Part shown: piece after piece, positions 1 to 64,000 of the stretch
Layout of the letters: each line of letters starts with the position of its first letter
Numbering within the stretch: position 1 is the first letter of the stretch
Virus record (IMG/VR): IMGVR_UViG_3300036398_003487
Location: 1 to 64,000 of that record
Reading direction: 5' to 3' (one strand)
Source: a virus
Length of the DNA: 64,000 nucleotides
The notes under the pieces: generated by a model
The model's input: the letters and a program-made list of their open reading frames with translations, nothing else
What the model was told of the DNA's origin: nothing
Databases searched by the model: none
Made by a program: the position numbers and the translations under genes

Positions 1-160
1 GAGCAATAACATATCCCAAATCTTCATCAGGCCCATTCCACCATCTTAAACCTGTGGATGTAAAACCACTTGTTGGGTATCCAATAGCAATACTTCCAAC
101 TTGTTCTGTTCCCGAAATTGTTGAACCTGTATTATATGCAAAAGGTCTTGATGTTGCCAT
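1..160 (-). CDS. Fibre/adhesin protein, N-terminal part only (runs off left edge)
   Basis: An open frame reads from an ATG at 160 to the window edge, giving 53 residues beginning MATSRPFAYNTG, with no stop. It starts one base after the stop of the 46-residue gene, so it is the next gene of the same minus-strand fibre operon. A stretch with STGLRWWNGPDEDLGY loosely resembles the TGFWNSIIPPSGGY stretch near the start of the 568-residue adhesin upstream, suggesting a related virion-surface protein. The function of the missing part cannot be judged. Confidence 0.6.
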   Translation of the reverse strand, partial: MATSRPFAYNTGSTISGTEQVGSIAIGYPTSGFTSTGLRWWNGPDEDLGYVIA

Positions 161-161
161 T

Positions 162-302
162 TTATATTTCTATTATAGTATAGATTGTTGCATCACCATT
201 TATTAAAATCCATTCAAAACACTGCTCTTCAGTGAAGTCAATAGTTTCTTCCACCAATTCAGATGGTGTTACTCTCAAATCATATACACAATATTTTTTC
301 AT
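162..302 (-). CDS. Small acidic hypothetical protein (46 aa)
   Basis: An ATG at 302 opens a 46-residue frame beginning MKKYCVYDLRVTPSELVEE and ending with TAA at 162. It follows the upstream adhesin stop by five bases and precedes the next ATG by one base, the tight spacing of a real operon member. The product is acidic with a WILINGD stretch and no signal peptide. I do not recognise the family. Small proteins between fibre genes can be assembly chaperones, but nothing in the sequence shows this. Confidence 0.55.
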   Translation of the reverse strand: MKKYCVYDLRVTPSELVEETIDFTEEQCFEWILINGDATIYTIIEI

Positions 303-307
303 AATAA

Positions 308-2014
308 TTAACTAAATGTCACAGTTATTGTTTGTGTAGGTTGTCCACATGAACTACCGTTTAATCCACCCCAATTTGAATTTTTAATCATAGGTCTCAC
401 TGTGTATGTTCCTGGACATTGACACAATCCTCCCGATGTTAAATAAATTGAATTAGCATCAACAGTTCCTGAAACACAACCGTGTGCAACTCTCCAAGTA
501 TTAGCTCCAATTGTTACTGTAAAGTTTGTACCTGTAGTAGCTGTTCTCAAAGCATTTGCAATATCTTGAACTTTAACATCTGTCACTATTACTGAAGTTC
601 CGAGGTTATTTGATATTGACATATTAGTATAAGTACCCGTTAATTGACTCCTGAAAGTTGTCCAAGCGTTTTCTATTGTGGTTCCTGGTGCGGCATTATT
701 TGTAAATGTTTGAGAGAATGTAACACCTGTAGCAGGTATTGGACTAACACTTGGTGTTGGGGTATTAGTAGGAGTTATTGTCGGTGTAATTGTATTAGTC
801 GGTGTTTGTGTTGGTGTTAATGTATTAGTAGGTGTAATTGTTGGGGTTACTGATGGGGTAGGTGTCGCTGTTTTTGTTGGGGTGACTGAAGGTGTTGGTG
901 TAATTGTATTTGTCGGTGTTTGAGTATTTGTTGGGGTAATTGTTGGTGTAGGAGTATTAGTTTGAGTGTTAGTTGGAGTTACTGTCGGTGTTATTGTAGG
1001 TGTTATTGTTGGAGTAACCGTTGTTGTTGGTGTAGGTGATGGTGAAATAAATCTTGATGAAAATGAATTAAAGTTTTTTAAAACTTCTGTAGAACTTAAT
1101 ACTCTATTGTAAGTCATGGCAACTGAAACTCTACCATTTAATAGATTACCTCCAGCACCAAATGCTCCTATCCTTGTTGAGCCATTACCCCCAATAGGTG
1201 TCTTTTGAGCTGTGTATGTATTATCTTGAACACCATTAACATATAATACAAATCCATTTGTGGTATCAAAAGTTACACACGCATTATACCACACCCCATT
1301 ACTAAAGTTAGTGACCGATGGGAAAACCGTATAAACACCCCAATTTGAGTGGCCACAATATAATTTATTGGTGCTAGCAAAGAACATAAAGTGTCCACCA
1401 GTATCACTACTTAATAAATTATTATCTGAAGTACCATTTAAATAAAACCAAATATTCTTTGTATACGATGATAGTCCAAGAGGTGTTCCTACAACGTTGA
1501 CGTATTGAGTGTTACCATTAAATGTAAGGTATCCGTTGTTACTTGAATTGAATGTTGGAGTATTAATTAGTGTTCCGTTGTTACCACTAAAACTTAAATC
1601 ATCCCATCGTGAACCACTTCTTGGGTATGATGAAACATAACCAGCATCAAGTAATAATGTTAATCCGTCAGTTATAATATCAGGGTAATCAAGGTTAACA
1701 CAAATAAGACCTGTTTGTCCTGTGTACCATCCTAACGCTTCGTTAGCAGTATTAAATGTTTGTCCCGCAAATCCTTGTGTAAAACCAATAAGTTCTGAGT
1801 CGTTTTGAGCAACCACTATGGATGGTCCAGCAACTGCCTTGTTTCCATACATGGTATAACCACCTGATGGTGGTATAATAGAATTCCAAAATCCTGTAAC
1901 ACTTGTTGGCCCGTATTCCGCACCTTCATTAATACCCAAAACCCAATCCTTAACTTTAATCGTATTAGGATGAAAGGACGTTGAGTATTTTATTTTATTC
2001 GGTGGGATTGGCAT
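308..2014 (-). CDS. Tail fibre/adhesin with LamG domain and Pro-Thr linker
   Basis: Predicted 568-residue virion surface protein. The start chosen is the ATG at 2014, which overlaps the upstream stop as TAATG; the longer frame to 2044 would overlap that gene by 31 bases. In order it has an N-terminal attachment-like region, a LamG/concanavalin-like sandwich (about residues 120-325, with LTFNGNTQYVNV, GVWYNACVTFD and LYVNGVQDN), a roughly 100-residue Pro-Thr linker built from TPT and TPS units, and a C-terminal beta-rich module with paired cysteines. LamG domains bind carbohydrate or protein, so host-surface binding is the likely role. The architecture is shared with the adhesin at 61511-64000, but the C-terminal modules differ. 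Confidence 0.75.
   Translation of the reverse strand: MPIPPNKIKYSTSFHPNTIKVKDWVLGINEGAEYGPTSVTGFWNSIIPPSGGYTMYGNKAVAGPSIVVAQNDSELIGFTQGFAGQTFNTANEALGWYTGQTGLICVNLDYPDIITDGLTLLLDAGYVSSYPRSGSRWDDLSFSGNNGTLINTPTFNSSNNGYLTFNGNTQYVNVVGTPLGLSSYTKNIWFYLNGTSDNNLLSSDTGGHFMFFASTNKLYCGHSNWGVYTVFPSVTNFSNGVWYNACVTFDTTNGFVLYVNGVQDNTYTAQKTPIGGNGSTRIGAFGAGGNLLNGRVSVAMTYNRVLSSTEVLKNFNSFSSRFISPSPTPTTTVTPTITPTITPTVTPTNTQTNTPTPTITPTNTQTPTNTITPTPSVTPTKTATPTPSVTPTITPTNTLTPTQTPTNTITPTITPTNTPTPSVSPIPATGVTFSQTFTNNAAPGTTIENAWTTFRSQLTGTYTNMSISNNLGTSVIVTDVKVQDIANALRTATTGTNFTVTIGANTWRVAHGCVSGTVDANSIYLTSGGLCQCPGTYTVRPMIKNSNWGGLNGSSCGQPTQTITVTFS
735..1045 (-). repeat. Pro-Thr linker-coding repeat
   Basis: On the plus strand this is a G/T-only-like array of short units such as GGTGTTGGTGTA, which encodes TPT, TPS and TNT triplets on the minus strand. 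The protein segment is a stiff, unstructured linker between the LamG domain and the C-terminal module. The near-repeat units could recombine or slip and so change linker length. Confidence 0.85.
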
Positions 2015-4011
2015 TATCTTGCAACTTCTGTTATTCTTAACCACATTGAAGTAGATGAATTTACTATTGTGATATTATCATCCGCAAAACTTCTACGACA
2101 TGCAACTACTATCGATTTTGCGGTAGTATTAGAGTTAGTGTATCTACCCGTTAATGGAAATAAAACACCTGTACGAAATCCATTAACCGTGCTTTGTACT
2201 GAATAGGTTATTTCACCACCATCAACCTTTATTCTAGATATGTATGAATCATTACCTGTACCAGAAGTAAAATCAAAAGATGCTAAATGATAATGTATTA
2301 CTAAATAACTTGTAGAACTTAATGGTGTATAACTATAAGTAACAAAATCAGTATCCGAATTACTGGTAGCTATAGTTGTAGTACTAACAGTTACCTCAGT
2401 ATTACTCAAAATAATATCGTTAATTACCTGACCGGCTCTCCACGCATTAGCCTTTATAAATCCTGTAAATACCACATTACCTGTGGTATCTATAGCCATT
2501 TTTACCGCACCTCCTGCTTCATTTAAATTATTTGTGATACGAACTAACTGTCCACTTAGAACATCAAATGACCCATTAAAACTATCAATACCAAAGTTTG
2601 AATTATTAGCATAATAAAACAAAACACCCGGAGTATCTGTACTATTATTATCAAGAAGAACATCACCAGTAGCTGACCCCGCCTTTGTAAATGTTCCGTT
2701 ACCAAAAGATGTTACACCTGTAGTACTTATATTACCATTAACACTTGTATTACCTGTAACTGATAATGTAGTACCATCAAAAGTCATTCTAGCCTGAGCA
2801 ACCGCAGCATTAGATGTCCCATCAGATGTTAATACTCTATTACTACCCGGACTTGTGATTGTGGTAAATCCTGTACCTGATGTTCCGGCAGAACCGGAAC
2901 TACCCGATGAACCTGATGTACCAGAACTACCTGAAGTTCCTGAAGAACCACTTAAACCTGATGTTCCGCTAGTTCCTGAAGAGCCAGTACTTCCACTTGA
3001 CCCTGAAGAACCTGACGTTCCACTTATCCCATCTAAACCACTTGTTCCCGATGACCCACCATTACCTGAGGTACCACTACTTCCTGATGTTCCTAAAGAA
3101 CCACTACTACCACTTGAACCAGATGTACCAGAACTACCTGAAGTTCCACTACTACCACTTGTTCCTGACGAACCTGTAGAACCCGAACTCCCCGATGTTC
3201 CTGCAGAACCTGAACTACCACTAGTACCTGAAGAACCACTAATCCCGCTAGAACCTGAACTACCATTAGTTCCCGATGTTCCTGAACTACCACTACTACC
3301 TGACGAACCACTTCCTCCACCACCTCCGCTAGTACTTGCCGATAATACAATCGTATTGTTTCCAACTGATGATATATCAACATTAACACCACTAAAATTA
3401 ATATAACTATATGGTGATGACGTAAATTGACTAACATTATTTATTCTAACTGACGTAAATCCTGAACCTCCTCCAGTTCCTGTCGAAAACTTTCTCCATG
3501 CCGCAGTACTATATGTTGCACCACTAACATCTTCAATAGTGTTAGCAGTCCAAGAATTAATAAACGACTGACCCGCAGCAGTTTTATTATTTATCGTTGT
3601 TCCAAAATCAGATACTTGAGCGCATCCCGTACTAGCAGTCGCAGCATTAAATAACGTCTCGTAATCATTAATATGATATTGGTAAACTTGGTCAACCTCA
3701 TAAACATAAGCCAACATACCAAGTCGTCTTCTACCTGATGAAATATTATCTGAAGCCAAAGTAATTACATCAGGTGACCAAGCTGTTCCCGTTCCTTTTG
3801 TAAACTCAATAGGAATAGTATTACCCGAATATTCAATACTTCCCGTTGTTCCCGATGGTATTGTATAATAAAGGTCAGATAAACTGAAAACCTCCATATA
3901 ACCACCCGTATTATTAACACTGAAAGTAGTACCATACGTATTGTTTCTTGGTACACTTTGTGTTCCATTTAGTTGGATAGACGATATTGGATTTTTATAT
4001 GGGAAACTCAT
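2014..4011 (-). CDS. Tail fibre with collagen-like Gly-Ser-Thr stalk
   Basis: Predicted 665-residue fibre. The N-terminal 230 residues are a non-repetitive, probably virion-attached region with an RINNV..SYINFSGVNVDI beta segment like those preceding other phage fibre stalks. About 49 Gly-X-Y triplets follow, almost all GSS or GTS, then a roughly 270-residue C-terminal head with TGNTSVNGNISTTG and a jelly-roll-like end. Gly-X-Y periodicity of three is that of collagen, but proline is absent and Ser/Thr fill X and Y. Trimeric fibre stalks of this kind are known in phages. The gene starts nine bases after the previous stop and ends in a TAATG overlap with the LamG adhesin. Confidence 0.8.
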   Translation of the reverse strand: MSFPYKNPISSIQLNGTQSVPRNNTYGTTFSVNNTGGYMEVFSLSDLYYTIPSGTTGSIEYSGNTIPIEFTKGTGTAWSPDVITLASDNISSGRRRLGMLAYVYEVDQVYQYHINDYETLFNAATASTGCAQVSDFGTTINNKTAAGQSFINSWTANTIEDVSGATYSTAAWRKFSTGTGGGSGFTSVRINNVSQFTSSPYSYINFSGVNVDISSVGNNTIVLSASTSGGGGGSGSSGSSGSSGTSGTNGSSGSSGISGSSGTSGSSGSAGTSGSSGSTGSSGTSGSSGTSGSSGTSGSSGSSGSLGTSGSSGTSGNGGSSGTSGLDGISGTSGSSGSSGSTGSSGTSGTSGLSGSSGTSGSSGTSGSSGSSGSAGTSGTGFTTITSPGSNRVLTSDGTSNAAVAQARMTFDGTTLSVTGNTSVNGNISTTGVTSFGNGTFTKAGSATGDVLLDNNSTDTPGVLFYYANNSNFGIDSFNGSFDVLSGQLVRITNNLNEAGGAVKMAIDTTGNVVFTGFIKANAWRAGQVINDIILSNTEVTVSTTTIATSNSDTDFVTYSYTPLSSTSYLVIHYHLASFDFTSGTGNDSYISRIKVDGGEITYSVQSTVNGFRTGVLFPLTGRYTNSNTTAKSIVVACRRSFADDNITIVNSSTSMWLRITEVAR
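2873..3320 (-). repeat. Collagen-like GSS/GTS triplet-coding repeat
   Basis: About 49 consecutive nine-base units encode Gly-Ser-Ser or Gly-Thr-Ser triplets on the minus strand, with occasional GLD, GIS, GNG and GSL variants. The complementary strand is open over the whole stretch only because of the repeat, and that frame is not a gene. Confidence 0.9.
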
Positions 4012-4020
4012 TTACTATAA

Positions 4021-5025
4021 TTATATATCAACCTTACTTCCTCTAAAATAAAGGTCATAAGTATTATCCAATTCAAATGTATTTGATGGGTATGTTGTGT
4101 AAACCCTGTATGTTGTATTTGCAATAGTACTACCTGTATAAGTAAATGTATTAGCGTAAATTGTCGGTTCCGTCTTTACACTTGTAAAGACATTTGGATT
4201 AACTATTCCCAAATCAATCTCAACTTGGTATTGATTATTGGTTCTGCTAATTGGTATTATCCAAGTGTACCAAGCTTTACATCCAACCGTATTTTCAGGT
4301 ACTTTTGTTGTTGGGAAATTATATTTAAGATATGGGTTACCGTATGAATCAAGTCCACTACTTGCCGATGGTACTAATTGTTTTATAATATTTGGAAATA
4401 ATCCTGTTGTCCATCCTGAGAAGTTAACATATTTGTTCATGTCTAAATCAAATGTACTAGCCGAACTACTTGGTTTAGTAGTATTTGTAAATCCATAAAA
4501 ATTAGAACCAAGTGAATTCATGTAAGAACCAACACTAGCAGAACCTGAGTATGGTTCAATGAACAAATAAGCATAAATAGGAGTGTCAGGTGTAACTGTA
4601 GGTGTTGGAGTTCTTGTAACTGTTGGAGTAATTGTTTGTGTTGGGGTATGTGATGGTGTAACTGTTTGTGTAGGTGTAATACTTGGTGTGATACTCGGTG
4701 TAGGTGTAAATGATGGTGTAATACTTGGTGTTGGAGTATTTGAAGGAGTTAAAGAAATTGTCGGGGTGACACTTGGAGTAATACTTGGGGTTGGAGTAGG
4801 TGTTACACACATATATTCTTGTGTGAAAATACATCCTGTAGAATCGACTATTTTAATTAAAACTTTTGGAGCCGATGAATATGGACTCGGAATATTAAAA
4901 CTAACAGATGGTGGAATATAATCATATATTGTTGTCACAGTTTGACAAGAGTATTGAAATATGTCACAAACTGAAATAACATAAGGAGGTATTCCTCCCA
5001 AACTATTTATTGTTACTAAACTCAT
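4021..5025 (-). CDS. Adhesin with SprB-like N-terminus and Pro-Thr linker
   Basis: Predicted 334-residue virion surface protein. Residues 1-70 ([11 protein letters not shown] ... [15 protein letters not shown]) match the end-to-end pattern of an SprB repeat (GG-PY-Y ... V-D--GC). A Pro-Thr/Ser linker of about 75 residues follows, then a roughly 180-residue beta-rich C-terminal module unlike those of the other adhesins. The gene has its own TATTTAT element six bases before the ATG at 5025, so it may form a separate transcript start with the fibres downstream. Function as an adhesin is inferred from architecture and neighbours. Confidence 0.7.
4585..4805 (-). repeat. Pro-Thr/Ser linker-coding repeat
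   Basis: GT-rich near-repeat units encode TPTPS, TPSIT and TPTQT motifs on the minus strand. This is the second of three such linkers in the window, each in a different adhesin. Confidence 0.85.
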
Positions 5026-5031
5026 TTAATG

Positions 5032-5038
5032 ATAAATA
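5032..5038 (-). promoter_or_regulatory. TATTTAT element before the adhesin at 4021-5025
   Basis: Gene-strand TATTTAT lies six bases before the ATG at 5025. It is embedded in the right arm of an AT-rich hairpin after the upstream gene. Confidence 0.5.
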
Positions 5039-5053
5039 GTTTTTCAACTATTT
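5034..5053 (-). terminator. Weak AT-rich hairpin between adhesin genes
   Basis: On the minus strand AAATAGTT, a GAAA loop and AACTATTT form an 8-bp stem right at the stop of the SprB-repeat gene. The stem is AT-rich and overlaps the TATTTAT element, so it could be a weak terminator or part of the next initiation region. Confidence 0.35.
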
Positions 5054-7233
5054 TAAGTGCGACAAGATATACTATAATCCATTCTTACCGATATAGTTAA
5101 TACATCATCTTTATAAACTTCAACACCACCAACAACATCTGATTCAATACTGATGGTATTTGTCAATAAATTAACCTCATAAGATTTAATATCAGGTATA
5201 GTATTGATTAATGCATCAATAACTGTCTTAAATGCGTTTACTGTCGGTGAATTAGATAAAGATGTTGTTGTAAAGAAAGTACCTGAATAAACCGTTCCGT
5301 CAAGTTCTATATCACAATTAAATTTAGCATATTTAAGTTTACAATCCTCATGTCCTGTTGTTAATGAAGAATATCCCTCATTTAACATTTTTGTAAAATT
5401 AAATATTGATGAAGGTAGATATGTTTTATTACCAATCGTATACTTGTAAGTTGAGCTAGCAGTTCTTAATGGGTTACAACTAATATCAATTGATTTAGTT
5501 GTTTCACAATTACTTGTACCGCTAACAGTTAATACATAAGTACCAGCAGTTAAACCTGTAATATATGTACCAATTTGACCATTAACATTATCACTCCAAA
5601 TAAAGTTAAAAGGCCCAGTACTTTCATTTAATAAAACACTTATCGTACCACCACTACCATTTATACAATCAGTACCATATAACGCAAATTGATAAGGTGC
5701 CAAATAATCAATTGTAGTTGATGTAGTTTGAGTACATCCTGAAAGATTTTCAATAGTTACATCGTAATTACCTGCAGGTAAACTAGTAAAGGTATATGTC
5801 GTTGAAGTTGTCGGGTATGAGCTAGCCCCGTTTGATAGTGAATACGTATAAAATGTTGAAGATGTATAACTTGGAGTTACAGATATATTGATAGAACCAT
5901 CATTAAGACCACAATAAGTACTATTTCCTGTAATAGAAAAATTAAATGATGTATCATTTAATACTGTAATATTATTAGTATAAGTACAAGCACTACTACT
6001 ATCATTAATTGTTAAAGTATATGTACCCGACTCTAAACTGTTAAATGTATTGGTTTGAAGTGTTGACGTATTAGTTGTTGTCACACCACTATTATTACTT
6101 AATGAATATATAAATGGAGGTGTCCCACCTAATAATGTAACAGTTATTGACCCACTATTATACGAACATTGTGAGTTTGAAACTGTTTCAGATACCAATG
6201 AAAAACTTCTTGGAACTAAGAAATCAACTGATGTTGAGAGACTACATAACGAAACATCCGTAACTGTTAAAGTATAACTTCCTGACCCAATATTATTAAA
6301 TGTTACAGATGTACCATATGTTGTAACTGAATCACCATTACTTAATAAATAAAAATACGGAGCCGTTCCACCTGTAATATTAAACGTTATACTCCCATCA
6401 GCATTAAAACAAGTTGGTGGTGTGGTTGTATAAGATATAAACGATATCGGTTCAGCATTTGTAATAGTTGTTATTTTAGTTAAACTACACCCATTCGCAT
6501 CTATAACAGTTAAATTGTACGAGCCTTGAGTTAGCCCAGTTACAAATGTATCACCTGTACCACCAACAGTAGGTGACCACTGATAAATGAATGGTGAAAC
6601 ACCTGTTAAACCTGTAACGTATATTTTACCACTTTGTTGTGAACATGCTGGATTATCAATTGTATATAATCCAAAATCAAGTAAATTTGGATTAGTATGT
6701 ATTATCACAGATTCTGTTTCACAAGGGCAATTACCATCCCCTGTTACCTGAGCGTAATACATACCTTCAGATAAATTTATAAAAGAATATGCGGTATTAA
6801 CCGAAGTTGCGGAAGCATAGTATACATAGTCTTTATATAAATTAATTGTTGCCCCAACAAATGTTCCTTGAGTATTGTCAATTACCCCATTAGTCGTTCC
6901 TGTGGTTACAACTGTTAAATATGAACTATCAGGTTGACATGTTACAAAATCAGATGTGTTAATATATGCAGTACTTGCTGAAACTATATTAAAATATACA
7001 GGTCCTATAACTTCATTAATCGGAATAGTTGAAGCTGTAATATTAAATCCGTAAGTACCCGTACTTAATCCTGTTACAGAATAAGAACTTCCTGAAAAAG
7101 TTGCCGATGGTAATACATTATTTACCCAATAGATTGTATACGGACTTGAGCCAACTAAAGTAATTAGCGCAGCTCCTAATGAACTATTTGTACAATCACC
7201 TGTTAAACTTATTGAATACGAACTTTCCGCCAT
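5053..7233 (-). CDS. Virion protein with multiple SprB-type repeats
   Basis: Predicted 726-residue protein. At least five or six units follow the SprB pattern: GG-x-PY/PF-x-Y, then a TFVTGLTQGSYNLTVID-like strand and an NGC or SGC cysteine (for example VIDANGCSLTKI and IENLSGCTQTT), covering about residues 25-590. The C-terminal 135 residues are different and may attach it to the virion or form the tip. SprB repeats are named from the Flavobacterium gliding adhesin and are known mainly from Bacteroidetes cell-surface proteins. A virion-surface role is inferred from position in the fibre/baseplate operon and from the TAATG overlap with the upstream tail gene. Confidence 0.7.
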   Translation of the reverse strand: MAESSYSISLTGDCTNSSLGAALITLVGSSPYTIYWVNNVLPSATFSGSSYSVTGLSTGTYGFNITASTIPINEVIGPVYFNIVSASTAYINTSDFVTCQPDSSYLTVVTTGTTNGVIDNTQGTFVGATINLYKDYVYYASATSVNTAYSFINLSEGMYYAQVTGDGNCPCETESVIIHTNPNLLDFGLYTIDNPACSQQSGKIYVTGLTGVSPFIYQWSPTVGGTGDTFVTGLTQGSYNLTVIDANGCSLTKITTITNAEPISFISYTTTPPTCFNADGSITFNITGGTAPYFYLLSNGDSVTTYGTSVTFNNIGSGSYTLTVTDVSLCSLSTSVDFLVPRSFSLVSETVSNSQCSYNSGSITVTLLGGTPPFIYSLSNNSGVTTTNTSTLQTNTFNSLESGTYTLTINDSSSACTYTNNITVLNDTSFNFSITGNSTYCGLNDGSINISVTPSYTSSTFYTYSLSNGASSYPTTSTTYTFTSLPAGNYDVTIENLSGCTQTTSTTIDYLAPYQFALYGTDCINGSGGTISVLLNESTGPFNFIWSDNVNGQIGTYITGLTAGTYVLTVSGTSNCETTKSIDISCNPLRTASSTYKYTIGNKTYLPSSIFNFTKMLNEGYSSLTTGHEDCKLKYAKFNCDIELDGTVYSGTFFTTTSLSNSPTVNAFKTVIDALINTIPDIKSYEVNLLTNTISIESDVVGGVEVYKDDVLTISVRMDYSISCRT

Positions 7234-10196
7234 TATCCTTGTATCTGTATATCATTTATTACGACTATATCACTTATAACAACATCATCAAATCCACATA
7301 TTGTCGATATTAATTGTAATTGATTTGTATTACTGTTATAAACTATTTGTACACCTGCTTGATTATTAATTCCACTATTTGAAAAGTAAACTAATCCTTG
7401 ATTTATAGTATTTATCCATTGTGTTTGAGTTGGGTATAAATTTGGGTAATAATAGGTTGGCCCATTATTATACTCAAATATAAATTCTTCACCAGTATTA
7501 ATGTGTGTTAATGTAAAACCAAATCCATAACTTGCATTGACAATTGTATAACCATCAGTAAACCCTTGTTCAGTCGCCAATACTTGTGCATCATCATGTA
7601 AACCATCTCCAATATTTTGAATTGATGGTACATCAATATCAAAAGTAAATGAGTCACAACCATTAGTTTGGAGAGTACCAGTTGTAACCGGCCCAACAAC
7701 TTCTTGTAGTACCAACTGACAACCTCTTTGTCTTCTATAAATAAACTTTTGTCTATGGAATATTGAATTTTCAAATTTTGTTCCTGTATTCCAAATAGTT
7801 GTTGCCGGAACAAATTGTTCAATTAATTTAATCCAAAAATCACCTAGTCCATTAATATACTCAATCATATTTTGATAACCAAAATTGTAATTAGTTAATC
7901 CTGTATCTTGGTACATCGTAAGGTATTTCCAAAATAGTGACTGTAATGTTGGGTAACCACTTGTTTTTCCATCGGATGAAAATTGTCGATTTCTAACATT
8001 TATCATGTTCAACCAAAAAGTTTTATAAAACTCATAAAAAGTTTTATTTTGTGGTTGTGGATTAATAAAAGTCCAATCAATACCACCTATCTGTGGATAC
8101 GGTGAAGATAATCCTGTGTAAGGTATTGGGTAATTTTTGGTTGCCGAAACATACCAAACATCATATGCAAGAGCTTGAGCAGGATTTAAGAATATTTCAA
8201 CATTCTTAACATTAAGTAATAATCTATCTGTTGAGATTGGGTAATAAGCATTAAATAAATTATCAATGTTTTTTCTCAACCCGATATCTTCATTAGTCCA
8301 ACTCTTTTTATTATCCTGAACTTTTTTAAGATTAAAACCCATATCCATGAATGGGAAATTTCTAAATCTATCTAAGAATTTTTGACCATATGTGAATGGT
8401 TCTAAATTAGTTTGGATATTAACATTTTGTCCAGTGTAGATACTAGTACTATAATTAACTTCTTCAGGTGTTCTATGTTGTACTGTAGACTCAATCCATC
8501 CACCTCCTTTTTGAAAATAAAAACTTGGTCTACTTGTTGTCCCTTGAGTAAACACAGGATTTACAGGATAACCCTCACTGTCAACAGGATAATCGGTTAA
8601 TGTTGTATTTGTCGGAATTGTAACACCTGATTGTGTAAATGCAGTATATGTTACACCCTGAAAATTATAGGTATTACCACTATTTAAAACCGTAAACTGT
8701 GGGGTATATGTTCCACCTGAAATTTGTGAATATAATAAATTAAATTTTTCTATATTAATATTTGTGTCCGCCAAATAAACATTCTCATTAAACTCAACAA
8801 GAGCTTCAGGTGCCCCAATAAAACCCAATAAAAATTCAATCGACTTTCTTGTTCCTTTTGACCTGTACAAATAAGATGAATTAAGAATTAAATTTCTAAA
8901 ATATTGATTATTTAAATCTTGTTTTGTTTGACTTGTCGAATAAGCAGGAAACGCATTATCCGTAGTACCATAAACCGACTCTAAAAAGTCAGCATTTGCA
9001 ATTGGGGACATCCTGATTGACCAACCAAGTGTTTGAGCCAAATTAGTAACTAAACCTGAAGGTATATCATTTCCAATATTGTAATTTACAGAATTAACAT
9101 ACTGTATTCCATCAATATATTTTTTTGTTTCATCAAAACTTCTACCATAAATTTTTAAAGTCTTATCAACCTTTTCATCTACAGTATCAAATTCCTTTAA
9201 CGCATTTGTCGTATAAAATCTAGATACTAAATTTGTTTTATTTTCATCATAACTTGTACCTAATATCTGTAATTCAGATATATAATTTTCATATCCAAAA
9301 GAACTAATATCTATATTCCATACACCACCTAATGGCCAAGTAATTGAACGTACAACATTTGAAATGTAACCATCATCCGATTCAGATGGTGTTTGATATT
9401 GGTACGTATATATTGGGTTAGAGTATCTATTTAATAACGCTTCTTCAATTTCTCCTAACTCAAGATTGAAAACTTCATTAACTATTGTATCATTTGGTCT
9501 AACAACAAAATTTTGAGAATATGTTGTTAACCCACTAAATGGATTACCTTTAACATATATTGTTAAATCGGTTGAAAAATCAGAGGTTGTATTAATATAA
9601 TTTAGTTCATAACTTTGTCCGCTAAGAAATAATGAATAACTTCTAAATTGATTTGTTAAGTTTCTGTATTTTGAAACAGGAAATCCTAAACTACTGATAT
9701 AAACAGTTGCATTAATTCTATAATCAATATTGAAAGGATTACTTATTGTTTGCCAAGGAATTGTTAATACTGTTTCATCTAAATTACCATTATAACTAAT
9801 ATTAACCGCAGTATTTGCAGTTGTTGACCCTGATGTAAAATTTCTTATTTCTAACGCCGCTGGAAAATAATTTAAGACATTATTAATTGCAACTTCTAAT
9901 CGTTTACTTAATGAACCATAGGATACAAAATTTGTAACATCAGTTTCATCAAAATTTGGGTACAATCTGAAATTATTGTTATAAACAGACGCAGCTAATT
10001 CGGGTGTTAAATTTAAATCATCATTATTAAATAATGATGAAAATGTACCAGTTTCAAAATTTCTATTAACCTTTTCGGTAATACTAGTTGAGAATTCAAA
10101 ACCACCAAGCGTAAGTCCTCCACCATCAGTCAGTTGTAAACCAACAAAATTATCGGAAAAATTTCTATTTTGTGGTGGACATTTATAAGTTGCCAT
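7233..10196 (-). CDS. Large baseplate wedge-like protein (gp7-position candidate)
   Basis: Predicted 987-residue structural protein, close to the length of T4 gp7 (1032). A central stretch with LILNSSYLYRSKGTRKSIEF and LLGFIGAP resembles the motif seen in tail-protein-I-like baseplate components, where helices with L/YR-KGT pack at the wedge. No enzyme motif is visible. The start ATG at 10196 overlaps the upstream stop (TAATG), and the stop overlaps the SprB-repeat gene the same way, so the three are probably translationally coupled. Assignment to the gp7 role is inference; it could equally be a fibre-attachment protein. Confidence 0.55.
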   Translation of the reverse strand: MATYKCPPQNRNFSDNFVGLQLTDGGGLTLGGFEFSTSITEKVNRNFETGTFSSLFNNDDLNLTPELAASVYNNNFRLYPNFDETDVTNFVSYGSLSKRLEVAINNVLNYFPAALEIRNFTSGSTTANTAVNISYNGNLDETVLTIPWQTISNPFNIDYRINATVYISSLGFPVSKYRNLTNQFRSYSLFLSGQSYELNYINTTSDFSTDLTIYVKGNPFSGLTTYSQNFVVRPNDTIVNEVFNLELGEIEEALLNRYSNPIYTYQYQTPSESDDGYISNVVRSITWPLGGVWNIDISSFGYENYISELQILGTSYDENKTNLVSRFYTTNALKEFDTVDEKVDKTLKIYGRSFDETKKYIDGIQYVNSVNYNIGNDIPSGLVTNLAQTLGWSIRMSPIANADFLESVYGTTDNAFPAYSTSQTKQDLNNQYFRNLILNSSYLYRSKGTRKSIEFLLGFIGAPEALVEFNENVYLADTNINIEKFNLLYSQISGGTYTPQFTVLNSGNTYNFQGVTYTAFTQSGVTIPTNTTLTDYPVDSEGYPVNPVFTQGTTSRPSFYFQKGGGWIESTVQHRTPEEVNYSTSIYTGQNVNIQTNLEPFTYGQKFLDRFRNFPFMDMGFNLKKVQDNKKSWTNEDIGLRKNIDNLFNAYYPISTDRLLLNVKNVEIFLNPAQALAYDVWYVSATKNYPIPYTGLSSPYPQIGGIDWTFINPQPQNKTFYEFYKTFWLNMINVRNRQFSSDGKTSGYPTLQSLFWKYLTMYQDTGLTNYNFGYQNMIEYINGLGDFWIKLIEQFVPATTIWNTGTKFENSIFHRQKFIYRRQRGCQLVLQEVVGPVTTGTLQTNGCDSFTFDIDVPSIQNIGDGLHDDAQVLATEQGFTDGYTIVNASYGFGFTLTHINTGEEFIFEYNNGPTYYYPNLYPTQTQWINTINQGLVYFSNSGINNQAGVQIVYNSNTNQLQLISTICGFDDVVISDIVVINDIQIQG

Positions 10197-11101
10197 TAAG
10201 CTATGATATTATCAAAGATTTTAGTTGTATCAAGATTACTTCCTCTATTTTGTCTAACCTCATATAACAACTCATTAAATTGACTTCTAATTTCATATAA
10301 GTTGTATTGTTTGTAAATGTTGTTATTAGTATCATAAATGGTATATATACCATCTTCAATAGATTTAGTTTGATTCCCGTAAAGTGCGATTGCTAACGTT
10401 GATATATCATTTTCAACAATTTCAACTTCAATCATTATTGGGTCAAAAAAGGTATTTGTTAAAATAATATTTTGTCCCGCAGCACCAATATAAGGTGTTG
10501 CATTTGGTTTGTTTGAGGGTGATGAACTTGGTGAAACCGTACAAAATAAAAGATTAGTTTCACCATCACTATAAACCCATCTTTGTGCTTTATCGGATGT
10601 ATTATTAGTATTTGCAACTACCGCCTCACAATAAAATGAAGAAGTAATTATTCTAAAAAAATTAGTATTTTTTGTACCATCACTATTCAAATATTCTATT
10701 CGATAACCCACTAGTCCTTGTGGAACAAATCTGTTTAAAAATTCTTGGGGTACATTTGTCAAATCAATAATGATACCCTTAACATTTGGTAGTGCTTGTA
10801 ATACACCACAATCAAGAATTTCAGTTCTAATTTGAATTGGCCTAATTAATAGGTTATAAATTCCAAGATTATTAAATTCTGAAGATGGTAATTTTAAATT
10901 ATACATCCCACCTAAAATTTCATTTGTTTGCCCACCAATAGCAGGATTACTAAAATAAGGTTGTAACAACTCAAGAGCATCTAATTTTTTCAAGATGAAA
11001 TTATTAGTGAAATCTCTTGATGGTGTATAATTCATTATTATTTCCACATCAGCTGGACTCACATCCGCCAATCTTACTGTTCCATAATTACCTGTTGCCA
11101 T
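10196..11101 (-). CDS. Baseplate/tail structural protein, unknown family
   Basis: Predicted 301-residue protein, mostly beta-rich with a C-terminal helical segment (LYEIRSQFNELLYEVRQNRG). I do not recognise the family. It has its own TATTTAT element 16 bases before the ATG at 11101 and is followed by coupled genes for the 987-residue wedge-like protein and the SprB protein. It therefore heads a sub-operon whose products probably assemble together on the baseplate periphery. Confidence 0.55.
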   Translation of the reverse strand: MATGNYGTVRLADVSPADVEIIMNYTPSRDFTNNFILKKLDALELLQPYFSNPAIGGQTNEILGGMYNLKLPSSEFNNLGIYNLLIRPIQIRTEILDCGVLQALPNVKGIIIDLTNVPQEFLNRFVPQGLVGYRIEYLNSDGTKNTNFFRIITSSFYCEAVVANTNNTSDKAQRWVYSDGETNLLFCTVSPSSSPSNKPNATPYIGAAGQNIILTNTFFDPIMIEVEIVENDISTLAIALYGNQTKSIEDGIYTIYDTNNNIYKQYNLYEIRSQFNELLYEVRQNRGSNLDTTKIFDNIIA

Positions 11102-11117
11102 TTTTTACCTTATTAGT

Positions 11118-11124
11118 ATAAATA
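11118..11124 (-). promoter_or_regulatory. TATTTAT element before the gene at 10196-11101
   Basis: Gene-strand TATTTATA lies 16 bases upstream of the ATG at 11101, in the 36-base gap after the previous gene. Confidence 0.55.
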
Positions 11125-11137
11125 TTAATTTTTAGTT

Positions 11138-12223
11138 TTATTGACTGTTTTGTATGTTGAAAAAATTATATCCGTAATTTACCAAATCTGACATTGTTGA
11201 AACTTCACCAATTCTTCTGAAGTTTTCCAATGCGGAATTCTTACCTCGTTCAACAAAAACACTTGAAAATAATTGAGGTTGGTCTATTACATTCATAAGA
11301 ACTTCATTCTTTGTAATAGCACTTTGAACTAACATATCTGAAGTTAATCCTGAAGAAGCCACGACAAAAATTGATGTCCCACCCGAAAAGTCAATATAGT
11401 CTGTATTGTTTATAGTATATCCTGTTTGTTGTGATGTTAAATAATTAACAACACCATACCCACCTCCAGGTAAATTAACCGTCTGACCCACTTGGTATTG
11501 TGTTGGCCCATACAATGATAAATCCTCTAATCTTGACGTTGTTACCCCTGTAATAAAATAAGGTACCTGTCCATAATAAGAACCTATTTGATACGCAATT
11601 TCATTATATGAATCTGCAGTATAAATAAAATTATATGTCTGAGGACTAGCACTCCAACTTCCACTTGTATTTGCAAAAGTCACAGTTCCGTATGGGTTTG
11701 AATTATCCACAGGTGAGTAAGGTACATTAACTGTTTTAGTTGTTGTAACAGTACCCCACATGTTTTCTTGTCTTAATGTAATGGTATAACTTGTTGGGTT
11801 AGGTAAAGGATTTCCATAAGTGTGATTTATAAAGTCAGGATAAAAAGAGTTTATAACTTGTGAACTTCCATCACCCCAATCAATCGTATATGTCGAATCA
11901 ATTAAATAAACTGCACCCTCACTTGAATTATTAAATAAACTAACGGTATACGGACTTTCTGTTGACGAGGTAAATGAAAAGTTAGCAGAAATAACTTGTT
12001 GTGTAATATTCCCATCAAATCCATCATAATAACCAATATCTTGATACTTTTGTTTTAATAAAATAGGAAATGTAAGTCCTGTAAGTAATGACGTTCCACC
12101 AGTATTACCTTGTAATATACTTGTCAATCCAGTATATACCCCAAAAGTATACCCGCTAGATGTTACTTGTACAATATCTGATTCTAAAAATTCAGGAGAT
12201 ATTTTAATTTTAATTATTTCCAT
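11138..12223 (-). CDS. Structural protein with PKD-like domain
   Basis: Predicted 361-residue virion protein. About residues 85-175 form a PKD-like beta sandwich with the diagnostic IDWGDGSSQ turn and a following HTYGNP..TSYTITL strand. The C-terminal 60 residues (QPQLFSSVFVERGKNSALE, then a YGYNFFN end) are helical and look like a virion-binding tail. PKD domains occur in surface and carbohydrate-active proteins and are frequent in Bacteroidetes. The gene ends a tightly packed run from 20360 and is followed by a new TATTTAT element. Confidence 0.65.
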   Translation of the reverse strand: MEIIKIKISPEFLESDIVQVTSSGYTFGVYTGLTSILQGNTGGTSLLTGLTFPILLKQKYQDIGYYDGFDGNITQQVISANFSFTSSTESPYTVSLFNNSSEGAVYLIDSTYTIDWGDGSSQVINSFYPDFINHTYGNPLPNPTSYTITLRQENMWGTVTTTKTVNVPYSPVDNSNPYGTVTFANTSGSWSASPQTYNFIYTADSYNEIAYQIGSYYGQVPYFITGVTTSRLEDLSLYGPTQYQVGQTVNLPGGGYGVVNYLTSQQTGYTINNTDYIDFSGGTSIFVVASSGLTSDMLVQSAITKNEVLMNVIDQPQLFSSVFVERGKNSALENFRRIGEVSTMSDLVNYGYNFFNIQNSQ

Positions 12224-12225
12224 TT

Positions 12226-12981
12226 TTATACTGTAGGTGGATTTTTATACTCGTACCAATTATTTGTTGAAAGTGGAATTTGTGAATTAAGATTATTTAT
12301 TGTATATGTCTGTTGAGTAAAATTAAAATTAACTTCTCTCATAAAATAATCAGTAGTCAATCGATAAGGTGTCGATGAATCGGTTTGTTTTTTTGTGGTA
12401 AACGTTGTAAATGTCCCATCAGAACCATCAAAAAATTTAACAGTCATATACAATTTTGTTAAATTTAATATTTCAGGATTTTCAAACCAATAAAGATAAA
12501 AACCTTCAGGATTAGTTAATGGGTTCAAACTATATCGAGGTATTGATAGTTTACCCGTTCCTTGATTATTTCCCAAATCAACATCTGTTGTATCATTTTT
12601 TTTATTTAAAATAACAGTTAGAAAATTTCGTCTTCTTAAAGTATTTTGACTATCGTAAAAATCAATCTTGAAGAATGATTTCATAAACGCAGTTGTCTTA
12701 TTTAAAACTTGAGGTTGTGTAAATCTACCCGATTCAACATAACTATTTACCCAATCGGTATCACCACTGTTTTTAAAATTAAAAACATACCTAAAAGGAT
12801 ATGGATATGAAAATCTTGCAGTTTCATAATTTTCAGGTTCACCAATTATTTCAGTAATAATTTGTTCCTCATACAAATTAAGAGCGTCTTCCCTATCCAA
12901 AAAGTCCCAATTTATATTGATTGGGATGTTAATCCCCTTATCAATATTTGTTTTTAATATTTTAAAATTATTCACAACCAT
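12226..12981 (-). CDS. Baseplate-associated structural protein, unknown
   Basis: Predicted 251-residue protein with no recognisable domain. It contains NLTKLYMTVKFFDGSDG and a C-terminal TNNWYEYKNPPTV end. The ATG at 12981 lies inside the end of the upstream gene (14-base overlap), and the stop is two bases from the next ATG, so it is a coupled member of the baseplate operon. Function is inferred only from position between gp6-linked genes and the adhesins. Confidence 0.5.
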   Translation of the reverse strand: MVVNNFKILKTNIDKGINIPININWDFLDREDALNLYEEQIITEIIGEPENYETARFSYPYPFRYVFNFKNSGDTDWVNSYVESGRFTQPQVLNKTTAFMKSFFKIDFYDSQNTLRRRNFLTVILNKKNDTTDVDLGNNQGTGKLSIPRYSLNPLTNPEGFYLYWFENPEILNLTKLYMTVKFFDGSDGTFTTFTTKKQTDSSTPYRLTTDYFMREVNFNFTQQTYTINNLNSQIPLSTNNWYEYKNPPTV

Positions 12982-14770
12982 CTGTAATTGGGTCGTTAAC
13001 TTGTGTAGTGTTTATATTAGTTACATTACTTCCTTCAGGTATTAATCTAAAAATGAAGTTTTCATGTACGTAATGTTTGTTATTTAAAAAAGGCCTATCA
13101 ACACCTCGTCCAATATCATCAATGAAACCATAAGGATATATATCTCTCCATCTGAAATCATTATTGTAACTTGAAAAGAAAGCGTAAGTAGGTAAATTAA
13201 CTAAAGGAAAATTTTGAGGATTACTTTCGTCACTTTGTTCAACATAATCTGAAAAAACCCTTATTTGGAATTTATAGTGTGGTTTATAATAATAACCTTC
13301 AGTATTTGGATTTGACTCACCAATAGGTGATGTTCTAAATATTTTTTGATTAAAATTTATTTTTTGGTAATATTCAGACAAAACAGTTTCAGTTTGTGTC
13401 ATATCATTCCATTCACAAATATCCCCATCAAGAGTATCTCCAACATTATATGGTAAATTATAATAAAATCTTAAAATTGTACCACCAGGTGATGTTTTAT
13501 CATAGAAATTAGTTTGAACGTTTGTTAACGCTAACGTGTTTGTATCGTTCCACCATGTATTTAAATTTGGCCCAAGATTAAACTCCCATCCCTGTTTTAA
13601 CCCTACCCCATTAACAATTGGTTTATTAAAAAATCCAAAATATCCTCTATTAACTACTGTTGTATAAAATTCAGTAACAGGTCTATTTAAATTATCTAAA
13701 AGGTTATTTATATCAACATCGTTTTTAAATGATAAGTTATAACTTTGTGAACCTTCTTTTATTGAAATTCTTGGACTCAAATTTGGAGTTAAAGCTTTTG
13801 ACTCATATTTTGTGTTTGTACCGAATGGATTATTTTCAAAACCTGTTTTTGTTAATTCTGAATCATTATAACTTGTAATAACTTTGTGTCTTCTTACATA
13901 ATATTTTGATTTTGATTCAGGATTACCTTTAGTTGTAATTCGTTTCATTAATCCAATTGCCCCATCATAAAAATTACCACAATCAGCATAACCTAAATTA
14001 TATATTGTGAATATTCTATCTTGATTATTCGCATATGAATCACCTAAAGTATAAACATCAAAGGTATTATTAGTGTTACAAGAAATTGTTAATTCAACAC
14101 TATCACCTTCACTTAAATTATGATTAAATGGACACGTAAATTGAATTACAGGTTTACCATTTATAAATTCATTACTTACTACAAATGGAATTCCATTCCC
14201 AATAATCCAATCAAAAGTATTACCATCATCTAATAAAATTTGTAATTGTTTTGTATAATCACTTTCAAAAGGATATGTTAGATAAAAAAACCAATTGTAA
14301 AACGTTGCCTCTAAAGTATTAAATGGTACATGTGGAGTTTGGTTATTTTGAATGGTTGTATATCCAGGAACATTATAATCCGTTCTTATAAACTCAAACT
14401 CATGATATTGTGGTAAACCAGCCCAAGCAATTTCAAAACTAGGGTCAGGATTACTGTTTTGTAAAATTCTATACGTTTCAGGACTTACATAATATAAATT
14501 TCTATTGATTGGTGAATACGGATTTGTAATTGGTTGTGTTAATCCTGAATAAGCGTTTTCAAAAAGAAGAGTAAACTTACAGGTAAAATTAAAAATTGTT
14601 GATTGTTGTCTTTCAGTATCAAATCTGAAGGCTAAATCAATTCCTAAATTTCTGTCATACTCAGTAAGTTCCTTCAGAGTACTATCTAAAGTAACATTGA
14701 TTTTACTATCAATGTCGGGAGCACTCGCATACCTAGCGGTACCTTTTAATATTTGAAAATTATCATTCAA
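12968..14770 (-). CDS. Large baseplate/tail structural protein (600 aa), unknown
   Basis: Predicted 600-residue beta-rich protein; I do not recognise the family. Its length equals that of T4 gp10 (602) and it sits in the gp6-to-fibre interval, but I see no motif to prove that match. The frame opens with TTG at 14770, eight bases before the upstream stop, and has no nearby ATG; TTG is the best start that keeps the overlap. Aromatic-rich segments (TFYNWFFYLTYPFESD) suit a packed structural protein. Confidence 0.5.
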   Translation of the reverse strand: MNDNFQILKGTARYASAPDIDSKINVTLDSTLKELTEYDRNLGIDLAFRFDTERQQSTIFNFTCKFTLLFENAYSGLTQPITNPYSPINRNLYYVSPETYRILQNSNPDPSFEIAWAGLPQYHEFEFIRTDYNVPGYTTIQNNQTPHVPFNTLEATFYNWFFYLTYPFESDYTKQLQILLDDGNTFDWIIGNGIPFVVSNEFINGKPVIQFTCPFNHNLSEGDSVELTISCNTNNTFDVYTLGDSYANNQDRIFTIYNLGYADCGNFYDGAIGLMKRITTKGNPESKSKYYVRRHKVITSYNDSELTKTGFENNPFGTNTKYESKALTPNLSPRISIKEGSQSYNLSFKNDVDINNLLDNLNRPVTEFYTTVVNRGYFGFFNKPIVNGVGLKQGWEFNLGPNLNTWWNDTNTLALTNVQTNFYDKTSPGGTILRFYYNLPYNVGDTLDGDICEWNDMTQTETVLSEYYQKINFNQKIFRTSPIGESNPNTEGYYYKPHYKFQIRVFSDYVEQSDESNPQNFPLVNLPTYAFFSSYNNDFRWRDIYPYGFIDDIGRGVDRPFLNNKHYVHENFIFRLIPEGSNVTNINTTQVNDPITDGCE

Positions 14771-17700
14771 TTACTTCTTCTGTATTTACGTATTTTATTA
14801 AAAATCTATCTAACGCACTTCCACCTCTTTTTAATCCAAAATAGAAGTGGTTTGGAGCACCTACTAAAAATTGAGGATTAAAGTTTTGAGTCGGTATTGT
14901 ATCTGTTGGTACATTATTTGAGTCAAAGTTTATTAAAGTCCCTCTATAATTAGCCGCCAAGTTTCCATCCACCTGAAAATATCGACTAGCATTATTAAAT
15001 CTATCTAATTTTTGATATTTGTATTGGAAGAATGAATTATTAAACTCCCCTGTTGAATCAGGATAGTTTGTCACCCAATTATTATTTTGTGAACCAAAAA
15101 TTGTCCCATAGTCCATAGGTTGTCCAGTCTCTTCATTATTCATTTTTATAAGTTTCCATAAATAAAATGGTACTTCTTGTGACTTAACAGGAATTTCAGT
15201 AAAATTATATTGTTGTGGGGTATCAATAGTTGCCTGTGGATTCCATATAGTTCGTCTTGGTGATATATAATCTCTATCTTGGGTAATACCTGTTAATAAC
15301 AATCCAAAAAATGGGAAATTATTTTCGTCACCTAAAATTACAGGTTGGTATACTGAATCTACTGTTTGAGCGTAATTAGAAACACTAAATGGTATTATAC
15401 CAAACTCAGAGTTAATTGATATCATCTGAGCATAATCAGCATCAACTAATGCAGGTAATGTACTAGTATTGTTATTTTCCCATCTTCTATTTTTAAAGAA
15501 ACCTCTTACGGTTGGGTCGTCCGAACCTTCATTCACACCCGGTGTCGATGGTATTAAAAATTGTAAAAAATTTGGATTAACTAAACGACTTAATATAAAC
15601 AAATTCAAAATTTCAGAAACATTATTGTAACTTGTAGATTTAATTTTAGAAACAATATAACCATCATAGTCATCATTATTTACTAACTCCTGAATGAAAT
15701 AAGCTTTAGGCCCTAAATCTAAAATTGTTGTAGGTGACTGTAAAAATTTATAATTTCCAAAGTCAATAGTGTTACCAAAAGTTGTATTATTTTTACCAAT
15801 AAATCCTTCAGTCACTGACCAAGGAGAACTTCTGTAATAAAAATTATTACTTGTTTCATGGAAGTATATTGTATCCTTACAAAAGATACTGTACGGTCTA
15901 TTATCAGAACCAGTAAATACTCTTTTATTGTTGAATGGATAAGCGTATAAAGTACCATTTATCCATTGATTTGAAAATGAATGGGAAAACACATTGAAAC
16001 ATACCGCATTATTAACTTTAACTCTTTGTGACCATTCAACAATCGACCTTATGTCATCAGGAATAGTTGCAATTAATTTTGAAACTAAATTATAACATCC
16101 TGTACCATAATTAAAGAATTTTTTATTGCTCGATGTTGGGTTCATTAATTCCTCACAATCAGGTTTTATAGTGGGCACTCCATTAATTAACTCATAACAC
16201 TTTAACATTACCGCCTTTTCACAATCAGCTAAAGAGTCAGCGACTTCAGCATAAGGTAAAAATTGATTTGTACTATCATTAATTGAAAATGCTTGTTGTG
16301 TTACATTAGTTAGTTCAGATTGTTCACCAGAGTCGTTGTATTGGAAAATTGCAAATGTTGGGTTTTGGTGCATCAAGTAACTATTACCACCATTAATTGA
16401 CTCAGATGTTGATGTCGGTAACCTATCAGTTCTTACAACAATTCTTGAACTATTATTCATATTAATACTTGAATAGATTGTATATCCATTGGCGTTAGAA
16501 TTAGCATATGAATTTGTACTATTGTATGAAGGTGAAATAAAGCCTCTTTGGAAACTACTGTAACTATTAACTAGTAAACTACATGGTTCACCGAGACCTC
16601 CATTACAAAATTCACAATCTGAATTGTAATAAGAATAACCAATATTTAAATAATACAAAGACTGTCCTTCTAATGTTTGATAGGGAATTAAACCATTCCC
16701 ACTATATAACTCAGGAAAGTTCCAATAATTTAAAGTATAAACGGGAGTTACCGGTTTTGGTAAACTACAGTTTCCTGCCCCACTCGCAGGATTTTGTTGT
16801 TGTACACTAAAATAACCTCCCATAAAATTTAACGTACTATTTCTAGTATAACCATTATCAAAATTCAAGTATAATGGATTGTAACTACCATCGGAAAACT
16901 GAGGTGGTATTTGACTATTACTACCATTTTGACCAAACGTGGTTATATCAAAAGACGAATAGTAATTTAACATATTAGTAATATACGCTGAAAATAAATT
17001 AGTATTATATAAAAAGGCGTAACTATCATAAAATACAGTACTACCCCATTGGTCAGCGTCAGTATTAGTACCCAGTTGATTATGTCTTGTACAAGTTTTA
17101 TTATTATACGCATTTGGTTGTAAGGGTATATTTAACTTGTAATAACCTTCAATATAACCACTTGGATTGTCTAAAACTTGATTTAATGGAGGTAAAGACC
17201 CATTGTTATTAACATACCCATAACCATAACCAAAGGCATTAAAAAATGGGTCAGTATAAATTCTTTGTTTTACTCTAGGTGAGTGAACATCAACACCTCT
17301 CATTAAAACAACAATTTGATAATCATCAATATTTGATATTAAATTAGATATTCCAATAATGTTTTGTGGATTCTCAAATCTCCTAATTCTTCCATTATAC
17401 CCCGCAATATTATTACCTGTACTATATTCATAATGAGTCATACTGTAATTATATAAGAGTCCAAATTTACCACCAAAAGGGTTACCTATAATTTCTTTAT
17501 ATTGACCAACTGTCCATCCCGTAATTACTTGGAAATATTCAATGTCAGATGGAAAACCTGTTGTCTTAGGTAAACTATCAAATCCTGGTATATTATACGT
17601 TGTCATCATTTGACTAGCTTGGTTAGGCCCCGTTGTAGGGTTTGTCCATTGTACATTAATATGTGATAAATTAATTGTTGTACCTGTAGCATATACTTGT

Positions 17701-20360
17701 CTTTGTTCAGAAAAATAATTCGGGTCAATTGACATATCTCTATCCTGAAATGATACTATCTTACCAGCTTCTAACGGACTAGCCGACGGGTCAATAAACA
17801 ATACCGTAAAATTATCCATATGATATTTTGTTTGAGGATTGTTAAAATCAGGTTCAATTGAAACTATCATTCTTGTTGAACCGTAAAAGTCAGTTGGAAG
17901 ACCAAAATCAGTTTCAATATCAGTACCATCAAAATATCTACCTTTATTGTTCCAAGAATTTAAATATTCAGAATAAGGTAGCGACGTTGAGAAATGAGAG
18001 TTAGTTAATGTTCTAATATCAGTATCTCCGTTATTGTTAACCTCAACTTCAACTTCAATTTCAGCAATAACCCACGGAAATCTATTATACTCAAAATATT
18101 GACTTGGATTTACGTCACCAGCATATAAACCAGATATATACTCAGATTCAACATTATCACTACGATAGAGTGTAAAATCGGTTGAGTCAATTAAAATACT
18201 TGAATTAAGTAACGTATATAAATTAGGTTGTCCAATAGAATCAAAATTAATTCTTTGGTCATCTAACCTACAATTACATCTTTCACAACCATCTTCAGTA
18301 TACAATAATAAAGGTAAACCAAGATTTTTAAAAGGATTACCTGTAAAAAATGCACTAACATCTATTGGTGTATTACATGTTCTTTCAGGTCTACCAAATC
18401 TTCTTCTAATCCAATTTAACGAAACACATATTCCATAAACAAGAGTTTGAATTAATGAAACAATTGTCGCCAAAATTGGTCCGACAACTAACCATAGAAA
18501 TCCCAAAATGTGAGCAATAATCATTAAAATCATTGCGATATATCTGAAAATTTCAAAGAATATGTTGTACACTATATATGTAAAATTTACTCTAAAAAAT
18601 GCATCATTGGTTGGAAATTTGTTATATTCACCTGTACATTTATCATCTAAAATATTTTTAATACCTGTTGTATTCCACGGTCTCCTTTCCGAAACATATC
18701 TATCCATTAACTGACTAACAGTGTAAACTTTATTATATTTAAGTTCCATAAATGTATCTTCACAATTAATTGCGGCTGACACATTAGCATAGTCTGTCCA
18801 ATCTAAACTAAAAGCATATGACTGTTCAAGTAAAAATCTATCTTCATCAATTTTTAAGAAGTTGATGATTGCATCTGAACCATCATCTATTCTATCATAA
18901 ACAAAATATAAAGATGTAAAATCTTGCGGATATATATTTTGTGAAAGATATTGAGTACCATCAGAGTAATATATTTGAAAGTTTTCAACATTTAACGTAC
19001 CTGTTAATCTATACACTCGATTAGTTTCATTAGGATTTAAACCTGCGTCTGATAAATAAACATACTCACCATTCTCATTTGGAGAATTTGATGGTATGAA
19101 AATAGATACAGGAATACCAATCTGTTCATTAAATTGGTAATCCAAATATGGGTCGTCTGAATTAGTCCAACCATATTCTTTAATATTTGGAACTAAAAAA
19201 TAAGCTCTTTTAGTAGGTTCGGAAATTTCAGGGCCTTGTTCCCATTTTACTTTAAATCTGTACTTACCTTTTGTCGGTATACCAACTTCAGGATTTTGTG
19301 TTATTTGTTGATTACCCTCTTCATCGGTATAAACATAATCAAGGTTCATTGGAACTTCTAGTAACCAAGCTCCATTTTCATCAATTACTTTACCACCATT
19401 TTCTAATTCAACTGTTTCCAATATCGGTAATCCGTCACTATCAGTTCTATAACTTTGTCTTATCGCCAATATTTGCCCAGGACCTGAAGTCAAGTCACAC
19501 AAGTCACCCATTGTTTTTGGGATTTTACATTTGTCATAGATATTATTATACCCTAATTTAGTTTCATCAACTGTTGAAACCAATGAACCCATAAAAACTG
19601 CTGTAGGTAAAATAGTAACTTGAGCTTCAGCAGTTAAGTCAAAGTCAGTTCTTGCAATATAATAATCACAAGTTTCTTGTTCACCATAAAATGGTGCAAC
19701 TTGAACTGTTTTTGATATTGTCACAATTTGAGGTAGTTCACTATAATTTTCAGAAAACTTAAACTGAGCCCCGTTAACTTGTGATTCAGTTGCTCTACCA
19801 ATTCTAATTAAATCCGCAGGTGTAAATGAAAACTCACCAATATCGGACAAATCAACTTGCATAAATAAAGTATGCTGTCCTGGTGGTACACCTAATATCA
19901 TAAAGTCACCCGAACCATTTGTGGTAACAACAAACTTAAAATACTTGTCGTAAACCTGAATTACCGACTTATTAGTTAAAGCGTCATTTCTATCAGGAAA
20001 AGTCCCAACAGGAATGTGTCCTGTGTAAGAGGGTGTATAAGGTAATAAATTGTATTTGTAACCATCTTCATTAACGTCATTAATTGTTCTGTATGGATAT
20101 AATGTACTAATTACAGTATCATTGATGTCTGCCTCATCTAAAGCAATAAAAATAGATATTTTAGCGTTAGGTAAACCAAATCCGTTATTGCAGAAAACTC
20201 TACCAACAACCACCCCATAGTCAGCACAAGCTCTAATGTAAGTATCATTTGGATTAATTGATAAAGACAATAATTCAAGTGTGTCAAAATTTTGTTCAAG
20301 TTTTACCTGAATTACTTTATCAATCCCTAACTCTGTTCTAATTCTGTAAGATGAAGACAT
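14763..20360 (-). CDS. Giant baseplate-associated protein with a hydrophobic segment
   Basis: Predicted 1865-residue protein, the largest of the baseplate operon. The N-terminus (GRVFCNNGFGLPNAKISIFI ... GDFMILGVPPGQHTLFMQVD) matches a carboxypeptidase-regulatory-like beta sandwich. Around residues 600-650 lies a long hydrophobic stretch (FRYIAMILMIIAHILGFLWL then VVGPILATIVSLIQTLVYG) ending in basic RRRFGRPER, like two membrane helices with a positive flank. A cysteine cluster (CERCNC) follows near residue 690. The remainder is beta-rich. Transmembrane segments are unusual in a tail protein and suggest membrane contact during infection, which is inference. It directly follows gp6, and a TATTTAT element precedes the ATG at 20360 by 12 bases. 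Confidence 0.6.
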   Translation of the reverse strand: MSSSYRIRTELGIDKVIQVKLEQNFDTLELLSLSINPNDTYIRACADYGVVVGRVFCNNGFGLPNAKISIFIALDEADINDTVISTLYPYRTINDVNEDGYKYNLLPYTPSYTGHIPVGTFPDRNDALTNKSVIQVYDKYFKFVVTTNGSGDFMILGVPPGQHTLFMQVDLSDIGEFSFTPADLIRIGRATESQVNGAQFKFSENYSELPQIVTISKTVQVAPFYGEQETCDYYIARTDFDLTAEAQVTILPTAVFMGSLVSTVDETKLGYNNIYDKCKIPKTMGDLCDLTSGPGQILAIRQSYRTDSDGLPILETVELENGGKVIDENGAWLLEVPMNLDYVYTDEEGNQQITQNPEVGIPTKGKYRFKVKWEQGPEISEPTKRAYFLVPNIKEYGWTNSDDPYLDYQFNEQIGIPVSIFIPSNSPNENGEYVYLSDAGLNPNETNRVYRLTGTLNVENFQIYYSDGTQYLSQNIYPQDFTSLYFVYDRIDDGSDAIINFLKIDEDRFLLEQSYAFSLDWTDYANVSAAINCEDTFMELKYNKVYTVSQLMDRYVSERRPWNTTGIKNILDDKCTGEYNKFPTNDAFFRVNFTYIVYNIFFEIFRYIAMILMIIAHILGFLWLVVGPILATIVSLIQTLVYGICVSLNWIRRRFGRPERTCNTPIDVSAFFTGNPFKNLGLPLLLYTEDGCERCNCRLDDQRINFDSIGQPNLYTLLNSSILIDSTDFTLYRSDNVESEYISGLYAGDVNPSQYFEYNRFPWVIAEIEVEVEVNNNGDTDIRTLTNSHFSTSLPYSEYLNSWNNKGRYFDGTDIETDFGLPTDFYGSTRMIVSIEPDFNNPQTKYHMDNFTVLFIDPSASPLEAGKIVSFQDRDMSIDPNYFSEQRQVYATGTTINLSHINVQWTNPTTGPNQASQMMTTYNIPGFDSLPKTTGFPSDIEYFQVITGWTVGQYKEIIGNPFGGKFGLLYNYSMTHYEYSTGNNIAGYNGRIRRFENPQNIIGISNLISNIDDYQIVVLMRGVDVHSPRVKQRIYTDPFFNAFGYGYGYVNNNGSLPPLNQVLDNPSGYIEGYYKLNIPLQPNAYNNKTCTRHNQLGTNTDADQWGSTVFYDSYAFLYNTNLFSAYITNMLNYYSSFDITTFGQNGSNSQIPPQFSDGSYNPLYLNFDNGYTRNSTLNFMGGYFSVQQQNPASGAGNCSLPKPVTPVYTLNYWNFPELYSGNGLIPYQTLEGQSLYYLNIGYSYYNSDCEFCNGGLGEPCSLLVNSYSSFQRGFISPSYNSTNSYANSNANGYTIYSSINMNNSSRIVVRTDRLPTSTSESINGGNSYLMHQNPTFAIFQYNDSGEQSELTNVTQQAFSINDSTNQFLPYAEVADSLADCEKAVMLKCYELINGVPTIKPDCEELMNPTSSNKKFFNYGTGCYNLVSKLIATIPDDIRSIVEWSQRVKVNNAVCFNVFSHSFSNQWINGTLYAYPFNNKRVFTGSDNRPYSIFCKDTIYFHETSNNFYYRSSPWSVTEGFIGKNNTTFGNTIDFGNYKFLQSPTTILDLGPKAYFIQELVNNDDYDGYIVSKIKSTSYNNVSEILNLFILSRLVNPNFLQFLIPSTPGVNEGSDDPTVRGFFKNRRWENNNTSTLPALVDADYAQMISINSEFGIIPFSVSNYAQTVDSVYQPVILGDENNFPFFGLLLTGITQDRDYISPRRTIWNPQATIDTPQQYNFTEIPVKSQEVPFYLWKLIKMNNEETGQPMDYGTIFGSQNNNWVTNYPDSTGEFNNSFFQYKYQKLDRFNNASRYFQVDGNLAANYRGTLINFDSNNVPTDTIPTQNFNPQFLVGAPNHFYFGLKRGGSALDRFLIKYVNTEEVIE

Positions 20361-20372
20361 GTGTGTTTTTTA

Positions 20373-20379
20373 ATAAATA
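20373..20379 (-). promoter_or_regulatory. TATTTAT element before the giant baseplate gene
   Basis: Gene-strand ACTATTTATTA lies 12 bases before the ATG at 20360. It sits between GTGTGT and ACACAC arms that could pair in the transcript. Confidence 0.5.
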
Positions 20380-20411
20380 GTTTACACACGATTTTCAAAA
20401 AATAAATGATG

Positions 20412-22283
20412 TTAACTGAAATTAACTGTTGTTAGATTTTTAACTGACACTTTAATGTCCTTATCAGGGAATCTAATATTAAAAATTTGATTTGGTTCTG
20501 CGTAAATAGTATCTTCTATAACCTTAATTTCTTTTGTTGTTGTATTAGAATATGATTGAGAAACTTGTGATGATGAATATAATCCACCAACTCGGTTATA
20601 CACATTTATAGATGCAACAGTAATAACACCTTCTTCACTTTGTATTAACGCTCTTAATTGTGATATATAAAGATTTTCACCCATACCTCGATTACTTGGA
20701 CTCATATAAGTATTAATCCTTGATATTATATTTGAAATTACAACACCCTGATTTTGTGAACTATTAAGTACAATAAAAATGTCAAACGCTAAATCAATTA
20801 CTTGAGCCGAAAGAACTTGGATATAATCATTCATCATTCTGTAATTTGACAAATAAGTTGCAATATTATTTTTTATTGTACCAGATACTACTTCAGTTAA
20901 CGCTCCTGTAGAATCGTATGACAAAATTTGTACGTTTATTTTATTATCAACCTCAGTAATTGCAACTTTAGCAGGTGCTCCAAATCTTGAAGGCATTTTT
21001 CTAATAATCGCTTCGTAATCATTAATAGTTACCGCTCTGTTTTGTGCGGCAAAGTTAAATGTTATTAAATTTCTAATTTCTTCAATGCTTGGATAATTTG
21101 CACCACCAATTGATGGTAATATGTTGTTACAAGATAAAGAATTAATTACTGCAGTAACTTTATTTTGGTCACTACCATATACATTAAAGTTCACAGTTCC
21201 AAGTTGAGTAATTGAACCAGGTCCAAGATTACTTACCAATCCACCTCCAACACGATACTGAACAAATAATGTTGAATTACCTTTAAGTGTTGAACCTAAA
21301 GAATAGTTATTTTGATATTTCGATATGTCTAAAGGAGTACCATTAGTAGTAAATTGTCTTAATAGTTCATCTGAGGATGTATTTCCACCACCAAAAGTTA
21401 ATTTTAAAAATCCTTGTGGTGTATATTCAGTAATAAACTTTTGGTTTGTTTTATAATAACGACCAACCTTAATACCTGTTTCATCCTGTGGTTTTGTTGG
21501 GTCTTCGATAAAAATATTGTCCTGAGCTAAAGCCTCAACTTCAAACCACTTATTAGTTAAGTTTGTAGTATCCATAAACTCTTGTGCTGAAGGAATGTTG
21601 TTGTAATTAGTACCGTCTTTTAAGATTACACCAGTTACACCCAATACGTTTTTTTCAGGTAAGAAAAATTCAAAAAATGGTCTTGTTTCAGGAGTATTAA
21701 TAACTCTCTTAAATACTTTTGTAATACCATTAATAACAACTTCTCTTTTTGTAATTGTATAGTTAATTAATATATTATTAGCGTTAAAGTTAGGAATTAC
21801 TGTTCTGTTAACCATTCCTTCACTATTAAAATCATTACCAAAATCAACATCGTATAAAGTTTCAAAAGTTTGACCAGCACCAATTACCTGACTACCTTTA
21901 GCTAAAATTCCAAAATAAGCAGAGTCTGGTGGTTGTAATGTACCTGTACTAGATTGTACAGCAGGAGCGTCACCAAAAGGTGGAACTTGTATTGAAAAAT
22001 CAACCAATGAAATCGATGGTCTCATTCCAGGAATTTTTAATCCATAAGTTCGAGCAATATTATAAAGTGAACTTGGTTGTTGTGCAAATTGTAAAACACT
22101 TTCTTGTAAACTTCTATCAATATGATAATTTAAGTTATCAGTAACCGCAGCGTTTAAGTCAAGTAATACAGAAAAAACAGAAGCATCATTTACGTTTTGA
22201 ATTAAATCAGGATAATAAGTTCTAACATAATTTATTAACTCTAATCTAATTGCCTGAAAATCCCTTGTAGTATATGATATCAT
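20412..22283 (-). CDS. Baseplate wedge subunit gp6-like (Baseplate J family)
   Basis: Predicted 623-residue counterpart of T4 gp6 (660 residues), which forms the dimeric wedge ring around the hub. The N-terminus (YTTRDFQAIRLELINYVRTY and LLDLNAAVTDNLNYHIDR) is the recognisable gp6/J-like helical start. The centre contains the conserved RAVTINDYEAIIRKMPSRFG stretch, and the C-terminal third is an alpha/beta region. It lies four bases downstream of the gp25-like gene, the same pairing as in T4 (25 and 6). No obvious promoter element precedes it, so it is probably co-transcribed with gp25. Confidence 0.85.
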   Translation of the reverse strand: MISYTTRDFQAIRLELINYVRTYYPDLIQNVNDASVFSVLLDLNAAVTDNLNYHIDRSLQESVLQFAQQPSSLYNIARTYGLKIPGMRPSISLVDFSIQVPPFGDAPAVQSSTGTLQPPDSAYFGILAKGSQVIGAGQTFETLYDVDFGNDFNSEGMVNRTVIPNFNANNILINYTITKREVVINGITKVFKRVINTPETRPFFEFFLPEKNVLGVTGVILKDGTNYNNIPSAQEFMDTTNLTNKWFEVEALAQDNIFIEDPTKPQDETGIKVGRYYKTNQKFITEYTPQGFLKLTFGGGNTSSDELLRQFTTNGTPLDISKYQNNYSLGSTLKGNSTLFVQYRVGGGLVSNLGPGSITQLGTVNFNVYGSDQNKVTAVINSLSCNNILPSIGGANYPSIEEIRNLITFNFAAQNRAVTINDYEAIIRKMPSRFGAPAKVAITEVDNKINVQILSYDSTGALTEVVSGTIKNNIATYLSNYRMMNDYIQVLSAQVIDLAFDIFIVLNSSQNQGVVISNIISRINTYMSPSNRGMGENLYISQLRALIQSEEGVITVASINVYNRVGGLYSSSQVSQSYSNTTTKEIKVIEDTIYAEPNQIFNIRFPDKDIKVSVKNLTTVNFS

Positions 22284-22287
22284 AGTT

Positions 22288-22740
22288 TTATATATTAATA
22301 ATTACAAATCCTGCGGTATTAAATACATTATTTGTAATATTATAATTTATTCTTACTTTTGCGGTGTATTCAATTTCAGGAGTATTAGTAAAATTAAATT
22401 CAGTTGCCGACTCATTATTTATTTGTAAAGTATCTTGAGTCTCAACCGCTGGTTCAATTTTAACTGAAGTAATTGTTAATCCTGGTATGTAAGTTTCAAC
22501 CGCTTCTTTTATTTCTGTCTCTATTTGGTCAAAAGTAGGACTATCAAGTGGTTCAAAAATAAACTCATATAATCTTGTCCCAAAGTTTGGCATAAAATAT
22601 CTACTACCTTTTCTTGTAAGTAATAAATGTATTAAACTACTTCTAATTTCTTCTTCACTTGTATCTGATAAATCCAAAAATTTACCATTTAGCGAATCTT
22701 TAAAAGGAAAAGTAATACCGTATGTTACACCATTTGCCAT
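22288..22740 (-). CDS. Baseplate wedge gp25-like (lysozyme-fold)
   Basis: Predicted 150-residue counterpart of T4 gp25 (132 residues), the wedge component that nucleates sheath assembly. The signature LLTRKGSRYFMPNFGTRLYE with FIFEPLD is typical of the GPW/gp25 family, which has a lysozyme-like fold without necessarily having activity. A TATTTAT element lies five bases before the ATG, and the gp6 gene follows closely, making a 25-6 unit. Confidence 0.88.
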   Translation of the reverse strand: MANGVTYGITFPFKDSLNGKFLDLSDTSEEEIRSSLIHLLLTRKGSRYFMPNFGTRLYEFIFEPLDSPTFDQIETEIKEAVETYIPGLTITSVKIEPAVETQDTLQINNESATEFNFTNTPEIEYTAKVRINYNITNNVFNTAGFVIINI

Positions 22741-22745
22741 ATTAA

Positions 22746-22752
22746 ATAAATA
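22746..22752 (-). promoter_or_regulatory. TATTTAT element before gp25-like gene
   Basis: Gene-strand AGTATTTATTT lies five bases before the ATG at 22740. Confidence 0.55.
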
Positions 22753-22766
22753 CTGAAAAATTAAAT

Positions 22767-23003
22767 TTATATCAAAACAATAATTTTACCCTCAATAGTT
22801 TTTGGAGTTTCATTTTCATATTCAAATTCTACAAATTCTTGTTTAAGTAGATATTCGTTTATAAAATCATTAATAGGGTAGTAACTTATACAATCAATTA
22901 TTGGTTTTCCTTTGGGTGAGTACCTATAATAACCAATTTCATAATCCCATATCGTCAATAAACTTTTTGTGGGATTTTTTGTAAGAAGATTTACTTTCGT
23001 CAT
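22767..23003 (-). CDS. Small hypothetical protein between gp25 and flavodoxin-like genes
   Basis: A frame of 100 residues is open from 23069, but I prefer the internal ATG at 23003 (MTKVNLLTKNPTKSLLT), which cuts the overlap with the upstream flavodoxin-like gene to 65 bases and gives 78 residues. The C-terminal half (IIDCISYYPINDFINEYLLK) lies outside the overlap and is the only coding sense there. I do not recognise the family. The start is uncertain, and the overlap is longer than usual for this genome. Confidence 0.4.
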   Translation of the reverse strand: MTKVNLLTKNPTKSLLTIWDYEIGYYRYSPKGKPIIDCISYYPINDFINEYLLKQEFVEFEYENETPKTIEGKIIVLI

Positions 23004-23706
23004 AAACATCTGTTGTGTATTGCCAATTCCAATATAGTTTCTTATTTGGTTCAAATCCGTAAAACTCATGAACTTTCATTTGGGTTTTAGTTACATCTTC
23101 ACCATTCCAGTTTTGTCCAACACAGATAAATCCTGTCTCAATGCCTTCAACTATATTTTTTTCACCTAAAGTAGCATGTCTATTTTCAATCCAAGTTAAT
23201 CTCTCAATTAAATTTTGATAGAACATATTTGCTTGTCCCCATCTCACTGAACTAAAAAATATTACAGCATCCGCTTCAAAAAGTTCTTTAGATACTTTCC
23301 ATAGTTCATCTGACTTATTATTTAAACTAGCCCAACATCTATGGTATCCTGAAGGATTTTTTTTATCATCTTTAAGTAAAGATTTTAAAAGTCCACAACT
23401 ATTACCTTCTTCTCTAGACACATTTCCTTCACAAGGAAATATTTTTAATTCAGAAACATCCATGAAAACTGATTTATCCCCAAGTTCTTCATTTAAATAC
23501 ATTGCTAAGATTTTTGATTTAGGGACATCAATATTTTTATCATCCCAATTATATCTATTTGAACAACTTAATAATAAAACTTTCTTTTTCTTTTTTAGAA
23601 TGTCTAAAGTTTGTTTTAACTTTTTTTCACCACCCTCCTGAACCATGTTCTCTGAGAGCATCATTTTTCTTATTTTTTCAATTTCTTCTTGTATGATATT
23701 AGACAT
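22939..23706 (-). CDS. NADPH-dependent FMN reductase-like flavodoxin-fold protein
   Basis: Predicted 255-residue enzyme. The start is the ATG at 23706; the frame is open to 23760 but that would run through a terminator hairpin. After a roughly 35-residue extension (MSNIIQEEIEKIRKMMLSE) come the flavodoxin-fold landmarks: VLLLSCSNRYNWDD with the FMN phosphate loop, a FEADAVIFFSSVRWGQANMF strand and loop over the flavin ring, and FICVGQNWNGED. Family members transfer electrons from NAD(P)H to flavin or quinone. The cysteines near KIFPCEGN and SCGLL are not a clear iron-sulfur motif. It has its own TATTTAT element four bases before the ATG. The extension contains LxE sites like capsid-targeting peptides. 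Confidence 0.7.
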   Translation of the reverse strand: MSNIIQEEIEKIRKMMLSENMVQEGGEKKLKQTLDILKKKKKVLLLSCSNRYNWDDKNIDVPKSKILAMYLNEELGDKSVFMDVSELKIFPCEGNVSREEGNSCGLLKSLLKDDKKNPSGYHRCWASLNNKSDELWKVSKELFEADAVIFFSSVRWGQANMFYQNLIERLTWIENRHATLGEKNIVEGIETGFICVGQNWNGEDVTKTQMKVHEFYGFEPNKKLYWNWQYTTDVYDESKSSYKKSHKKFIDDMGL

Positions 23707-23710
23707 AATA

Positions 23711-23717
23711 ATAAATA
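23711..23717 (-). promoter_or_regulatory. TATTTAT element before the flavodoxin-like gene
   Basis: Gene-strand GGTATTTATTA lies four bases before the ATG at 23706, directly after the terminator that ends the nrdA transcript. Confidence 0.6.
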
Positions 23718-23724
23718 CCTCTTT

Positions 23725-23753
23725 AAATAAAAAATCCCGACCTAGCTCGGGAT
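23725..23753 (-). terminator. Rho-independent terminator after nrdA
   Basis: On the minus strand ATCCCGA, a 6-base loop and TCGGGAT form a 7-bp GC-rich stem followed by a T-rich run. It lies 20 bases after the nrdA stop and just before the next TATTTAT element, a clear transcript boundary. Confidence 0.85.
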
Positions 23754-23773
23754 AACACATCGGATATTGTTAA

Positions 23774-26206
23774 TTATGATGAACAACCAAAACAATCAAA
23801 TTCACTATTCTCAGGTTTTGGAGGTAAATTCATATAACTGTAATCAACCTTTGGTGGTTCAGGTGTTGGTTTTGGTTTGTTAATTTTTGATACGTCCATA
23901 GCTAAGTGTTTAGCTCCCGTTGAGATTGCTCTTGTTCTAACGTAATAACAAAGTGTTTTTAATCCTTTTTCCCATCCGTAGAAATGTGATGATGAAATTT
24001 TTGATAATGTTGGGTTTGACATGTAGATATTCATTGATTGTGATTGGTCAATAAATGGTGCTCTATCTGCCGCCATTTCAATCAATGCCTTTTGTGATAT
24101 TTCCCAAATTGTTTTATACTTTTCAATCAGTCTTTCAATTCTCTTAACTTTAAAGTTATATCTTTTATCTTCAGGGTCCAAATAATTCAAGAAGTTAATT
24201 CCTTGAATTGAACCTTCATTCATAATGATTTCATTCTTTAAGTCCTCAGACCAAATTCCAATCTTCTCAAAATCACTAATCAAATACTTGTTAACAATCA
24301 TAATCTCACCACCAATTACACGTCTGTTGAAAATTGCCGAATGAGCAGGTTCTGTCATTTCATATGAACCTGTAATCTTAGCTGAAGATGCCACAGGCAT
24401 TTGAGCTGTGAATAATGAGTTACAAACTCCGTACTTACTAACATTCTCTTTTAGAGTTGACCAAGGCCATCTTCCTGATAACTCATCTTCATTCAATCCC
24501 CACATATCAAATTGGAATACTCCTTGTGACATTGGTGACCCTTTAAAGTAAGCATACGGTTCATACTTACCATCCATACACAATCTGTTACTTTCAGTGA
24601 TTGCCGCAAAATAGATTGTTTCAAAAATTTCTTTATTTAATTTACGAGCTTCCTCAGATGTAAAAATGTAATCCATCAAATAGAATACGTCTGCAAGTCC
24701 TTGAGTTCCAATAGCGATTGCTCTTTGGTATAATCCACCCTTACGTCCTTTTTCAGTTGAGTAATTGTTGATGTTAACAACTTTGTTTAACGCTCTTACA
24801 ACCTTACGAGTTTCTTCATACAATCCCTGAAAATCAAACTCACCATCTTTTACATAGTTCTTTAACACCATAGATGAAAGAGTACAGATTGCGGTTATAT
24901 TCTCGTCAGTGTATTGATAGATTTCATTACAAAGGTTTGATTGTTTAATAACACCAATGTTCTGATGGTTTGTCTTTCTGTTAGCACTATCTTTAGAACA
25001 TAAATATGGAACACCTGTTTCAACTTGTGATTCAATAATCTTATTCCAAATCTCCTGAGCCTTAACTTTCTTACCAAGACCCATACTTACGGCTAATTTA
25101 TAATTTTCTTCGTATTCATCACCGTAACTTTCTTGTAATGGTTTTATACCCGCCTTAATTATATCATTAGGACAGAACAAATACCAATCGTCGTTGTTCT
25201 TAACTGCGTTCATAAAGTTGTCAGGAATCCAAAGTGCGGTAAACAAATCACGAGCTCTTAATTCCTCGGCGCCTGTATTCTTTTTAATTTCCAATAGGTC
25301 AAAGATATCTTTATGCCAAGGTTCCAAGTAAATTGCCGCAGAACCAGGTCTACGCCCTTGTTGGTTAAAGAAACGAAGTGACTCATTTACAATCTTCAAA
25401 TACTTTAAAAGTCCACCAGCGTGTCCACCTGAAGATGAAATACGACTCTCCTTACTACGAATGTTAGACATTGATAGTCCGATACCCGCAGCATCAGATG
25501 AGTAAGTTGAAATATCTCTCATGGTGTTTAACAAACCTTCACGAGAATCCGAATCATTGTAATGAAGAACACAAGAAGCAAGTTGTGGTGTTTTAGTACC
25601 AGCATTAATCATAATTGGTGTTGCCGGAGATATTCTTTGAGTTGATAACGCTTGGTAATACTCAACCGCTTCCTTAAATGTATTAGTTACCCAAAGAGCA
25701 ACTCTCATATACATGTGTTGTGGACGTTCAACTACTTTACCTTCCGACAATTTCAGAAGATACATCTCAGCAAGTGACCTCCAAGCAAAATAGTCAAAAT
25801 TGTAATCATTGTCGTGATTAATAACATTATCAATATTTTCCTCTCCGTATCTTTCAATTATTTCTATCAAACCATCATTGATAATTCCATCAGAATATAA
25901 CTCTCTAATTGTTTGACAAAAACTTGGATTAGTTTCTTTATGATAAGATGAAATAGCAACTGAAGACGCTAATCTTGAGTAATCGTGATGACTACCTGTA
26001 AACGCCGCAGCAATTTCATAGATTAACTTATCTAATTCTTTTGTAGTAATAATACCTTCAGTTGGTACTGAAGTGATAACCTTAATAAAGATTTCATCGG
26101 AGTTGACACTCAACCCCTTTGAAGCTCTTTTAATACGGTTATAAATTTTCTGTGGATTAAATGACGAATCATCTCCACTTCTTTTTTTAATTTTAAGTGA
26201 CATCAT
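23774..26206 (-). CDS. nrdA: Ribonucleoside-diphosphate reductase class Ia, large subunit
   Basis: Predicted 810-residue alpha subunit, reducing ribonucleoside diphosphates to deoxy forms for phage DNA synthesis. The N-terminal 90 residues look like an ATP-cone. Key residues are present: the LASCVLHYND cysteine (substrate-side redox Cys), the NLCNEI cysteine (thiyl radical site), the AICTLSS cysteine, and a C-terminal CFGCSS tail that re-reduces the active site. It lies 19 bases downstream of nrdB, as a co-transcribed pair, and a strong terminator follows. There is no TATTTAT element before it. A second Met is one codon downstream of the start; either may be used. Confidence 0.93.
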   Translation of the reverse strand: MMSLKIKKRSGDDSSFNPQKIYNRIKRASKGLSVNSDEIFIKVITSVPTEGIITTKELDKLIYEIAAAFTGSHHDYSRLASSVAISSYHKETNPSFCQTIRELYSDGIINDGLIEIIERYGEENIDNVINHDNDYNFDYFAWRSLAEMYLLKLSEGKVVERPQHMYMRVALWVTNTFKEAVEYYQALSTQRISPATPIMINAGTKTPQLASCVLHYNDSDSREGLLNTMRDISTYSSDAAGIGLSMSNIRSKESRISSSGGHAGGLLKYLKIVNESLRFFNQQGRRPGSAAIYLEPWHKDIFDLLEIKKNTGAEELRARDLFTALWIPDNFMNAVKNNDDWYLFCPNDIIKAGIKPLQESYGDEYEENYKLAVSMGLGKKVKAQEIWNKIIESQVETGVPYLCSKDSANRKTNHQNIGVIKQSNLCNEIYQYTDENITAICTLSSMVLKNYVKDGEFDFQGLYEETRKVVRALNKVVNINNYSTEKGRKGGLYQRAIAIGTQGLADVFYLMDYIFTSEEARKLNKEIFETIYFAAITESNRLCMDGKYEPYAYFKGSPMSQGVFQFDMWGLNEDELSGRWPWSTLKENVSKYGVCNSLFTAQMPVASSAKITGSYEMTEPAHSAIFNRRVIGGEIMIVNKYLISDFEKIGIWSEDLKNEIIMNEGSIQGINFLNYLDPEDKRYNFKVKRIERLIEKYKTIWEISQKALIEMAADRAPFIDQSQSMNIYMSNPTLSKISSSHFYGWEKGLKTLCYYVRTRAISTGAKHLAMDVSKINKPKPTPEPPKVDYSYMNLPPKPENSEFDCFGCSS

Positions 26207-26225
26207 AGTTTAAAAAGATAATAAA

Positions 26226-27185
26226 TTAAAAATCGTCAGTAAAGGATAGGGTTTCATTTAACTTGGCCTTTTGATATTCAACGGTACGTGACTCAAAGAA
26301 ATTACCCTTTGTTTCAACTGCAATTTGTTCCATGAATTTGAACGGTTGTTCTACATTAAATTGTTTTTTACATCCAAACTTTACCAATAATCCATCAACC
26401 ACAAACTCAAGATATTGTTTCATTAAGTTTTGGTTCATACCAATTAAAGAAACAGGTAGTGATTCAGTGATGAATTCTTTTTCAATTTCAAGAGCTGAAA
26501 GTAGAATTTCTTTAATTCTCTTTTCACTCGGTTTGTTTTCAATGTGATTATTTAATAAATGAATTGCAAAGTCACAATGTAAGTTTTCATCTTTGAAAAT
26601 CAAAGCATTAGCGTTACACAATCCTTGCATGATACCTCTTGATTTCAACCAAAAGATAGAACAGAATGAACCTGAAAAGAAGATACCCTCAACTGCAGCA
26701 AACGCAACCAATCTTTCTTGAAAAGATGCGTTTTCAATCCAATCCAAAGCCCATTTAGCCTTCTTTTGAACTGCCGGTAGGTTATCTAATGCAGTGAAAC
26801 ATTTGTTCTTCTCATCCTCATTTGACACGTAAGTATCAATAAGAAGTGAGTACATTAGACTATGGATGTTTTCCATAGCCAACTGAATTCCATAAAAGAA
26901 TTTTGCCTCAGGATATTGTACTTCTCTGTAGAAATTCTCAGCCAAGTTTTCATTTACGATACCATCTGATGCTGCAAAAAACGATAAAATATTTTTCACA
27001 AAATACTGTTCGTTCTCTGATAAGTTTTCCCAATCACGTAGGTCACCGCTTAAATCAATTTCTTCTGCCGTCCAAAACGCGGCTTGATGCATCTTATAAT
27101 ATTCCCAAATATCGTTGTACTTGATTGGGAATATCACAAAACGATTTGGATTTTCTTCTAATAATTTTTCCATTTTTTGTTCCAT
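26226..27185 (-). CDS. nrdB: Ribonucleoside-diphosphate reductase class Ia, small subunit
   Basis: Predicted 319-residue beta subunit carrying the diiron-tyrosyl radical cofactor. Ligands and radical residue are visible: D44 in EEIDLS, E105, H108 and tyrosine Y112 in [15 protein letters not shown], the later [10 protein letters not shown] glutamate, and the DENLHCDF Glu-His pair. The [14 protein letters not shown] form resembles the eukaryotic/Bacteroidetes type more than the E. coli EAIHS form. The C-terminal FTDDF fits the tail that binds NrdA. The gene lies 13 bases after the helicase gene and 19 before nrdA. Met5 is an alternative start. Confidence 0.93.
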
Positions 27186-27198
27186 ATTGTTTTAATAA

Positions 27199-28569
27199 TT
27201 ATACTGTTGTTTGTTTTCTTTTCTCCATAATTTCTTTAATTCTACTTCTATTTCTTTCTTCCTTCTGTTCTTCAAGTCCTAAGAATGTTGTAGTACTTTC
27301 TGTATCAATTTCTAACATTTCGTTATTGAACTTACAGTTTTCAAATACTACCCCGTCTTTACCAATTCTTGACTTTGTGATAGCAATAGTTGCAAGATTT
27401 AATTCTTTTTGTTGTAATGACTTAGCCACCGTGATGATAACGTGTCCTACCTGAGCTTTCTTAATAGAACCACCCATTTGGTCAGTTGTTACCACATCAG
27501 ATGAAATAGAACTTCTATTACCCTGTGTTGCCGTCCAACCTGCAATATCCAATTCATGACACATTGATTCAAATGCTCTCATAACTGAACCCTCAGATTT
27601 CCATTCATCGTCCATCATCTTTTCAGGTGTTACACAATCAATATAATCCAAAATAACCACATCAATCCTTGTCCCATCGGCAATCAACTTTCTAATCTGA
27701 TTCTTAATCTGATTCATAGTTAATGTGTCCGAAGGTAACTTCTTCATAATCAACTTGTTTGGCATGGTTTCTTTAATCTCTGAGATTTTAGCCATAACCT
27801 TTTCTTTATGATTACCAAGTTCGTCAGGTGCTATACCCGTCCAACACGTAAAGTGTTTTCTCTGAATAATCTTATAGTTATCCTCAAAGAAAATTTGTAA
27901 AACATTAAACCCTAAATTAAAAGCGTGATTAGCAATCTTTGTTGTCAGTGTTGATTTACCAACACCAGTGGGTGCTAATATAACACCAATTTCTCCTTTT
28001 GCCAAACCACCTTTCAAAAGATTGTCAATACCCGGTATTCCCATAGGGATTGGATGTCTATAATCATCCGCCAATACCTCATCTAAGTCTTGAAACACAT
28101 CTCCCGTTCCTCTATCCACGTTTCCAACCTGTAAAGCTCCTCTAACCATTTCTTCCAAGGTGTCGTAGTTTTCAAACTCACCATGGTCAATGATTTTCTT
28201 AGCTTTATCCATAACTTTTTGAAGTTCTTGTTGTTTACAAAACTTCAATGCCTTTTCCTGAACAAACTGAGTACCCTCTTCGGTAACATTCTGTATATCA
28301 GAAATAGTGTCAAGAGTTATCTTTAATAATAACTCCTGACTAATTTCACTCTTAGCTTTTTGTTGAATTGTCTCAAAACTAGGACTGTGTTCAAACTTTG
28401 AATAGTATTCTTTTACCATCTGAACAAATAATCTAAAGTATTTGTTTTCAAAATAAGTAGATTCCATCACCTCAATAATTGAGTGTGAAAAATCCTTATC
28501 AAGTATCATTTGATTAAGAAGTTGTAATTGGAAGGTCTCTCCCAAATAGTCAAAATTTTTGTCAGCCAT
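27199..28569 (-). CDS. Replicative DnaB-type helicase (gp41-like)
   Basis: Predicted 456-residue hexameric 5'-3' helicase, similar in length to T4 gp41 (475). The N-terminal helical domain (residues 1-150, DYLGETFQLQLLNQMILD) is DnaB-N-like. A RecA-like motor follows, with Walker A at residues 199-206 (APTGVGKS) and Walker B VVILDYIDCV, plus a QMGGSIKKAQVGHVII stretch like DnaB motif 4. It unwinds the fork with the polymerase and a primase not found in this window. A TATTTAT element lies 18 bases before the ATG, unlike the other replication genes. Confidence 0.9.
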   Translation of the reverse strand: MADKNFDYLGETFQLQLLNQMILDKDFSHSIIEVMESTYFENKYFRLFVQMVKEYYSKFEHSPSFETIQQKAKSEISQELLLKITLDTISDIQNVTEEGTQFVQEKALKFCKQQELQKVMDKAKKIIDHGEFENYDTLEEMVRGALQVGNVDRGTGDVFQDLDEVLADDYRHPIPMGIPGIDNLLKGGLAKGEIGVILAPTGVGKSTLTTKIANHAFNLGFNVLQIFFEDNYKIIQRKHFTCWTGIAPDELGNHKEKVMAKISEIKETMPNKLIMKKLPSDTLTMNQIKNQIRKLIADGTRIDVVILDYIDCVTPEKMMDDEWKSEGSVMRAFESMCHELDIAGWTATQGNRSSISSDVVTTDQMGGSIKKAQVGHVIITVAKSLQQKELNLATIAITKSRIGKDGVVFENCKFNNEMLEIDTESTTTFLGLEEQKEERNRSRIKEIMEKRKQTTV

Positions 28570-28587
28570 ATTATGTTTGTTTTTAGA

Positions 28588-28594
28588 ATAAATA
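28588..28594 (-). promoter_or_regulatory. TATTTAT element before the helicase gene
   Basis: Gene-strand GATATTTATTC directly follows the previous stop codon and lies 18 bases before the ATG at 28569. Confidence 0.45.
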
Positions 28595-29047
28595 TCAACG
28601 AGCCAGCTGATAACCCATGTATTCGTGTGTTAAATTTCTAGATGACAACACGTCAGTAAGACCAAAAAGGATACCTTTTAGGAACGGGCGTATGTCTACG
28701 GTGTATCTCACCTTAGGTGGATAAAGTTTAGCATCAAACGTATAATGACACATTGTCGTATCACCATTTTTGATATAGATGTTAAACGACTCAGGTCCAT
28801 CAGTAAATGATGTGTTCAATACCTCAGGGTCTTCACTAATCTGATATTGATTGTCCAACATATAGTTTACAGTTTTCATCTTGAAATTTTCTTTCAATTC
28901 TGAAATGAAACCATCCATCAAATCAATCAACTCAGCCGAGTTGTGAGCCTTTGGGCTATACCCCTTAACGTTAAAAAAACGTTGTACGATAAAATTGTTG
29001 TTTACCGTCATCAAGAATTCCAGTTTGGTAATGTCTTGTTCTTTCAT
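28595..29047 (-). CDS. Conserved-looking hypothetical protein in replication operon
   Basis: Predicted 150-residue protein with no recognised motif. It is a mixed alpha/beta protein beginning MKEQDITKLEFLMTVNNNF, with VRYTVDIRPFLKGILFGLTD near its end. It lies eight bases after the 5' nuclease gene and just before the helicase, so a role in replication or repair is suggested by position only. Confidence 0.6.
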   Translation of the reverse strand: MKEQDITKLEFLMTVNNNFIVQRFFNVKGYSPKAHNSAELIDLMDGFISELKENFKMKTVNYMLDNQYQISEDPEVLNTSFTDGPESFNIYIKNGDTTMCHYTFDAKLYPPKVRYTVDIRPFLKGILFGLTDVLSSRNLTHEYMGYQLAR

Positions 29048-29055
29048 AATTTATG

Positions 29056-30060
29056 TTATTTTTTGTTTGTTTTTGTTTTTTCTTTTCTTGTTAACTTCAT
29101 GAACGGTTGGATGAAGTATGTCCATGAGTCGTCACCCTTTGGTAGGTATTTAAATAACCCGTCTTGAACCATATACTTAATTAAGTTCTTGTAACTTCTA
29201 CCTTCAATATCTAATTTTTCGGTAACAATTGATAGTATTTCTTCTTTGTCTTCATCACTCAATAAAGGATTAGATAAGTCAACAATCTGTTCATTAACTT
29301 GGAAAAATTCTTTTTCAAAAATACCTGATTTTGTTTTACCTGTTAAAAGATTCTTTAGAGCTTGATTGTCTTTATTCTCTTTTAATAAATTTTCAGCTCT
29401 TGTTAAAATATCGTTATAAGAAACTTCTGTTTCAAGTATTTGAGGAAAAAATTTAACTAAAGTTTTTTCACCCAAAAGATAGATGCCTTCAATATTATCT
29501 GATTTATCACCAATTAATATCTTCAATGTCTTTACGTTATAGTGTGGGTACTCAAAGTCGTCAAATTTAATCTTATCCCCCTGTTTAAACGTAGCTTTAA
29601 CTGATGGTGAGTATATGGACACGTTTTCGGAAATAAGTTGTGTTAAGTCTCTGTCTGATGAAAAAATTAATTTATCTTCATTTTCAGATACTTGACAATA
29701 ATAAGCAATTAAATCATCAGCTTCTCTTCCACTAATCTCTAATTGTCTTATATAGACTTCTTCCAAATATTGTTTGATACGATTTTTTTGTTTTAGATAG
29801 GACATAAAGATAGCATCCTCCATAACCAATCGTCGGTTTTGTTTGTATTTGGGATAAAGAATTCCACGTAAACTCGTGGAATCTTCACCATCCCATAATA
29901 CTACTACTTTATCAAAGTTTTGTTCGTTAATGAATTTACGAAGTGTATTCATAAAATGATACAACGCTCCAATGTGTTCTCCATTGTGGAAGTAATCCTT
30001 CACACCATGAAACCCAATTTTCATTAGATTGTTTCCGTCAACAAGTAGTGTTTTTTTCAC
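29056..30060 (-). CDS. 5'-3' exonuclease / RNase H (FEN-like)
   Basis: Predicted 334-residue flap/5' nuclease, comparable to T4 RNase H (305). The acidic metal-binding residues of the family are visible: D8 (VDGNN), D57 (WDGED), E113, D115 and D116 (EADD), D136 and D138 (SSDRDLT), and D185 and D188 (GDKSDNIEGI, the start of the helix-hairpin-helix). It removes RNA primers and flaps from lagging-strand fragments. The start codon is GTG at 30060, nine bases after the uvsX-like stop, and no ATG is available upstream. This is one of few non-ATG starts in the window. Confidence 0.88.
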   Translation of the reverse strand: MKKTLLVDGNNLMKIGFHGVKDYFHNGEHIGALYHFMNTLRKFINEQNFDKVVVLWDGEDSTSLRGILYPKYKQNRRLVMEDAIFMSYLKQKNRIKQYLEEVYIRQLEISGREADDLIAYYCQVSENEDKLIFSSDRDLTQLISENVSIYSPSVKATFKQGDKIKFDDFEYPHYNVKTLKILIGDKSDNIEGIYLLGEKTLVKFFPQILETEVSYNDILTRAENLLKENKDNQALKNLLTGKTKSGIFEKEFFQVNEQIVDLSNPLLSDEDKEEILSIVTEKLDIEGRSYKNLIKYMVQDGLFKYLPKGDDSWTYFIQPFMKLTRKEKTKTNKK

Positions 30061-30069
30061 GAACTAAAA

Positions 30070-31062
30070 TTAAAATTGTTCGTTTGTAAAAGTTTCTTCA
30101 GTCTCGTCAAGAGTTATTTCACCTGTTCCTGTAAGGATTGCGTTCCAATATTGTGAATACTCTTTCTTATATGTTTCAAGAGCATCTTTATCGTCAGCAA
30201 TATATCCTTGAGCAGTTGCGATAATCTTACCATCTTTATACCCTAATCCATTGATATGGTTCTTTAGGACAGATATTTTTGTTCTGATAGCGTAAGATAC
30301 CGTTCTACCATTTTTAGTGGCAGTAATGTGGTTAATACCAGCATTTTTCTGATTACCAAACAAGAATACAAGAGCCGATGCCAACCAAAGAGCTTCACCA
30401 CCTTTTGCTTTAATTGTTGGTTGTCCAAATGGATTGTCAGGTAATTCAACCCAAGGTTGATTAACTACCACCATTGTGTTTGTGTATGGATAATCTTCCT
30501 TACGAGATTTGGTAATACGAGCCTGAATACCCATACCAATCTTATCAGCTAATACAGATGCGTTATGTTGTTTTCCACCCTTACCGTCAAATGTCATCTT
30601 ACAAGGAACTGAACCAACTGAATCCCAAAGGAAACAAAGAGAATAAGGAATATTACCTTTTTCTTGTTCGTCTAATAGTTCGTTAATGTAATCTGTAACT
30701 TGTTCAATATAGTCAAAGTTATCATTAAAGATAAATTGACCATCCCATTCTCCGTCTACCATTTTAGCTTCAAGACCAAGTTCTACTGCATGGTCCCAGC
30801 TCCATTTTTTCTCGGTGATAATAAAAACAGGCAAATGCCCCTTCTTCTGTACAGACACAGCGGCTTTGACAAGCGCGGTCGTTTTTGAAGAGTTCGAGTG
30901 ACCCAAGAACATGTTGATGTTACCCAAAGCAGGACCAGGTAAACCGCAACTATTATGGAAAGCTTCACCGACCTCATAAAAGTCTGTTTCTTTATATTTT
31001 GTCTTGGTTGAATATTTGTCTTTGATTGCATCTAATGAAAATTCTTTTTTCTTTATTGCCAT
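30070..31062 (-). CDS. RecA-like recombinase, UvsX-type
   Basis: Predicted 330-residue strand-exchange ATPase. It has a Walker A-like loop at residues 54-61 (GHSNSSKT), where Ser replaces the usual second Gly, as a Phe does in T4 UvsX. Walker B is LCFLWDS (D147), and a NQPWVELPDNPFG..KAKGG stretch fits the L2 region. Length is shorter than T4 UvsX (391). It works with the gp32-like protein encoded next upstream and the 5' nuclease downstream in recombination-dependent replication. A strong hairpin separates it from the SSB gene. No TATTTAT element precedes it. Confidence 0.85.
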   Translation of the reverse strand: MAIKKKEFSLDAIKDKYSTKTKYKETDFYEVGEAFHNSCGLPGPALGNINMFLGHSNSSKTTALVKAAVSVQKKGHLPVFIITEKKWSWDHAVELGLEAKMVDGEWDGQFIFNDNFDYIEQVTDYINELLDEQEKGNIPYSLCFLWDSVGSVPCKMTFDGKGGKQHNASVLADKIGMGIQARITKSRKEDYPYTNTMVVVNQPWVELPDNPFGQPTIKAKGGEALWLASALVFLFGNQKNAGINHITATKNGRTVSYAIRTKISVLKNHINGLGYKDGKIIATAQGYIADDKDALETYKKEYSQYWNAILTGTGEITLDETEETFTNEQF

Positions 31063-31102
31063 AAATGTCTATGATTTAATTTGTTTGTTGTTTAAAAATA
31101 GC

Positions 31103-31141
31103 AAAGGTTGGACACTTTGTGTATGTTAGTGTCCAACCTTT
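31103..31141. terminator. Strong hairpin terminator between SSB and uvsX-like genes
   Basis: A 13-bp perfect stem (AAAGGTTGGACAC and its complement) encloses a 13-base loop. T-rich sequence follows on both strands, with TTTT on the plus strand and TTTGCTATTTTT on the minus strand. It ends the minus-strand SSB transcript six bases after the stop; high SSB expression with its own terminator is usual in T4-type phages. Confidence 0.85.
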
Positions 31142-31147
31142 TATAAA

Positions 31148-31987
31148 TTAGAATGGTAAATCACCATCTGGTTCTGCTTCTGCCTGTGGGTCAACATATG
31201 AACCACCGATAGTACCTTCGTCAGATGAACTATCACCATAAACGTATTTACCTAAATCAGATGACCATCTTGGAGTTTCTCCACGAGCAATTGCTTCCAA
31301 ATACTCAACAGGTTTCTTAGAGTAAACATCCATCCAAGTAAGTGGGTCTTCAGTCCAAGCCTTAGCAGTCTCAGCGTCTGTGTGAACAGGTGTTGGGTCA
31401 TCATGCATAACAGTCTGAATAACTGTGTAAGTAGCACCTTTTGGTGTCTTTGCCTTTGTCAATTCTATGATAAGGTCACGACCATTAACAGGGTCAGTGA
31501 TATCACCTTTAGCTTTCCAAATCGGAATGATTTTATCAAGAATACCTTCGTTCTTGTAGTTGTGTTTAAAACGCCAGAACTTAACTCCGTCCGCTTCGTT
31601 ATCACGGTCAACCACTTTAACGATATAGAATTTACGTGGCTTATACGCCTTTGCAAGTTCTTTATCAGACTCTTTACCTGTTGACATTAATTCATCATGA
31701 ATTTCAGTCAAAGGTGAACGCTCGTTATCGTTCTTTCCTGGGTCATAGATTTTATTCCATTTACCCTCAACTTGTACTTCGTGGTACCATACTTCTTTGA
31801 AGGGTGATGACCCATCAGGTGTAGGTAGAATACGAAGACGTTTCTGTCCTGAGTTCTCATTTTGCATCAAGATTGCTGCAAAATATTTTTTCATTCTGTC
31901 TTCTTGAGACATTTTGTTTGCAGAGTTACCTCCACTTTTCGCTTTTTCATACTGTGCGAGTACAGCATCTAGGGAATTTGTCGCCAT
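31148..31987 (-). CDS. Single-stranded DNA-binding protein, gp32-like
   Basis: Predicted 279-residue SSB (T4 gp32 is 301). The N-terminus is basic with an LAQYEKAKSGG start like the gp32 cooperativity region. The core has aromatic-rich OB-fold strands (RLRILPTP, FKEVWYHEVQ, VKFWRFKHNY), and the C-terminus is acidic, ending DGDLPF. No cysteine is present, so the zinc site of T4 gp32 is absent. The DLPF tip resembles bacterial SSB tips (DIPF), through which partner enzymes dock. The gene is isolated by a terminator downstream and a 69-base leader upstream. Confidence 0.85.
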   Translation of the reverse strand: MATNSLDAVLAQYEKAKSGGNSANKMSQEDRMKKYFAAILMQNENSGQKRLRILPTPDGSSPFKEVWYHEVQVEGKWNKIYDPGKNDNERSPLTEIHDELMSTGKESDKELAKAYKPRKFYIVKVVDRDNEADGVKFWRFKHNYKNEGILDKIIPIWKAKGDITDPVNGRDLIIELTKAKTPKGATYTVIQTVMHDDPTPVHTDAETAKAWTEDPLTWMDVYSKKPVEYLEAIARGETPRWSSDLGKYVYGDSSSDEGTIGGSYVDPQAEAEPDGDLPF

Positions 31988-32056
31988 TTTGTGTGTATAA
32001 TTTATTAGTTAATATTCAAGTATAAGTGTGTCAGCCGTAATAGTCAAATTTGAAAT

Positions 32057-32719
32057 TTAGAATTTCAAAGGTTTGTATTGTGTTTCTTCTCCGTAATTGT
32101 TAAAAGTTGTTTTAATTTCTGAAGGAGTAAAATCTTCAACTTCATCAGTTGTTAAAACATATTCATTTTTTCCTGACTTTTCAATATCTTCTTGTTTGTC
32201 AACAAAAAAGTCAGTCAATTTTTGATTGAATGGCCCTGAGTCTAAACTTCTTAGTTCAAGTTTTTCTTGTGGAGTTTTTTCTCTGTATTTTTCAATCTTA
32301 GCTTCGATATCATTTAATTTAGTAAAAATATTTTCCATATTACTTAACTTACTTTCTAAATCAGTTAATTGGTTAAATAAATTATTAAAATATTCTTCTT
32401 GTTTTGTTTCAATATTTTGTTGTGATTTTACTAAATCAGTAATTTCTAATTCTTCAGTTTCTGATGATTCATTTTCGTCATCAAGTTTTTCAACATCAGG
32501 GTCTGATGCCACATCAATAGGTTCTGCAGTTGGTGGTGTTGCCGCTCCCATACCAGCGTCAGGTGCCGGTGGTAAAGCTTCAGCATCAGGTGCCGGTGGT
32601 AAAGCCGCGTTAGGGTCACCTTCAGGTGCCGGTGGTAATCCCGTTTCTTGTTCGGTAATATAATTATTAATTTTATTATATCTTCTTAACTCTTCAATAA
32701 TTGTTTCTGAAATTGCCAT
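32057..32719 (-). CDS. Acidic Pro-Ala-rich, coiled-coil protein (possible head core protein)
   Basis: Predicted 220-residue acidic protein. Residues 1-25 (MAISETIIEELRRYNKINNY then ITEQE) form an amphipathic helix with IxE sites. Repeats of LPPAPDAE follow to about residue 60, then an acidic linker, a long coiled coil (about 95-160, FNNLFNQLTDLESKLSNMEN) and a short C-terminal domain. I do not recognise it. Head scaffold/core proteins of T4-type phages are acidic and coiled-coil with short cleavable N-termini, so that is one possible role. It begins one base after the stop of the 74-residue gene. Confidence 0.55.
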   Translation of the reverse strand: MAISETIIEELRRYNKINNYITEQETGLPPAPEGDPNAALPPAPDAEALPPAPDAGMGAATPPTAEPIDVASDPDVEKLDDENESSETEELEITDLVKSQQNIETKQEEYFNNLFNQLTDLESKLSNMENIFTKLNDIEAKIEKYREKTPQEKLELRSLDSGPFNQKLTDFFVDKQEDIEKSGKNEYVLTTDEVEDFTPSEIKTTFNNYGEETQYKPLKF

Positions 32720-32720
32720 C

Positions 32721-32945
32721 TTAACCGTTCAGTAATTGTTTGAAACCTTGTGTTGTTTCTACGTTTATTTTTTTATTAGTATTAAGAGTATTGTTAACTC
32801 TTTCAATTAATCCATCCTTCATTCTGATTGTATAACAATCACCAGTATCTAAATCACACACTTCTTTAAAACCATTTCCTTTATCAGTTTCAGTAATTCG
32901 TGTACTCTTACCCAAGTATCTATCTAAAATTTGTTTAGTGTTCAT
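32721..32945 (-). CDS. Small hypothetical protein (74 aa)
   Basis: Predicted 74-residue protein beginning MNTKQILDRYLGKSTRITET and containing CDLDTGDCYTIRMKDGLIER. I do not recognise the family. A TATTTAT element lies 14 bases before the ATG, and the gene heads a two-gene unit with the acidic coiled-coil protein. Both may therefore be virion or assembly proteins expressed with the tail genes. Confidence 0.55.
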   Translation of the reverse strand: MNTKQILDRYLGKSTRITETDKGNGFKEVCDLDTGDCYTIRMKDGLIERVNNTLNTNKKINVETTQGFKQLLNG

Positions 32946-32959
32946 AATATTATTTTATT

Positions 32960-32966
32960 ATAAATA
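32960..32966 (-). promoter_or_regulatory. TATTTAT element before the 74-residue gene
   Basis: Gene-strand ATATTTATAAT lies 14 bases before the ATG at 32945, right after the hub gene. Confidence 0.55.
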
Positions 32967-32982
32967 TTCATCAATAATGAAA

Positions 32983-35900
32983 TTACTCATTAATAGGAAT
33001 AATACTTTGGTAAATATCAAATCCTTTTTTAATTTTACTTAACAGTTTTTGATAATTTTCTTTATTTGTTTGTGAATAGTCATTAAAAATTGTTGGAGTG
33101 TTAACTACTTTATTATATGGAAAATATTCAATCCAAAATTTAGAAAATTCAGTTGCAAAAATATCCTTGTCAGTTATATTATTTACTGTATTATTAATAT
33201 TGTCAGGATACGCAGCAATCATAAATTCATATAAACTGTTTTCTCTTTCAAAAACTGCATATGTTTGTGTGTATTGACTAGAGTTATTAGTTAAACACAT
33301 GAAATTTGAAGTGAGGTAATTTTTAAGTTCACCAGGATAATCGTAATCTAATGTTACCCCCGCAATATTATTACCAAAAAACTGTAAACGATGTGTAGTT
33401 TCATTTATAGATAATCCAGATTCAATCCAACAACTAATAAAAATACAAAGTCTAACCTTATCAGTTGTAGGTAATACTTTAATTGCCGAAACAATAACAT
33501 CCGCACCTTCATTTTTATTAGTTTCTGAATATTTTGTATAATTAGAATAAGCTTCATCTTTATTACAATTTGGTGTATTAGACATTATTTTACCACCAAT
33601 TATAGAATTAGTTATACTATTTTTTATTTGTACAGAATTATTAGGTATACCTGTAGTAGACCCTCCTTGATTTTTAAATGTACTACCTAAATTAGTTAAT
33701 AATTGTTTTTTAATTGTTTGGAAAAGTGTGTCCACTTTTGGTAATGTTGCAATAGCTTGTCTCGTACCTGTAAATGATGTTGAAAATTCTTCTAATCCTA
33801 TATTATGATTAACTTCAGTTATAAAATAAGAACCAGCGAATAATGGTATGTTTCTTAAAACAAAATACATTGATGGTTGAATCATAACATTACCCATTGC
33901 CTCTACGGATGCCGCATAACTTCTAGTTTTATAAATGTTGTATAAACTAACACTTTGTGTCGATGTTTGAATTCCCGCACTTGAGTTAGCTAAATTATAC
34001 TCAGCCATTAGGGATTCACTTGTAGCCTTACCTAAATCCTGACTTACATTTATTTTTTTAAAAACTCCTTGATTTTGTAATTCAAAGTCAACCGCAAAAC
34101 CAACTATTCTATTTTCTAAAGAAAAATTTCTTTTTTGAGATGCGTCAACTCCAACAGAATTTTCCGCACATATTGTAATATCTAAACCATCATCTTTATA
34201 TCCATTAAGTTTGGATTTATTATCCGTTTGTTGTGAAGGTTTATCTACAAATATATTTAACATTTTTGGTTTTGAACTTTGATAATCAACAGTATCAAAT
34301 GTTCCAAACAAATTATTTGCAAATTCATTTGGTTCAGTATTTTTTGAAGTTTCATCCTGTCCAGTTGGGGTTTGTCTTCCATAAAAATTAATGTATGACG
34401 GCATTAAAAAACTAACAAAATTATGGTCTTTGATTATTGAACCAACAACAGTAAAAACGTTAGCTTTAACATTCGCCCCTTTTAAATATGAATTTACTTT
34501 TGCAATATCAACAAATATATCACCAACATTTCTGTTTGCTCTGTCAACAAATAAGTAATCTTTAAATAGTGGAGCGTCAGAGTTTTCATCAATTTTTGTA
34601 TAATCATTTCCAGCTATCCATTTATCATTAATTGCTTTAAACATGTCATATAATTCAACTTTACTCTGGAACCCTTCTAAAACCGAATCAATTTTTTCAG
34701 TATTCGTATTACCTCCACCTAATCTTTTTTGTAAAGATGTGATAAAATTTGTGAAAGTTTCTCCCGATAAGTTATCAGTAACACTTAAATAAGTGTCTAT
34801 TTTATTTCTAAAAACATCAATATTCCCAGAATTACCCAAAATTGATGTTGTCCCATACATTTTAATTAAATTTCTAAATAATTTAATGTTATCAACTGTG
34901 AAACCTATATTAAAAACTCTAAAGAAATTAGTTAAATAATTTTCATTTGTCACTGAAGTATTTGTATCATATTCTAACCCATTAATTGTTGAAAACCCAA
35001 CGTAAAGTTCCATAGTCTTCCATTCGTTTGGATAAAGAGACTTTGATTCATTATAAGTTAGACCAAAGTTAGTCGGTACTGAATTTGGAGTTGTTTCATA
35101 GTTTGGGATATTATATCTATTTACAATTGCCGGTGATGGATTTGATGAAAGTATGTTAAATAAATTTTTATCAAATCCCGTAGGATTTCCTCGTTTAATT
35201 AGTACATCATATTGTAATGAATTTGTTATTGTTGTATTAACATCATAACTTTGTGAAGTGGCAATACTTTTAACAATTTCGTTATAGTCAACACCAATAA
35301 TATTTTCAGATTTTTCATTATAGAATGTTATTTTTTTAAGTATTGACTCAAAAGAATAAACACTTGAACTTCCCTGATTTGCAAATTTTAAAAATTCAAT
35401 TTCAAAATTATTTAATTCTTCAGTATCAAAAACAGAAAATAATTCCTCAATATTTGAATAGACAAATTCACTAAATAACTCAAAACTTACCTGTTCTTGT
35501 TTATCAGGATAAACTTTTTTAAGATATTCATTATAACCAGATTTTCTAATTGGTGTTGTATTAAAATACCCATAGTTAGGTGCCCCCCAAAATAACCTTA
35601 CCGAACCATTATGAACACTTGGGTTATTTGATAGTGATATTATATTATTTTTATTATTATCAAAACATTCTTTTTCAATTTGATTAGTTGTAGTACCAAA
35701 AGAAGGGCATATTGTATAAGACTCTTCACCTTCTGAATTACTAACTTTAATTAAAACAGTCCAAGTTTTTAAATTAATATTTGTTGATTGTATGTTTGAT
35801 TGATTAGCATTAAATAAAATAATTTCTCTTTTATCAAGTGCAGTTTGTAATGCGTTTTGTATCTCTAATGAAGTAGTAACTGAGTTTGGGTTGTATAAAT

Positions 35901-38900
35901 AAGAACCATTGTGTAAAAAATAAAAATCATTTATCAGTTTTGGATAAAATCCAATATGATAATTTATTGTTGATGTTTGAGTATTTTCTAATGTAATTGA
36001 CGTTGTATTAAATGTTTCTGAAGATAAAACATACGTAGTTGATGCTAAATTATTAATCGGGTCAAAATTATTCAAATAATTAAAATTAGTCCAAATAGAT
36101 GTAATATAATCAGTTCCATTATTTACATAATTTTTATATCGGTTCCAAATTGAACCTAATTTTAGAATCCAAAAATATGGTAACCTATGAACACCACCAA
36201 ATTTTTTTAAACCTGCAAAAATAAAATCAGAATATGTATTTAAATTATTTTCAAATGACAAATATCTTTCTTTTAATGTTGATAAAGGTAAGCTGTTTAA
36301 GAAAAGATAAGACGCTTCTAAATAAGCACTACTTTGACCATTTAAAGTCGTGTTAATACCTTTTTGTATAGCATTAACAAAATAAGGTGTATTAAGAATC
36401 GAAGTTGTTTGTTTATTAGTTAAATTAGAGTCAATATAATTAATAAATCCTTCTGTCGGTAAAAATTCTGTAGGTTTTCTATTATTGTAAAAAGTTTGTA
36501 AATCAACAGGTGTTGTTATCTCATTAGACCTCCAATTATAATCAGTATATGGTCGTAGTTTGGTTTTATCACCATTAGTACCTACAACTGAAGATTTTTC
36601 AAAATTTGTAATTTTTTTAAAATATGTATTATAATAAATTGAAAGTTCCGTCGAATTAATGTTTTTAAACTTTGAATTATTTTGTCCAGCAGCTAAATTA
36701 ACGTAATCCCAATTTGAATCAATATATGGATATGTATCAGTAAAACTAATATCATTATGGACATTAGAATTTAAATAATTTACCATGTATTTTTCTTTAT
36801 CATTGGTTATTTGAATTGTTGGTAAATCTTCAAATAAAATTTTATTCGGATTTTCATTAACTTCTCTTTTCAAATAATCAGTTACAAAATACCCTTGTGA
36901 ATAAATTGAATAATCCTGTTGTAAATTAACAAGTTCAGAAAAATAAGAATCTTTAGTAAAGTTCGATGTTTTAAAAAGAAAATTTAATCTTGGCGAATTT
37001 TCTCGATTACCCGAATTTAAGGCGTTAAACACATTCAGACTTTCTGTTTCTGCTAAGTAATTTAATATGTTTTGATTAGTAGAACTGTCATTATTTTTTT
37101 GAAATCCATTATATTGTGTTATAGTTTGAATTCTTTCCCAAACCTCATATAAAAATTTACTTTCAGCTAAATTACTATATGGTTCATTACTTGGTAAAGT
37201 ATCAAACCCTGATATTAAAATTCGATTAATACCTTCGTTAGTTGGTATTGGTGGAACTGGTGGTGTTTCTCTTTGTAAATAACCTTTTAAAAACTCTTCA
37301 ACAAACTCGACTTCAGGCCAAATAGTATAGTTATTACCTTTAGTTACTGATATAACTGAATTATCACCAGGATATTGTATTTCAAATTTTACTTGACCAT
37401 CAATATTTTTTTCAACCACAAATTGTGGCCAAGGATATACAGGTGATAACTGTGAAGCGGAATCGTTTTTAGTTACTAATTTTTTTATTTCACTATTTCT
37501 AACATCAAACGCCTTTTTATGAACATCTTGCATTAATCTTAAAAAGGCTTCTGCCGATGCCATAATAACCGCAACGACATTTCTTATCGTTGGTGAAAAT
37601 CCTAAACCACTTGTTGTTTGTATAAAACTAGATAATTCTTTAGTAAGTTTATCTTCAATTAATGTTTTTCTATCATTTAATATCTTATCTAACTCATATG
37701 TTAAATCTAAAAATCTACTTGTCCCATCAAATTGAAATAAAAATCCAATTTCACTTTCTTTAAAAAGATTTTTTAAATTATCAATTTGATTTACAATTGA
37801 TGTAACTTGTTCTTGATTTACTGTTTCCACATTATTTCTTTGTTTATATGTTTCAACATAATCAATATTAGTATCATCAGTTCTTATATTTTCAATATCT
37901 ATTGGGTTTTCAATTTTGTATTCACCTGAACCAAAAGTTGTATTGTTTTTTAAATTTTCATTATTTTTTGTAATAATTGATTGTAATTTAGAATATTGAG
38001 TATCAATATCATTGATTACAACTGTATCTAATTTTTGAAAATTTGATAACTTATAAGTGTAGATTTTATATCTTACATTATTAATTGGGTTTGAAATAAA
38101 GAAATTCGTTGTGTCTAAATTTAAATTAAACCACGAAGTAGTAAAATTATAAATTTCTCCACGATATTGTGTTAAATCTTGTGAGTATGTATCAATATCA
38201 TTAAGTGGTGTTAGATTTGATTGACCAAACTTTGCTAAACTATAATTGATAAAATTATCTAACTTTGTTGATAACTGTTGTACCGTTAATTCGGGAAAAT
38301 CTTTTGGAATTAATCCTAAGTTTTTGTAATCTGTGTAAACATCTCTAATCTTTTCATACCCAAGTTGTGTTATTTGTTGAGTATTAGTTTGTGTTTGATT
38401 TCCCGTATTTTCACCTTGAGGAACATTAGTTCTCTTGAGATACATCTGAGGAACTGCAAAAAGTTCCGCCATAGTAATATCAGTTAAAACATTAAATTTA
38501 TATCCAATCATTACTAAACTAATATCAAAGTTACCTGTTGATGAGTTAAATGAAGATGTAAATTTTTGTAAAATTAATGGATATTGAACCGCTTTACCGT
38601 AGTAACCTTTAAGTGTTAGATAAAATGTCGGGTATGGTAAATTAAAAAACGCAGAATATGGTGAATTTTCACCACTTTCAAATAATGCTCTACCTTTAAC
38701 ATCCTCTAAATTTATTGTGATTGTTGGGATATAACTTAAACCTACTCGGTATGAAATTGTTTTTATTCCAAGAAGTTGATTAGCAATTTGGTTTTGATTA
38801 GCCGTTCTGTCTTGGATTGATGTCCATTCAGTAGTTAATGCTCCTGTCCCTGTAGGATTTAAGAAATTCATACTTGCTAATGAAACTGTTTTTACAGTGG

Positions 38901-39090
38901 TTTTGTCCGCACCTGAAATTAGTCTACTTCTTGGTTCAAGGTCACATTCTAAATTAGCGTAATAAATTAAGTTTTCTTGTTTTATATTCCTATCTTCAGC
39001 GTTACCATATTGGTTAGTAACCTTATTTGGGTTAATAACAAAAATGTTATCACATGTACTTGGAAAAACGTATATATTCTCACTCTCCAT
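32983..39090 (-). CDS. Giant baseplate hub protein with possible C-terminal lysozyme-like domain
   Basis: Predicted 2035-residue protein. Around residue 1730 is a hub-like segment (MGNVMIQPSMYFVLRNIPLF then AGSYFITEVNH..FSTSFTGTR), the pattern found in gp27/gpD-type hub proteins. The last 150 residues have CIFISCWIESGLSINETTH and FFGNNIAGVTL, with a Glu-Ser-Gly and Asn-Asn-x-Ala-Gly-Val layout that recalls glucosaminidase/lysozyme domains; the catalytic assignment is tentative. The first 1700 residues are unassigned, with a typical start (VFPSTCDNIFVINPNK). T4 splits these roles between gp27 and gp5. It overlaps the gp53-like gene by 11 bases. Confidence 0.65.
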   Translation of the reverse strand: MESENIYVFPSTCDNIFVINPNKVTNQYGNAEDRNIKQENLIYYANLECDLEPRSRLISGADKTTVKTVSLASMNFLNPTGTGALTTEWTSIQDRTANQNQIANQLLGIKTISYRVGLSYIPTITINLEDVKGRALFESGENSPYSAFFNLPYPTFYLTLKGYYGKAVQYPLILQKFTSSFNSSTGNFDISLVMIGYKFNVLTDITMAELFAVPQMYLKRTNVPQGENTGNQTQTNTQQITQLGYEKIRDVYTDYKNLGLIPKDFPELTVQQLSTKLDNFINYSLAKFGQSNLTPLNDIDTYSQDLTQYRGEIYNFTTSWFNLNLDTTNFFISNPINNVRYKIYTYKLSNFQKLDTVVINDIDTQYSKLQSIITKNNENLKNNTTFGSGEYKIENPIDIENIRTDDTNIDYVETYKQRNNVETVNQEQVTSIVNQIDNLKNLFKESEIGFLFQFDGTSRFLDLTYELDKILNDRKTLIEDKLTKELSSFIQTTSGLGFSPTIRNVVAVIMASAEAFLRLMQDVHKKAFDVRNSEIKKLVTKNDSASQLSPVYPWPQFVVEKNIDGQVKFEIQYPGDNSVISVTKGNNYTIWPEVEFVEEFLKGYLQRETPPVPPIPTNEGINRILISGFDTLPSNEPYSNLAESKFLYEVWERIQTITQYNGFQKNNDSSTNQNILNYLAETESLNVFNALNSGNRENSPRLNFLFKTSNFTKDSYFSELVNLQQDYSIYSQGYFVTDYLKREVNENPNKILFEDLPTIQITNDKEKYMVNYLNSNVHNDISFTDTYPYIDSNWDYVNLAAGQNNSKFKNINSTELSIYYNTYFKKITNFEKSSVVGTNGDKTKLRPYTDYNWRSNEITTPVDLQTFYNNRKPTEFLPTEGFINYIDSNLTNKQTTSILNTPYFVNAIQKGINTTLNGQSSAYLEASYLFLNSLPLSTLKERYLSFENNLNTYSDFIFAGLKKFGGVHRLPYFWILKLGSIWNRYKNYVNNGTDYITSIWTNFNYLNNFDPINNLASTTYVLSSETFNTTSITLENTQTSTINYHIGFYPKLINDFYFLHNGSYLYNPNSVTTSLEIQNALQTALDKREIILFNANQSNIQSTNINLKTWTVLIKVSNSEGEESYTICPSFGTTTNQIEKECFDNNKNNIISLSNNPSVHNGSVRLFWGAPNYGYFNTTPIRKSGYNEYLKKVYPDKQEQVSFELFSEFVYSNIEELFSVFDTEELNNFEIEFLKFANQGSSSVYSFESILKKITFYNEKSENIIGVDYNEIVKSIATSQSYDVNTTITNSLQYDVLIKRGNPTGFDKNLFNILSSNPSPAIVNRYNIPNYETTPNSVPTNFGLTYNESKSLYPNEWKTMELYVGFSTINGLEYDTNTSVTNENYLTNFFRVFNIGFTVDNIKLFRNLIKMYGTTSILGNSGNIDVFRNKIDTYLSVTDNLSGETFTNFITSLQKRLGGGNTNTEKIDSVLEGFQSKVELYDMFKAINDKWIAGNDYTKIDENSDAPLFKDYLFVDRANRNVGDIFVDIAKVNSYLKGANVKANVFTVVGSIIKDHNFVSFLMPSYINFYGRQTPTGQDETSKNTEPNEFANNLFGTFDTVDYQSSKPKMLNIFVDKPSQQTDNKSKLNGYKDDGLDITICAENSVGVDASQKRNFSLENRIVGFAVDFELQNQGVFKKINVSQDLGKATSESLMAEYNLANSSAGIQTSTQSVSLYNIYKTRSYAASVEAMGNVMIQPSMYFVLRNIPLFAGSYFITEVNHNIGLEEFSTSFTGTRQAIATLPKVDTLFQTIKKQLLTNLGSTFKNQGGSTTGIPNNSVQIKNSITNSIIGGKIMSNTPNCNKDEAYSNYTKYSETNKNEGADVIVSAIKVLPTTDKVRLCIFISCWIESGLSINETTHRLQFFGNNIAGVTLDYDYPGELKNYLTSNFMCLTNNSSQYTQTYAVFERENSLYEFMIAAYPDNINNTVNNITDKDIFATEFSKFWIEYFPYNKVVNTPTIFNDYSQTNKENYQKLLSKIKKGFDIYQSIIPINE

Positions 39091-39403
39091 AATAATAGAA
39101 ATATTCTTTCACCGATGTTTTATAATCTAACAAAGAACTCAATAAAGGGAATGGTATATTCAACACGGCGTTATCAGGAATATTTAATTCAGAACCACTG
39201 TATTGTGGATTTGACTGTAATATTAACCAACCATAAAACGGTGAGTTATAATATAACTGAGAAACTTTATCCAATCTTGATACACCTAATTTATAGATGT
39301 ATTTCTTATCAGTAGTTTTTAATGGAATGTTAACAAAAGGAATATATGTAGTTGTTCCATCAACAGTAAAATTTTGGTATCTATTGTAATATTCGTTAGC
39401 CAT
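39080..39403 (-). CDS. Baseplate wedge gp53-like (LysM-like) protein
   Basis: Predicted 107-residue protein. The segment SRLDKVSQLYYNSPFYGWLI with LQSNPQY and then IPDNAVLNIPFP fits the pattern of T4 gp53 and related LysM-like baseplate proteins (D-ha--Y--p-yw-lIl--N ... G--l-iP). It is shorter than T4 gp53 (196). The ATG overlaps the upstream stop as TGATG, and its end overlaps the hub gene, so three baseplate genes are coupled in translation. Confidence 0.7.
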   Translation of the reverse strand: MANEYYNRYQNFTVDGTTTYIPFVNIPLKTTDKKYIYKLGVSRLDKVSQLYYNSPFYGWLILQSNPQYSGSELNIPDNAVLNIPFPLLSSLLDYKTSVKEYFYYYGE

Positions 39404-42400
39404 CAGTCAAAAATTATTTTTCCGTTAAAGGTCGTTTTATCTAAATTAACATTCACATTCGAATACAAATTTTTCAAATTTTCGTTTTGTGTAGGAGTTG
39501 CACCTGCACTTGTATAAGAGAAATTTCTTGTTTTTCCAACAATACTTTGGTTTGAGACTTGTGGATTATAATTTTTATAACTTAAATAGTCAGGTGAATT
39601 AAAGAAAGTATCAACTTTATTTGTTTGAGCATTTTTTTCAATTGTAAAACTTGGGACTAATCCATTAATAGTTGTTTCAACAATACTTTTTGTTAACTGT
39701 ATAGTGTCTGAAACTAAATTTAGAGTTAAATTATTAATTAAACTTTGTCTTGAGTTGTTGTCAATTATTTCATTACAAAAAAGAGTAAAAAATCTATTTA
39801 AATTACCTGTAATATTTTGACTTGATATAGGTATAAATGTTGTACTTGGAGTTGTCACGTCAATAATAATATCATTAGAATTCAATAATGTATAGTATGA
39901 TTGAATATCAGATGCTAATTTAATATAGTCTGTTCTTATTGAAGTTAGTGTGTCACTTACTCCGTCAGGTAATCCTGTAAGAGTATAAACATAAGGACTA
40001 CCAAGAGATGTAATTTTACCATCCGTTGATGAACATATTAAATCAAGTTTTCGATAATTTTGATATATACTAACTTGTGTATTAGAAACACTTTGTATTT
40101 GACTAGATATTTTAGAAATTATACTATTAACCTGATTTGATACTTGTGATATATAATTAGCTCTTACAGCTCTAATGTCTGATGTTGATACATTATTAAT
40201 GATTAATGCTGAAATTAAAAAATCAGTTCCATTAGTAATTTCAGTACTCAGTTCATTTGCAACATTTAAAAGATAATTGTTGTAATTAAACATTTTACCA
40301 AGTATCTTAACGTTTGTAACTGGAGTATCTAAACTATTTAATGAACCAATTAAAAATTGTTTTTCAGAACTCACCTGTTTATAAACACCGTAATTTGTGG
40401 TTTGAATAATTTTTGTCACAAAACTTTCAATATTATTAAAATAGTTTTGAGTATAAACAACCGTATTATCAAATAAACCACCATATAATAATGTACCCGT
40501 TTCAACACCACCTGAAGTTTGTGAATTAGTAATATTTCCAGCTTGTGTACCCCCATTATTTGTTATTTGGGTATTAAGTTGGTTACTCATAGAAGGTGTT
40601 GAATTTGCAAATGCAGCATTTGCTTGACTAACATTACTTGATTGTTGATTACTTAAAATAAAAGACTCAACTTCCGTTTCGTCGGTAGCGTCAGCTCTTT
40701 CATCATATACTTCAGTATTTGCATAGAAATTAAAACTCAAAGCGTTTTGAAGTTTTTCAATTGGTTCTTTTAATCCATGACCACCAATCATTTTAAAACC
40801 AAGTTTAACACTAACGATTGTCGGTTGTACACCAATTCCTTCAGGATTAAAATCTAATTGTTCATAAGTAAAAGATAATGTATCGGGTACAATTTTACAA
40901 TTATAAAAATCACCAACTCTTAAAATTAAAATTGGAGGTCTACCAAAATTAGTATTAAACGCATCTTTGTTTTTAACACCCCCTTGGTTATTAGTTGTTG
41001 TCGGTATAGTTCTACCTGGTCTTACACATTGATTTAAAAATGTGATTCTTGAGTTAAAACCTTCAGGTGTTATAGAATGGAATAACGGATTAAAAAATTT
41101 AATTCTTTGTTTAATACCATCATATAAAAATGGGTCAGAGTTTTTTATTGTTTCAAAATAATCTTGTTCATTTAAAAGTTCTCTAATAAGTCTTTTTGTA
41201 ACATTTTTTAATTTACTCTGAAAATCAGCGACAGGTACTTGTTTTAATCCGATAGTATTATTATAACCCTCACTTACCGATTTAGCTACTCTCGTACCAA
41301 ATGGTGTATACGGTTGTACTGTAATTTTACTAATAACCAAAGCACTACAGGCGACACGGATTACATTATATTCATCGGCAATATTATTACCATTACAATT
41401 ATAAGTTTGACTACTATCTTTAGGTTTGTAATTATCAATAGTTCCAGAGTTAACATCAATTTTTAATCTTTTAGCTTCAACATAGTCTGAAATGTTTGTA
41501 CCTTGGTACGTAAGTTGATTAAAATAATCAATAATACTTTGTTTTCTATCTTCACCTAAATTTTGTGATTCAGGCCCTGAAAAATTTCCAACACCAAAAT
41601 TAGTTGCCTTTAAATCTATTTTAACTTCATTATCATTCACTAACGCATCTGCAATTTCTTGTGCCAATTCAATAAAGTTTTCATAATTTGGGGTTATTGT
41701 GTTTTCTAAAAAACTTTTAGAAGCGTCAACACCATCAAAAAATGCCGAATTTATATTTAGAACAACTTCATATTCATAAATGTCAGGATATGGTTGATTA
41801 TAATTAGAGTCTCTTGGGTCTGAATCAAAATACAAAGCGTTACCAACATATGAACTTAAATTAGGTAATTCTTTTGGCCCTGAATTATCCTCTTGTGGTA
41901 TTTGTGTTAAAGCGTCTACTTTATCACTTTCTGATGTATCCAAACTTTCCAAGACCTGTTGGTAAACTTCGTCAATAGTACCTAAACTTAATGAACTAAA
42001 TTTCTGAGCCAATTCATATATATCATACCTCTTACATCCCGCAAAAAATGACTCAACTATTGATGTTACGGTTGAGTTAGATTGATTTTGTAATTCTTTA
42101 TTAACAATTAAATTTAACACGGACGGATGGTCAACAATAATTTTAAAATTTAAACTACCCGACCTTTTAGTATTTTTATAAGTGTATATTGGTTCAGGTC
42201 TACCAATAAAATCTGTTTCATTAAATGATGGTGTAGAACTATCATCAAAAGTTAAATCATATGGTGGAAACCACATAACTCTACCACCATTAGGCCCTTT
42301 TTCAGCGGATGGAAGTTGATTATATTCAGGAGTATCTTTCCAAGCTAAGTTTTCTAAAGACAACATGTATTTCTTTACCTGTCCATTAATAACATTTGTT

Positions 42401-44181
42401 CCACCATTTTTAAAAGGTGTTATATTAAGATTGTAGGTACTATCTAAAACAGAATAAGTAAACCTTCTAATGTTACCATTAGTTTCTAAACCTGAGTCAT
42501 TAGCAACTGTTTTTTGTAAATTAGCATATGTGTAATAAGGTTTATCTTTTGTAAAAATTCTACAATATTCTTGTCCTACCTCAGTACCTGAGTTATTAAC
42601 ATATTTTTTAACTTTTGAACCTTTGGTTAATATTTTATAACCATCTGAAAATACTTTAGACGCTTGGTTAATCGCATTTCCAACATGTCCTAATCTATCC
42701 GCTCCTTGTGCCGGTGTTGAGTTAATTAATCGTTGTGTAACGTCTAAAATAGAACCAGGTCTAAATGTATAGTTTGTAGATAAAACTTGATTATAAGAAG
42801 ATGCCAGTGGTGCGAAATTTGGATTGTTACTTAATAATTGTCCACCTTGTCCAACATTTCTTCCAATCTCAGGTTTTGTAAATTCAGTAATCCAAACAAA
42901 TCCACCATCAAAAGAAGGTTTTTGTTCGTAATTTAATCCAGCTAAACCGAATTGAAAATTTTGGTCACCTTCATATAATATACCAACTTTATCAGGCCCA
43001 TATACAGGAGCTTGTGTTGGTATTCCAAAAGCGTCAATAGGTGAAGCGTTTGGTGGTGATACAATATTTGTAATATCTGTTTCTTGTCTACCAACATAAA
43101 GGTTTCCTATTGAAGTAAAATTATCAAATAAATTATTAATAAAATTACCTACCTGTGTAGATGTTATAGCGTAGTTAGGTTTAAACCTATTATAGTTAAG
43201 AGCATTAAATAAAACAGACTTAGTACCAGCTCCCGTGTTTTGTAAGAACTTAATTGACGGATTTGGTCTATTAATAATATTACCACCACCTAAATTACCT
43301 AAAGCTTGTAGTGGTCGTAATCTTAAAAGTTCAACATCTGAAAAATAACTTCCCTCAATAGGAGATGCGGGTAAATAAGTACCACTTAACTTTTGTATAA
43401 AAAACGCCGCGTAATCTAATAAACCATCAGGTTTTGTAATTGTATAATCTCTATAAATAAAAGGTTGTTGTCCTGTTGCTAATAATGTTGCATTAAATGG
43501 ATTAGTAAGAGTGTCAAGATTAATCGCCCCAAGAGTATTTCTTTCAATTTCTCTAGCAATACGAGACTGAGTCGCCTCTCTTAAACTTTGAGCTGCTAAT
43601 TGTTGTAAAAACGAGTCGTTTGCTAACGCTGCTTCACCAAATAATATTTCGTAAATAGTATAATCTCCCTGAACAAATATGATTGGGGCGGCTCTACCAT
43701 CACCATAAACTTGTGAACCGGCAGATAACTTTCCAAGTATTAAATCCGATGTAACAAATAAATCTTCATAACCTTCGGGTGGTAAGTATCTATTAATAAC
43801 TTCAACATTATTAATAAACTGTTCATTGTTCGACACTATTCTATCTGACTGTAAACTATATGGTTGTGAAGTACCTAAAGGGTTATTTTCAATACCCGTT
43901 CCACCAGGAAGGACTGTATTATCAACAATCAAAGCCCCATCAAAAAACTGACCTGCGGGACTATACAAATTCATTCTTGTACTATATGCTGGTTCAATAT
44001 ATAAATTTGAACTTACACTTTCAGAATCTGCTGGTGAATTGTCTTGTAATTTAATTGGATAGTTTTGTAATCCTTGTGGAGCAGTAAAATTACCCTGAAC
44101 ACTATACGGTGCTAAATTCCTTGCAACTAACGCTTTTCTAAATTGTTCCGAATTGTTGAATGATAAGAATTCTACAGCCAT
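39403..44181 (-). CDS. Very large baseplate/tail protein (1592 aa)
   Basis: Predicted 1592-residue structural protein placed between tape measure and gp53, where T4 has tube-initiator and hub-assembly genes (gp48, gp54). Segments RPPILILRVGDFYNCKIVPD and LGFKMIGGHGLKEPIEKLQN look like beta-barrel baseplate modules, and RSGSLNFKIIVDHPSVLNL precedes them. A region with NLGEDRKQSIIDYFNQL faintly recalls OmpA-like peptidoglycan-binding domains. No function can be fixed. A TATTTAT element lies 14 bases before the ATG at 44181 and seems to start the unit 39403-39080-32983. Confidence 0.6.
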   Translation of the reverse strand: MAVEFLSFNNSEQFRKALVARNLAPYSVQGNFTAPQGLQNYPIKLQDNSPADSESVSSNLYIEPAYSTRMNLYSPAGQFFDGALIVDNTVLPGGTGIENNPLGTSQPYSLQSDRIVSNNEQFINNVEVINRYLPPEGYEDLFVTSDLILGKLSAGSQVYGDGRAAPIIFVQGDYTIYEILFGEAALANDSFLQQLAAQSLREATQSRIAREIERNTLGAINLDTLTNPFNATLLATGQQPFIYRDYTITKPDGLLDYAAFFIQKLSGTYLPASPIEGSYFSDVELLRLRPLQALGNLGGGNIINRPNPSIKFLQNTGAGTKSVLFNALNYNRFKPNYAITSTQVGNFINNLFDNFTSIGNLYVGRQETDITNIVSPPNASPIDAFGIPTQAPVYGPDKVGILYEGDQNFQFGLAGLNYEQKPSFDGGFVWITEFTKPEIGRNVGQGGQLLSNNPNFAPLASSYNQVLSTNYTFRPGSILDVTQRLINSTPAQGADRLGHVGNAINQASKVFSDGYKILTKGSKVKKYVNNSGTEVGQEYCRIFTKDKPYYTYANLQKTVANDSGLETNGNIRRFTYSVLDSTYNLNITPFKNGGTNVINGQVKKYMLSLENLAWKDTPEYNQLPSAEKGPNGGRVMWFPPYDLTFDDSSTPSFNETDFIGRPEPIYTYKNTKRSGSLNFKIIVDHPSVLNLIVNKELQNQSNSTVTSIVESFFAGCKRYDIYELAQKFSSLSLGTIDEVYQQVLESLDTSESDKVDALTQIPQEDNSGPKELPNLSSYVGNALYFDSDPRDSNYNQPYPDIYEYEVVLNINSAFFDGVDASKSFLENTITPNYENFIELAQEIADALVNDNEVKIDLKATNFGVGNFSGPESQNLGEDRKQSIIDYFNQLTYQGTNISDYVEAKRLKIDVNSGTIDNYKPKDSSQTYNCNGNNIADEYNVIRVACSALVISKITVQPYTPFGTRVAKSVSEGYNNTIGLKQVPVADFQSKLKNVTKRLIRELLNEQDYFETIKNSDPFLYDGIKQRIKFFNPLFHSITPEGFNSRITFLNQCVRPGRTIPTTTNNQGGVKNKDAFNTNFGRPPILILRVGDFYNCKIVPDTLSFTYEQLDFNPEGIGVQPTIVSVKLGFKMIGGHGLKEPIEKLQNALSFNFYANTEVYDERADATDETEVESFILSNQQSSNVSQANAAFANSTPSMSNQLNTQITNNGGTQAGNITNSQTSGGVETGTLLYGGLFDNTVVYTQNYFNNIESFVTKIIQTTNYGVYKQVSSEKQFLIGSLNSLDTPVTNVKILGKMFNYNNYLLNVANELSTEITNGTDFLISALIINNVSTSDIRAVRANYISQVSNQVNSIISKISSQIQSVSNTQVSIYQNYRKLDLICSSTDGKITSLGSPYVYTLTGLPDGVSDTLTSIRTDYIKLASDIQSYYTLLNSNDIIIDVTTPSTTFIPISSQNITGNLNRFFTLFCNEIIDNNSRQSLINNLTLNLVSDTIQLTKSIVETTINGLVPSFTIEKNAQTNKVDTFFNSPDYLSYKNYNPQVSNQSIVGKTRNFSYTSAGATPTQNENLKNLYSNVNVNLDKTTFNGKIIFD

Positions 44182-44195
44182 CTATACTTTTTTCT

Positions 44196-44202
44196 ATAAA
44201 TA
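44196..44202 (-). promoter_or_regulatory. TATTTAT element before the 1592-residue tail gene
   Basis: Gene-strand CTATTTATAG, a near-palindrome, lies 14 bases before the ATG at 44181. Confidence 0.55.
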
Positions 44203-44222
44203 GAATAGAAATAATTTTATGT

Positions 44223-46235
44223 TTATACAGTTAGACCATAATCAGAACCAACTACTCCAATTTTATCTCTTAATGTTCTTAAAGTATCGTCATTATTAAA
44301 TGCCGATAGTATTGCGTTTTTAACTTGTAAATCATTTGAATTGGCATTTACATCTAATGTAATTTTAATTTCTTTAGGTGATGATTTAGTTTCAGGTGTT
44401 GTATTATTAGCAAAAACTTGTCCTGAGGCACCTATTGATTGAGCTAACATTTCTTGATTCACAGCCATTAATAAATCACCTTTGTCTAAAGAAAATTTAC
44501 TACCATTTGCATTTACAACAACATCTTTTTCTTCAGGTAGGTTAGTTCCAGTTATGAAGTTTAAGACACTTTTTATTATCGGAAATTCCACTGCCGCAGT
44601 TGTTAATACATCACCAATTGCTTTAAGGTCTACGCCCACAGTAGTTAAAGTTTTATCTACTATTTCCATTTTACTTGCCACTGAACCTAAAGCAGCATTA
44701 AATGGGTTCTGTTCAATTTTTTCACCTAATTGTGTTGCAACATCAATATAATTTTCACCTATTCCCAAACCAATATCCGTAATAAGTTTTTTTATTGCCT
44801 CATCTGTCATTTGCAACTCACCTTTATTTAATTTAGTTAAAGTTTCATAAGTTGTTGTACCAAATTCTCTTTTATTTGATTTATCTAATGAAAATTTTGA
44901 AAAACCAACCTCATACGCCTTTATTTGTGCTTCAACCGCGGATTTCAAATAATCTTGACCTTCTTTGGTTATTGCATACTGAGTTTGTATTGTCGCATTT
45001 AAGGAAGCGTTTTGATTAACTAATGTTTCAGTATAGCTTAACTGTTGTTTAGCAACATCAACTAATTGTTTTTGTGGGTCGTCAAGATTTTGTTGTTTTT
45101 TAAGTTCATTTAAATAATCATATTGTCCATCTTTAAGCTCACTCAATCCTTTTTCCACTGTTTTACCAGATTCTGGGTCGGTAAATTTAACAGTATATTC
45201 ACCTTTAGCTTTATTAAATTCCGCAAGATTTGCAACCAACATTTTATCTTCTTCAGTTGCGTTAGGCATTAAACCTGAAAAGTCAATTTCACTCATTTTC
45301 TTTTCAATTTTTGCAGACTCTAATGCCATTTTTTCAAATTCAGCTCTGTCAATACCTAAAGCAGTTGCGACTTCACCAAGTTGTCTTCTTGCTTCAGGCA
45401 TAATTTGAAACTTACCTGTTTTTTCATCAAATTTTGTAAAGGTTTTGGATAATTCGGATAATTGGTTTTGTAACTCAGGTACATTATTTTGAGCTAAATC
45501 CATTAATTTTAATGGGTCAAGCAACGCACTTGAAGTTGCACCTAACCTTTGTAAAGTAGATGCAACGTCTATTGCAGACTCAGGTGAAAATAATTTGTCA
45601 GCAACCGCCATGGTTTGTGAAATATCAACTCTCATTGCTGCCGCTTTTGCCGCCATTTTAGCCATACCTTCAACACCAGTACCAAACCCGTACCTATTCA
45701 TTTTGTCTAAATTATTAACAACCATTGCCGAAACTACTTGAGCATTGACACCCATACTATTTGCAGTATTGTAAACTGTTCTCATTTCTTCTTCAATATG
45801 GGTTGTCTCCATACCAGCGTTTCTAAAAGAAGTTTCTAATGTTTTTGCTGCAACTCCTGTAACTTGCGATACCGCAAATAACTTTTCAACATTTTCAGTA
45901 CTTAAAACAATCGTTCTATTTGTTGCTTCAATGTATTCTTTTTGTAATCTATTGATGTCTTCTTGTTTACCACCCATTGCAGTTACTTCTGTAACTGCTC
46001 TACCTAGTTCTTGTTTTAAAAGCTGTGAATATTCCCTAGTAACACCCATACTTTTAACCAATGAACCCATATTTTGGTCCATTTTAGTTAGATATTCCGC
46101 AGAATTTTTAAAAGCAAATGCTTGAGATTTAGTTACTTCTAAAAAATCATTAGCAAGCTGGGTCAATCTAACATAACCAATTTGTTGACCTTGTAAATTA
46201 TTAGGGTCTGTATTTCCGTCATTTGGATTGAACAT
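44223..46235 (-). CDS. Tape measure protein
   Basis: Predicted 670-residue tail-length ruler (T4 gp29 is 590). It is mostly alpha-helical with long heptad stretches, conserved tape-measure-like segments (VEKLFAVSQVTGVAAKTLE and AVADKLFSPESAIDVASTLQ) and a hydrophobic C-terminal part (AAVEFPIIKSVLNFITG). It lies downstream of the chaperone-like pair and upstream of the large baseplate gene, the usual tail order. A TATTTAT element lies 14 bases before the ATG. Confidence 0.8.
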   Translation of the reverse strand: MFNPNDGNTDPNNLQGQQIGYVRLTQLANDFLEVTKSQAFAFKNSAEYLTKMDQNMGSLVKSMGVTREYSQLLKQELGRAVTEVTAMGGKQEDINRLQKEYIEATNRTIVLSTENVEKLFAVSQVTGVAAKTLETSFRNAGMETTHIEEEMRTVYNTANSMGVNAQVVSAMVVNNLDKMNRYGFGTGVEGMAKMAAKAAAMRVDISQTMAVADKLFSPESAIDVASTLQRLGATSSALLDPLKLMDLAQNNVPELQNQLSELSKTFTKFDEKTGKFQIMPEARRQLGEVATALGIDRAEFEKMALESAKIEKKMSEIDFSGLMPNATEEDKMLVANLAEFNKAKGEYTVKFTDPESGKTVEKGLSELKDGQYDYLNELKKQQNLDDPQKQLVDVAKQQLSYTETLVNQNASLNATIQTQYAITKEGQDYLKSAVEAQIKAYEVGFSKFSLDKSNKREFGTTTYETLTKLNKGELQMTDEAIKKLITDIGLGIGENYIDVATQLGEKIEQNPFNAALGSVASKMEIVDKTLTTVGVDLKAIGDVLTTAAVEFPIIKSVLNFITGTNLPEEKDVVVNANGSKFSLDKGDLLMAVNQEMLAQSIGASGQVFANNTTPETKSSPKEIKITLDVNANSNDLQVKNAILSAFNNDDTLRTLRDKIGVVGSDYGLTV

Positions 46236-46249
46236 AAAATGTTTTATTA

Positions 46250-46256
46250 ATAAATA
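46250..46256 (-). promoter_or_regulatory. TATTTAT element before the tape measure gene
   Basis: Gene-strand GTTATTTATTA lies 14 bases before the ATG at 46235. Confidence 0.55.
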
Positions 46257-46258
46257 AC

Positions 46259-46453
46259 TTAACTTTGATTTTTATTACTATTTAAATCAATCAACTTGTT
46301 AATTAAAAACTTTCTTTGGAAAGTAGGCATTTTTAAAAAGTCCGAATACGACATTGTTAATTGTCGTGACAGATAAATGTATTCGTCTAAAAGATATTCT
46401 AAATAATCAGAAGAAAGGTCGAAAAAACTCTGCCCCAAAGGTAATACGTGCAA
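46259..46453 (-). CDS. Tail assembly chaperone, downstream frame (possible +1 frameshift extension)
   Basis: A 64-residue helical frame overlaps the 3' end of the gp26-like gene by 47 bases and ends six bases before the tape-measure TATTTAT motif. If made alone it would start at 46453 or at the internal ATG at 46354 (MSYSDFLKMPTF). Tail phages often make a chaperone and its frameshifted longer form from two overlapping frames right before the tape measure gene, and this layout fits. The frame is +1 relative to the upstream gene, with a TTT TTT C run in the overlap. Whether it is an independent gene or a frameshift tail is not settled. Confidence 0.55.
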   Translation of the reverse strand: MHVLPLGQSFFDLSSDYLEYLLDEYIYLSRQLTMSYSDFLKMPTFQRKFLINKLIDLNSNKNQS

Positions 46454-47159
46454 GTACCTTTTTTCCAGATGGGGCTATAATTTCTTGTGTTAAATCTAAT
46501 CCTGGTGAATTTTCTTGTAAAAATCTTGTAATGTACTTTGAATCCATAATTGGCATCCTTTCTATAAACTTAACAATTTCCCCCTTATCGGTATTCCCGT
46601 CTATTGATACTATTTGTTTTTGTAATCTCCAAGTTACAACTGGAACAGTCATGTTTTTTGGATAAGATAATTCTCTTTCGTTTAATTCTTTAATTTCACC
46701 AAAATTAAGAATTTTTAATTTTACATTTACGTTAGATTTTGGAAGAATTGTTTCAAAATAACCATTTTCATCAGGGTTAACTAATGGTTTAATAAAGTTA
46801 ATTTCATCTAACACAATAGAAACTTCAAAAGGTTTTTGTGTTTCAGGGTCAATTAAATTTAATTTATACTCAGGTGTAAATGATGTATTTCTTAAAAACA
46901 ATAAAATTGCTTGGATGTCGCCATCTAACATTTCTTCAATCTTCAAATCAGGTTCATAAACTTTATTTCTGATTAAATTATAAATTATTTGGTCTCCACC
47001 AACGTTACTAGCACTTGCTAAAATATTTTCATCAGCAGCAGTTAAAAAACCAACTTTAACCGACTTTTTTTTATTTTTATAAAATTTTCCCTGACTCGGT
47101 AATTGAATTACGTCGTGAGGTAAGTTGAAATTCATTTGATTTACACTATTATCTTCCAT
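46407..47159 (-). CDS. gp26-like baseplate hub / tail assembly protein
   Basis: Predicted 250-residue protein. The start IQLPSQGKFYKNKKKSVKVG then FLTAADENILASA matches the pattern of T4-like gp26 proteins (LPS-G--Y ... -MTA-EEDIL), followed by LLFLRNTSFTPEYKLNLIDP. In T4-type phages this protein acts in hub assembly; its relatives elsewhere are tape-measure chaperones. It ends inside the next frame at a TTTTTT run. Upstream lies the terminator of the tube gene. Confidence 0.7.
   Translation of the reverse strand: MEDNSVNQMNFNLPHDVIQLPSQGKFYKNKKKSVKVGFLTAADENILASASNVGGDQIIYNLIRNKVYEPDLKIEEMLDGDIQAILLFLRNTSFTPEYKLNLIDPETQKPFEVSIVLDEINFIKPLVNPDENGYFETILPKSNVNVKLKILNFGEIKELNERELSYPKNMTVPVVTWRLQKQIVSIDGNTDKGEIVKFIERMPIMDSKYITRFLQENSPGLDLTQEIIAPSGKKVLARITFGAEFFRPFF
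46419..46427 (-). other. Candidate +1 programmed frameshift site
   Basis: The minus-strand codons read TTT TTT CGA, four codons before the gp26-like TGA. A +1 slip of the Phe tRNA from TTT to TTC enters the downstream 64-residue frame. Arg CGA in the A site could promote pausing. This is inference from sequence only. Confidence 0.4.
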
Positions 47160-47204
47160 AGTTTTTGTTTAAAACATAGTTTAAAATTATCTTTATGTAA
47201 ATAA

Positions 47205-47228
47205 AAAACCCACATTTCTGTGGGTTTT
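47205..47228 (-). terminator. Rho-independent terminator after the tail tube gene
   Basis: On the minus strand AAAACCCACA, a GAAA loop and TGTGGGTTTT form a 10-bp stem running into a T-rich tract, 22 bases after the tube gene stop. Confidence 0.9.
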
Positions 47229-47249
47229 AATATAAAGTTTGTAGTAATA

Positions 47250-47738
47250 TTAGTAAAGTAATACACAATAGTCGGGACGAAGAGTTAAAGTGATATCAGC
47301 CAATCCATCTTCAGAATATGATACACTACCAAAATCAACGTCAGTTAAAAAACATTGTATTAATGACCACTTTTCAATAACAACACCTGTTGGGTCTAAC
47401 ATTTCAAGTTCTACGTCTTTTTTGTAACCCGCGGCATATCCCATACGACCTGTAACTTCTTCAGCATGTAATCTTACCCACTCCATCATAGCCTGAGCTG
47501 CTGATGGCCCGATTGGGTCAAGAAGTTTAACCTGAATAGTGTTCCACTCATACATACCCGCAACATATCTTTTGGTATTCAAGAATGGAATATCATTTGA
47601 TTTAATAGTAATTTTAGGTCGAGCCGCAGATTGAACAAACCACTCGTTTATTCCCAACGAATCAGGAAATCTCAAAATGAACCTGTTTTTCTTTTTGGGT
47701 TCATATGGAAAGGGCATTTTGGTTAACAAATCAGCCAT
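47250..47738 (-). CDS. Tail tube protein gp19-like
   Basis: Predicted 162-residue major tube subunit, equal to T4 gp19 (163). The N-terminal FPYEPKKKNRFILRFPDSLG and the WNTIQVKLLDPIGPSAAQAM stretch, followed by VELEMLDPTG, are the conserved gp19 core. The C-terminal LADITLTLRPDYCVLLY is a typical closing strand. It forms stacked hexamers inside the sheath. The gene is a single transcription unit: two TATTTAT elements lie upstream and a strong terminator downstream, as expected for a protein needed in high copy number. Confidence 0.92.
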   Translation of the reverse strand: MADLLTKMPFPYEPKKKNRFILRFPDSLGINEWFVQSAARPKITIKSNDIPFLNTKRYVAGMYEWNTIQVKLLDPIGPSAAQAMMEWVRLHAEEVTGRMGYAAGYKKDVELEMLDPTGVVIEKWSLIQCFLTDVDFGSVSYSEDGLADITLTLRPDYCVLLY

Positions 47739-47772
47739 ATTATTTTGTTTTTAAATTTTCTTTTATTTTATT

Positions 47773-47779
47773 ATAAATA
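47773..47779 (-). promoter_or_regulatory. TATTTAT element before the tail tube gene
   Basis: Gene-strand ACTATTTATAA lies 34 bases before the ATG at 47738, leaving an A/T-only-like leader. Confidence 0.6.
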
Positions 47780-47847
47780 GTCTCAATTAAATATTTTTCT
47801 ATTTACTTTGAACTTTTTTTCAGTCAAACTTGCTATAAGTCCAGTTT

Positions 47848-47854
47848 ATAAATA
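47848..47854 (-). promoter_or_regulatory. Second TATTTAT element upstream of the tail tube gene
   Basis: Gene-strand AATATTTATAA touches the stop codon of the HAD gene, 109 bases before the tube ATG. The 116-base gap between the two genes holds no frame I could support. Confidence 0.4.
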
Positions 47855-48670
47855 TTAATATAATTTCTTTTCTCCTCCATGTGTTGATATTGTTTGAATA
47901 ATATTTTCTGGGTCTTTTGATAATTCATCTTTAACTTTTTCCAAATTTCTTAAATCATCATCTGAAAAACCTATTTTAGGTATAAATCTATTACTAATAT
48001 CATCTTTAAACATTATTGGTTTTTTTAATAAGTTTGCCAAATATTTTACATACTGTTGAAACTCTCTTAAAGCTTCAACCTTTCCTTTTTCAGGACTTTG
48101 GGCAGAACCGGCTCCAAATGTTACAGGATAATACTTATTCATATCCATATAAGCATTTATAAGTTCTTTGTCCGTCATATCTTCTTCACCTGCAAACTTT
48201 CTAAACTTTCTTAAATTTTTAACTAATTCTTTTTTAGATATCCCCTTAAAATTAGTTTCAATCATATTTTCAATCGCCCTACGTAAAGCCAATGGTGAAT
48301 GTCCTCTTGCGGTAACTATTGAAAAGATTGAACCCCCATTAATCGCTTCAACAAAGTCGTCCCATGCTGGACCTTCTTTTGCCATCATTGCGTCAATAAT
48401 GAACCTCTTATCCCCTTTGGTTCCAAAATTTCTGAACGGGTCGTCAGCAAATCCAACAACTGTTTTATTTTTATATTCAAAAGGTTCAACTCCAACTTTT
48501 ACACGATATTCCGCAAAGTCTTCCGTTGACATACCAACTTCTTTATTATCTTCGGTACGAAGTATTATTTGTGTCGGCATTGTAAGAATATTATCATCCC
48601 AATCAAAAGCATAATATTTTAAATCGGGTGTGATTTCTTCATCAAATTCTTCTACTAAAAATATTTTCAT
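47855..48670 (-). CDS. HAD-superfamily hydrolase/phosphatase inserted between tube and sheath genes
   Basis: Predicted 271-residue enzyme. HAD motif I is at residues 21-27 (AFDWDDN; nucleophile D23 and acid D25), motif II is T120 in SIVTARGH, and motif IV is probably the FSDDD near residue 243. Asn replaces the usual Thr/Val at the end of motif I. The substrate is unknown; nucleotide, polynucleotide 3'-phosphate (as in T4 PseT) and phosphoprotein are possible. N-terminal LVEE is an LxE site. It stands alone, with a TATTTAT element four bases before the ATG and the sheath terminator upstream, between two structural genes that are adjacent in T4. Confidence 0.75.
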   Translation of the reverse strand: MKIFLVEEFDEEITPDLKYYAFDWDDNILTMPTQIILRTEDNKEVGMSTEDFAEYRVKVGVEPFEYKNKTVVGFADDPFRNFGTKGDKRFIIDAMMAKEGPAWDDFVEAINGGSIFSIVTARGHSPLALRRAIENMIETNFKGISKKELVKNLRKFRKFAGEEDMTDKELINAYMDMNKYYPVTFGAGSAQSPEKGKVEALREFQQYVKYLANLLKKPIMFKDDISNRFIPKIGFSDDDLRNLEKVKDELSKDPENIIQTISTHGGEKKLY

Positions 48671-48674
48671 ATCT

Positions 48675-48681
48675 ATAAATA
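48675..48681 (-). promoter_or_regulatory. TATTTAT element before the HAD gene
   Basis: Gene-strand ATATTTATAGA lies four bases before the ATG at 48670, right after the sheath-gene terminator. Confidence 0.6.
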
Positions 48682-48693
48682 TTATGTAAAATA

Positions 48694-48719
48694 AAAACCC
48701 CCACTTTCGTGAGGGTTTT
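48694..48719 (-). terminator. Rho-independent terminator after the sheath gene
   Basis: On the minus strand AAAACCCTCAC, a GAAA tetraloop and GTGGGGGTTTT form an 11-bp stem with one U-G pair, then TATTTT. It lies 19 bases after the sheath stop. Confidence 0.9.
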
Positions 48720-48737
48720 CAATTATTTTATCGTTGA

Positions 48738-51700
48738 TTAAATATTTTCAAACGACGCTCCTGTTGGAGTGATTAAGAATTCAATATCTATGAATTCAAG
48801 AGCTTTAGTTGGTTTGATATAAATCTTACCTACTAATTGGTTAGCATCTAAGTCTTCAGGTGTGTTTTGAACAGTAACTCTGAAGTCATACAAACCTCTG
48901 TCTCTACGAATTGCATCTAAGATTGGGTTAACAGAATCTAAGAACTGTTGTCTTACCAAGTTATCGTTTTGTTCAAACAATAATCTTACAGCTACTGCTG
49001 AAATCAACTTACGAGCTTGTAACAACAATCTTCTTACGTTTATTCTGTCAAGAGCTGACTCTCTAATTTGAAGAGTTTTGTTACCCCAAATTACAGTTCC
49101 AACGTCGTTAAAAGTTGCGATTGGGTTAACTCTTCCCTTGTAAAGAGTGTCTCTATCTTCTTGAGTTAATCTCTTTCTTGCTCTAATAGCATTTACAATA
49201 CCTCTTGTGTAACCCGCAGTTGCGAACCATGGGAAAGCTATATTGTCAGTTAACGCTAAGTTTCTTGTAACTTCAGCAGTTGCTGGTATATAGATTTGTG
49301 TATTGTTTACAGTATCACGAGTAAGAACCCATGGATAGTAAGTAGCAGTGTAGTTAGAGTCAATTCCTGTATTTTCTAAGTTGTCAACCGCTTCTTGTGG
49401 GTAAATTAAGTTATCCATTGAAGTTGATGGTTGGAACAAGTTAAAGTCAGGAGTTGTACAAATGTAGATTGAGTCCGCTCTATCGTTTTCAACAATGTCA
49501 ATTGTTGCTGAAACTAAATCACTATTGTTAACATAATCAACACCAGGAGTTACAAGAACATTGATGTTTGTTATTTCAGGATTTGCAAACGACTGTACAC
49601 CTAACAAGTATGCGTAATAGTCAGTATTTGCGTAATCAACCGTGTTATCACCAACTGTGATTTGTTTAAACGCTCCCCATCCTGTAGCATCTGTGTACGG
49701 TGCACAAGATAGTGCTCCTTGTTTGTATCCTGTGTTTCCTAAACGGAATCTGTCAGCATTTGTTCTATATTCTCTGTATATATCCCATCCGTCAAATCCT
49801 GCTTGAACAAGGAATGTAAACTTACGAGAGTATAAGAAGTAATATGGACTTGTTTGTGACGTAGGTTCTGAATTAAACGACCCAGCTCCAACTTCAAATG
49901 CCGTTTGACCACTGTTTTGGTAAGCATTTGCTATAACAATAGAAGTTGCTCCTGAATCCATGTGGAAACCTTTTGTAACATTTGGCCAATATACATGAGA
50001 AGGTGGTGTACAAGTTGACGAATTCGGATTTGGCATCCCTTTGTATTGGAAGAAATCAGGGTCATAACCTGGTGCATCCGATGAAAATGCTACCGCTGAA
50101 GAAATACCTAAATAAGTTCTTCTTATGTTATCACCAGCACTTGGTGTACTGTTAGAACCATTAGATGAATTTCCAAACGGTGGGTTATAAATAACTTCAC
50201 CAGGATAATCATATTTTGTCTTGAAGATTTGGAATGGTGATTTAGCACCTGAGTATGTTCTTGTAACAAAACCTTCAAATCCACAAGGAAGAGCATCCAC
50301 TGGAGCTTCCTGATTTACCTCAACAAAAATGTATTTTGACTGTACTGCGTATTCACCATCAGATGAACCAACTTTTTTAGCTACGTAACTATTTTCAGCA
50401 GGGTCCATACTACAGTTTGTAAACTTTTCTAAAACAACAGGATTTGAATCTGTGTCAAAGAAATCACGTACAATAAGGTCAAATGTACCATTGTTAAAGG
50501 ATATATTCGCAATAGATACTTTAATTTCAGTATTAGCGTCATTACCATCAGCAATTGTATAAACTTTAAACAATCTATAAACTAAATTACCACGTAATTC
50601 TGAAACAACCCATGGAGATTCAGGTGTTTGGTATTGTTCAAGGTAATAAGCTATAGATGATGTATCATTATTTCTAGCTTCAGGTAAAGAAATTAAACTA
50701 CAATTTAAACCACGAATATAACCTTTGTTATAACCGTAATTTAATAATGTTGGATAACGCTCTTCAACAAACAATGGAACTTCAGTTCTATCTTTAGCAA
50801 AGTTTTCAACACCAAATACTTTAGCAATATAGTTAGCGTTACCTGCATTAAACGAAGTTTCAAATTGGAATGCTGAATTTTCATAAGTTAAACCTGAAAT
50901 TAAAAATGTACTAAATGGATTTTTAGTAACTCCTGAATAAGAACCTGTACAAATCATTTGAACATCCGAAGTACCTGTTACTTGATAATCAGGCCCGTCT
51001 TGTGTAGTTGAATAGTTTGTAATACCTCTTGAACGTAAAGTTGCAACAACCAAATCATTATAACCTGAATAAGTTAAACCTGAGAAGTTATAAATATTAC
51101 CTGTTATAGAACCACTATAAGAACCTGATGCACCAGTTATTGTACTAATTCTACTAAAGAATGAATAACCATCGTAATTTTCACCCGTTGTCGGAGGTGT
51201 GAATGTCGCATAATACCATACATCATTAACTTCAGAACAATAATCAATACTTGACGCACTTATTGCATTAACTCCAAATACGTTTGTAGATGCCGAATAT
51301 CCTGCCGCAATGTTTGCTGTAACTTGAGCTCCAGAAACCGCTCCAAAATAATAGATAGAAGATGCTGAAGTAGCATTAGAACTAATTACACCTGAAATTT
51401 GACTTTGGAGTTGTGCGTAAATTGTTGATGAACCTCCACTATATGTTGTATAAGGAGTTGTTGCATTTGCTATACCGGCAGGTAAACCTGTAATTGTTAC
51501 TGTTGCAGTTGAGGCAGTTGTACCAACAAATGTTGCTGTAAATGTTGTTGGTGTACCTGTAAGAGCAACCGTATTACAATCAACATTTGCGACAGTTGTA
51601 ATAGACCAAGATGGACCTGCGTCATAACCTGATAATCCTAAAATTCTTGTTACAAACAATTGGTTAGATTGTTGAAGGTATGATTTAGCGATATAAGCCG

Positions 51701-51929
51701 CTTCATACTTTGGGATTTGTGTGTTCACAAATTTTTCAGGAGTAGTACCGCCGAAATAGGTTTCAAACTCTCCATAACTTGTGATGAAGATTGGTTCAAA
51801 AGCCGGACCTTTTAAGGTTTCTCCAGCTATACCCAACGTGGTAATCCCAACACTTTGTGAAACAAAAGATAAATCTCTTTCTGATGTATATACACCAGGT
51901 GAGACGAAAACTTTGTTTGATGTTGCCAT
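48738..51929 (-). CDS. Tail sheath protein gp18-like, enlarged
   Basis: Predicted 1063-residue contractile sheath subunit; T4 gp18 is 659. The N-terminus (KVFVSPGVYTSERDLSFVSQ then SVGITTLGIAGETLKGP) and the C-terminal domain (GRVNPIATFNDVGTVIWGNK, RINVRRLLLQARKLI, ANQLVGKIYIKPTKALEFID) are classic sheath segments. About 400 extra residues lie in the middle, mostly Ser/Thr/Gly-rich beta segments between about residues 100 and 350 and again near 600-700; these probably form outward-facing domains on the tail. It is flanked by a terminator and preceded by a TATTTAT element 36 bases before the ATG. Confidence 0.92.
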   Translation of the reverse strand: MATSNKVFVSPGVYTSERDLSFVSQSVGITTLGIAGETLKGPAFEPIFITSYGEFETYFGGTTPEKFVNTQIPKYEAAYIAKSYLQQSNQLFVTRILGLSGYDAGPSWSITTVANVDCNTVALTGTPTTFTATFVGTTASTATVTITGLPAGIANATTPYTTYSGGSSTIYAQLQSQISGVISSNATSASSIYYFGAVSGAQVTANIAAGYSASTNVFGVNAISASSIDYCSEVNDVWYYATFTPPTTGENYDGYSFFSRISTITGASGSYSGSITGNIYNFSGLTYSGYNDLVVATLRSRGITNYSTTQDGPDYQVTGTSDVQMICTGSYSGVTKNPFSTFLISGLTYENSAFQFETSFNAGNANYIAKVFGVENFAKDRTEVPLFVEERYPTLLNYGYNKGYIRGLNCSLISLPEARNNDTSSIAYYLEQYQTPESPWVVSELRGNLVYRLFKVYTIADGNDANTEIKVSIANISFNNGTFDLIVRDFFDTDSNPVVLEKFTNCSMDPAENSYVAKKVGSSDGEYAVQSKYIFVEVNQEAPVDALPCGFEGFVTRTYSGAKSPFQIFKTKYDYPGEVIYNPPFGNSSNGSNSTPSAGDNIRRTYLGISSAVAFSSDAPGYDPDFFQYKGMPNPNSSTCTPPSHVYWPNVTKGFHMDSGATSIVIANAYQNSGQTAFEVGAGSFNSEPTSQTSPYYFLYSRKFTFLVQAGFDGWDIYREYRTNADRFRLGNTGYKQGALSCAPYTDATGWGAFKQITVGDNTVDYANTDYYAYLLGVQSFANPEITNINVLVTPGVDYVNNSDLVSATIDIVENDRADSIYICTTPDFNLFQPSTSMDNLIYPQEAVDNLENTGIDSNYTATYYPWVLTRDTVNNTQIYIPATAEVTRNLALTDNIAFPWFATAGYTRGIVNAIRARKRLTQEDRDTLYKGRVNPIATFNDVGTVIWGNKTLQIRESALDRINVRRLLLQARKLISAVAVRLLFEQNDNLVRQQFLDSVNPILDAIRRDRGLYDFRVTVQNTPEDLDANQLVGKIYIKPTKALEFIDIEFLITPTGASFENI

Positions 51930-51965
51930 TTTTATTTTAAATGTTTTTAAAAATTTATTTTATTA

Positions 51966-51972
51966 ATAAATA
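51966..51972 (-). promoter_or_regulatory. TATTTAT element before the sheath gene
   Basis: Gene-strand AATATTTATTA lies 36 bases before the ATG at 51929. Confidence 0.55.
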
Positions 51973-52008
51973 TTGTGTTTTTAACCAAAAACTAATAGGT
52001 ATAATAAC

Positions 52009-52015
52009 TATTTAT
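52009..52015 (+). promoter_or_regulatory. TATTTAT element (plus strand) upstream of small gene
   Basis: Plus-strand ACTATTTATCT lies 35 bases before the TTG of the 49-residue plus-strand frame and faces away from the sheath-gene element. Strand agrees with that of the small gene. Confidence 0.4.
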
Positions 52016-52020
52016 CTATT

Positions 52021-52046
52021 GGTAGGAATAAATTCTACCTTTTTTC
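52021..52046 (+). terminator. Leader hairpin followed by T-run (attenuator-like)
   Basis: GGTAGGAAT and ATTCTACC pair with one bulged G, followed by TTTTTT on the plus strand. It lies between the plus-strand TATTTAT element and the small gene, so it would act as an attenuator or mRNA-stabilising leader rather than an end-of-gene terminator. TTCTACCTT is duplicated across the T-run. Confidence 0.4.
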
Positions 52047-52050
52047 TACC

Positions 52051-52200
52051 TTGAAAATTAAGAACATTAAAATATCCCCTGAGAGTCATGAAACCTTAAA
52101 AACCTATTGTAATAAACATGGCTATAAAATTCATAAGTTTTTAGAAAAACTAATTAAAGAAAATTGTGAAGAAAAAAAGGATATCTATGGTGAACATTAA
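52051..52200 (+). CDS. Small ribbon-helix-helix-like protein (49 aa)
   Basis: A TTG-started frame encodes 49 residues: a short strand (MKIKNIKIS), a helix (PESHETLKTYCNKHGY) and a second helix (KIHKFLEKLIKEN), the layout of Arc/MetJ-type ribbon-helix-helix DNA binders. It is on the plus strand between the sheath and gp15-like genes, both minus, and its stop overlaps the gp15-like stop by three bases. A regulatory role is inferred from fold pattern only. TTG is the first plausible start; the frame is open further upstream but has no ATG. Confidence 0.55.
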   Translation: MKIKNIKISPESHETLKTYCNKHGYKIHKFLEKLIKENCEEKKDIYGEH

Positions 52201-53249
52201 AGAATTATTGATACAAGATTAATAATACTAATAACACTATTATTTGTTTTAACAACATTCAATGTTAACACATCCCCACTATTAATTTGAATATATCCTG
52301 TTGATAACGGTATTGTACTATTCCCGTAATATAAACCATTAATGTATATTTCATAAGAGGTAACATTTTTACTACCCTCAATTTTTATGTTTGCGGTATA
52401 ATCAAACGTTTGAGTATATGCGGTAGTCCCAATAGGATAATTAGCATTAAATTCGTATTGGTCAGGATTAGGTGGGTTAACGTTTTTTCTTACTTTTTTC
52501 TTTCTGTTATCCATCTCAATTAAAATTAAACTTCTACTAACTGCAGGTTTAACTTGATATTCTTCTTCATCACTTAAGAAACCCTGTAAAGTAAAAGCGT
52601 AAGATTGTATGTAGTATCTTCTTTTTTCCACATCCATAATTGATTCATCTGAAATTTCATCTAAAGTTATTGGAATATAATGTCCTTTTATTTTAGTATA
52701 AGCTTGACGAGATGAAAATTTTTCAATAACAGTTTGATTGAATTTATTTAATTCTCTCATCCTATTACAAATAATTTTAACTGAATATTTTATATCAACA
52801 GGAACTGGCTGAGGTATTGTGTATATATCCATACCTTTTCTTTGACCATCCCACGTTGGTACCGCAGCGTAATAAAATTGTTTTCTATTAGGTATTGTAT
52901 ATTTTAAAGACGGTAATGTACCAAATTTCACTTCAGGTGTTCTTACTGTGGTAATAATCGGTGGTTCAACATTTTTATCAATGTTGTTAAAATCCCAAGT
53001 TTGTGTAAACTGAGACCAATTTTGAGTGGTCATTAAAATATCAACAACTTTTATTATTTTACCACTAACAACAGTTTTTAAATCATCTTTAACAAAATCC
53101 AAAAACCCCCTATCCAAATCTTCATGTAAAATAGACTTAGGCAAGTAAGTTCCATCCTTGTTAATATCTTCAAGAAGTTCTAATCTTCTCTCATAACCAA
53201 TAGGTGGGTATGTAAGGGGTAAAGTTTTTTTAATTTTTGGTAATCCCAT
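52197..53249 (-). CDS. Tail completion / sheath-stabilising protein, gp15-like
   Basis: Predicted 350-residue protein (T4 gp15 is 272). The stretch PVPVDIKYSVKIICNRMREL and KFNQTVIEKFSSRQAYTKIK, then EKRRYYIQSYAFTLQGFLSD, matches the conserved layout of T4 gp15-type proteins that cap the tail, though I rely on pattern memory. An extra C-terminal beta domain (about 270-350, SYEIYINGLYYGNSTIPLS) is not in T4. It is coupled to the gp14-like gene upstream by a TAATG overlap, and the sheath gene follows, the T4-like order 14-15-18. Confidence 0.65.
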   Translation of the reverse strand: MGLPKIKKTLPLTYPPIGYERRLELLEDINKDGTYLPKSILHEDLDRGFLDFVKDDLKTVVSGKIIKVVDILMTTQNWSQFTQTWDFNNIDKNVEPPIITTVRTPEVKFGTLPSLKYTIPNRKQFYYAAVPTWDGQRKGMDIYTIPQPVPVDIKYSVKIICNRMRELNKFNQTVIEKFSSRQAYTKIKGHYIPITLDEISDESIMDVEKRRYYIQSYAFTLQGFLSDEEEYQVKPAVSRSLILIEMDNRKKKVRKNVNPPNPDQYEFNANYPIGTTAYTQTFDYTANIKIEGSKNVTSYEIYINGLYYGNSTIPLSTGYIQINSGDVLTLNVVKTNNSVISIINLVSIIL

Positions 53250-53764
53250 TATAATCCTCTAAATTCGTTTTCCATTACAGGTGATGCATTTATTGTTCTA
53301 TAAAAAGGTTTGTATCCTGCGTATGTGTGTTTATTATCTGAAACAACACGTCCGTCATTATTAACCACGTAATATCTAACTCTACTTTCAGTTTCGTAAT
53401 AACCAATATAATCACCATATTCAATATCAATTTCTAATTCATCTAAATGTTTTTGATAAACTGAAATCCTAGCGTTACCTGGTTCCATCTGATTAATCTT
53501 ACTTGTCCCAAGAAATTTATTTTCAGGTGCTACAATTTGTAAAAACGCCTTAAACTCAACAGGTGGTAAAAATTTAACACCGTCAACGGAAGCCTCACCA
53601 TACACATCATCAACATTTGTTTTCTGTTTGTCAACACGGTATAGTACAAGAGTGAAGTTCATATCACCTTCTAACCACTCTCTCCCCATACTAATATCTA
53701 AGTTATAATCTTCCGCTCCGAAAAATTTACCTAATCTTGTTATTGGAACTATTCTATTTGACAT
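53249..53764 (-). CDS. Neck protein, gp14-like candidate
   Basis: Predicted 171-residue protein. The start is the ATG at 53764 (MSNRIVPITRLGKFFG); the frame is open to 53842 but that would read through the divergent intergenic region. LDISMGREWLEGDMNFTLVL and FLGTSKINQMEPGNARISVY are compact beta segments. T4 gp14 is 256 residues, so this would be a short version. The call rests on coupling to the gp15-like gene and the presence of a gp13-like gene nearby. A TATTTAT element lies four bases before the ATG. Confidence 0.5.
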   Translation of the reverse strand: MSNRIVPITRLGKFFGAEDYNLDISMGREWLEGDMNFTLVLYRVDKQKTNVDDVYGEASVDGVKFLPPVEFKAFLQIVAPENKFLGTSKINQMEPGNARISVYQKHLDELEIDIEYGDYIGYYETESRVRYYVVNNDGRVVSDNKHTYAGYKPFYRTINASPVMENEFRGL

Positions 53765-53768
53765 ATTG

Positions 53769-53775
53769 ATAAATA
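53769..53775 (-). promoter_or_regulatory. TATTTAT element before the gp14-like gene
   Basis: Gene-strand ATATTTATCAA lies four bases before the ATG at 53764, in the 57-base divergent gap. Confidence 0.6.
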
Positions 53776-53821
53776 TTTCTTTTTTGATTATTATTATAGT
53801 TGTATAGTTAATTAAAATAAT

Positions 53822-55582
53822 TTGACAACTTCCACAGGACATTTAAGTATTGAACAACAAGCAATATCTATTCTTGAAAATTATCAGGGGTCAAATAATT
53901 ATATTCTTAAATTAAAGAAACAGATTGAGTCAAATAAGAAGTATCTCCCAACGAGGGCACAATGTGATTACGTTATTGACTTCAATTTAATAGTTCCAAA
54001 AGTTGCTAAGAAATGGGTCGAGATTGACTCATACTTTTCACAAAAACTTGTTGCTGATAATCCATTTATTAAGGAACCTGATAAAATCTATGTTGAAAAG
54101 ATTTTAATTGAGAAAGATAAATCATATCACATTTGGGGTAAAATTTTTAGTGGAGAAACTATTCACGATTTTTGGATACCAAAGGCTGCTGTCATTAAAC
54201 AATACACCGAAAACTTGGTTGATGTTGATTATACAAAATATGAAAACCGACCACCACTTGCTCACCAAAAAGAAGCAATTGAAAAGTTATTAAAAAACGA
54301 CAAGTTTATCTTGGCAGATGATATGGGACTTGGTAAAACAACAAGTACTGTTATTGCGTCGTTAGAAAGTGGGGCGAATAAAGTGTTAATTATTTGCCCG
54401 GCATCACTTAAAATAAATTGGGAAAGAGAAATCAGAAACTATACTGATAAAACAATTTACATATGTGAAGGTAAGAAGTATGAACAAGCTGATTATGTAA
54501 TTCTTAATTACGACATACTTAAAAACTTCCACGACCCAAAAGATAAATTAAACTCAATAATCCTTAATTCAAAATTTGATTTGGTTGTTATTGATGAAGC
54601 ACATTATGTTTCAAACGCTCAAGCTCAAAGAACAAAGATTATTATGGATGTAACCAAGGACATTAAAAAACTTTGGTTATTAACGGGAACACCAATGACT
54701 TCTCGTCCTATGAATTATTATAATATTTTGAAACTTATTGATAGTCCTGTAAGTCAAAATTGGCAAGCATACGCAATTAGATATTGTGGTGGATATCAGT
54801 TTAGAGTTGGCGGTAAAAAGATTTGGAATGTAACAGGGGCATCCAATTTAGAAGAGTTAAGAGAAAGAACTTCTCGTCAAATTTTAAGAAGATTAAAAAC
54901 TGAAGTTTTAGATTTACCTGAAAAAATTATGACACCTGTTTACCTCCGTTTAAAATCAAGATTATACGAAGGGTTGATGGGTGAGTATTATGATTGGTAT
55001 AACAACAGACAAGACGAATCAAAGTCATTATCTGTTCAGTTTACAAAATTGATGAAAGTAAGACAAGTTATCGCCGAAGAAAAAATACCGATTACTATTG
55101 AACTTGCTGAGAACATTATTGAGCAAGGTAAGAAAGTTATTATCTTCAGTAACTTTACTGAACCACTTAAAAAGATACACGAACATTTTGGTAAAAAATC
55201 TGTTTATTTAGACGGCTCAACATCAAAACCTGCAAGACAAGATGCCGTTGACAAGTTTCAGGAGAGTGATAAAATACAAGTTTTTTGTGGTAACATGAAA
55301 GCCGCAGGGGTTGGATTAACACTCACGGCAGGTGAAGCCGTTATTATGAATGACTTATCATTTGTTCCCGCAGAACATAGTCAGGCTGAAGACAGAGCGT
55401 ACAGATACGGACAAAAAAATTCAGTTTCAATATACTACCCACTATTTGAAAACACGATTGAAGGTGTTATCTACGACATTCTTATAAAGAAGAAACAGAT
55501 TATTGGTACGGTTATGGGTGATATAGATGAAAATTCTGTAGATATTGTTGAACAAATACTTAACGAAATCAATAGTAAGTAA
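53822..55582 (+). CDS. SNF2-type DNA translocase/helicase
   Basis: Predicted 586-residue SF2 ATPase. Residues 1-140 are an unassigned N-terminal domain. Motif I is ADDMGLGKT at 165-173, motif II is DEAH at 258-261, motif III is LTGTP near 290, and the C-terminal lobe has FCGNMKAAGVGLTLT and the motif VI QAEDRAYRYGQ. ADDMGLGKT and the QAEDRAYRYGQ form mark the SNF2 family rather than the T4 UvsW type. A role in fork remodelling or recombination is likely, by analogy to SMARCAL1-like annealing translocases. The first usable start is TTG at 53822; no ATG occurs before the motor domain. Confidence 0.85.
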   Translation: MTTSTGHLSIEQQAISILENYQGSNNYILKLKKQIESNKKYLPTRAQCDYVIDFNLIVPKVAKKWVEIDSYFSQKLVADNPFIKEPDKIYVEKILIEKDKSYHIWGKIFSGETIHDFWIPKAAVIKQYTENLVDVDYTKYENRPPLAHQKEAIEKLLKNDKFILADDMGLGKTTSTVIASLESGANKVLIICPASLKINWEREIRNYTDKTIYICEGKKYEQADYVILNYDILKNFHDPKDKLNSIILNSKFDLVVIDEAHYVSNAQAQRTKIIMDVTKDIKKLWLLTGTPMTSRPMNYYNILKLIDSPVSQNWQAYAIRYCGGYQFRVGGKKIWNVTGASNLEELRERTSRQILRRLKTEVLDLPEKIMTPVYLRLKSRLYEGLMGEYYDWYNNRQDESKSLSVQFTKLMKVRQVIAEEKIPITIELAENIIEQGKKVIIFSNFTEPLKKIHEHFGKKSVYLDGSTSKPARQDAVDKFQESDKIQVFCGNMKAAGVGLTLTAGEAVIMNDLSFVPAEHSQAEDRAYRYGQKNSVSIYYPLFENTIEGVIYDILIKKKQIIGTVMGDIDENSVDIVEQILNEINSK

Positions 55583-55583
55583 G

Positions 55584-55590
55584 TATTTAT
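55584..55590 (+). promoter_or_regulatory. TATTTAT element before the SOD-nuclease gene
   Basis: Plus-strand AAGTATTTATAATT lies five bases before the ATG at 55596, directly after the helicase stop. Confidence 0.6.
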
Positions 55591-55595
55591 AATTA

Positions 55596-57101
55596 ATGAA
55601 ATCGTTAAATTTAGTATCAGAGTCATTAGTTAGTCGTATATTAGGTGAAGAAACTCAACCTGAAACCAAATTTTTTATTAACGAAATGAAAACCATAGGT
55701 ATTGATAAATTACCATATGGTTACGCATCATTAAGAAGATTTATTGACCCTGAAACAATGAAGTTTCATTATCAGAAACATTACAAAGGGTATGTTAAAA
55801 AATTAAATTCCGCTCTTCGTAAAAAAGATTATGGTGATGTTGAATTGGAGAATATTGTTAAACAAATTTCAAAGTATAATACAACAATAAGAAATAATGC
55901 AGGTGGAGCATTTAACCACGCATTATTTTGGAAGATGTTATCACCCACACCACAAAAACCAAGTGGTGAGGTATTTGAAAAGATTGTTAAACAATTTGGA
56001 ACATATCGCAACTTCAAAACTAAATTTGAAGAAATTTCAAGAAAAAGATTTGGTTCGGGGTGGTGTTGGTTAGTGTTAACCGATACAGGTAGATTAAAAG
56101 TAATGTCTACTTCAAATCAGGATAATCCACTTATGAATATAATAAACAAGGGTGGTTTTCCGTTGTTAGGTTTAGATTTATGGGAACACGCTTATTATTT
56201 AAAATACCAAAACAAAAGAGACGAATATATTGAAAATTTTTGGGACGCAATTAATTGGGAATTTGTTAACGAGTTATACAAATCAAAAACTGAAAAGAAA
56301 TTGAACGAGTCAACTTCACAAAAAAAACTTTTATACGAAAACGTATCTGATTATTCAGATATTTTTAGTAACAACAAAAATGTTCTTTGGACTTATAGAA
56401 GATGTATTGACAATACGTTGAAAAGAGTTTTATCTGATAAATGGAGTGAAAACAATCAATACTCTGAAGGTTCATCTTCAGGTATCTACGACTTGGAACA
56501 ACCAGGTCGTTCAGTAATTAATAAATTAAACACAAATTATATTGGGTTTAAAATTTTAGTTGATGATTTAAACGCAGTACTTACAAAACTAAATAAACCC
56601 ACATTAAATTTTATTGGGGTAACACCTTCACAACAAGTAGAAGAAATAAATAAATTTTGTTCTTATTTGGAGTTTTTTGGTGAAAGAATTTTTAAAGGGT
56701 CTAAAACTCTTGATAAGATTATGAAACTTTTAAATAGAACACATGACAAAGGTGGTCAACTTGAGGAGTATGTTGCAAAAAAAATCAATCAAGAATTTGG
56801 TGAAGGAACTGCTATTGTAGTAGGTAGTCTTGGCTCAAAAGAAGATTTTGCGGGTACTGATTTAACAGTGAATTTTGATAACAAAATACAAAATGCTCAA
56901 GTAAAACCAATTTTAAGTATGGAAGTAATTGAGGGTTTCTATCATATTAAAATCAGAGGGTTTGTTAAAAAATTTAATACCGACTTATTAATTTTTTCAA
57001 ATATTAACAAAGAAGTTTATATTTTTAAAAACAAAACGGTAGCTTTTAGTTCAAGCATGTTTAAAATTCCGGCACAAGATTTAATTTATACTCTGAATTG
57101 A
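55596..57101 (+). CDS. Mn-type superoxide dismutase fused to probable PD-(D/E)XK nuclease domain
   Basis: Predicted 501-residue two-domain protein. Residues 38-230 are a complete Fe/Mn superoxide dismutase domain: metal ligands H58, H108, D194 and H198 are all present, as are NNAGGAFNH, GSGWCWLVL and LDLWEHAYYL. Gly at 104 and Gln175 in STSNQD indicate the Mn subtype. Residues 1-37 are an extension with an ILGE site. After a linker, residues about 380-475 look like a restriction-endonuclease fold: E390/E391 on a helix, FAGTDL (D422), QVK (Q435, K437), then strands LLIFSN and VYIFKN. The SOD would remove superoxide; the nuclease role is inference. Neighbours are an SNF2 helicase and gp13. Confidence 0.85.
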   Translation: MKSLNLVSESLVSRILGEETQPETKFFINEMKTIGIDKLPYGYASLRRFIDPETMKFHYQKHYKGYVKKLNSALRKKDYGDVELENIVKQISKYNTTIRNNAGGAFNHALFWKMLSPTPQKPSGEVFEKIVKQFGTYRNFKTKFEEISRKRFGSGWCWLVLTDTGRLKVMSTSNQDNPLMNIINKGGFPLLGLDLWEHAYYLKYQNKRDEYIENFWDAINWEFVNELYKSKTEKKLNESTSQKKLLYENVSDYSDIFSNNKNVLWTYRRCIDNTLKRVLSDKWSENNQYSEGSSSGIYDLEQPGRSVINKLNTNYIGFKILVDDLNAVLTKLNKPTLNFIGVTPSQQVEEINKFCSYLEFFGERIFKGSKTLDKIMKLLNRTHDKGGQLEEYVAKKINQEFGEGTAIVVGSLGSKEDFAGTDLTVNFDNKIQNAQVKPILSMEVIEGFYHIKIRGFVKKFNTDLLIFSNINKEVYIFKNKTVAFSSSMFKIPAQDLIYTLN

Positions 57102-57108
57102 TATTTAT
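57102..57108 (+). promoter_or_regulatory. TATTTAT element before the gp13-like gene
   Basis: Plus-strand GATATTTATAT directly follows the SOD-nuclease stop and lies 16 bases before the ATG at 57125. Confidence 0.55.
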
Positions 57109-57124
57109 ATAAAAATATCACTTC

Positions 57125-58255
57125 ATGAATACAATAATCGCAGAACCTTACAGAAGTCAACTATATACAAAAGTTAGACACGTATTAGGAGCCCCAATTC
57201 GTTCAATTGAATTAGAAGATGAACAAATGGACTCAATCTTAGAATTTGCAATTGGGGATTATTCCCAATATGTACAAGATTGGTTAATTGAATCACAATG
57301 GACTTCATTATACAATTTAAATTTAGATACTCAATCTTTATCAAGGGCATTTGTTACAAAAAGTTTAGATTACGAAAATAGATACGCTCAAGCATACTCT
57401 AAAATAGTGGGATTACAATCTAACCCACTTGGTGATTGGGAACTTAAAAAAGATTATATCACATTAGTACCCAATCAACAGATTTATGAAATACCCGCAG
57501 GTCGTGAAATTAATGAACTATTATGGTTTACACCAGCAACTCTAAATAATATTTTATTTGACCCATTCAGTTTTGGTGGTTTGGGGGGAGGACTTGGTGG
57601 TGGAACTGGTTTTGCTCAGATGGGTTATATGTCAGGAAGTTATTTTATGATGCCAGCATTTGATATGTTATTAAGAATGCAAGAAATTAATATTCAGAGA
57701 AGAATTATTGGTGGTGATTTAACTTATAGAATTACAGGATTACCTAATGGTAAAAAAGCAATTCATTTAATGCAAACACCTGGTGGTAAATTTGATTTTG
57801 GTAATTCATCATTAAGAAATCACCAAGTTTGGTATTGGTATTACGATGTTGGCCCTGAGGATAGAGATGCTTGTTTAGCTGCTAACCCTGATATTATTAA
57901 ACTTCCCTCAGATGTTCCTTTCAACTCAATTTCATGGGCAGATTTAAACGAACCGGCTCAACAATGGGTTAGAAGATATTTTGTTGCGGGATGTAAAGAA
58001 ACATTATCAAAAGTAAGAGGAAAGTATTCAGGTAATTTAAAAACACCTGACTCAGAATTAACTATGGATTATGCTACTTTAGCAACTGAGGGTAAAGATG
58101 AAAAATTAAAATTAATTGAAGAATTAATCGGAGCAGACGGAAGATTGACAAGATTACGTCCTGAAAAAATAATGGAGAGAGAAGCGTTAATTGCTGAAAA
58201 TCTAAACAAACAAATGAAGTTTAGAGCGTTCCCAAGAAATCTGTATGTAATATAA
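57125..58255 (+). CDS. Neck protein gp13-like
   Basis: Predicted 376-residue neck component (T4 gp13 is 309), which with gp14 joins head and tail. The N-terminal helices (VRHVLGAPIRSIELEDEQMD, then FAIGDYSQYVQDWLI) and the DWELKKDYITLVPNQQIYEI strand fit the gp13 pattern. The long, glycine-rich FGGLGGGLGGGTGFAQMGYM insert around residue 155 is an addition. A helical C-terminus (WVRRYFVAGCKETLSKVRGK ... ELTMDYATLATEGKDEKL) follows. Unlike in T4, this gene is on the opposite strand from the gp14- and gp15-like genes and about 3.3 kb away. Confidence 0.75.
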   Translation: MNTIIAEPYRSQLYTKVRHVLGAPIRSIELEDEQMDSILEFAIGDYSQYVQDWLIESQWTSLYNLNLDTQSLSRAFVTKSLDYENRYAQAYSKIVGLQSNPLGDWELKKDYITLVPNQQIYEIPAGREINELLWFTPATLNNILFDPFSFGGLGGGLGGGTGFAQMGYMSGSYFMMPAFDMLLRMQEINIQRRIIGGDLTYRITGLPNGKKAIHLMQTPGGKFDFGNSSLRNHQVWYWYYDVGPEDRDACLAANPDIIKLPSDVPFNSISWADLNEPAQQWVRRYFVAGCKETLSKVRGKYSGNLKTPDSELTMDYATLATEGKDEKLKLIEELIGADGRLTRLRPEKIMEREALIAENLNKQMKFRAFPRNLYVI

Positions 58256-58259
58256 TTTT

Positions 58260-58595
58260 ATGAGTATTCAAAAATCAATTCCGATGAGAAGAGTTATCGG
58301 AAACCAAGTATTAACAACTTCTGAAGTATGTATGATTTCAGATGAAAAATATACGACAGAAGGAGAAAGTGTTGTAATTACTAAAGAATTAGATGAAATT
58401 GAAATCATTTTAAATCATAGTAATACCGACCACGTAATAGTAAAAGCTCTTACCAATACAAAAATCAAACCTATAGAGGGTTTGATTGATGAGGAGTTTA
58501 ATGAAATTAATATTGAAAAAGGTGCTTGTGTTGAACTATATTACGCATTTGGTTCGTGGTTTATAGTTTCGTCAGACGGGTTAAAACAATCATAA
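58260..58595 (+). CDS. Small beta-rich hypothetical protein (111 aa)
   Basis: Predicted 111-residue protein beginning MSIQKSIPMRRVIGNQVLTT with a regular strand pattern (ESVVITKELDEIEIILNHSN, DHVIVKALTN, ACVELYYAFGSWFIVS). I do not recognise the family. The ATG lies four bases after the gp13-like stop, and a bidirectional terminator follows. Being paired with gp13 suggests a virion role such as a head-decoration or neck-whisker component, but that is guesswork from position. Confidence 0.6.
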   Translation: MSIQKSIPMRRVIGNQVLTTSEVCMISDEKYTTEGESVVITKELDEIEIILNHSNTDHVIVKALTNTKIKPIEGLIDEEFNEINIEKGACVELYYAFGSWFIVSSDGLKQS

Positions 58596-58632
58596 AAAAA
58601 AGGAATATGTATTTTTAACATATTCCTTTTTT
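58596..58632. terminator. Bidirectional terminator between convergent genes
   Basis: A 15-bp stem (AAAAAAGGAATATGT and its complement) with a 7-base loop, flanked by A and T runs, lies between the converging 111-residue gene and the DNA polymerase gene. It can stop transcription from both sides. Confidence 0.92.
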
Positions 58633-58634
58633 CA

Positions 58635-61415
58635 TTATACCATTTCCTCCCACCCTTCTTCAGCTAAATTGTAAATATATTCAGGGTCAATTCCTCGTTT
58701 GCCCCAATATACCATTTCTTGGTCTGTAATAGTTAACAAATCTTCAATACTATCTTGGTCACCAGATTCAAAAGGAATACCATTTGTTAATCTACATTGT
58801 TCTTTGGTAAACAAACCTCTGTCTTTAGGGTCGGTAACAATTAGATTATTTCTAACTTCTTCATTAAACACAATTAACAAAGGTTCAATTCTTTTGTTAA
58901 AGGTAACAATTGCTCTCGCAACATTATATTCACCTGTCATAGTAGGGTTATTCTCTAAATCTGAGGGGTCAATACGATAACAATTAAGTTGGACGTGTGA
59001 ACCTAACACAGGTTCTTTACCATGAAATAAACTATACTGTTCTTTTTCTTTCTTACTCATTTTTTCATTTACCTTCTGAACATCCCCGTGTGAAGCTTTA
59101 ATTCCATTATTTACATAGAATATTACATCACCTAAACTAACCGCGATACCATCTCTAATTGCCAATTCCATATGTGCCATCATTGACATCATATTACCCG
59201 CTTTTGTTTTTTGGCTTGAACGTTTCTTATAATCGTCAATAGATAGTTTCACTTTTGCTCTTTGAGCAATCTTCATTAAAGGAATTTGTTGGTTAAAGAT
59301 TACTTCCAAATATTCATAATACCACTCAACAAATGCCTGTCCATTACCTTCTAACAACATCTTAATACCGTTATCCAAAAAGTCCTCAATGTAAAGTGGT
59401 AGTTTCTTACTCTTGATTGAGTTACCTGTAAGTTTAATCTTACCATTATGTTCCATTGTTGCGTAGTTCTTACGAGCAATATTCATACAAGATTTCCAAG
59501 TTCCATCACAATCAAGACCCATTGCACCTTTCATAAAGGTGTCATTAAACTCTGCAACATCCGCATCGTAACCTTTGTATTCCTTACCTTCTTTAACTAA
59601 CCAATTCTTACCCTTACCGATGTATCTTCTATCATCCACACCACCTTCAGGTAATGAGAAGTTCATACCATCCGTATCACATACAAGTGGGGTGTAACCT
59701 CTCTTCATAAAGAAACGTAACATCTGACGAAGATATTGTCTTCCTGTACAGGTAATCTGTTCACCCATATACATGTCACCCCAATGATACACTTGTGGGG
59801 CGGATAACGCCCCGAACATTGAGTTGATGAAAATCTTAATTGGTAATTGTTTTCTGTCGTAAGATGTTGCTTGTTTTTTATCTATATCCTGATATTCTTT
59901 TGCTAAGTTTTTATACTTGATACGAGTATTGCGGAAGTAATTTAACATTCCTTTCATTGCCCCTGTAATATCACAAGTTGGGAATACATCGTGGACAAGT
60001 TGTATTGAAGGATAAAGTGACGAAAAGTCAAGTTTCAATACATCTGTTGAATATCCTACTTTAAGTAATCGTGATAATCCACCAACAAATTCTGTCTTTT
60101 CATTCTTTTTAGGAATTGCCAACATGTTCTTATATGACCATGCTCTCATTTGGATTTCCCATAATGTTGCGGTTCCCATCGTTGAAACTCTTTCATATGT
60201 TGTTGGAACCAACGAAGCAAGTAGGAATGACCCCTGATTGAATTCTTCATCAACTGTTAGAGTTTCCTCCAAGTCATCGTCAAGATATCGTTCAACCAAA
60301 TCATCACCTGTTGTTTTAATATAAACATTTGAATGTTTAGAACAAGCGTCATCAATCTTTGGGTCAACACCTACTTTCTTATATTTTCCGTTTTGAATGT
60401 TTAACCAAAACTCTTCTTTCTTTGCGTAGAACGGCCCGATATCTGTGTGGTCAATATAAACACGGTCAGGTGCTTCCGCCTTAATGTATTGAGTAATATA
60501 CTTCAAACCTGCAGATTTGATGGATGAATTGATTGCTTGAGCTCTTCTAACTGCGTGTAACGTATCCACCACATTATAACCCCACATAGATGTCTGATTG
60601 AATCTCTCAACCTCATTTGCCAACTTCAACATACTTTCAGATTGTTTGATTGGGTTGATTGGATTTAATGTCTTAGCAATTTTCTTAATATCTAATTTTA
60701 AAGCTTTGGCTCTTTCAAATATCCAAAACCAGTCAAAGTTAAACCCGTTGTAAGACGCAATAATACTTGGTTTAAGTTCATCTATAGTATCAAAGAATTT
60801 GATAATACCTTCTCTTTCTTGTTCTTCAGTTGAACATTCAATTACTTGACTAAAACCTTTATTGGTTTTCATTCCTATCATAAAGATACGACCATCCTTT
60901 GGTTCTAATGCGGTTGTCTCTAAGTCAAATACAAATCTTGTGATACTATTGTAATCATCAAATCCTTTGAATAAACGTTTTTCTTTTGTAACCAAAAATT
61001 GTTCAACTGGAGGTAATATTAAAACTAAACCTTTTGTAGTCTCACCCCACGGGTCAACACCACCATCTCTAAAAAACTGAATAAGTGAACGATAACCGTT
61101 CAATGATTTAACCATAAAAGTTAAACCTTTCTCTAATCTTTCGTTACCATCAGTTCTTAATTTTTCAATGACAATTTTATGTTTTGTCATCGCCTCTTTT
61201 TGTAATGCCTTTGAGGATTTATAGAAGTTTAATCCACGTAAGTCACCTACCCAAGCAAATGGGATGAAAGTATCTTTTTTAATTTGTTTTCCGTGAATTG
61301 GGTGTTCTAAAATTTTCCAAACACAATCTTTGACGTAATCGTATTCTACACTGACGATATATTTTTCGTCATCGTTCCCTTGAAGGAACTGTTCAATTTC
61401 TTCGTTTGATATCAT
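58635..61415 (-). CDS. Family B DNA polymerase (gp43-like)
   Basis: Predicted 926-residue replicative polymerase (T4 gp43 is 898). The 3'-5' exonuclease has Exo I D164 and E166 (FVFDLETTA) and Exo II N223 with D228 (YNGFNFDWF). The polymerase has motif A LDFSSLYPSIQL near residue 463, motif B INSMFGALSAPQ, and motif C CDTDGMNF near 580 with the metal-binding aspartates. All catalytic residues are intact, with no intein or split. No TATTTAT element precedes it; instead its 95-base leader carries two small hairpins, which is interesting because T4 gp43 represses its own translation. Confidence 0.95.
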   Translation of the reverse strand: MISNEEIEQFLQGNDDEKYIVSVEYDYVKDCVWKILEHPIHGKQIKKDTFIPFAWVGDLRGLNFYKSSKALQKEAMTKHKIVIEKLRTDGNERLEKGLTFMVKSLNGYRSLIQFFRDGGVDPWGETTKGLVLILPPVEQFLVTKEKRLFKGFDDYNSITRFVFDLETTALEPKDGRIFMIGMKTNKGFSQVIECSTEEQEREGIIKFFDTIDELKPSIIASYNGFNFDWFWIFERAKALKLDIKKIAKTLNPINPIKQSESMLKLANEVERFNQTSMWGYNVVDTLHAVRRAQAINSSIKSAGLKYITQYIKAEAPDRVYIDHTDIGPFYAKKEEFWLNIQNGKYKKVGVDPKIDDACSKHSNVYIKTTGDDLVERYLDDDLEETLTVDEEFNQGSFLLASLVPTTYERVSTMGTATLWEIQMRAWSYKNMLAIPKKNEKTEFVGGLSRLLKVGYSTDVLKLDFSSLYPSIQLVHDVFPTCDITGAMKGMLNYFRNTRIKYKNLAKEYQDIDKKQATSYDRKQLPIKIFINSMFGALSAPQVYHWGDMYMGEQITCTGRQYLRQMLRFFMKRGYTPLVCDTDGMNFSLPEGGVDDRRYIGKGKNWLVKEGKEYKGYDADVAEFNDTFMKGAMGLDCDGTWKSCMNIARKNYATMEHNGKIKLTGNSIKSKKLPLYIEDFLDNGIKMLLEGNGQAFVEWYYEYLEVIFNQQIPLMKIAQRAKVKLSIDDYKKRSSQKTKAGNMMSMMAHMELAIRDGIAVSLGDVIFYVNNGIKASHGDVQKVNEKMSKKEKEQYSLFHGKEPVLGSHVQLNCYRIDPSDLENNPTMTGEYNVARAIVTFNKRIEPLLIVFNEEVRNNLIVTDPKDRGLFTKEQCRLTNGIPFESGDQDSIEDLLTITDQEMVYWGKRGIDPEYIYNLAEEGWEEMV

Positions 61416-61438
61416 AAAATTTAAAATGGTGTATTTGC

Positions 61439-61475
61439 TTCCGAAATTAAGGTCGGAATTTACCTTGTGTGGTAA
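61439..61475 (-). promoter_or_regulatory. Tandem small hairpins in the DNA polymerase leader
   Basis: Two stem-loops lie in the 5' leader on the minus strand: TTACC with GGTAA (5 bp, 6-base loop, 61460-61475) and TTCCGA with TCGGAA (6 bp, 8-base loop, 61439-61458), 24 bases before the ATG. By analogy they could be a translational operator for the polymerase. Confidence 0.35.
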
Positions 61476-61510
61476 GATTAACCAATCAAATATTATAAGT
61501 CAAATTAAAT

Positions 61511-64000
61511 TTAAGGTTGTTTTTGAATTTGTATTTTGTTTTCTGCGGTGAATGTTCTAGCTGAGAATGTATAAACACTTTCACCTGCATAGTCTATAGT
61601 TTGACTCACACCATTACAATCTACATAATTTAAAGTTAAAGTTGGTGGGGTTGTATGACAATATGTTGTCGCTTGGAAATTATAACAACTTGTTGATGTA
61701 TAAGTTCCTAAATCAATTAAGTCAAACCCATCAGGTGATGATGGACCTGATATCCATCTTGGTGGGTAACTCGCGTAAGATATAACTGTCATATAACCAA
61801 TATCACTAAGTGAACCTAACGTTTGACTAACATAATTACCATTTATATTCCTATATTGAACCACCATACTTGATGATGAACAGTCACTATTTTTTTCATT
61901 ACCAATCACGTACATTTTTAAAGGTTCTGCCGGTGTTGATGATGGAGTTAAACTAGTTGTAGGAGTTACCGTTGGTGTTTTGGTGACTGTTGGTGTGTTA
62001 GTTGGGGTTGATGTTATTGTTGGGGTTTGTGTAACGGTTGGTGTATTTGTTGCGGTTTGACTTGGTGTTACAGTATTAGTTGGTGTCTGAGTCACAGTTG
62101 CTGTATTAGTAGGGGTTTGGGTTACGGTAGGAGTATTTGTTGGTGTAGGTGTTGGTGTTTCAGTATTTGTTGGTGTAGGTGTTGTTGTTGGTGTTGGTGA
62201 TGCATAAATTGTTGGAGTAACCGATGGTGTTGGTGTGATAGTCGGAGTAACTGATGGTGTTGGTGTAATGGTAGGTGTCGGTGTTGGTGTTGGTCTACTT
62301 GGGTCAAAACAAGTTAATATTAAAGTTTGGTCATCCTCAATTAAATGTAAATAAAAGTTATTATAACAACAATTAGGTATTGTAGTATTGTTAACTGTAA
62401 ATGGAAATGTCTGACCTGATGTAATCAAATATCTTGGATTTGATTCTGAAACTTCATAATATAAATTAAATGTTCTATCGGCAAAAGTAGTTGAGGTAAC
62501 AGTAAGATTATTACCTGAAACTAATAAACAAATATCGTTAATCAATCCGTCTGAACAGTCAGGACATCCATAATCAAAAAGTAAAAACGGACTTTTTAAA
62601 ATGTCAAAATTATGTATTACCTCAGGATAACTCAATGGTTCCGTGTACATTCTAAATTGAGAAATTGCCCCGTCAAATGTACCACCAAATGTTGGTTCTA
62701 ATAGTATATTGGTTGTTAAACCTGATAATGAAGTTCCTGACAATGTTTGATTTGGCATAACCTCAGGGTCTTGCATGTATGTCAACCCTGTTAAGGTTGT
62801 TGGACATCCTGTAAAAGTTAAACTTTCTCTTAAACCTTGTGTCCCACCACCCCATGAAATATTAAATGGTACACCTAATTGTTTTTCTTTTTCTGTATTT
62901 AATGCTCTTGGAATAACTTCTTCAAATCCATTAATTACATAGAATAATCTTCCATTAATATAAATTTTTAAAACACCCAATCTATCTTCTCTTTCAATTA
63001 ACCATCTTTCATTTAGATTAACTATTTCTACTTGTTCAGCAGGTGTTGACCCTGTACGTGTTATTGGTGGTTCAATTAATAATACCGTATTATTAGATAA
63101 ACTATCAACATATTCTGTGTCACTAATTAATCCTAACCCTCCTCTGTAATATAAATCACAAGTATCAAAATAAGTACTTCTTTCCCACACACAATCAACT
63201 AAAATCCAATGTTCTTTTGTTGTATAATCAGAATTTAAATCTTCACAGTAATCAAAAATTTGATTTGATGAACAATATTCTGTGATAGTATAACCTGTTT
63301 GATATGTAATTCCTGTTGTTGGACAAGTACCTGTTGTAATACAACCTCCTGTAAATGTTAATACTTTAACACAAACTTTTGGATTTTTAGGGTCACCTGA
63401 CAATCTCAATGAAAACGAGTTTGACATTGAGTCGTATAGTGGGTCTTTATCACTATTTGGAACTTGTGTGGTTGCGTTACATCCACAGTTACAATCGGTA
63501 TTATGTTGAGCTTTATAAACTAAAGGTTCATATACTTCAATACATCTTGAATTGGTCACTCCTGTGTTTGAACAAGCACAAGTTTCTAAACATCCACTTA
63601 AAACACTTGTAACTCTTGTATACCCACTATCTGAAACAGGTGAACCTGACGCATGATGATAAAATTTATTTTCAGCTCTTGCTCCAAAATAGAAAAAAGT
63701 GTTTTCATTTTCAGGATATGTTAAGTTTAAAGTTGTTTGAGTATTTGTTGGATAAAATTCATCAACATACCTTGGTCTAATCAACATCTCAACAGTCCAC
63801 CCTTCGTTTGTTCTATTTGGGAATGTTTCGTAATCATACCCAAACAAACTAAAGAATCCTTGGTAAAAACCACCATATAATTGATTGTAATATGTTATAG
63901 TATAACCTGATTCTGAAACCATATTATACAGAGTTTGTTTTGTGTTTCCTGAAAATCTTTCGTTTGGAGGATTTGTATAACCTGTAACTTGAAATAATTT
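61511..64000 (-). CDS. Large adhesin with LamG domain and Pro-Thr linker (5' end beyond window)
   Basis: The frame stays open past the Met at 63922 to the window edge (26 more codons, GYTNPPNERFSG), so the true start lies to the right and at least 829 residues are present. In order there is a Cys-rich beta region (CNCGCNATTQ, CEDLNSD), a LamG-like domain (VLKIYINGRLFYVINGFEEV ... TFDGAISQFRMY), a CYNNFYLHL segment, a Pro-Thr linker of about 120 residues and a C-terminal Cys-containing module ending KIQIQKQP. The architecture matches the adhesin at 308-2014 with a different C-terminus. It is separate from the fibre cluster and next to DNA polymerase. Confidence 0.75.
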   Translation of the reverse strand, partial: KLFQVTGYTNPPNERFSGNTKQTLYNMVSESGYTITYYNQLYGGFYQGFFSLFGYDYETFPNRTNEGWTVEMLIRPRYVDEFYPTNTQTTLNLTYPENENTFFYFGARAENKFYHHASGSPVSDSGYTRVTSVLSGCLETCACSNTGVTNSRCIEVYEPLVYKAQHNTDCNCGCNATTQVPNSDKDPLYDSMSNSFSLRLSGDPKNPKVCVKVLTFTGGCITTGTCPTTGITYQTGYTITEYCSSNQIFDYCEDLNSDYTTKEHWILVDCVWERSTYFDTCDLYYRGGLGLISDTEYVDSLSNNTVLLIEPPITRTGSTPAEQVEIVNLNERWLIEREDRLGVLKIYINGRLFYVINGFEEVIPRALNTEKEKQLGVPFNISWGGGTQGLRESLTFTGCPTTLTGLTYMQDPEVMPNQTLSGTSLSGLTTNILLEPTFGGTFDGAISQFRMYTEPLSYPEVIHNFDILKSPFLLFDYGCPDCSDGLINDICLLVSGNNLTVTSTTFADRTFNLYYEVSESNPRYLITSGQTFPFTVNNTTIPNCCYNNFYLHLIEDDQTLILTCFDPSRPTPTPTPTITPTPSVTPTITPTPSVTPTIYASPTPTTTPTPTNTETPTPTPTNTPTVTQTPTNTATVTQTPTNTVTPSQTATNTPTVTQTPTITSTPTNTPTVTKTPTVTPTTSLTPSSTPAEPLKMYVIGNEKNSDCSSSSMVVQYRNINGNYVSQTLGSLSDIGYMTVISYASYPPRWISGPSSPDGFDLIDLGTYTSTSCYNFQATTYCHTTPPTLTLNYVDCNGVSQTIDYAGESVYTFSARTFTAENKIQIQKQP
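61928..62298 (-). repeat. Pro-Thr linker-coding repeat (third copy)
   Basis: GT-rich near-repeats encode TPTPT, TPTNT, TQTPT and TPSVT motifs on the minus strand, about 120 residues. It is the longest of three such linkers and contains near-identical internal blocks such as [10 protein letters not shown]. Confidence 0.85.

Follow-up and report, generated by a model that had tools for sequence, protein, structure and literature searches.

The window analyzed here is the whole stretch of 64,000 nucleotides that makes up positions 1 to 64,000 of IMG/VR virus record IMGVR_UViG_3300036398_003487, a record (hereafter the parent record, G000) of 155,988 bases. An open reading frame on the plus strand at 55596-57101 encodes a protein of 501 amino acids. 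Upstream lies an SNF2 helicase gene (53822..55582, plus strand; PF00176 and PF00271; start codon uncertain), and downstream lies a neck (head-tail adaptor-like) gene (57125..58255, plus strand; phrog_211, E 3.8e-8). These two genes are the constant left and right borders of a genomic slot. Also in the window, on the minus strand at 61511-63922, is a gene for a protein of 803 amino acids, probably structural, that contains an extended repeat rich in Thr and Pro (TPTPT...).

A structural model of the complete 501-residue protein has a mean pLDDT of 75.5, with values below 50 in residues 1-20 of the leader, in residues 234-250 of the linker, and in parts of the N-terminal half of the superoxide dismutase (SOD) domain. 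Searches of PHROGs with the protein returned nothing below E 0.12, and NCBIfam returned SOD models only, all below their cut-offs. Conservation was assessed in an alignment of 58 relatives in which each distinct sequence appears once; one relative that is cut by the end of its contig (L031) was left out.

The first enzyme module is a Mn-type SOD domain (residues 36-229; 55701..56282, plus strand). Pfam models PF02777 (E 9.4e-42) and PF00081 (E 8.8e-22) match residues 36-226 far above their cut-offs, and the best PDB chain for this part is 6gsc (E 1.7e-59). The metal ligands H58, H108, D194, and H198 (three histidines and one aspartate) are identical in all 58 distinct relatives, as are G104 and Q175, a pair that we take to be Mn-like. 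Residues H62, Y66, W156, W158, E197, and Y201 are likewise invariant (58/58). When superposed on SOD structures, this part of the model gives Z values of about 18-19 with an rmsd of about 3.5, where it should be kept in mind that the N-terminal half of the domain has low pLDDT. A reading made earlier from the sequence alone (hereafter the sequence-only reading) had proposed a Mn-type SOD domain with all four metal ligands, and the Pfam and PDB matches together with the invariant residues bear this out. Judged from the alignment, the catalytic residues of the SOD are intact.

The second module occupies the C-terminal half. It begins with a helical region (residues 250-370; 56343..56705, plus strand), which would form the first part of the mature nuclease, and continues into a PD-(D/E)XK nuclease-like domain (residues 384-501; 56745..57098, plus strand). 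Since SODs filled the fold-search list obtained with the whole protein, this half was folded and searched separately. From residue 250 onward, the separate model has a mean pLDDT of 91.5. A Foldseek search of the PDB with this model places the homing endonuclease I-Ssp6803I (2ost) first (E 2.6e-3, probability 1.00), and no match in that search reaches E 0.001. Alignments made with VIA-align give Z 8.3 for the Hjc structure 2wcw (rmsd 3.7 over 105 residues), followed by I-Ssp6803I (Z 7.3), NhoI (7.2), a chain of the SPARDA complex (7.1), and DpnI (6.1). A BFVD search with the whole-protein model yields three entries that pass E 0.001, namely A0A6J5L953 (501 amino acids), a 1113-amino-acid protein of an uncultured marine phage, and a 182-amino-acid SOD; entries named PD(D/E)XK come next (E 0.023 and 0.030). 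The 1113-residue protein (A0A8D9CCA0), which aligns with the whole-protein model at E 6e-15, is possibly a larger relative. Sequence-profile methods gave less: 30 C-terminal sequences produced only scattered weak Pfam matches, none at or above the gathering score, and a PDB profile search returned a single match at E 0.32.

Residues E390, D417, D422, Q435, and K437 are invariant in the 58 distinct relatives. The Z values are modest by themselves, but taken together with the invariant E-D-QxK set they favor a PD-(D/E)XK nuclease as the best reading of the predicted fold and sequence of residues 384-501. The sequence-only reading had expected a nuclease-like fold for residues 380-501, to be sought by structure prediction and fold search, and such matches were found, with modest scores. 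It had also named E390/E391, D422, and the QxK motif as nuclease residues. E390, D422, Q435, and K437 stand, whereas position 391 is a glutamate in just 18 of the 58 relatives, and the proposed pair therefore shrinks to E390. The conservation of residues in both modules and the C-terminal fold support its view that two enzymes are joined here. Conceivably, the fusion could instead be passive and under little selection, with the nuclease half decaying, as might be suggested by one relative whose nuclease is truncated and lacks the catalytic end (L323). We give this explanation very little credence, given that the catalytic residues are the same in 58 of 58 distinct proteins.

Relatives of the protein are common among uncultivated viruses. 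At least 595 stretches in IMG/VR code for proteins related to some portion of it, a figure that may include plain SODs, and at least 498 code for relatives of the C-terminal half. The best 80 of the former are 48-100% identical to the query and, except for L031, match over nearly its full length; an SOD motif is present upstream in 76 of 78 further loci recovered with the C-terminal half. Because each locus survey in this study is limited to the 80 best loci per query, these fractions are not population frequencies. Among deposited phages, an SOD match is found in 29 of 50,697 records, several of which are tiny, unannotated, or labeled as bacteria, and none of these matches covers 80% of the query. 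For the C-terminal half, deposited phages yielded no credible match (nothing better than E 8), and a database of genome contigs (genome_contigs) contained no relative. The sequence-only reading called SODs rare in phages, which is correct for deposited records and incorrect for IMG/VR. One protein that is 95% identical and likewise 501 amino acids long (A0A6J5L953) has already been deposited as "superoxide dismutase [uncultured Caudovirales phage]."

Identity to the phage domain is 44-57% among the best 80 bacterial SOD loci (45-57% for most of them), of which 67 belong to Bacteroidota by record title. The nearest deposited relatives of the capsid protein include those from Flavobacterium phages (41.6%). 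A host among the Bacteroidota is likely, as inferred from these two lines of sequence evidence. By eye, many of the closest bacterial SODs (L338-L417) have export-like N-termini (RRxFI or lipoprotein-like). When the longest ATG-initiated frames were considered, 50 of 68 bacterial SODs carry at least 15 residues before an LPY-like start; the motif search is at fault for at least two of these 50, and it detected no LPY-like motif in 12 of the 80 loci. The phage SOD may therefore stem from an exported form.

The regions outside the two folded modules are variable, with the exception of three glutamates. The first, E30 (codon 55683-55685), ends the leader (residues 1-30; 55596..55685, plus strand), which we propose to be a capsid-targeting propeptide, in the sequence FFINE/M (here and below, a slash follows the glutamate of interest). 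The other two reside in the linker (residues 231-249; 56286..56342, plus strand) as KLNE238/S (codon 56307-56309) and LLYE248/N (codon 56337-56339), and both are proposed head-protease sites. Position 30 is glutamate in 58 of 58 relatives, always with I or L two residues earlier. Position 238 is glutamate in 55/58, with a hydrophobic residue two positions before it in 54/58, and for position 248 both values are 57/58.

Sites of this form are found in head proteins of the same virus. The parent record carries a T4-type head cluster with genes for a portal, a gp21-type protease (phrog_207, E 1.7e-43; G000 98918-99637 in parent-record coordinates), and a capsid protein. The propeptide of the capsid protein ends in LINE/A, with LINE present in 72 of 72 sequences and A in 71 of 72 (alignment without L088 and L126). 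A leader that ends in hydrophobic-x-Glu, as in all 58 relatives at E30, thus resembles the capsid protein's own site. Further conserved hydrophobic-x-E sites occur in the protease itself (FLQE/S, n=44), in the scaffold (PMTE/S and NLIE/S among others, n=59), and in a core protein (NLTE/S, n=31); FLQE/S, PMTE/S, and NLTE/S are among those with variable flanks.

Three observations count against a simple equation of these sites with cleavage. Because the folded, conserved parts of the protease and the scaffold contain conserved hydrophobic-x-E sites as well, the motif alone is unspecific; [LI]xE is in any case a short motif; and the residue after E30 is usually Met, versus the Ser or Ala that is common in head proteins. 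Under one threshold applied to eight proteins, the SOD-nuclease has two variable-flank sites, versus two in total among seven controls (3,609 residues), one in each of two proteins. E30 does not enter this comparison because its downstream flank is the conserved start of the SOD.

The Met after E30 raises another explanation, which is that the E30-M31 pair is conserved as an internal translation start that yields free SOD. Position 31 is Met in 52 of 58 relatives, and the T4 protease gene itself is described as having an internal start in passages of PMC9026906. Yet the other six relatives have Ala or Ile at this position, while the Glu before it stays in all 58. The approximately 12 bases upstream of the two codons are rich in T and contain no purine-rich stretch resembling a ribosome-binding site (the pattern used for this upstream search required a Glu codon and is uninformative on Glu conservation itself). 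An internal start would also leave E238 and E248 unexplained. Since the Glu is kept when the Met changes and the upstream bases are T-rich, we judge it very unlikely that an internal start is the cause of E30.

The arrangement of modules in the slot was examined in the best 80 loci found via the downstream neck gene. This nuclease occurs without SOD at 33 loci, both modules at 28, SOD without this nuclease at 18, and neither at one, where the third class takes in L271 and the metalloprotease-SOD types described below and the second takes in the truncated L323. In a tree built from 54 distinct near-complete neck proteins (L271 scored as nuclease-positive), at least four changes are required for the SOD label and at least four for the nuclease label. 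At seven loci, an in-frame loss has removed the SOD body but left the nuclease, the leader, and the sites at E30 and E248 in place. An assembly artefact is unlikely, given that relatives are found on many contigs and that the seven contigs with the in-frame loss carry different metagenome numbers.

The putative cut sites follow the modules through these exchanges. The E30 site is kept in 12 of 12 distinct proteins that have SOD without this nuclease. Nuclease-only proteins carry a short leader that ends in [LIVM]xE in 16 of 19 distinct cases; the three that lack it (L248, L279, and L301) count against a role as head cargo. In L271, the SOD is followed by a different, divergent QVK nuclease (profile match with an hhalign probability of 72.6, E 3.2e-5). 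In ten distinct metalloprotease-SOD proteins, the SOD is preceded by a domain containing HEWVH or HEWIH, seven of the ten add a further C-terminal domain, and glutamates at the successive boundaries are present in 10/10, 10/10, 7/7, and 7/7 sequences. Proteins of about 700 amino acids that combine metalloprotease-like, SOD, and C-terminal domains were seen at L305:3882-5978, L318:617-2713, L321, L328, L329, L331, and L332. A standalone protein of 127 amino acids in the parent record (G000 132199-132582; HEWVHEF) appears by eye to be a homologue of the metalloprotease-like domain and has no Pfam or PHROG match. At L278:3529-5987, two other genes, both starting with MGKFIIxESEK, replace SOD and nuclease, and neither has a Pfam match above the cut-off.

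Two ideas about the function of the fusion can be evaluated with these data. The sequence-only reading had linked the protein to its SNF2 neighbor, such that the SOD-nuclease and the translocase would constitute a stress-linked or restriction-type system directed against host DNA. The genes are adjacent on one strand and separated by 13 bases. However, each of the 80 surveyed loci has an SNF2 match whichever module occupies the slot, including the one with neither, and so the neighbor is not specifically linked to the SOD-nuclease. The proposed connection is not supported, and we regard such a system as highly improbable. The notion of a single bifunctional enzyme is, from these sequence comparisons, probably wrong as well, because the domains are separated by two conserved putative cut sites and are found apart in relatives.

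The explanation that we consider probable, on sequence grounds, is that the open reading frame encodes a capsid-targeted precursor that is cut by the head protease into a virion-borne SOD and a virion-borne nuclease. The steps that we infer, from cleavage, packaging, and injection to the physiological roles of both enzymes, would be as follows. The N-terminal ∼30 residues would act as a capsid-targeting propeptide and bring the protein to the core of the prohead. As the head matures, cuts by the phage's T4-type protease after E30, E238, and E248 would release a Mn-type SOD of ∼208 residues and a QxK-type PD-(D/E)XK nuclease of ∼253 residues inside the head. Both would then enter the host together with the DNA. 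We expect that the SOD would scavenge superoxide, either close to the entering DNA or within the freshly infected cell, and that the nuclease would cleave, early on, DNA of the host or of competitors. The earlier suggestion of a virion enzyme gains indirect support from the head-protease-like sites, which that reading had not mentioned.

The main rival to a cargo precursor is an auxiliary metabolic gene whose uncut product acts in the infected cell, with the SOD guarding the host from reactive oxygen, the nuclease serving phage DNA metabolism, and the glutamates being incidental. A protective role against reactive oxygen in infected hosts has been proposed for SODs of freshwater phages (in passages of PMC6802176), other phage SODs are plain single-domain genes amid non-head genes, and some of the nuclease matches are junction-resolving enzymes that could fit a role in DNA metabolism. 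This explanation does not account for an invariant E30 within an otherwise variable leader, nor for boundary sites that persist through module changes. We rate it as rather unlikely, albeit deserving of serious consideration.

If the SOD-nuclease is a cargo precursor, it is perhaps accompanied by a second one in the same genome. At G000 134879-136645 (L085:10879-12645, minus strand), a gene encodes PPK2 fused to a phage lysozyme (E 2.7e-70 and 6.1e-19), with the leader MRNLLTE and with NINE/Q between the modules. The motif N[IV]NE/Q is kept in ten distinct relatives of 553-603 amino acids, query included. Eight of the ten match the query through the end of the lysozyme. The matches of L429 and L430 stop at residues 419 and 424, respectively, and the C-terminal parts of these two therefore differ. 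Shorter relatives (355-374 amino acids) end near the same point.

Comparable leaders may be more widespread. Among 1,074 open reading frames of the IMG/VR loci, 53 (4.9%) have [LIVMF]xE[SN] starting at residue 5, compared with 0.46% of positions beyond residue 40; only rows sharing the first 12 residues were removed for this count, and a small paralogous family (MKYxITES) adds to the peak. Between G000 92373 and 155732, many unrelated small proteins have common leaders, for example MKKIVRLTESDLVKIVKRVIxE and MKYLITESQL. It is possible, from their sequences, that these shared short leaders are targeting peptides. We tentatively put forward a general cargo system in which abundant T4-like phages, probably of Bacteroidota, might build multi-enzyme precursors behind capsid-targeting leaders. 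The head protease would separate them in the prohead, and each particle would deliver a swappable toolkit of redox, energy, protease, and nuclease functions. Precursors of this kind would include SOD-nuclease, metalloprotease-SOD-other domain, PPK2-lysozyme, and more.

Some of this is already known, in that the protein has been deposited under an SOD name and SODs in freshwater phages have been reported (passages of PMC6802176). The words "fusion," "capsid," "virion," and "nuclease" are absent from the main text of that source. For the SOD-nuclease architecture or precursor, SOD as head cargo, the head-protease-like sites, and the module swapping, we found no prior description among the open-licence PMC article texts searched. 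If the cargo interpretation is true, virions of a common group of uncultivated phages deliver SOD and nuclease at the moment of infection, and the "ROS-defence genes" of phages would be particle-borne shields or weapons, not ordinary auxiliary metabolic genes. It would also provide a sequence rule for finding virion cargo in metagenomes, namely to look for hydrophobic-x-Glu where modules meet and to compare it with the capsid propeptide encoded by the same genome. Finally, it would be a natural example of several enzymes loaded into one phage head.

The closest known parallel is found in phage T4. Passages of PMC9026906 describe propeptides of 10-19 residues that target T4 internal proteins to the head and are removed by gp21, processing determinants at residues 8 and 10 of IPIII, and foreign proteins that are packaged and delivered when fused to the T4 targeting sequence. 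Ip2 and Ip3, which T4 injects, act as inhibitors of host restriction enzymes (PMC12373910), and delivered head proteins can therefore act at the start of infection. Like IPI-IPIII and Alt of T4, the SOD-nuclease occurs in a phage with a gp21-type protease and has a candidate N-terminal propeptide ending in hydrophobic-x-Glu, the same motif found on the capsid protein. In contrast to those proteins, it has two enzyme modules with further putative sites between them, its leader is longer (∼30 residues versus 10-19), and it is known here from sequence.

The modules themselves also have known counterparts. The phage SOD has the same catalytic residues as the bacterial Mn/Fe SODs of Bacteroidota; it differs in its E30 leader and C-terminal nuclease, whereas many of the bacterial enzymes have export-like N-termini. 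The nuclease-like domain has a core fold similar to those of I-Ssp6803I, Hjc resolvases, NhoI, and DpnI and carries an E-D-QxK set. I-Ssp6803I also uses QxK. Identity to these PD-(D/E)XK nucleases is about 10-18%, and unlike them the phage protein has an extra helical N-terminal region. Vibrio phage 2.275.O and PA5oct-like Pseudomonas phages resemble our virus in being large phages with SOD-family genes. However, their SODs are 21.9-29.5% identical, are encoded by 182 and 189 codons, carry no nuclease, and reside among other neighbors.
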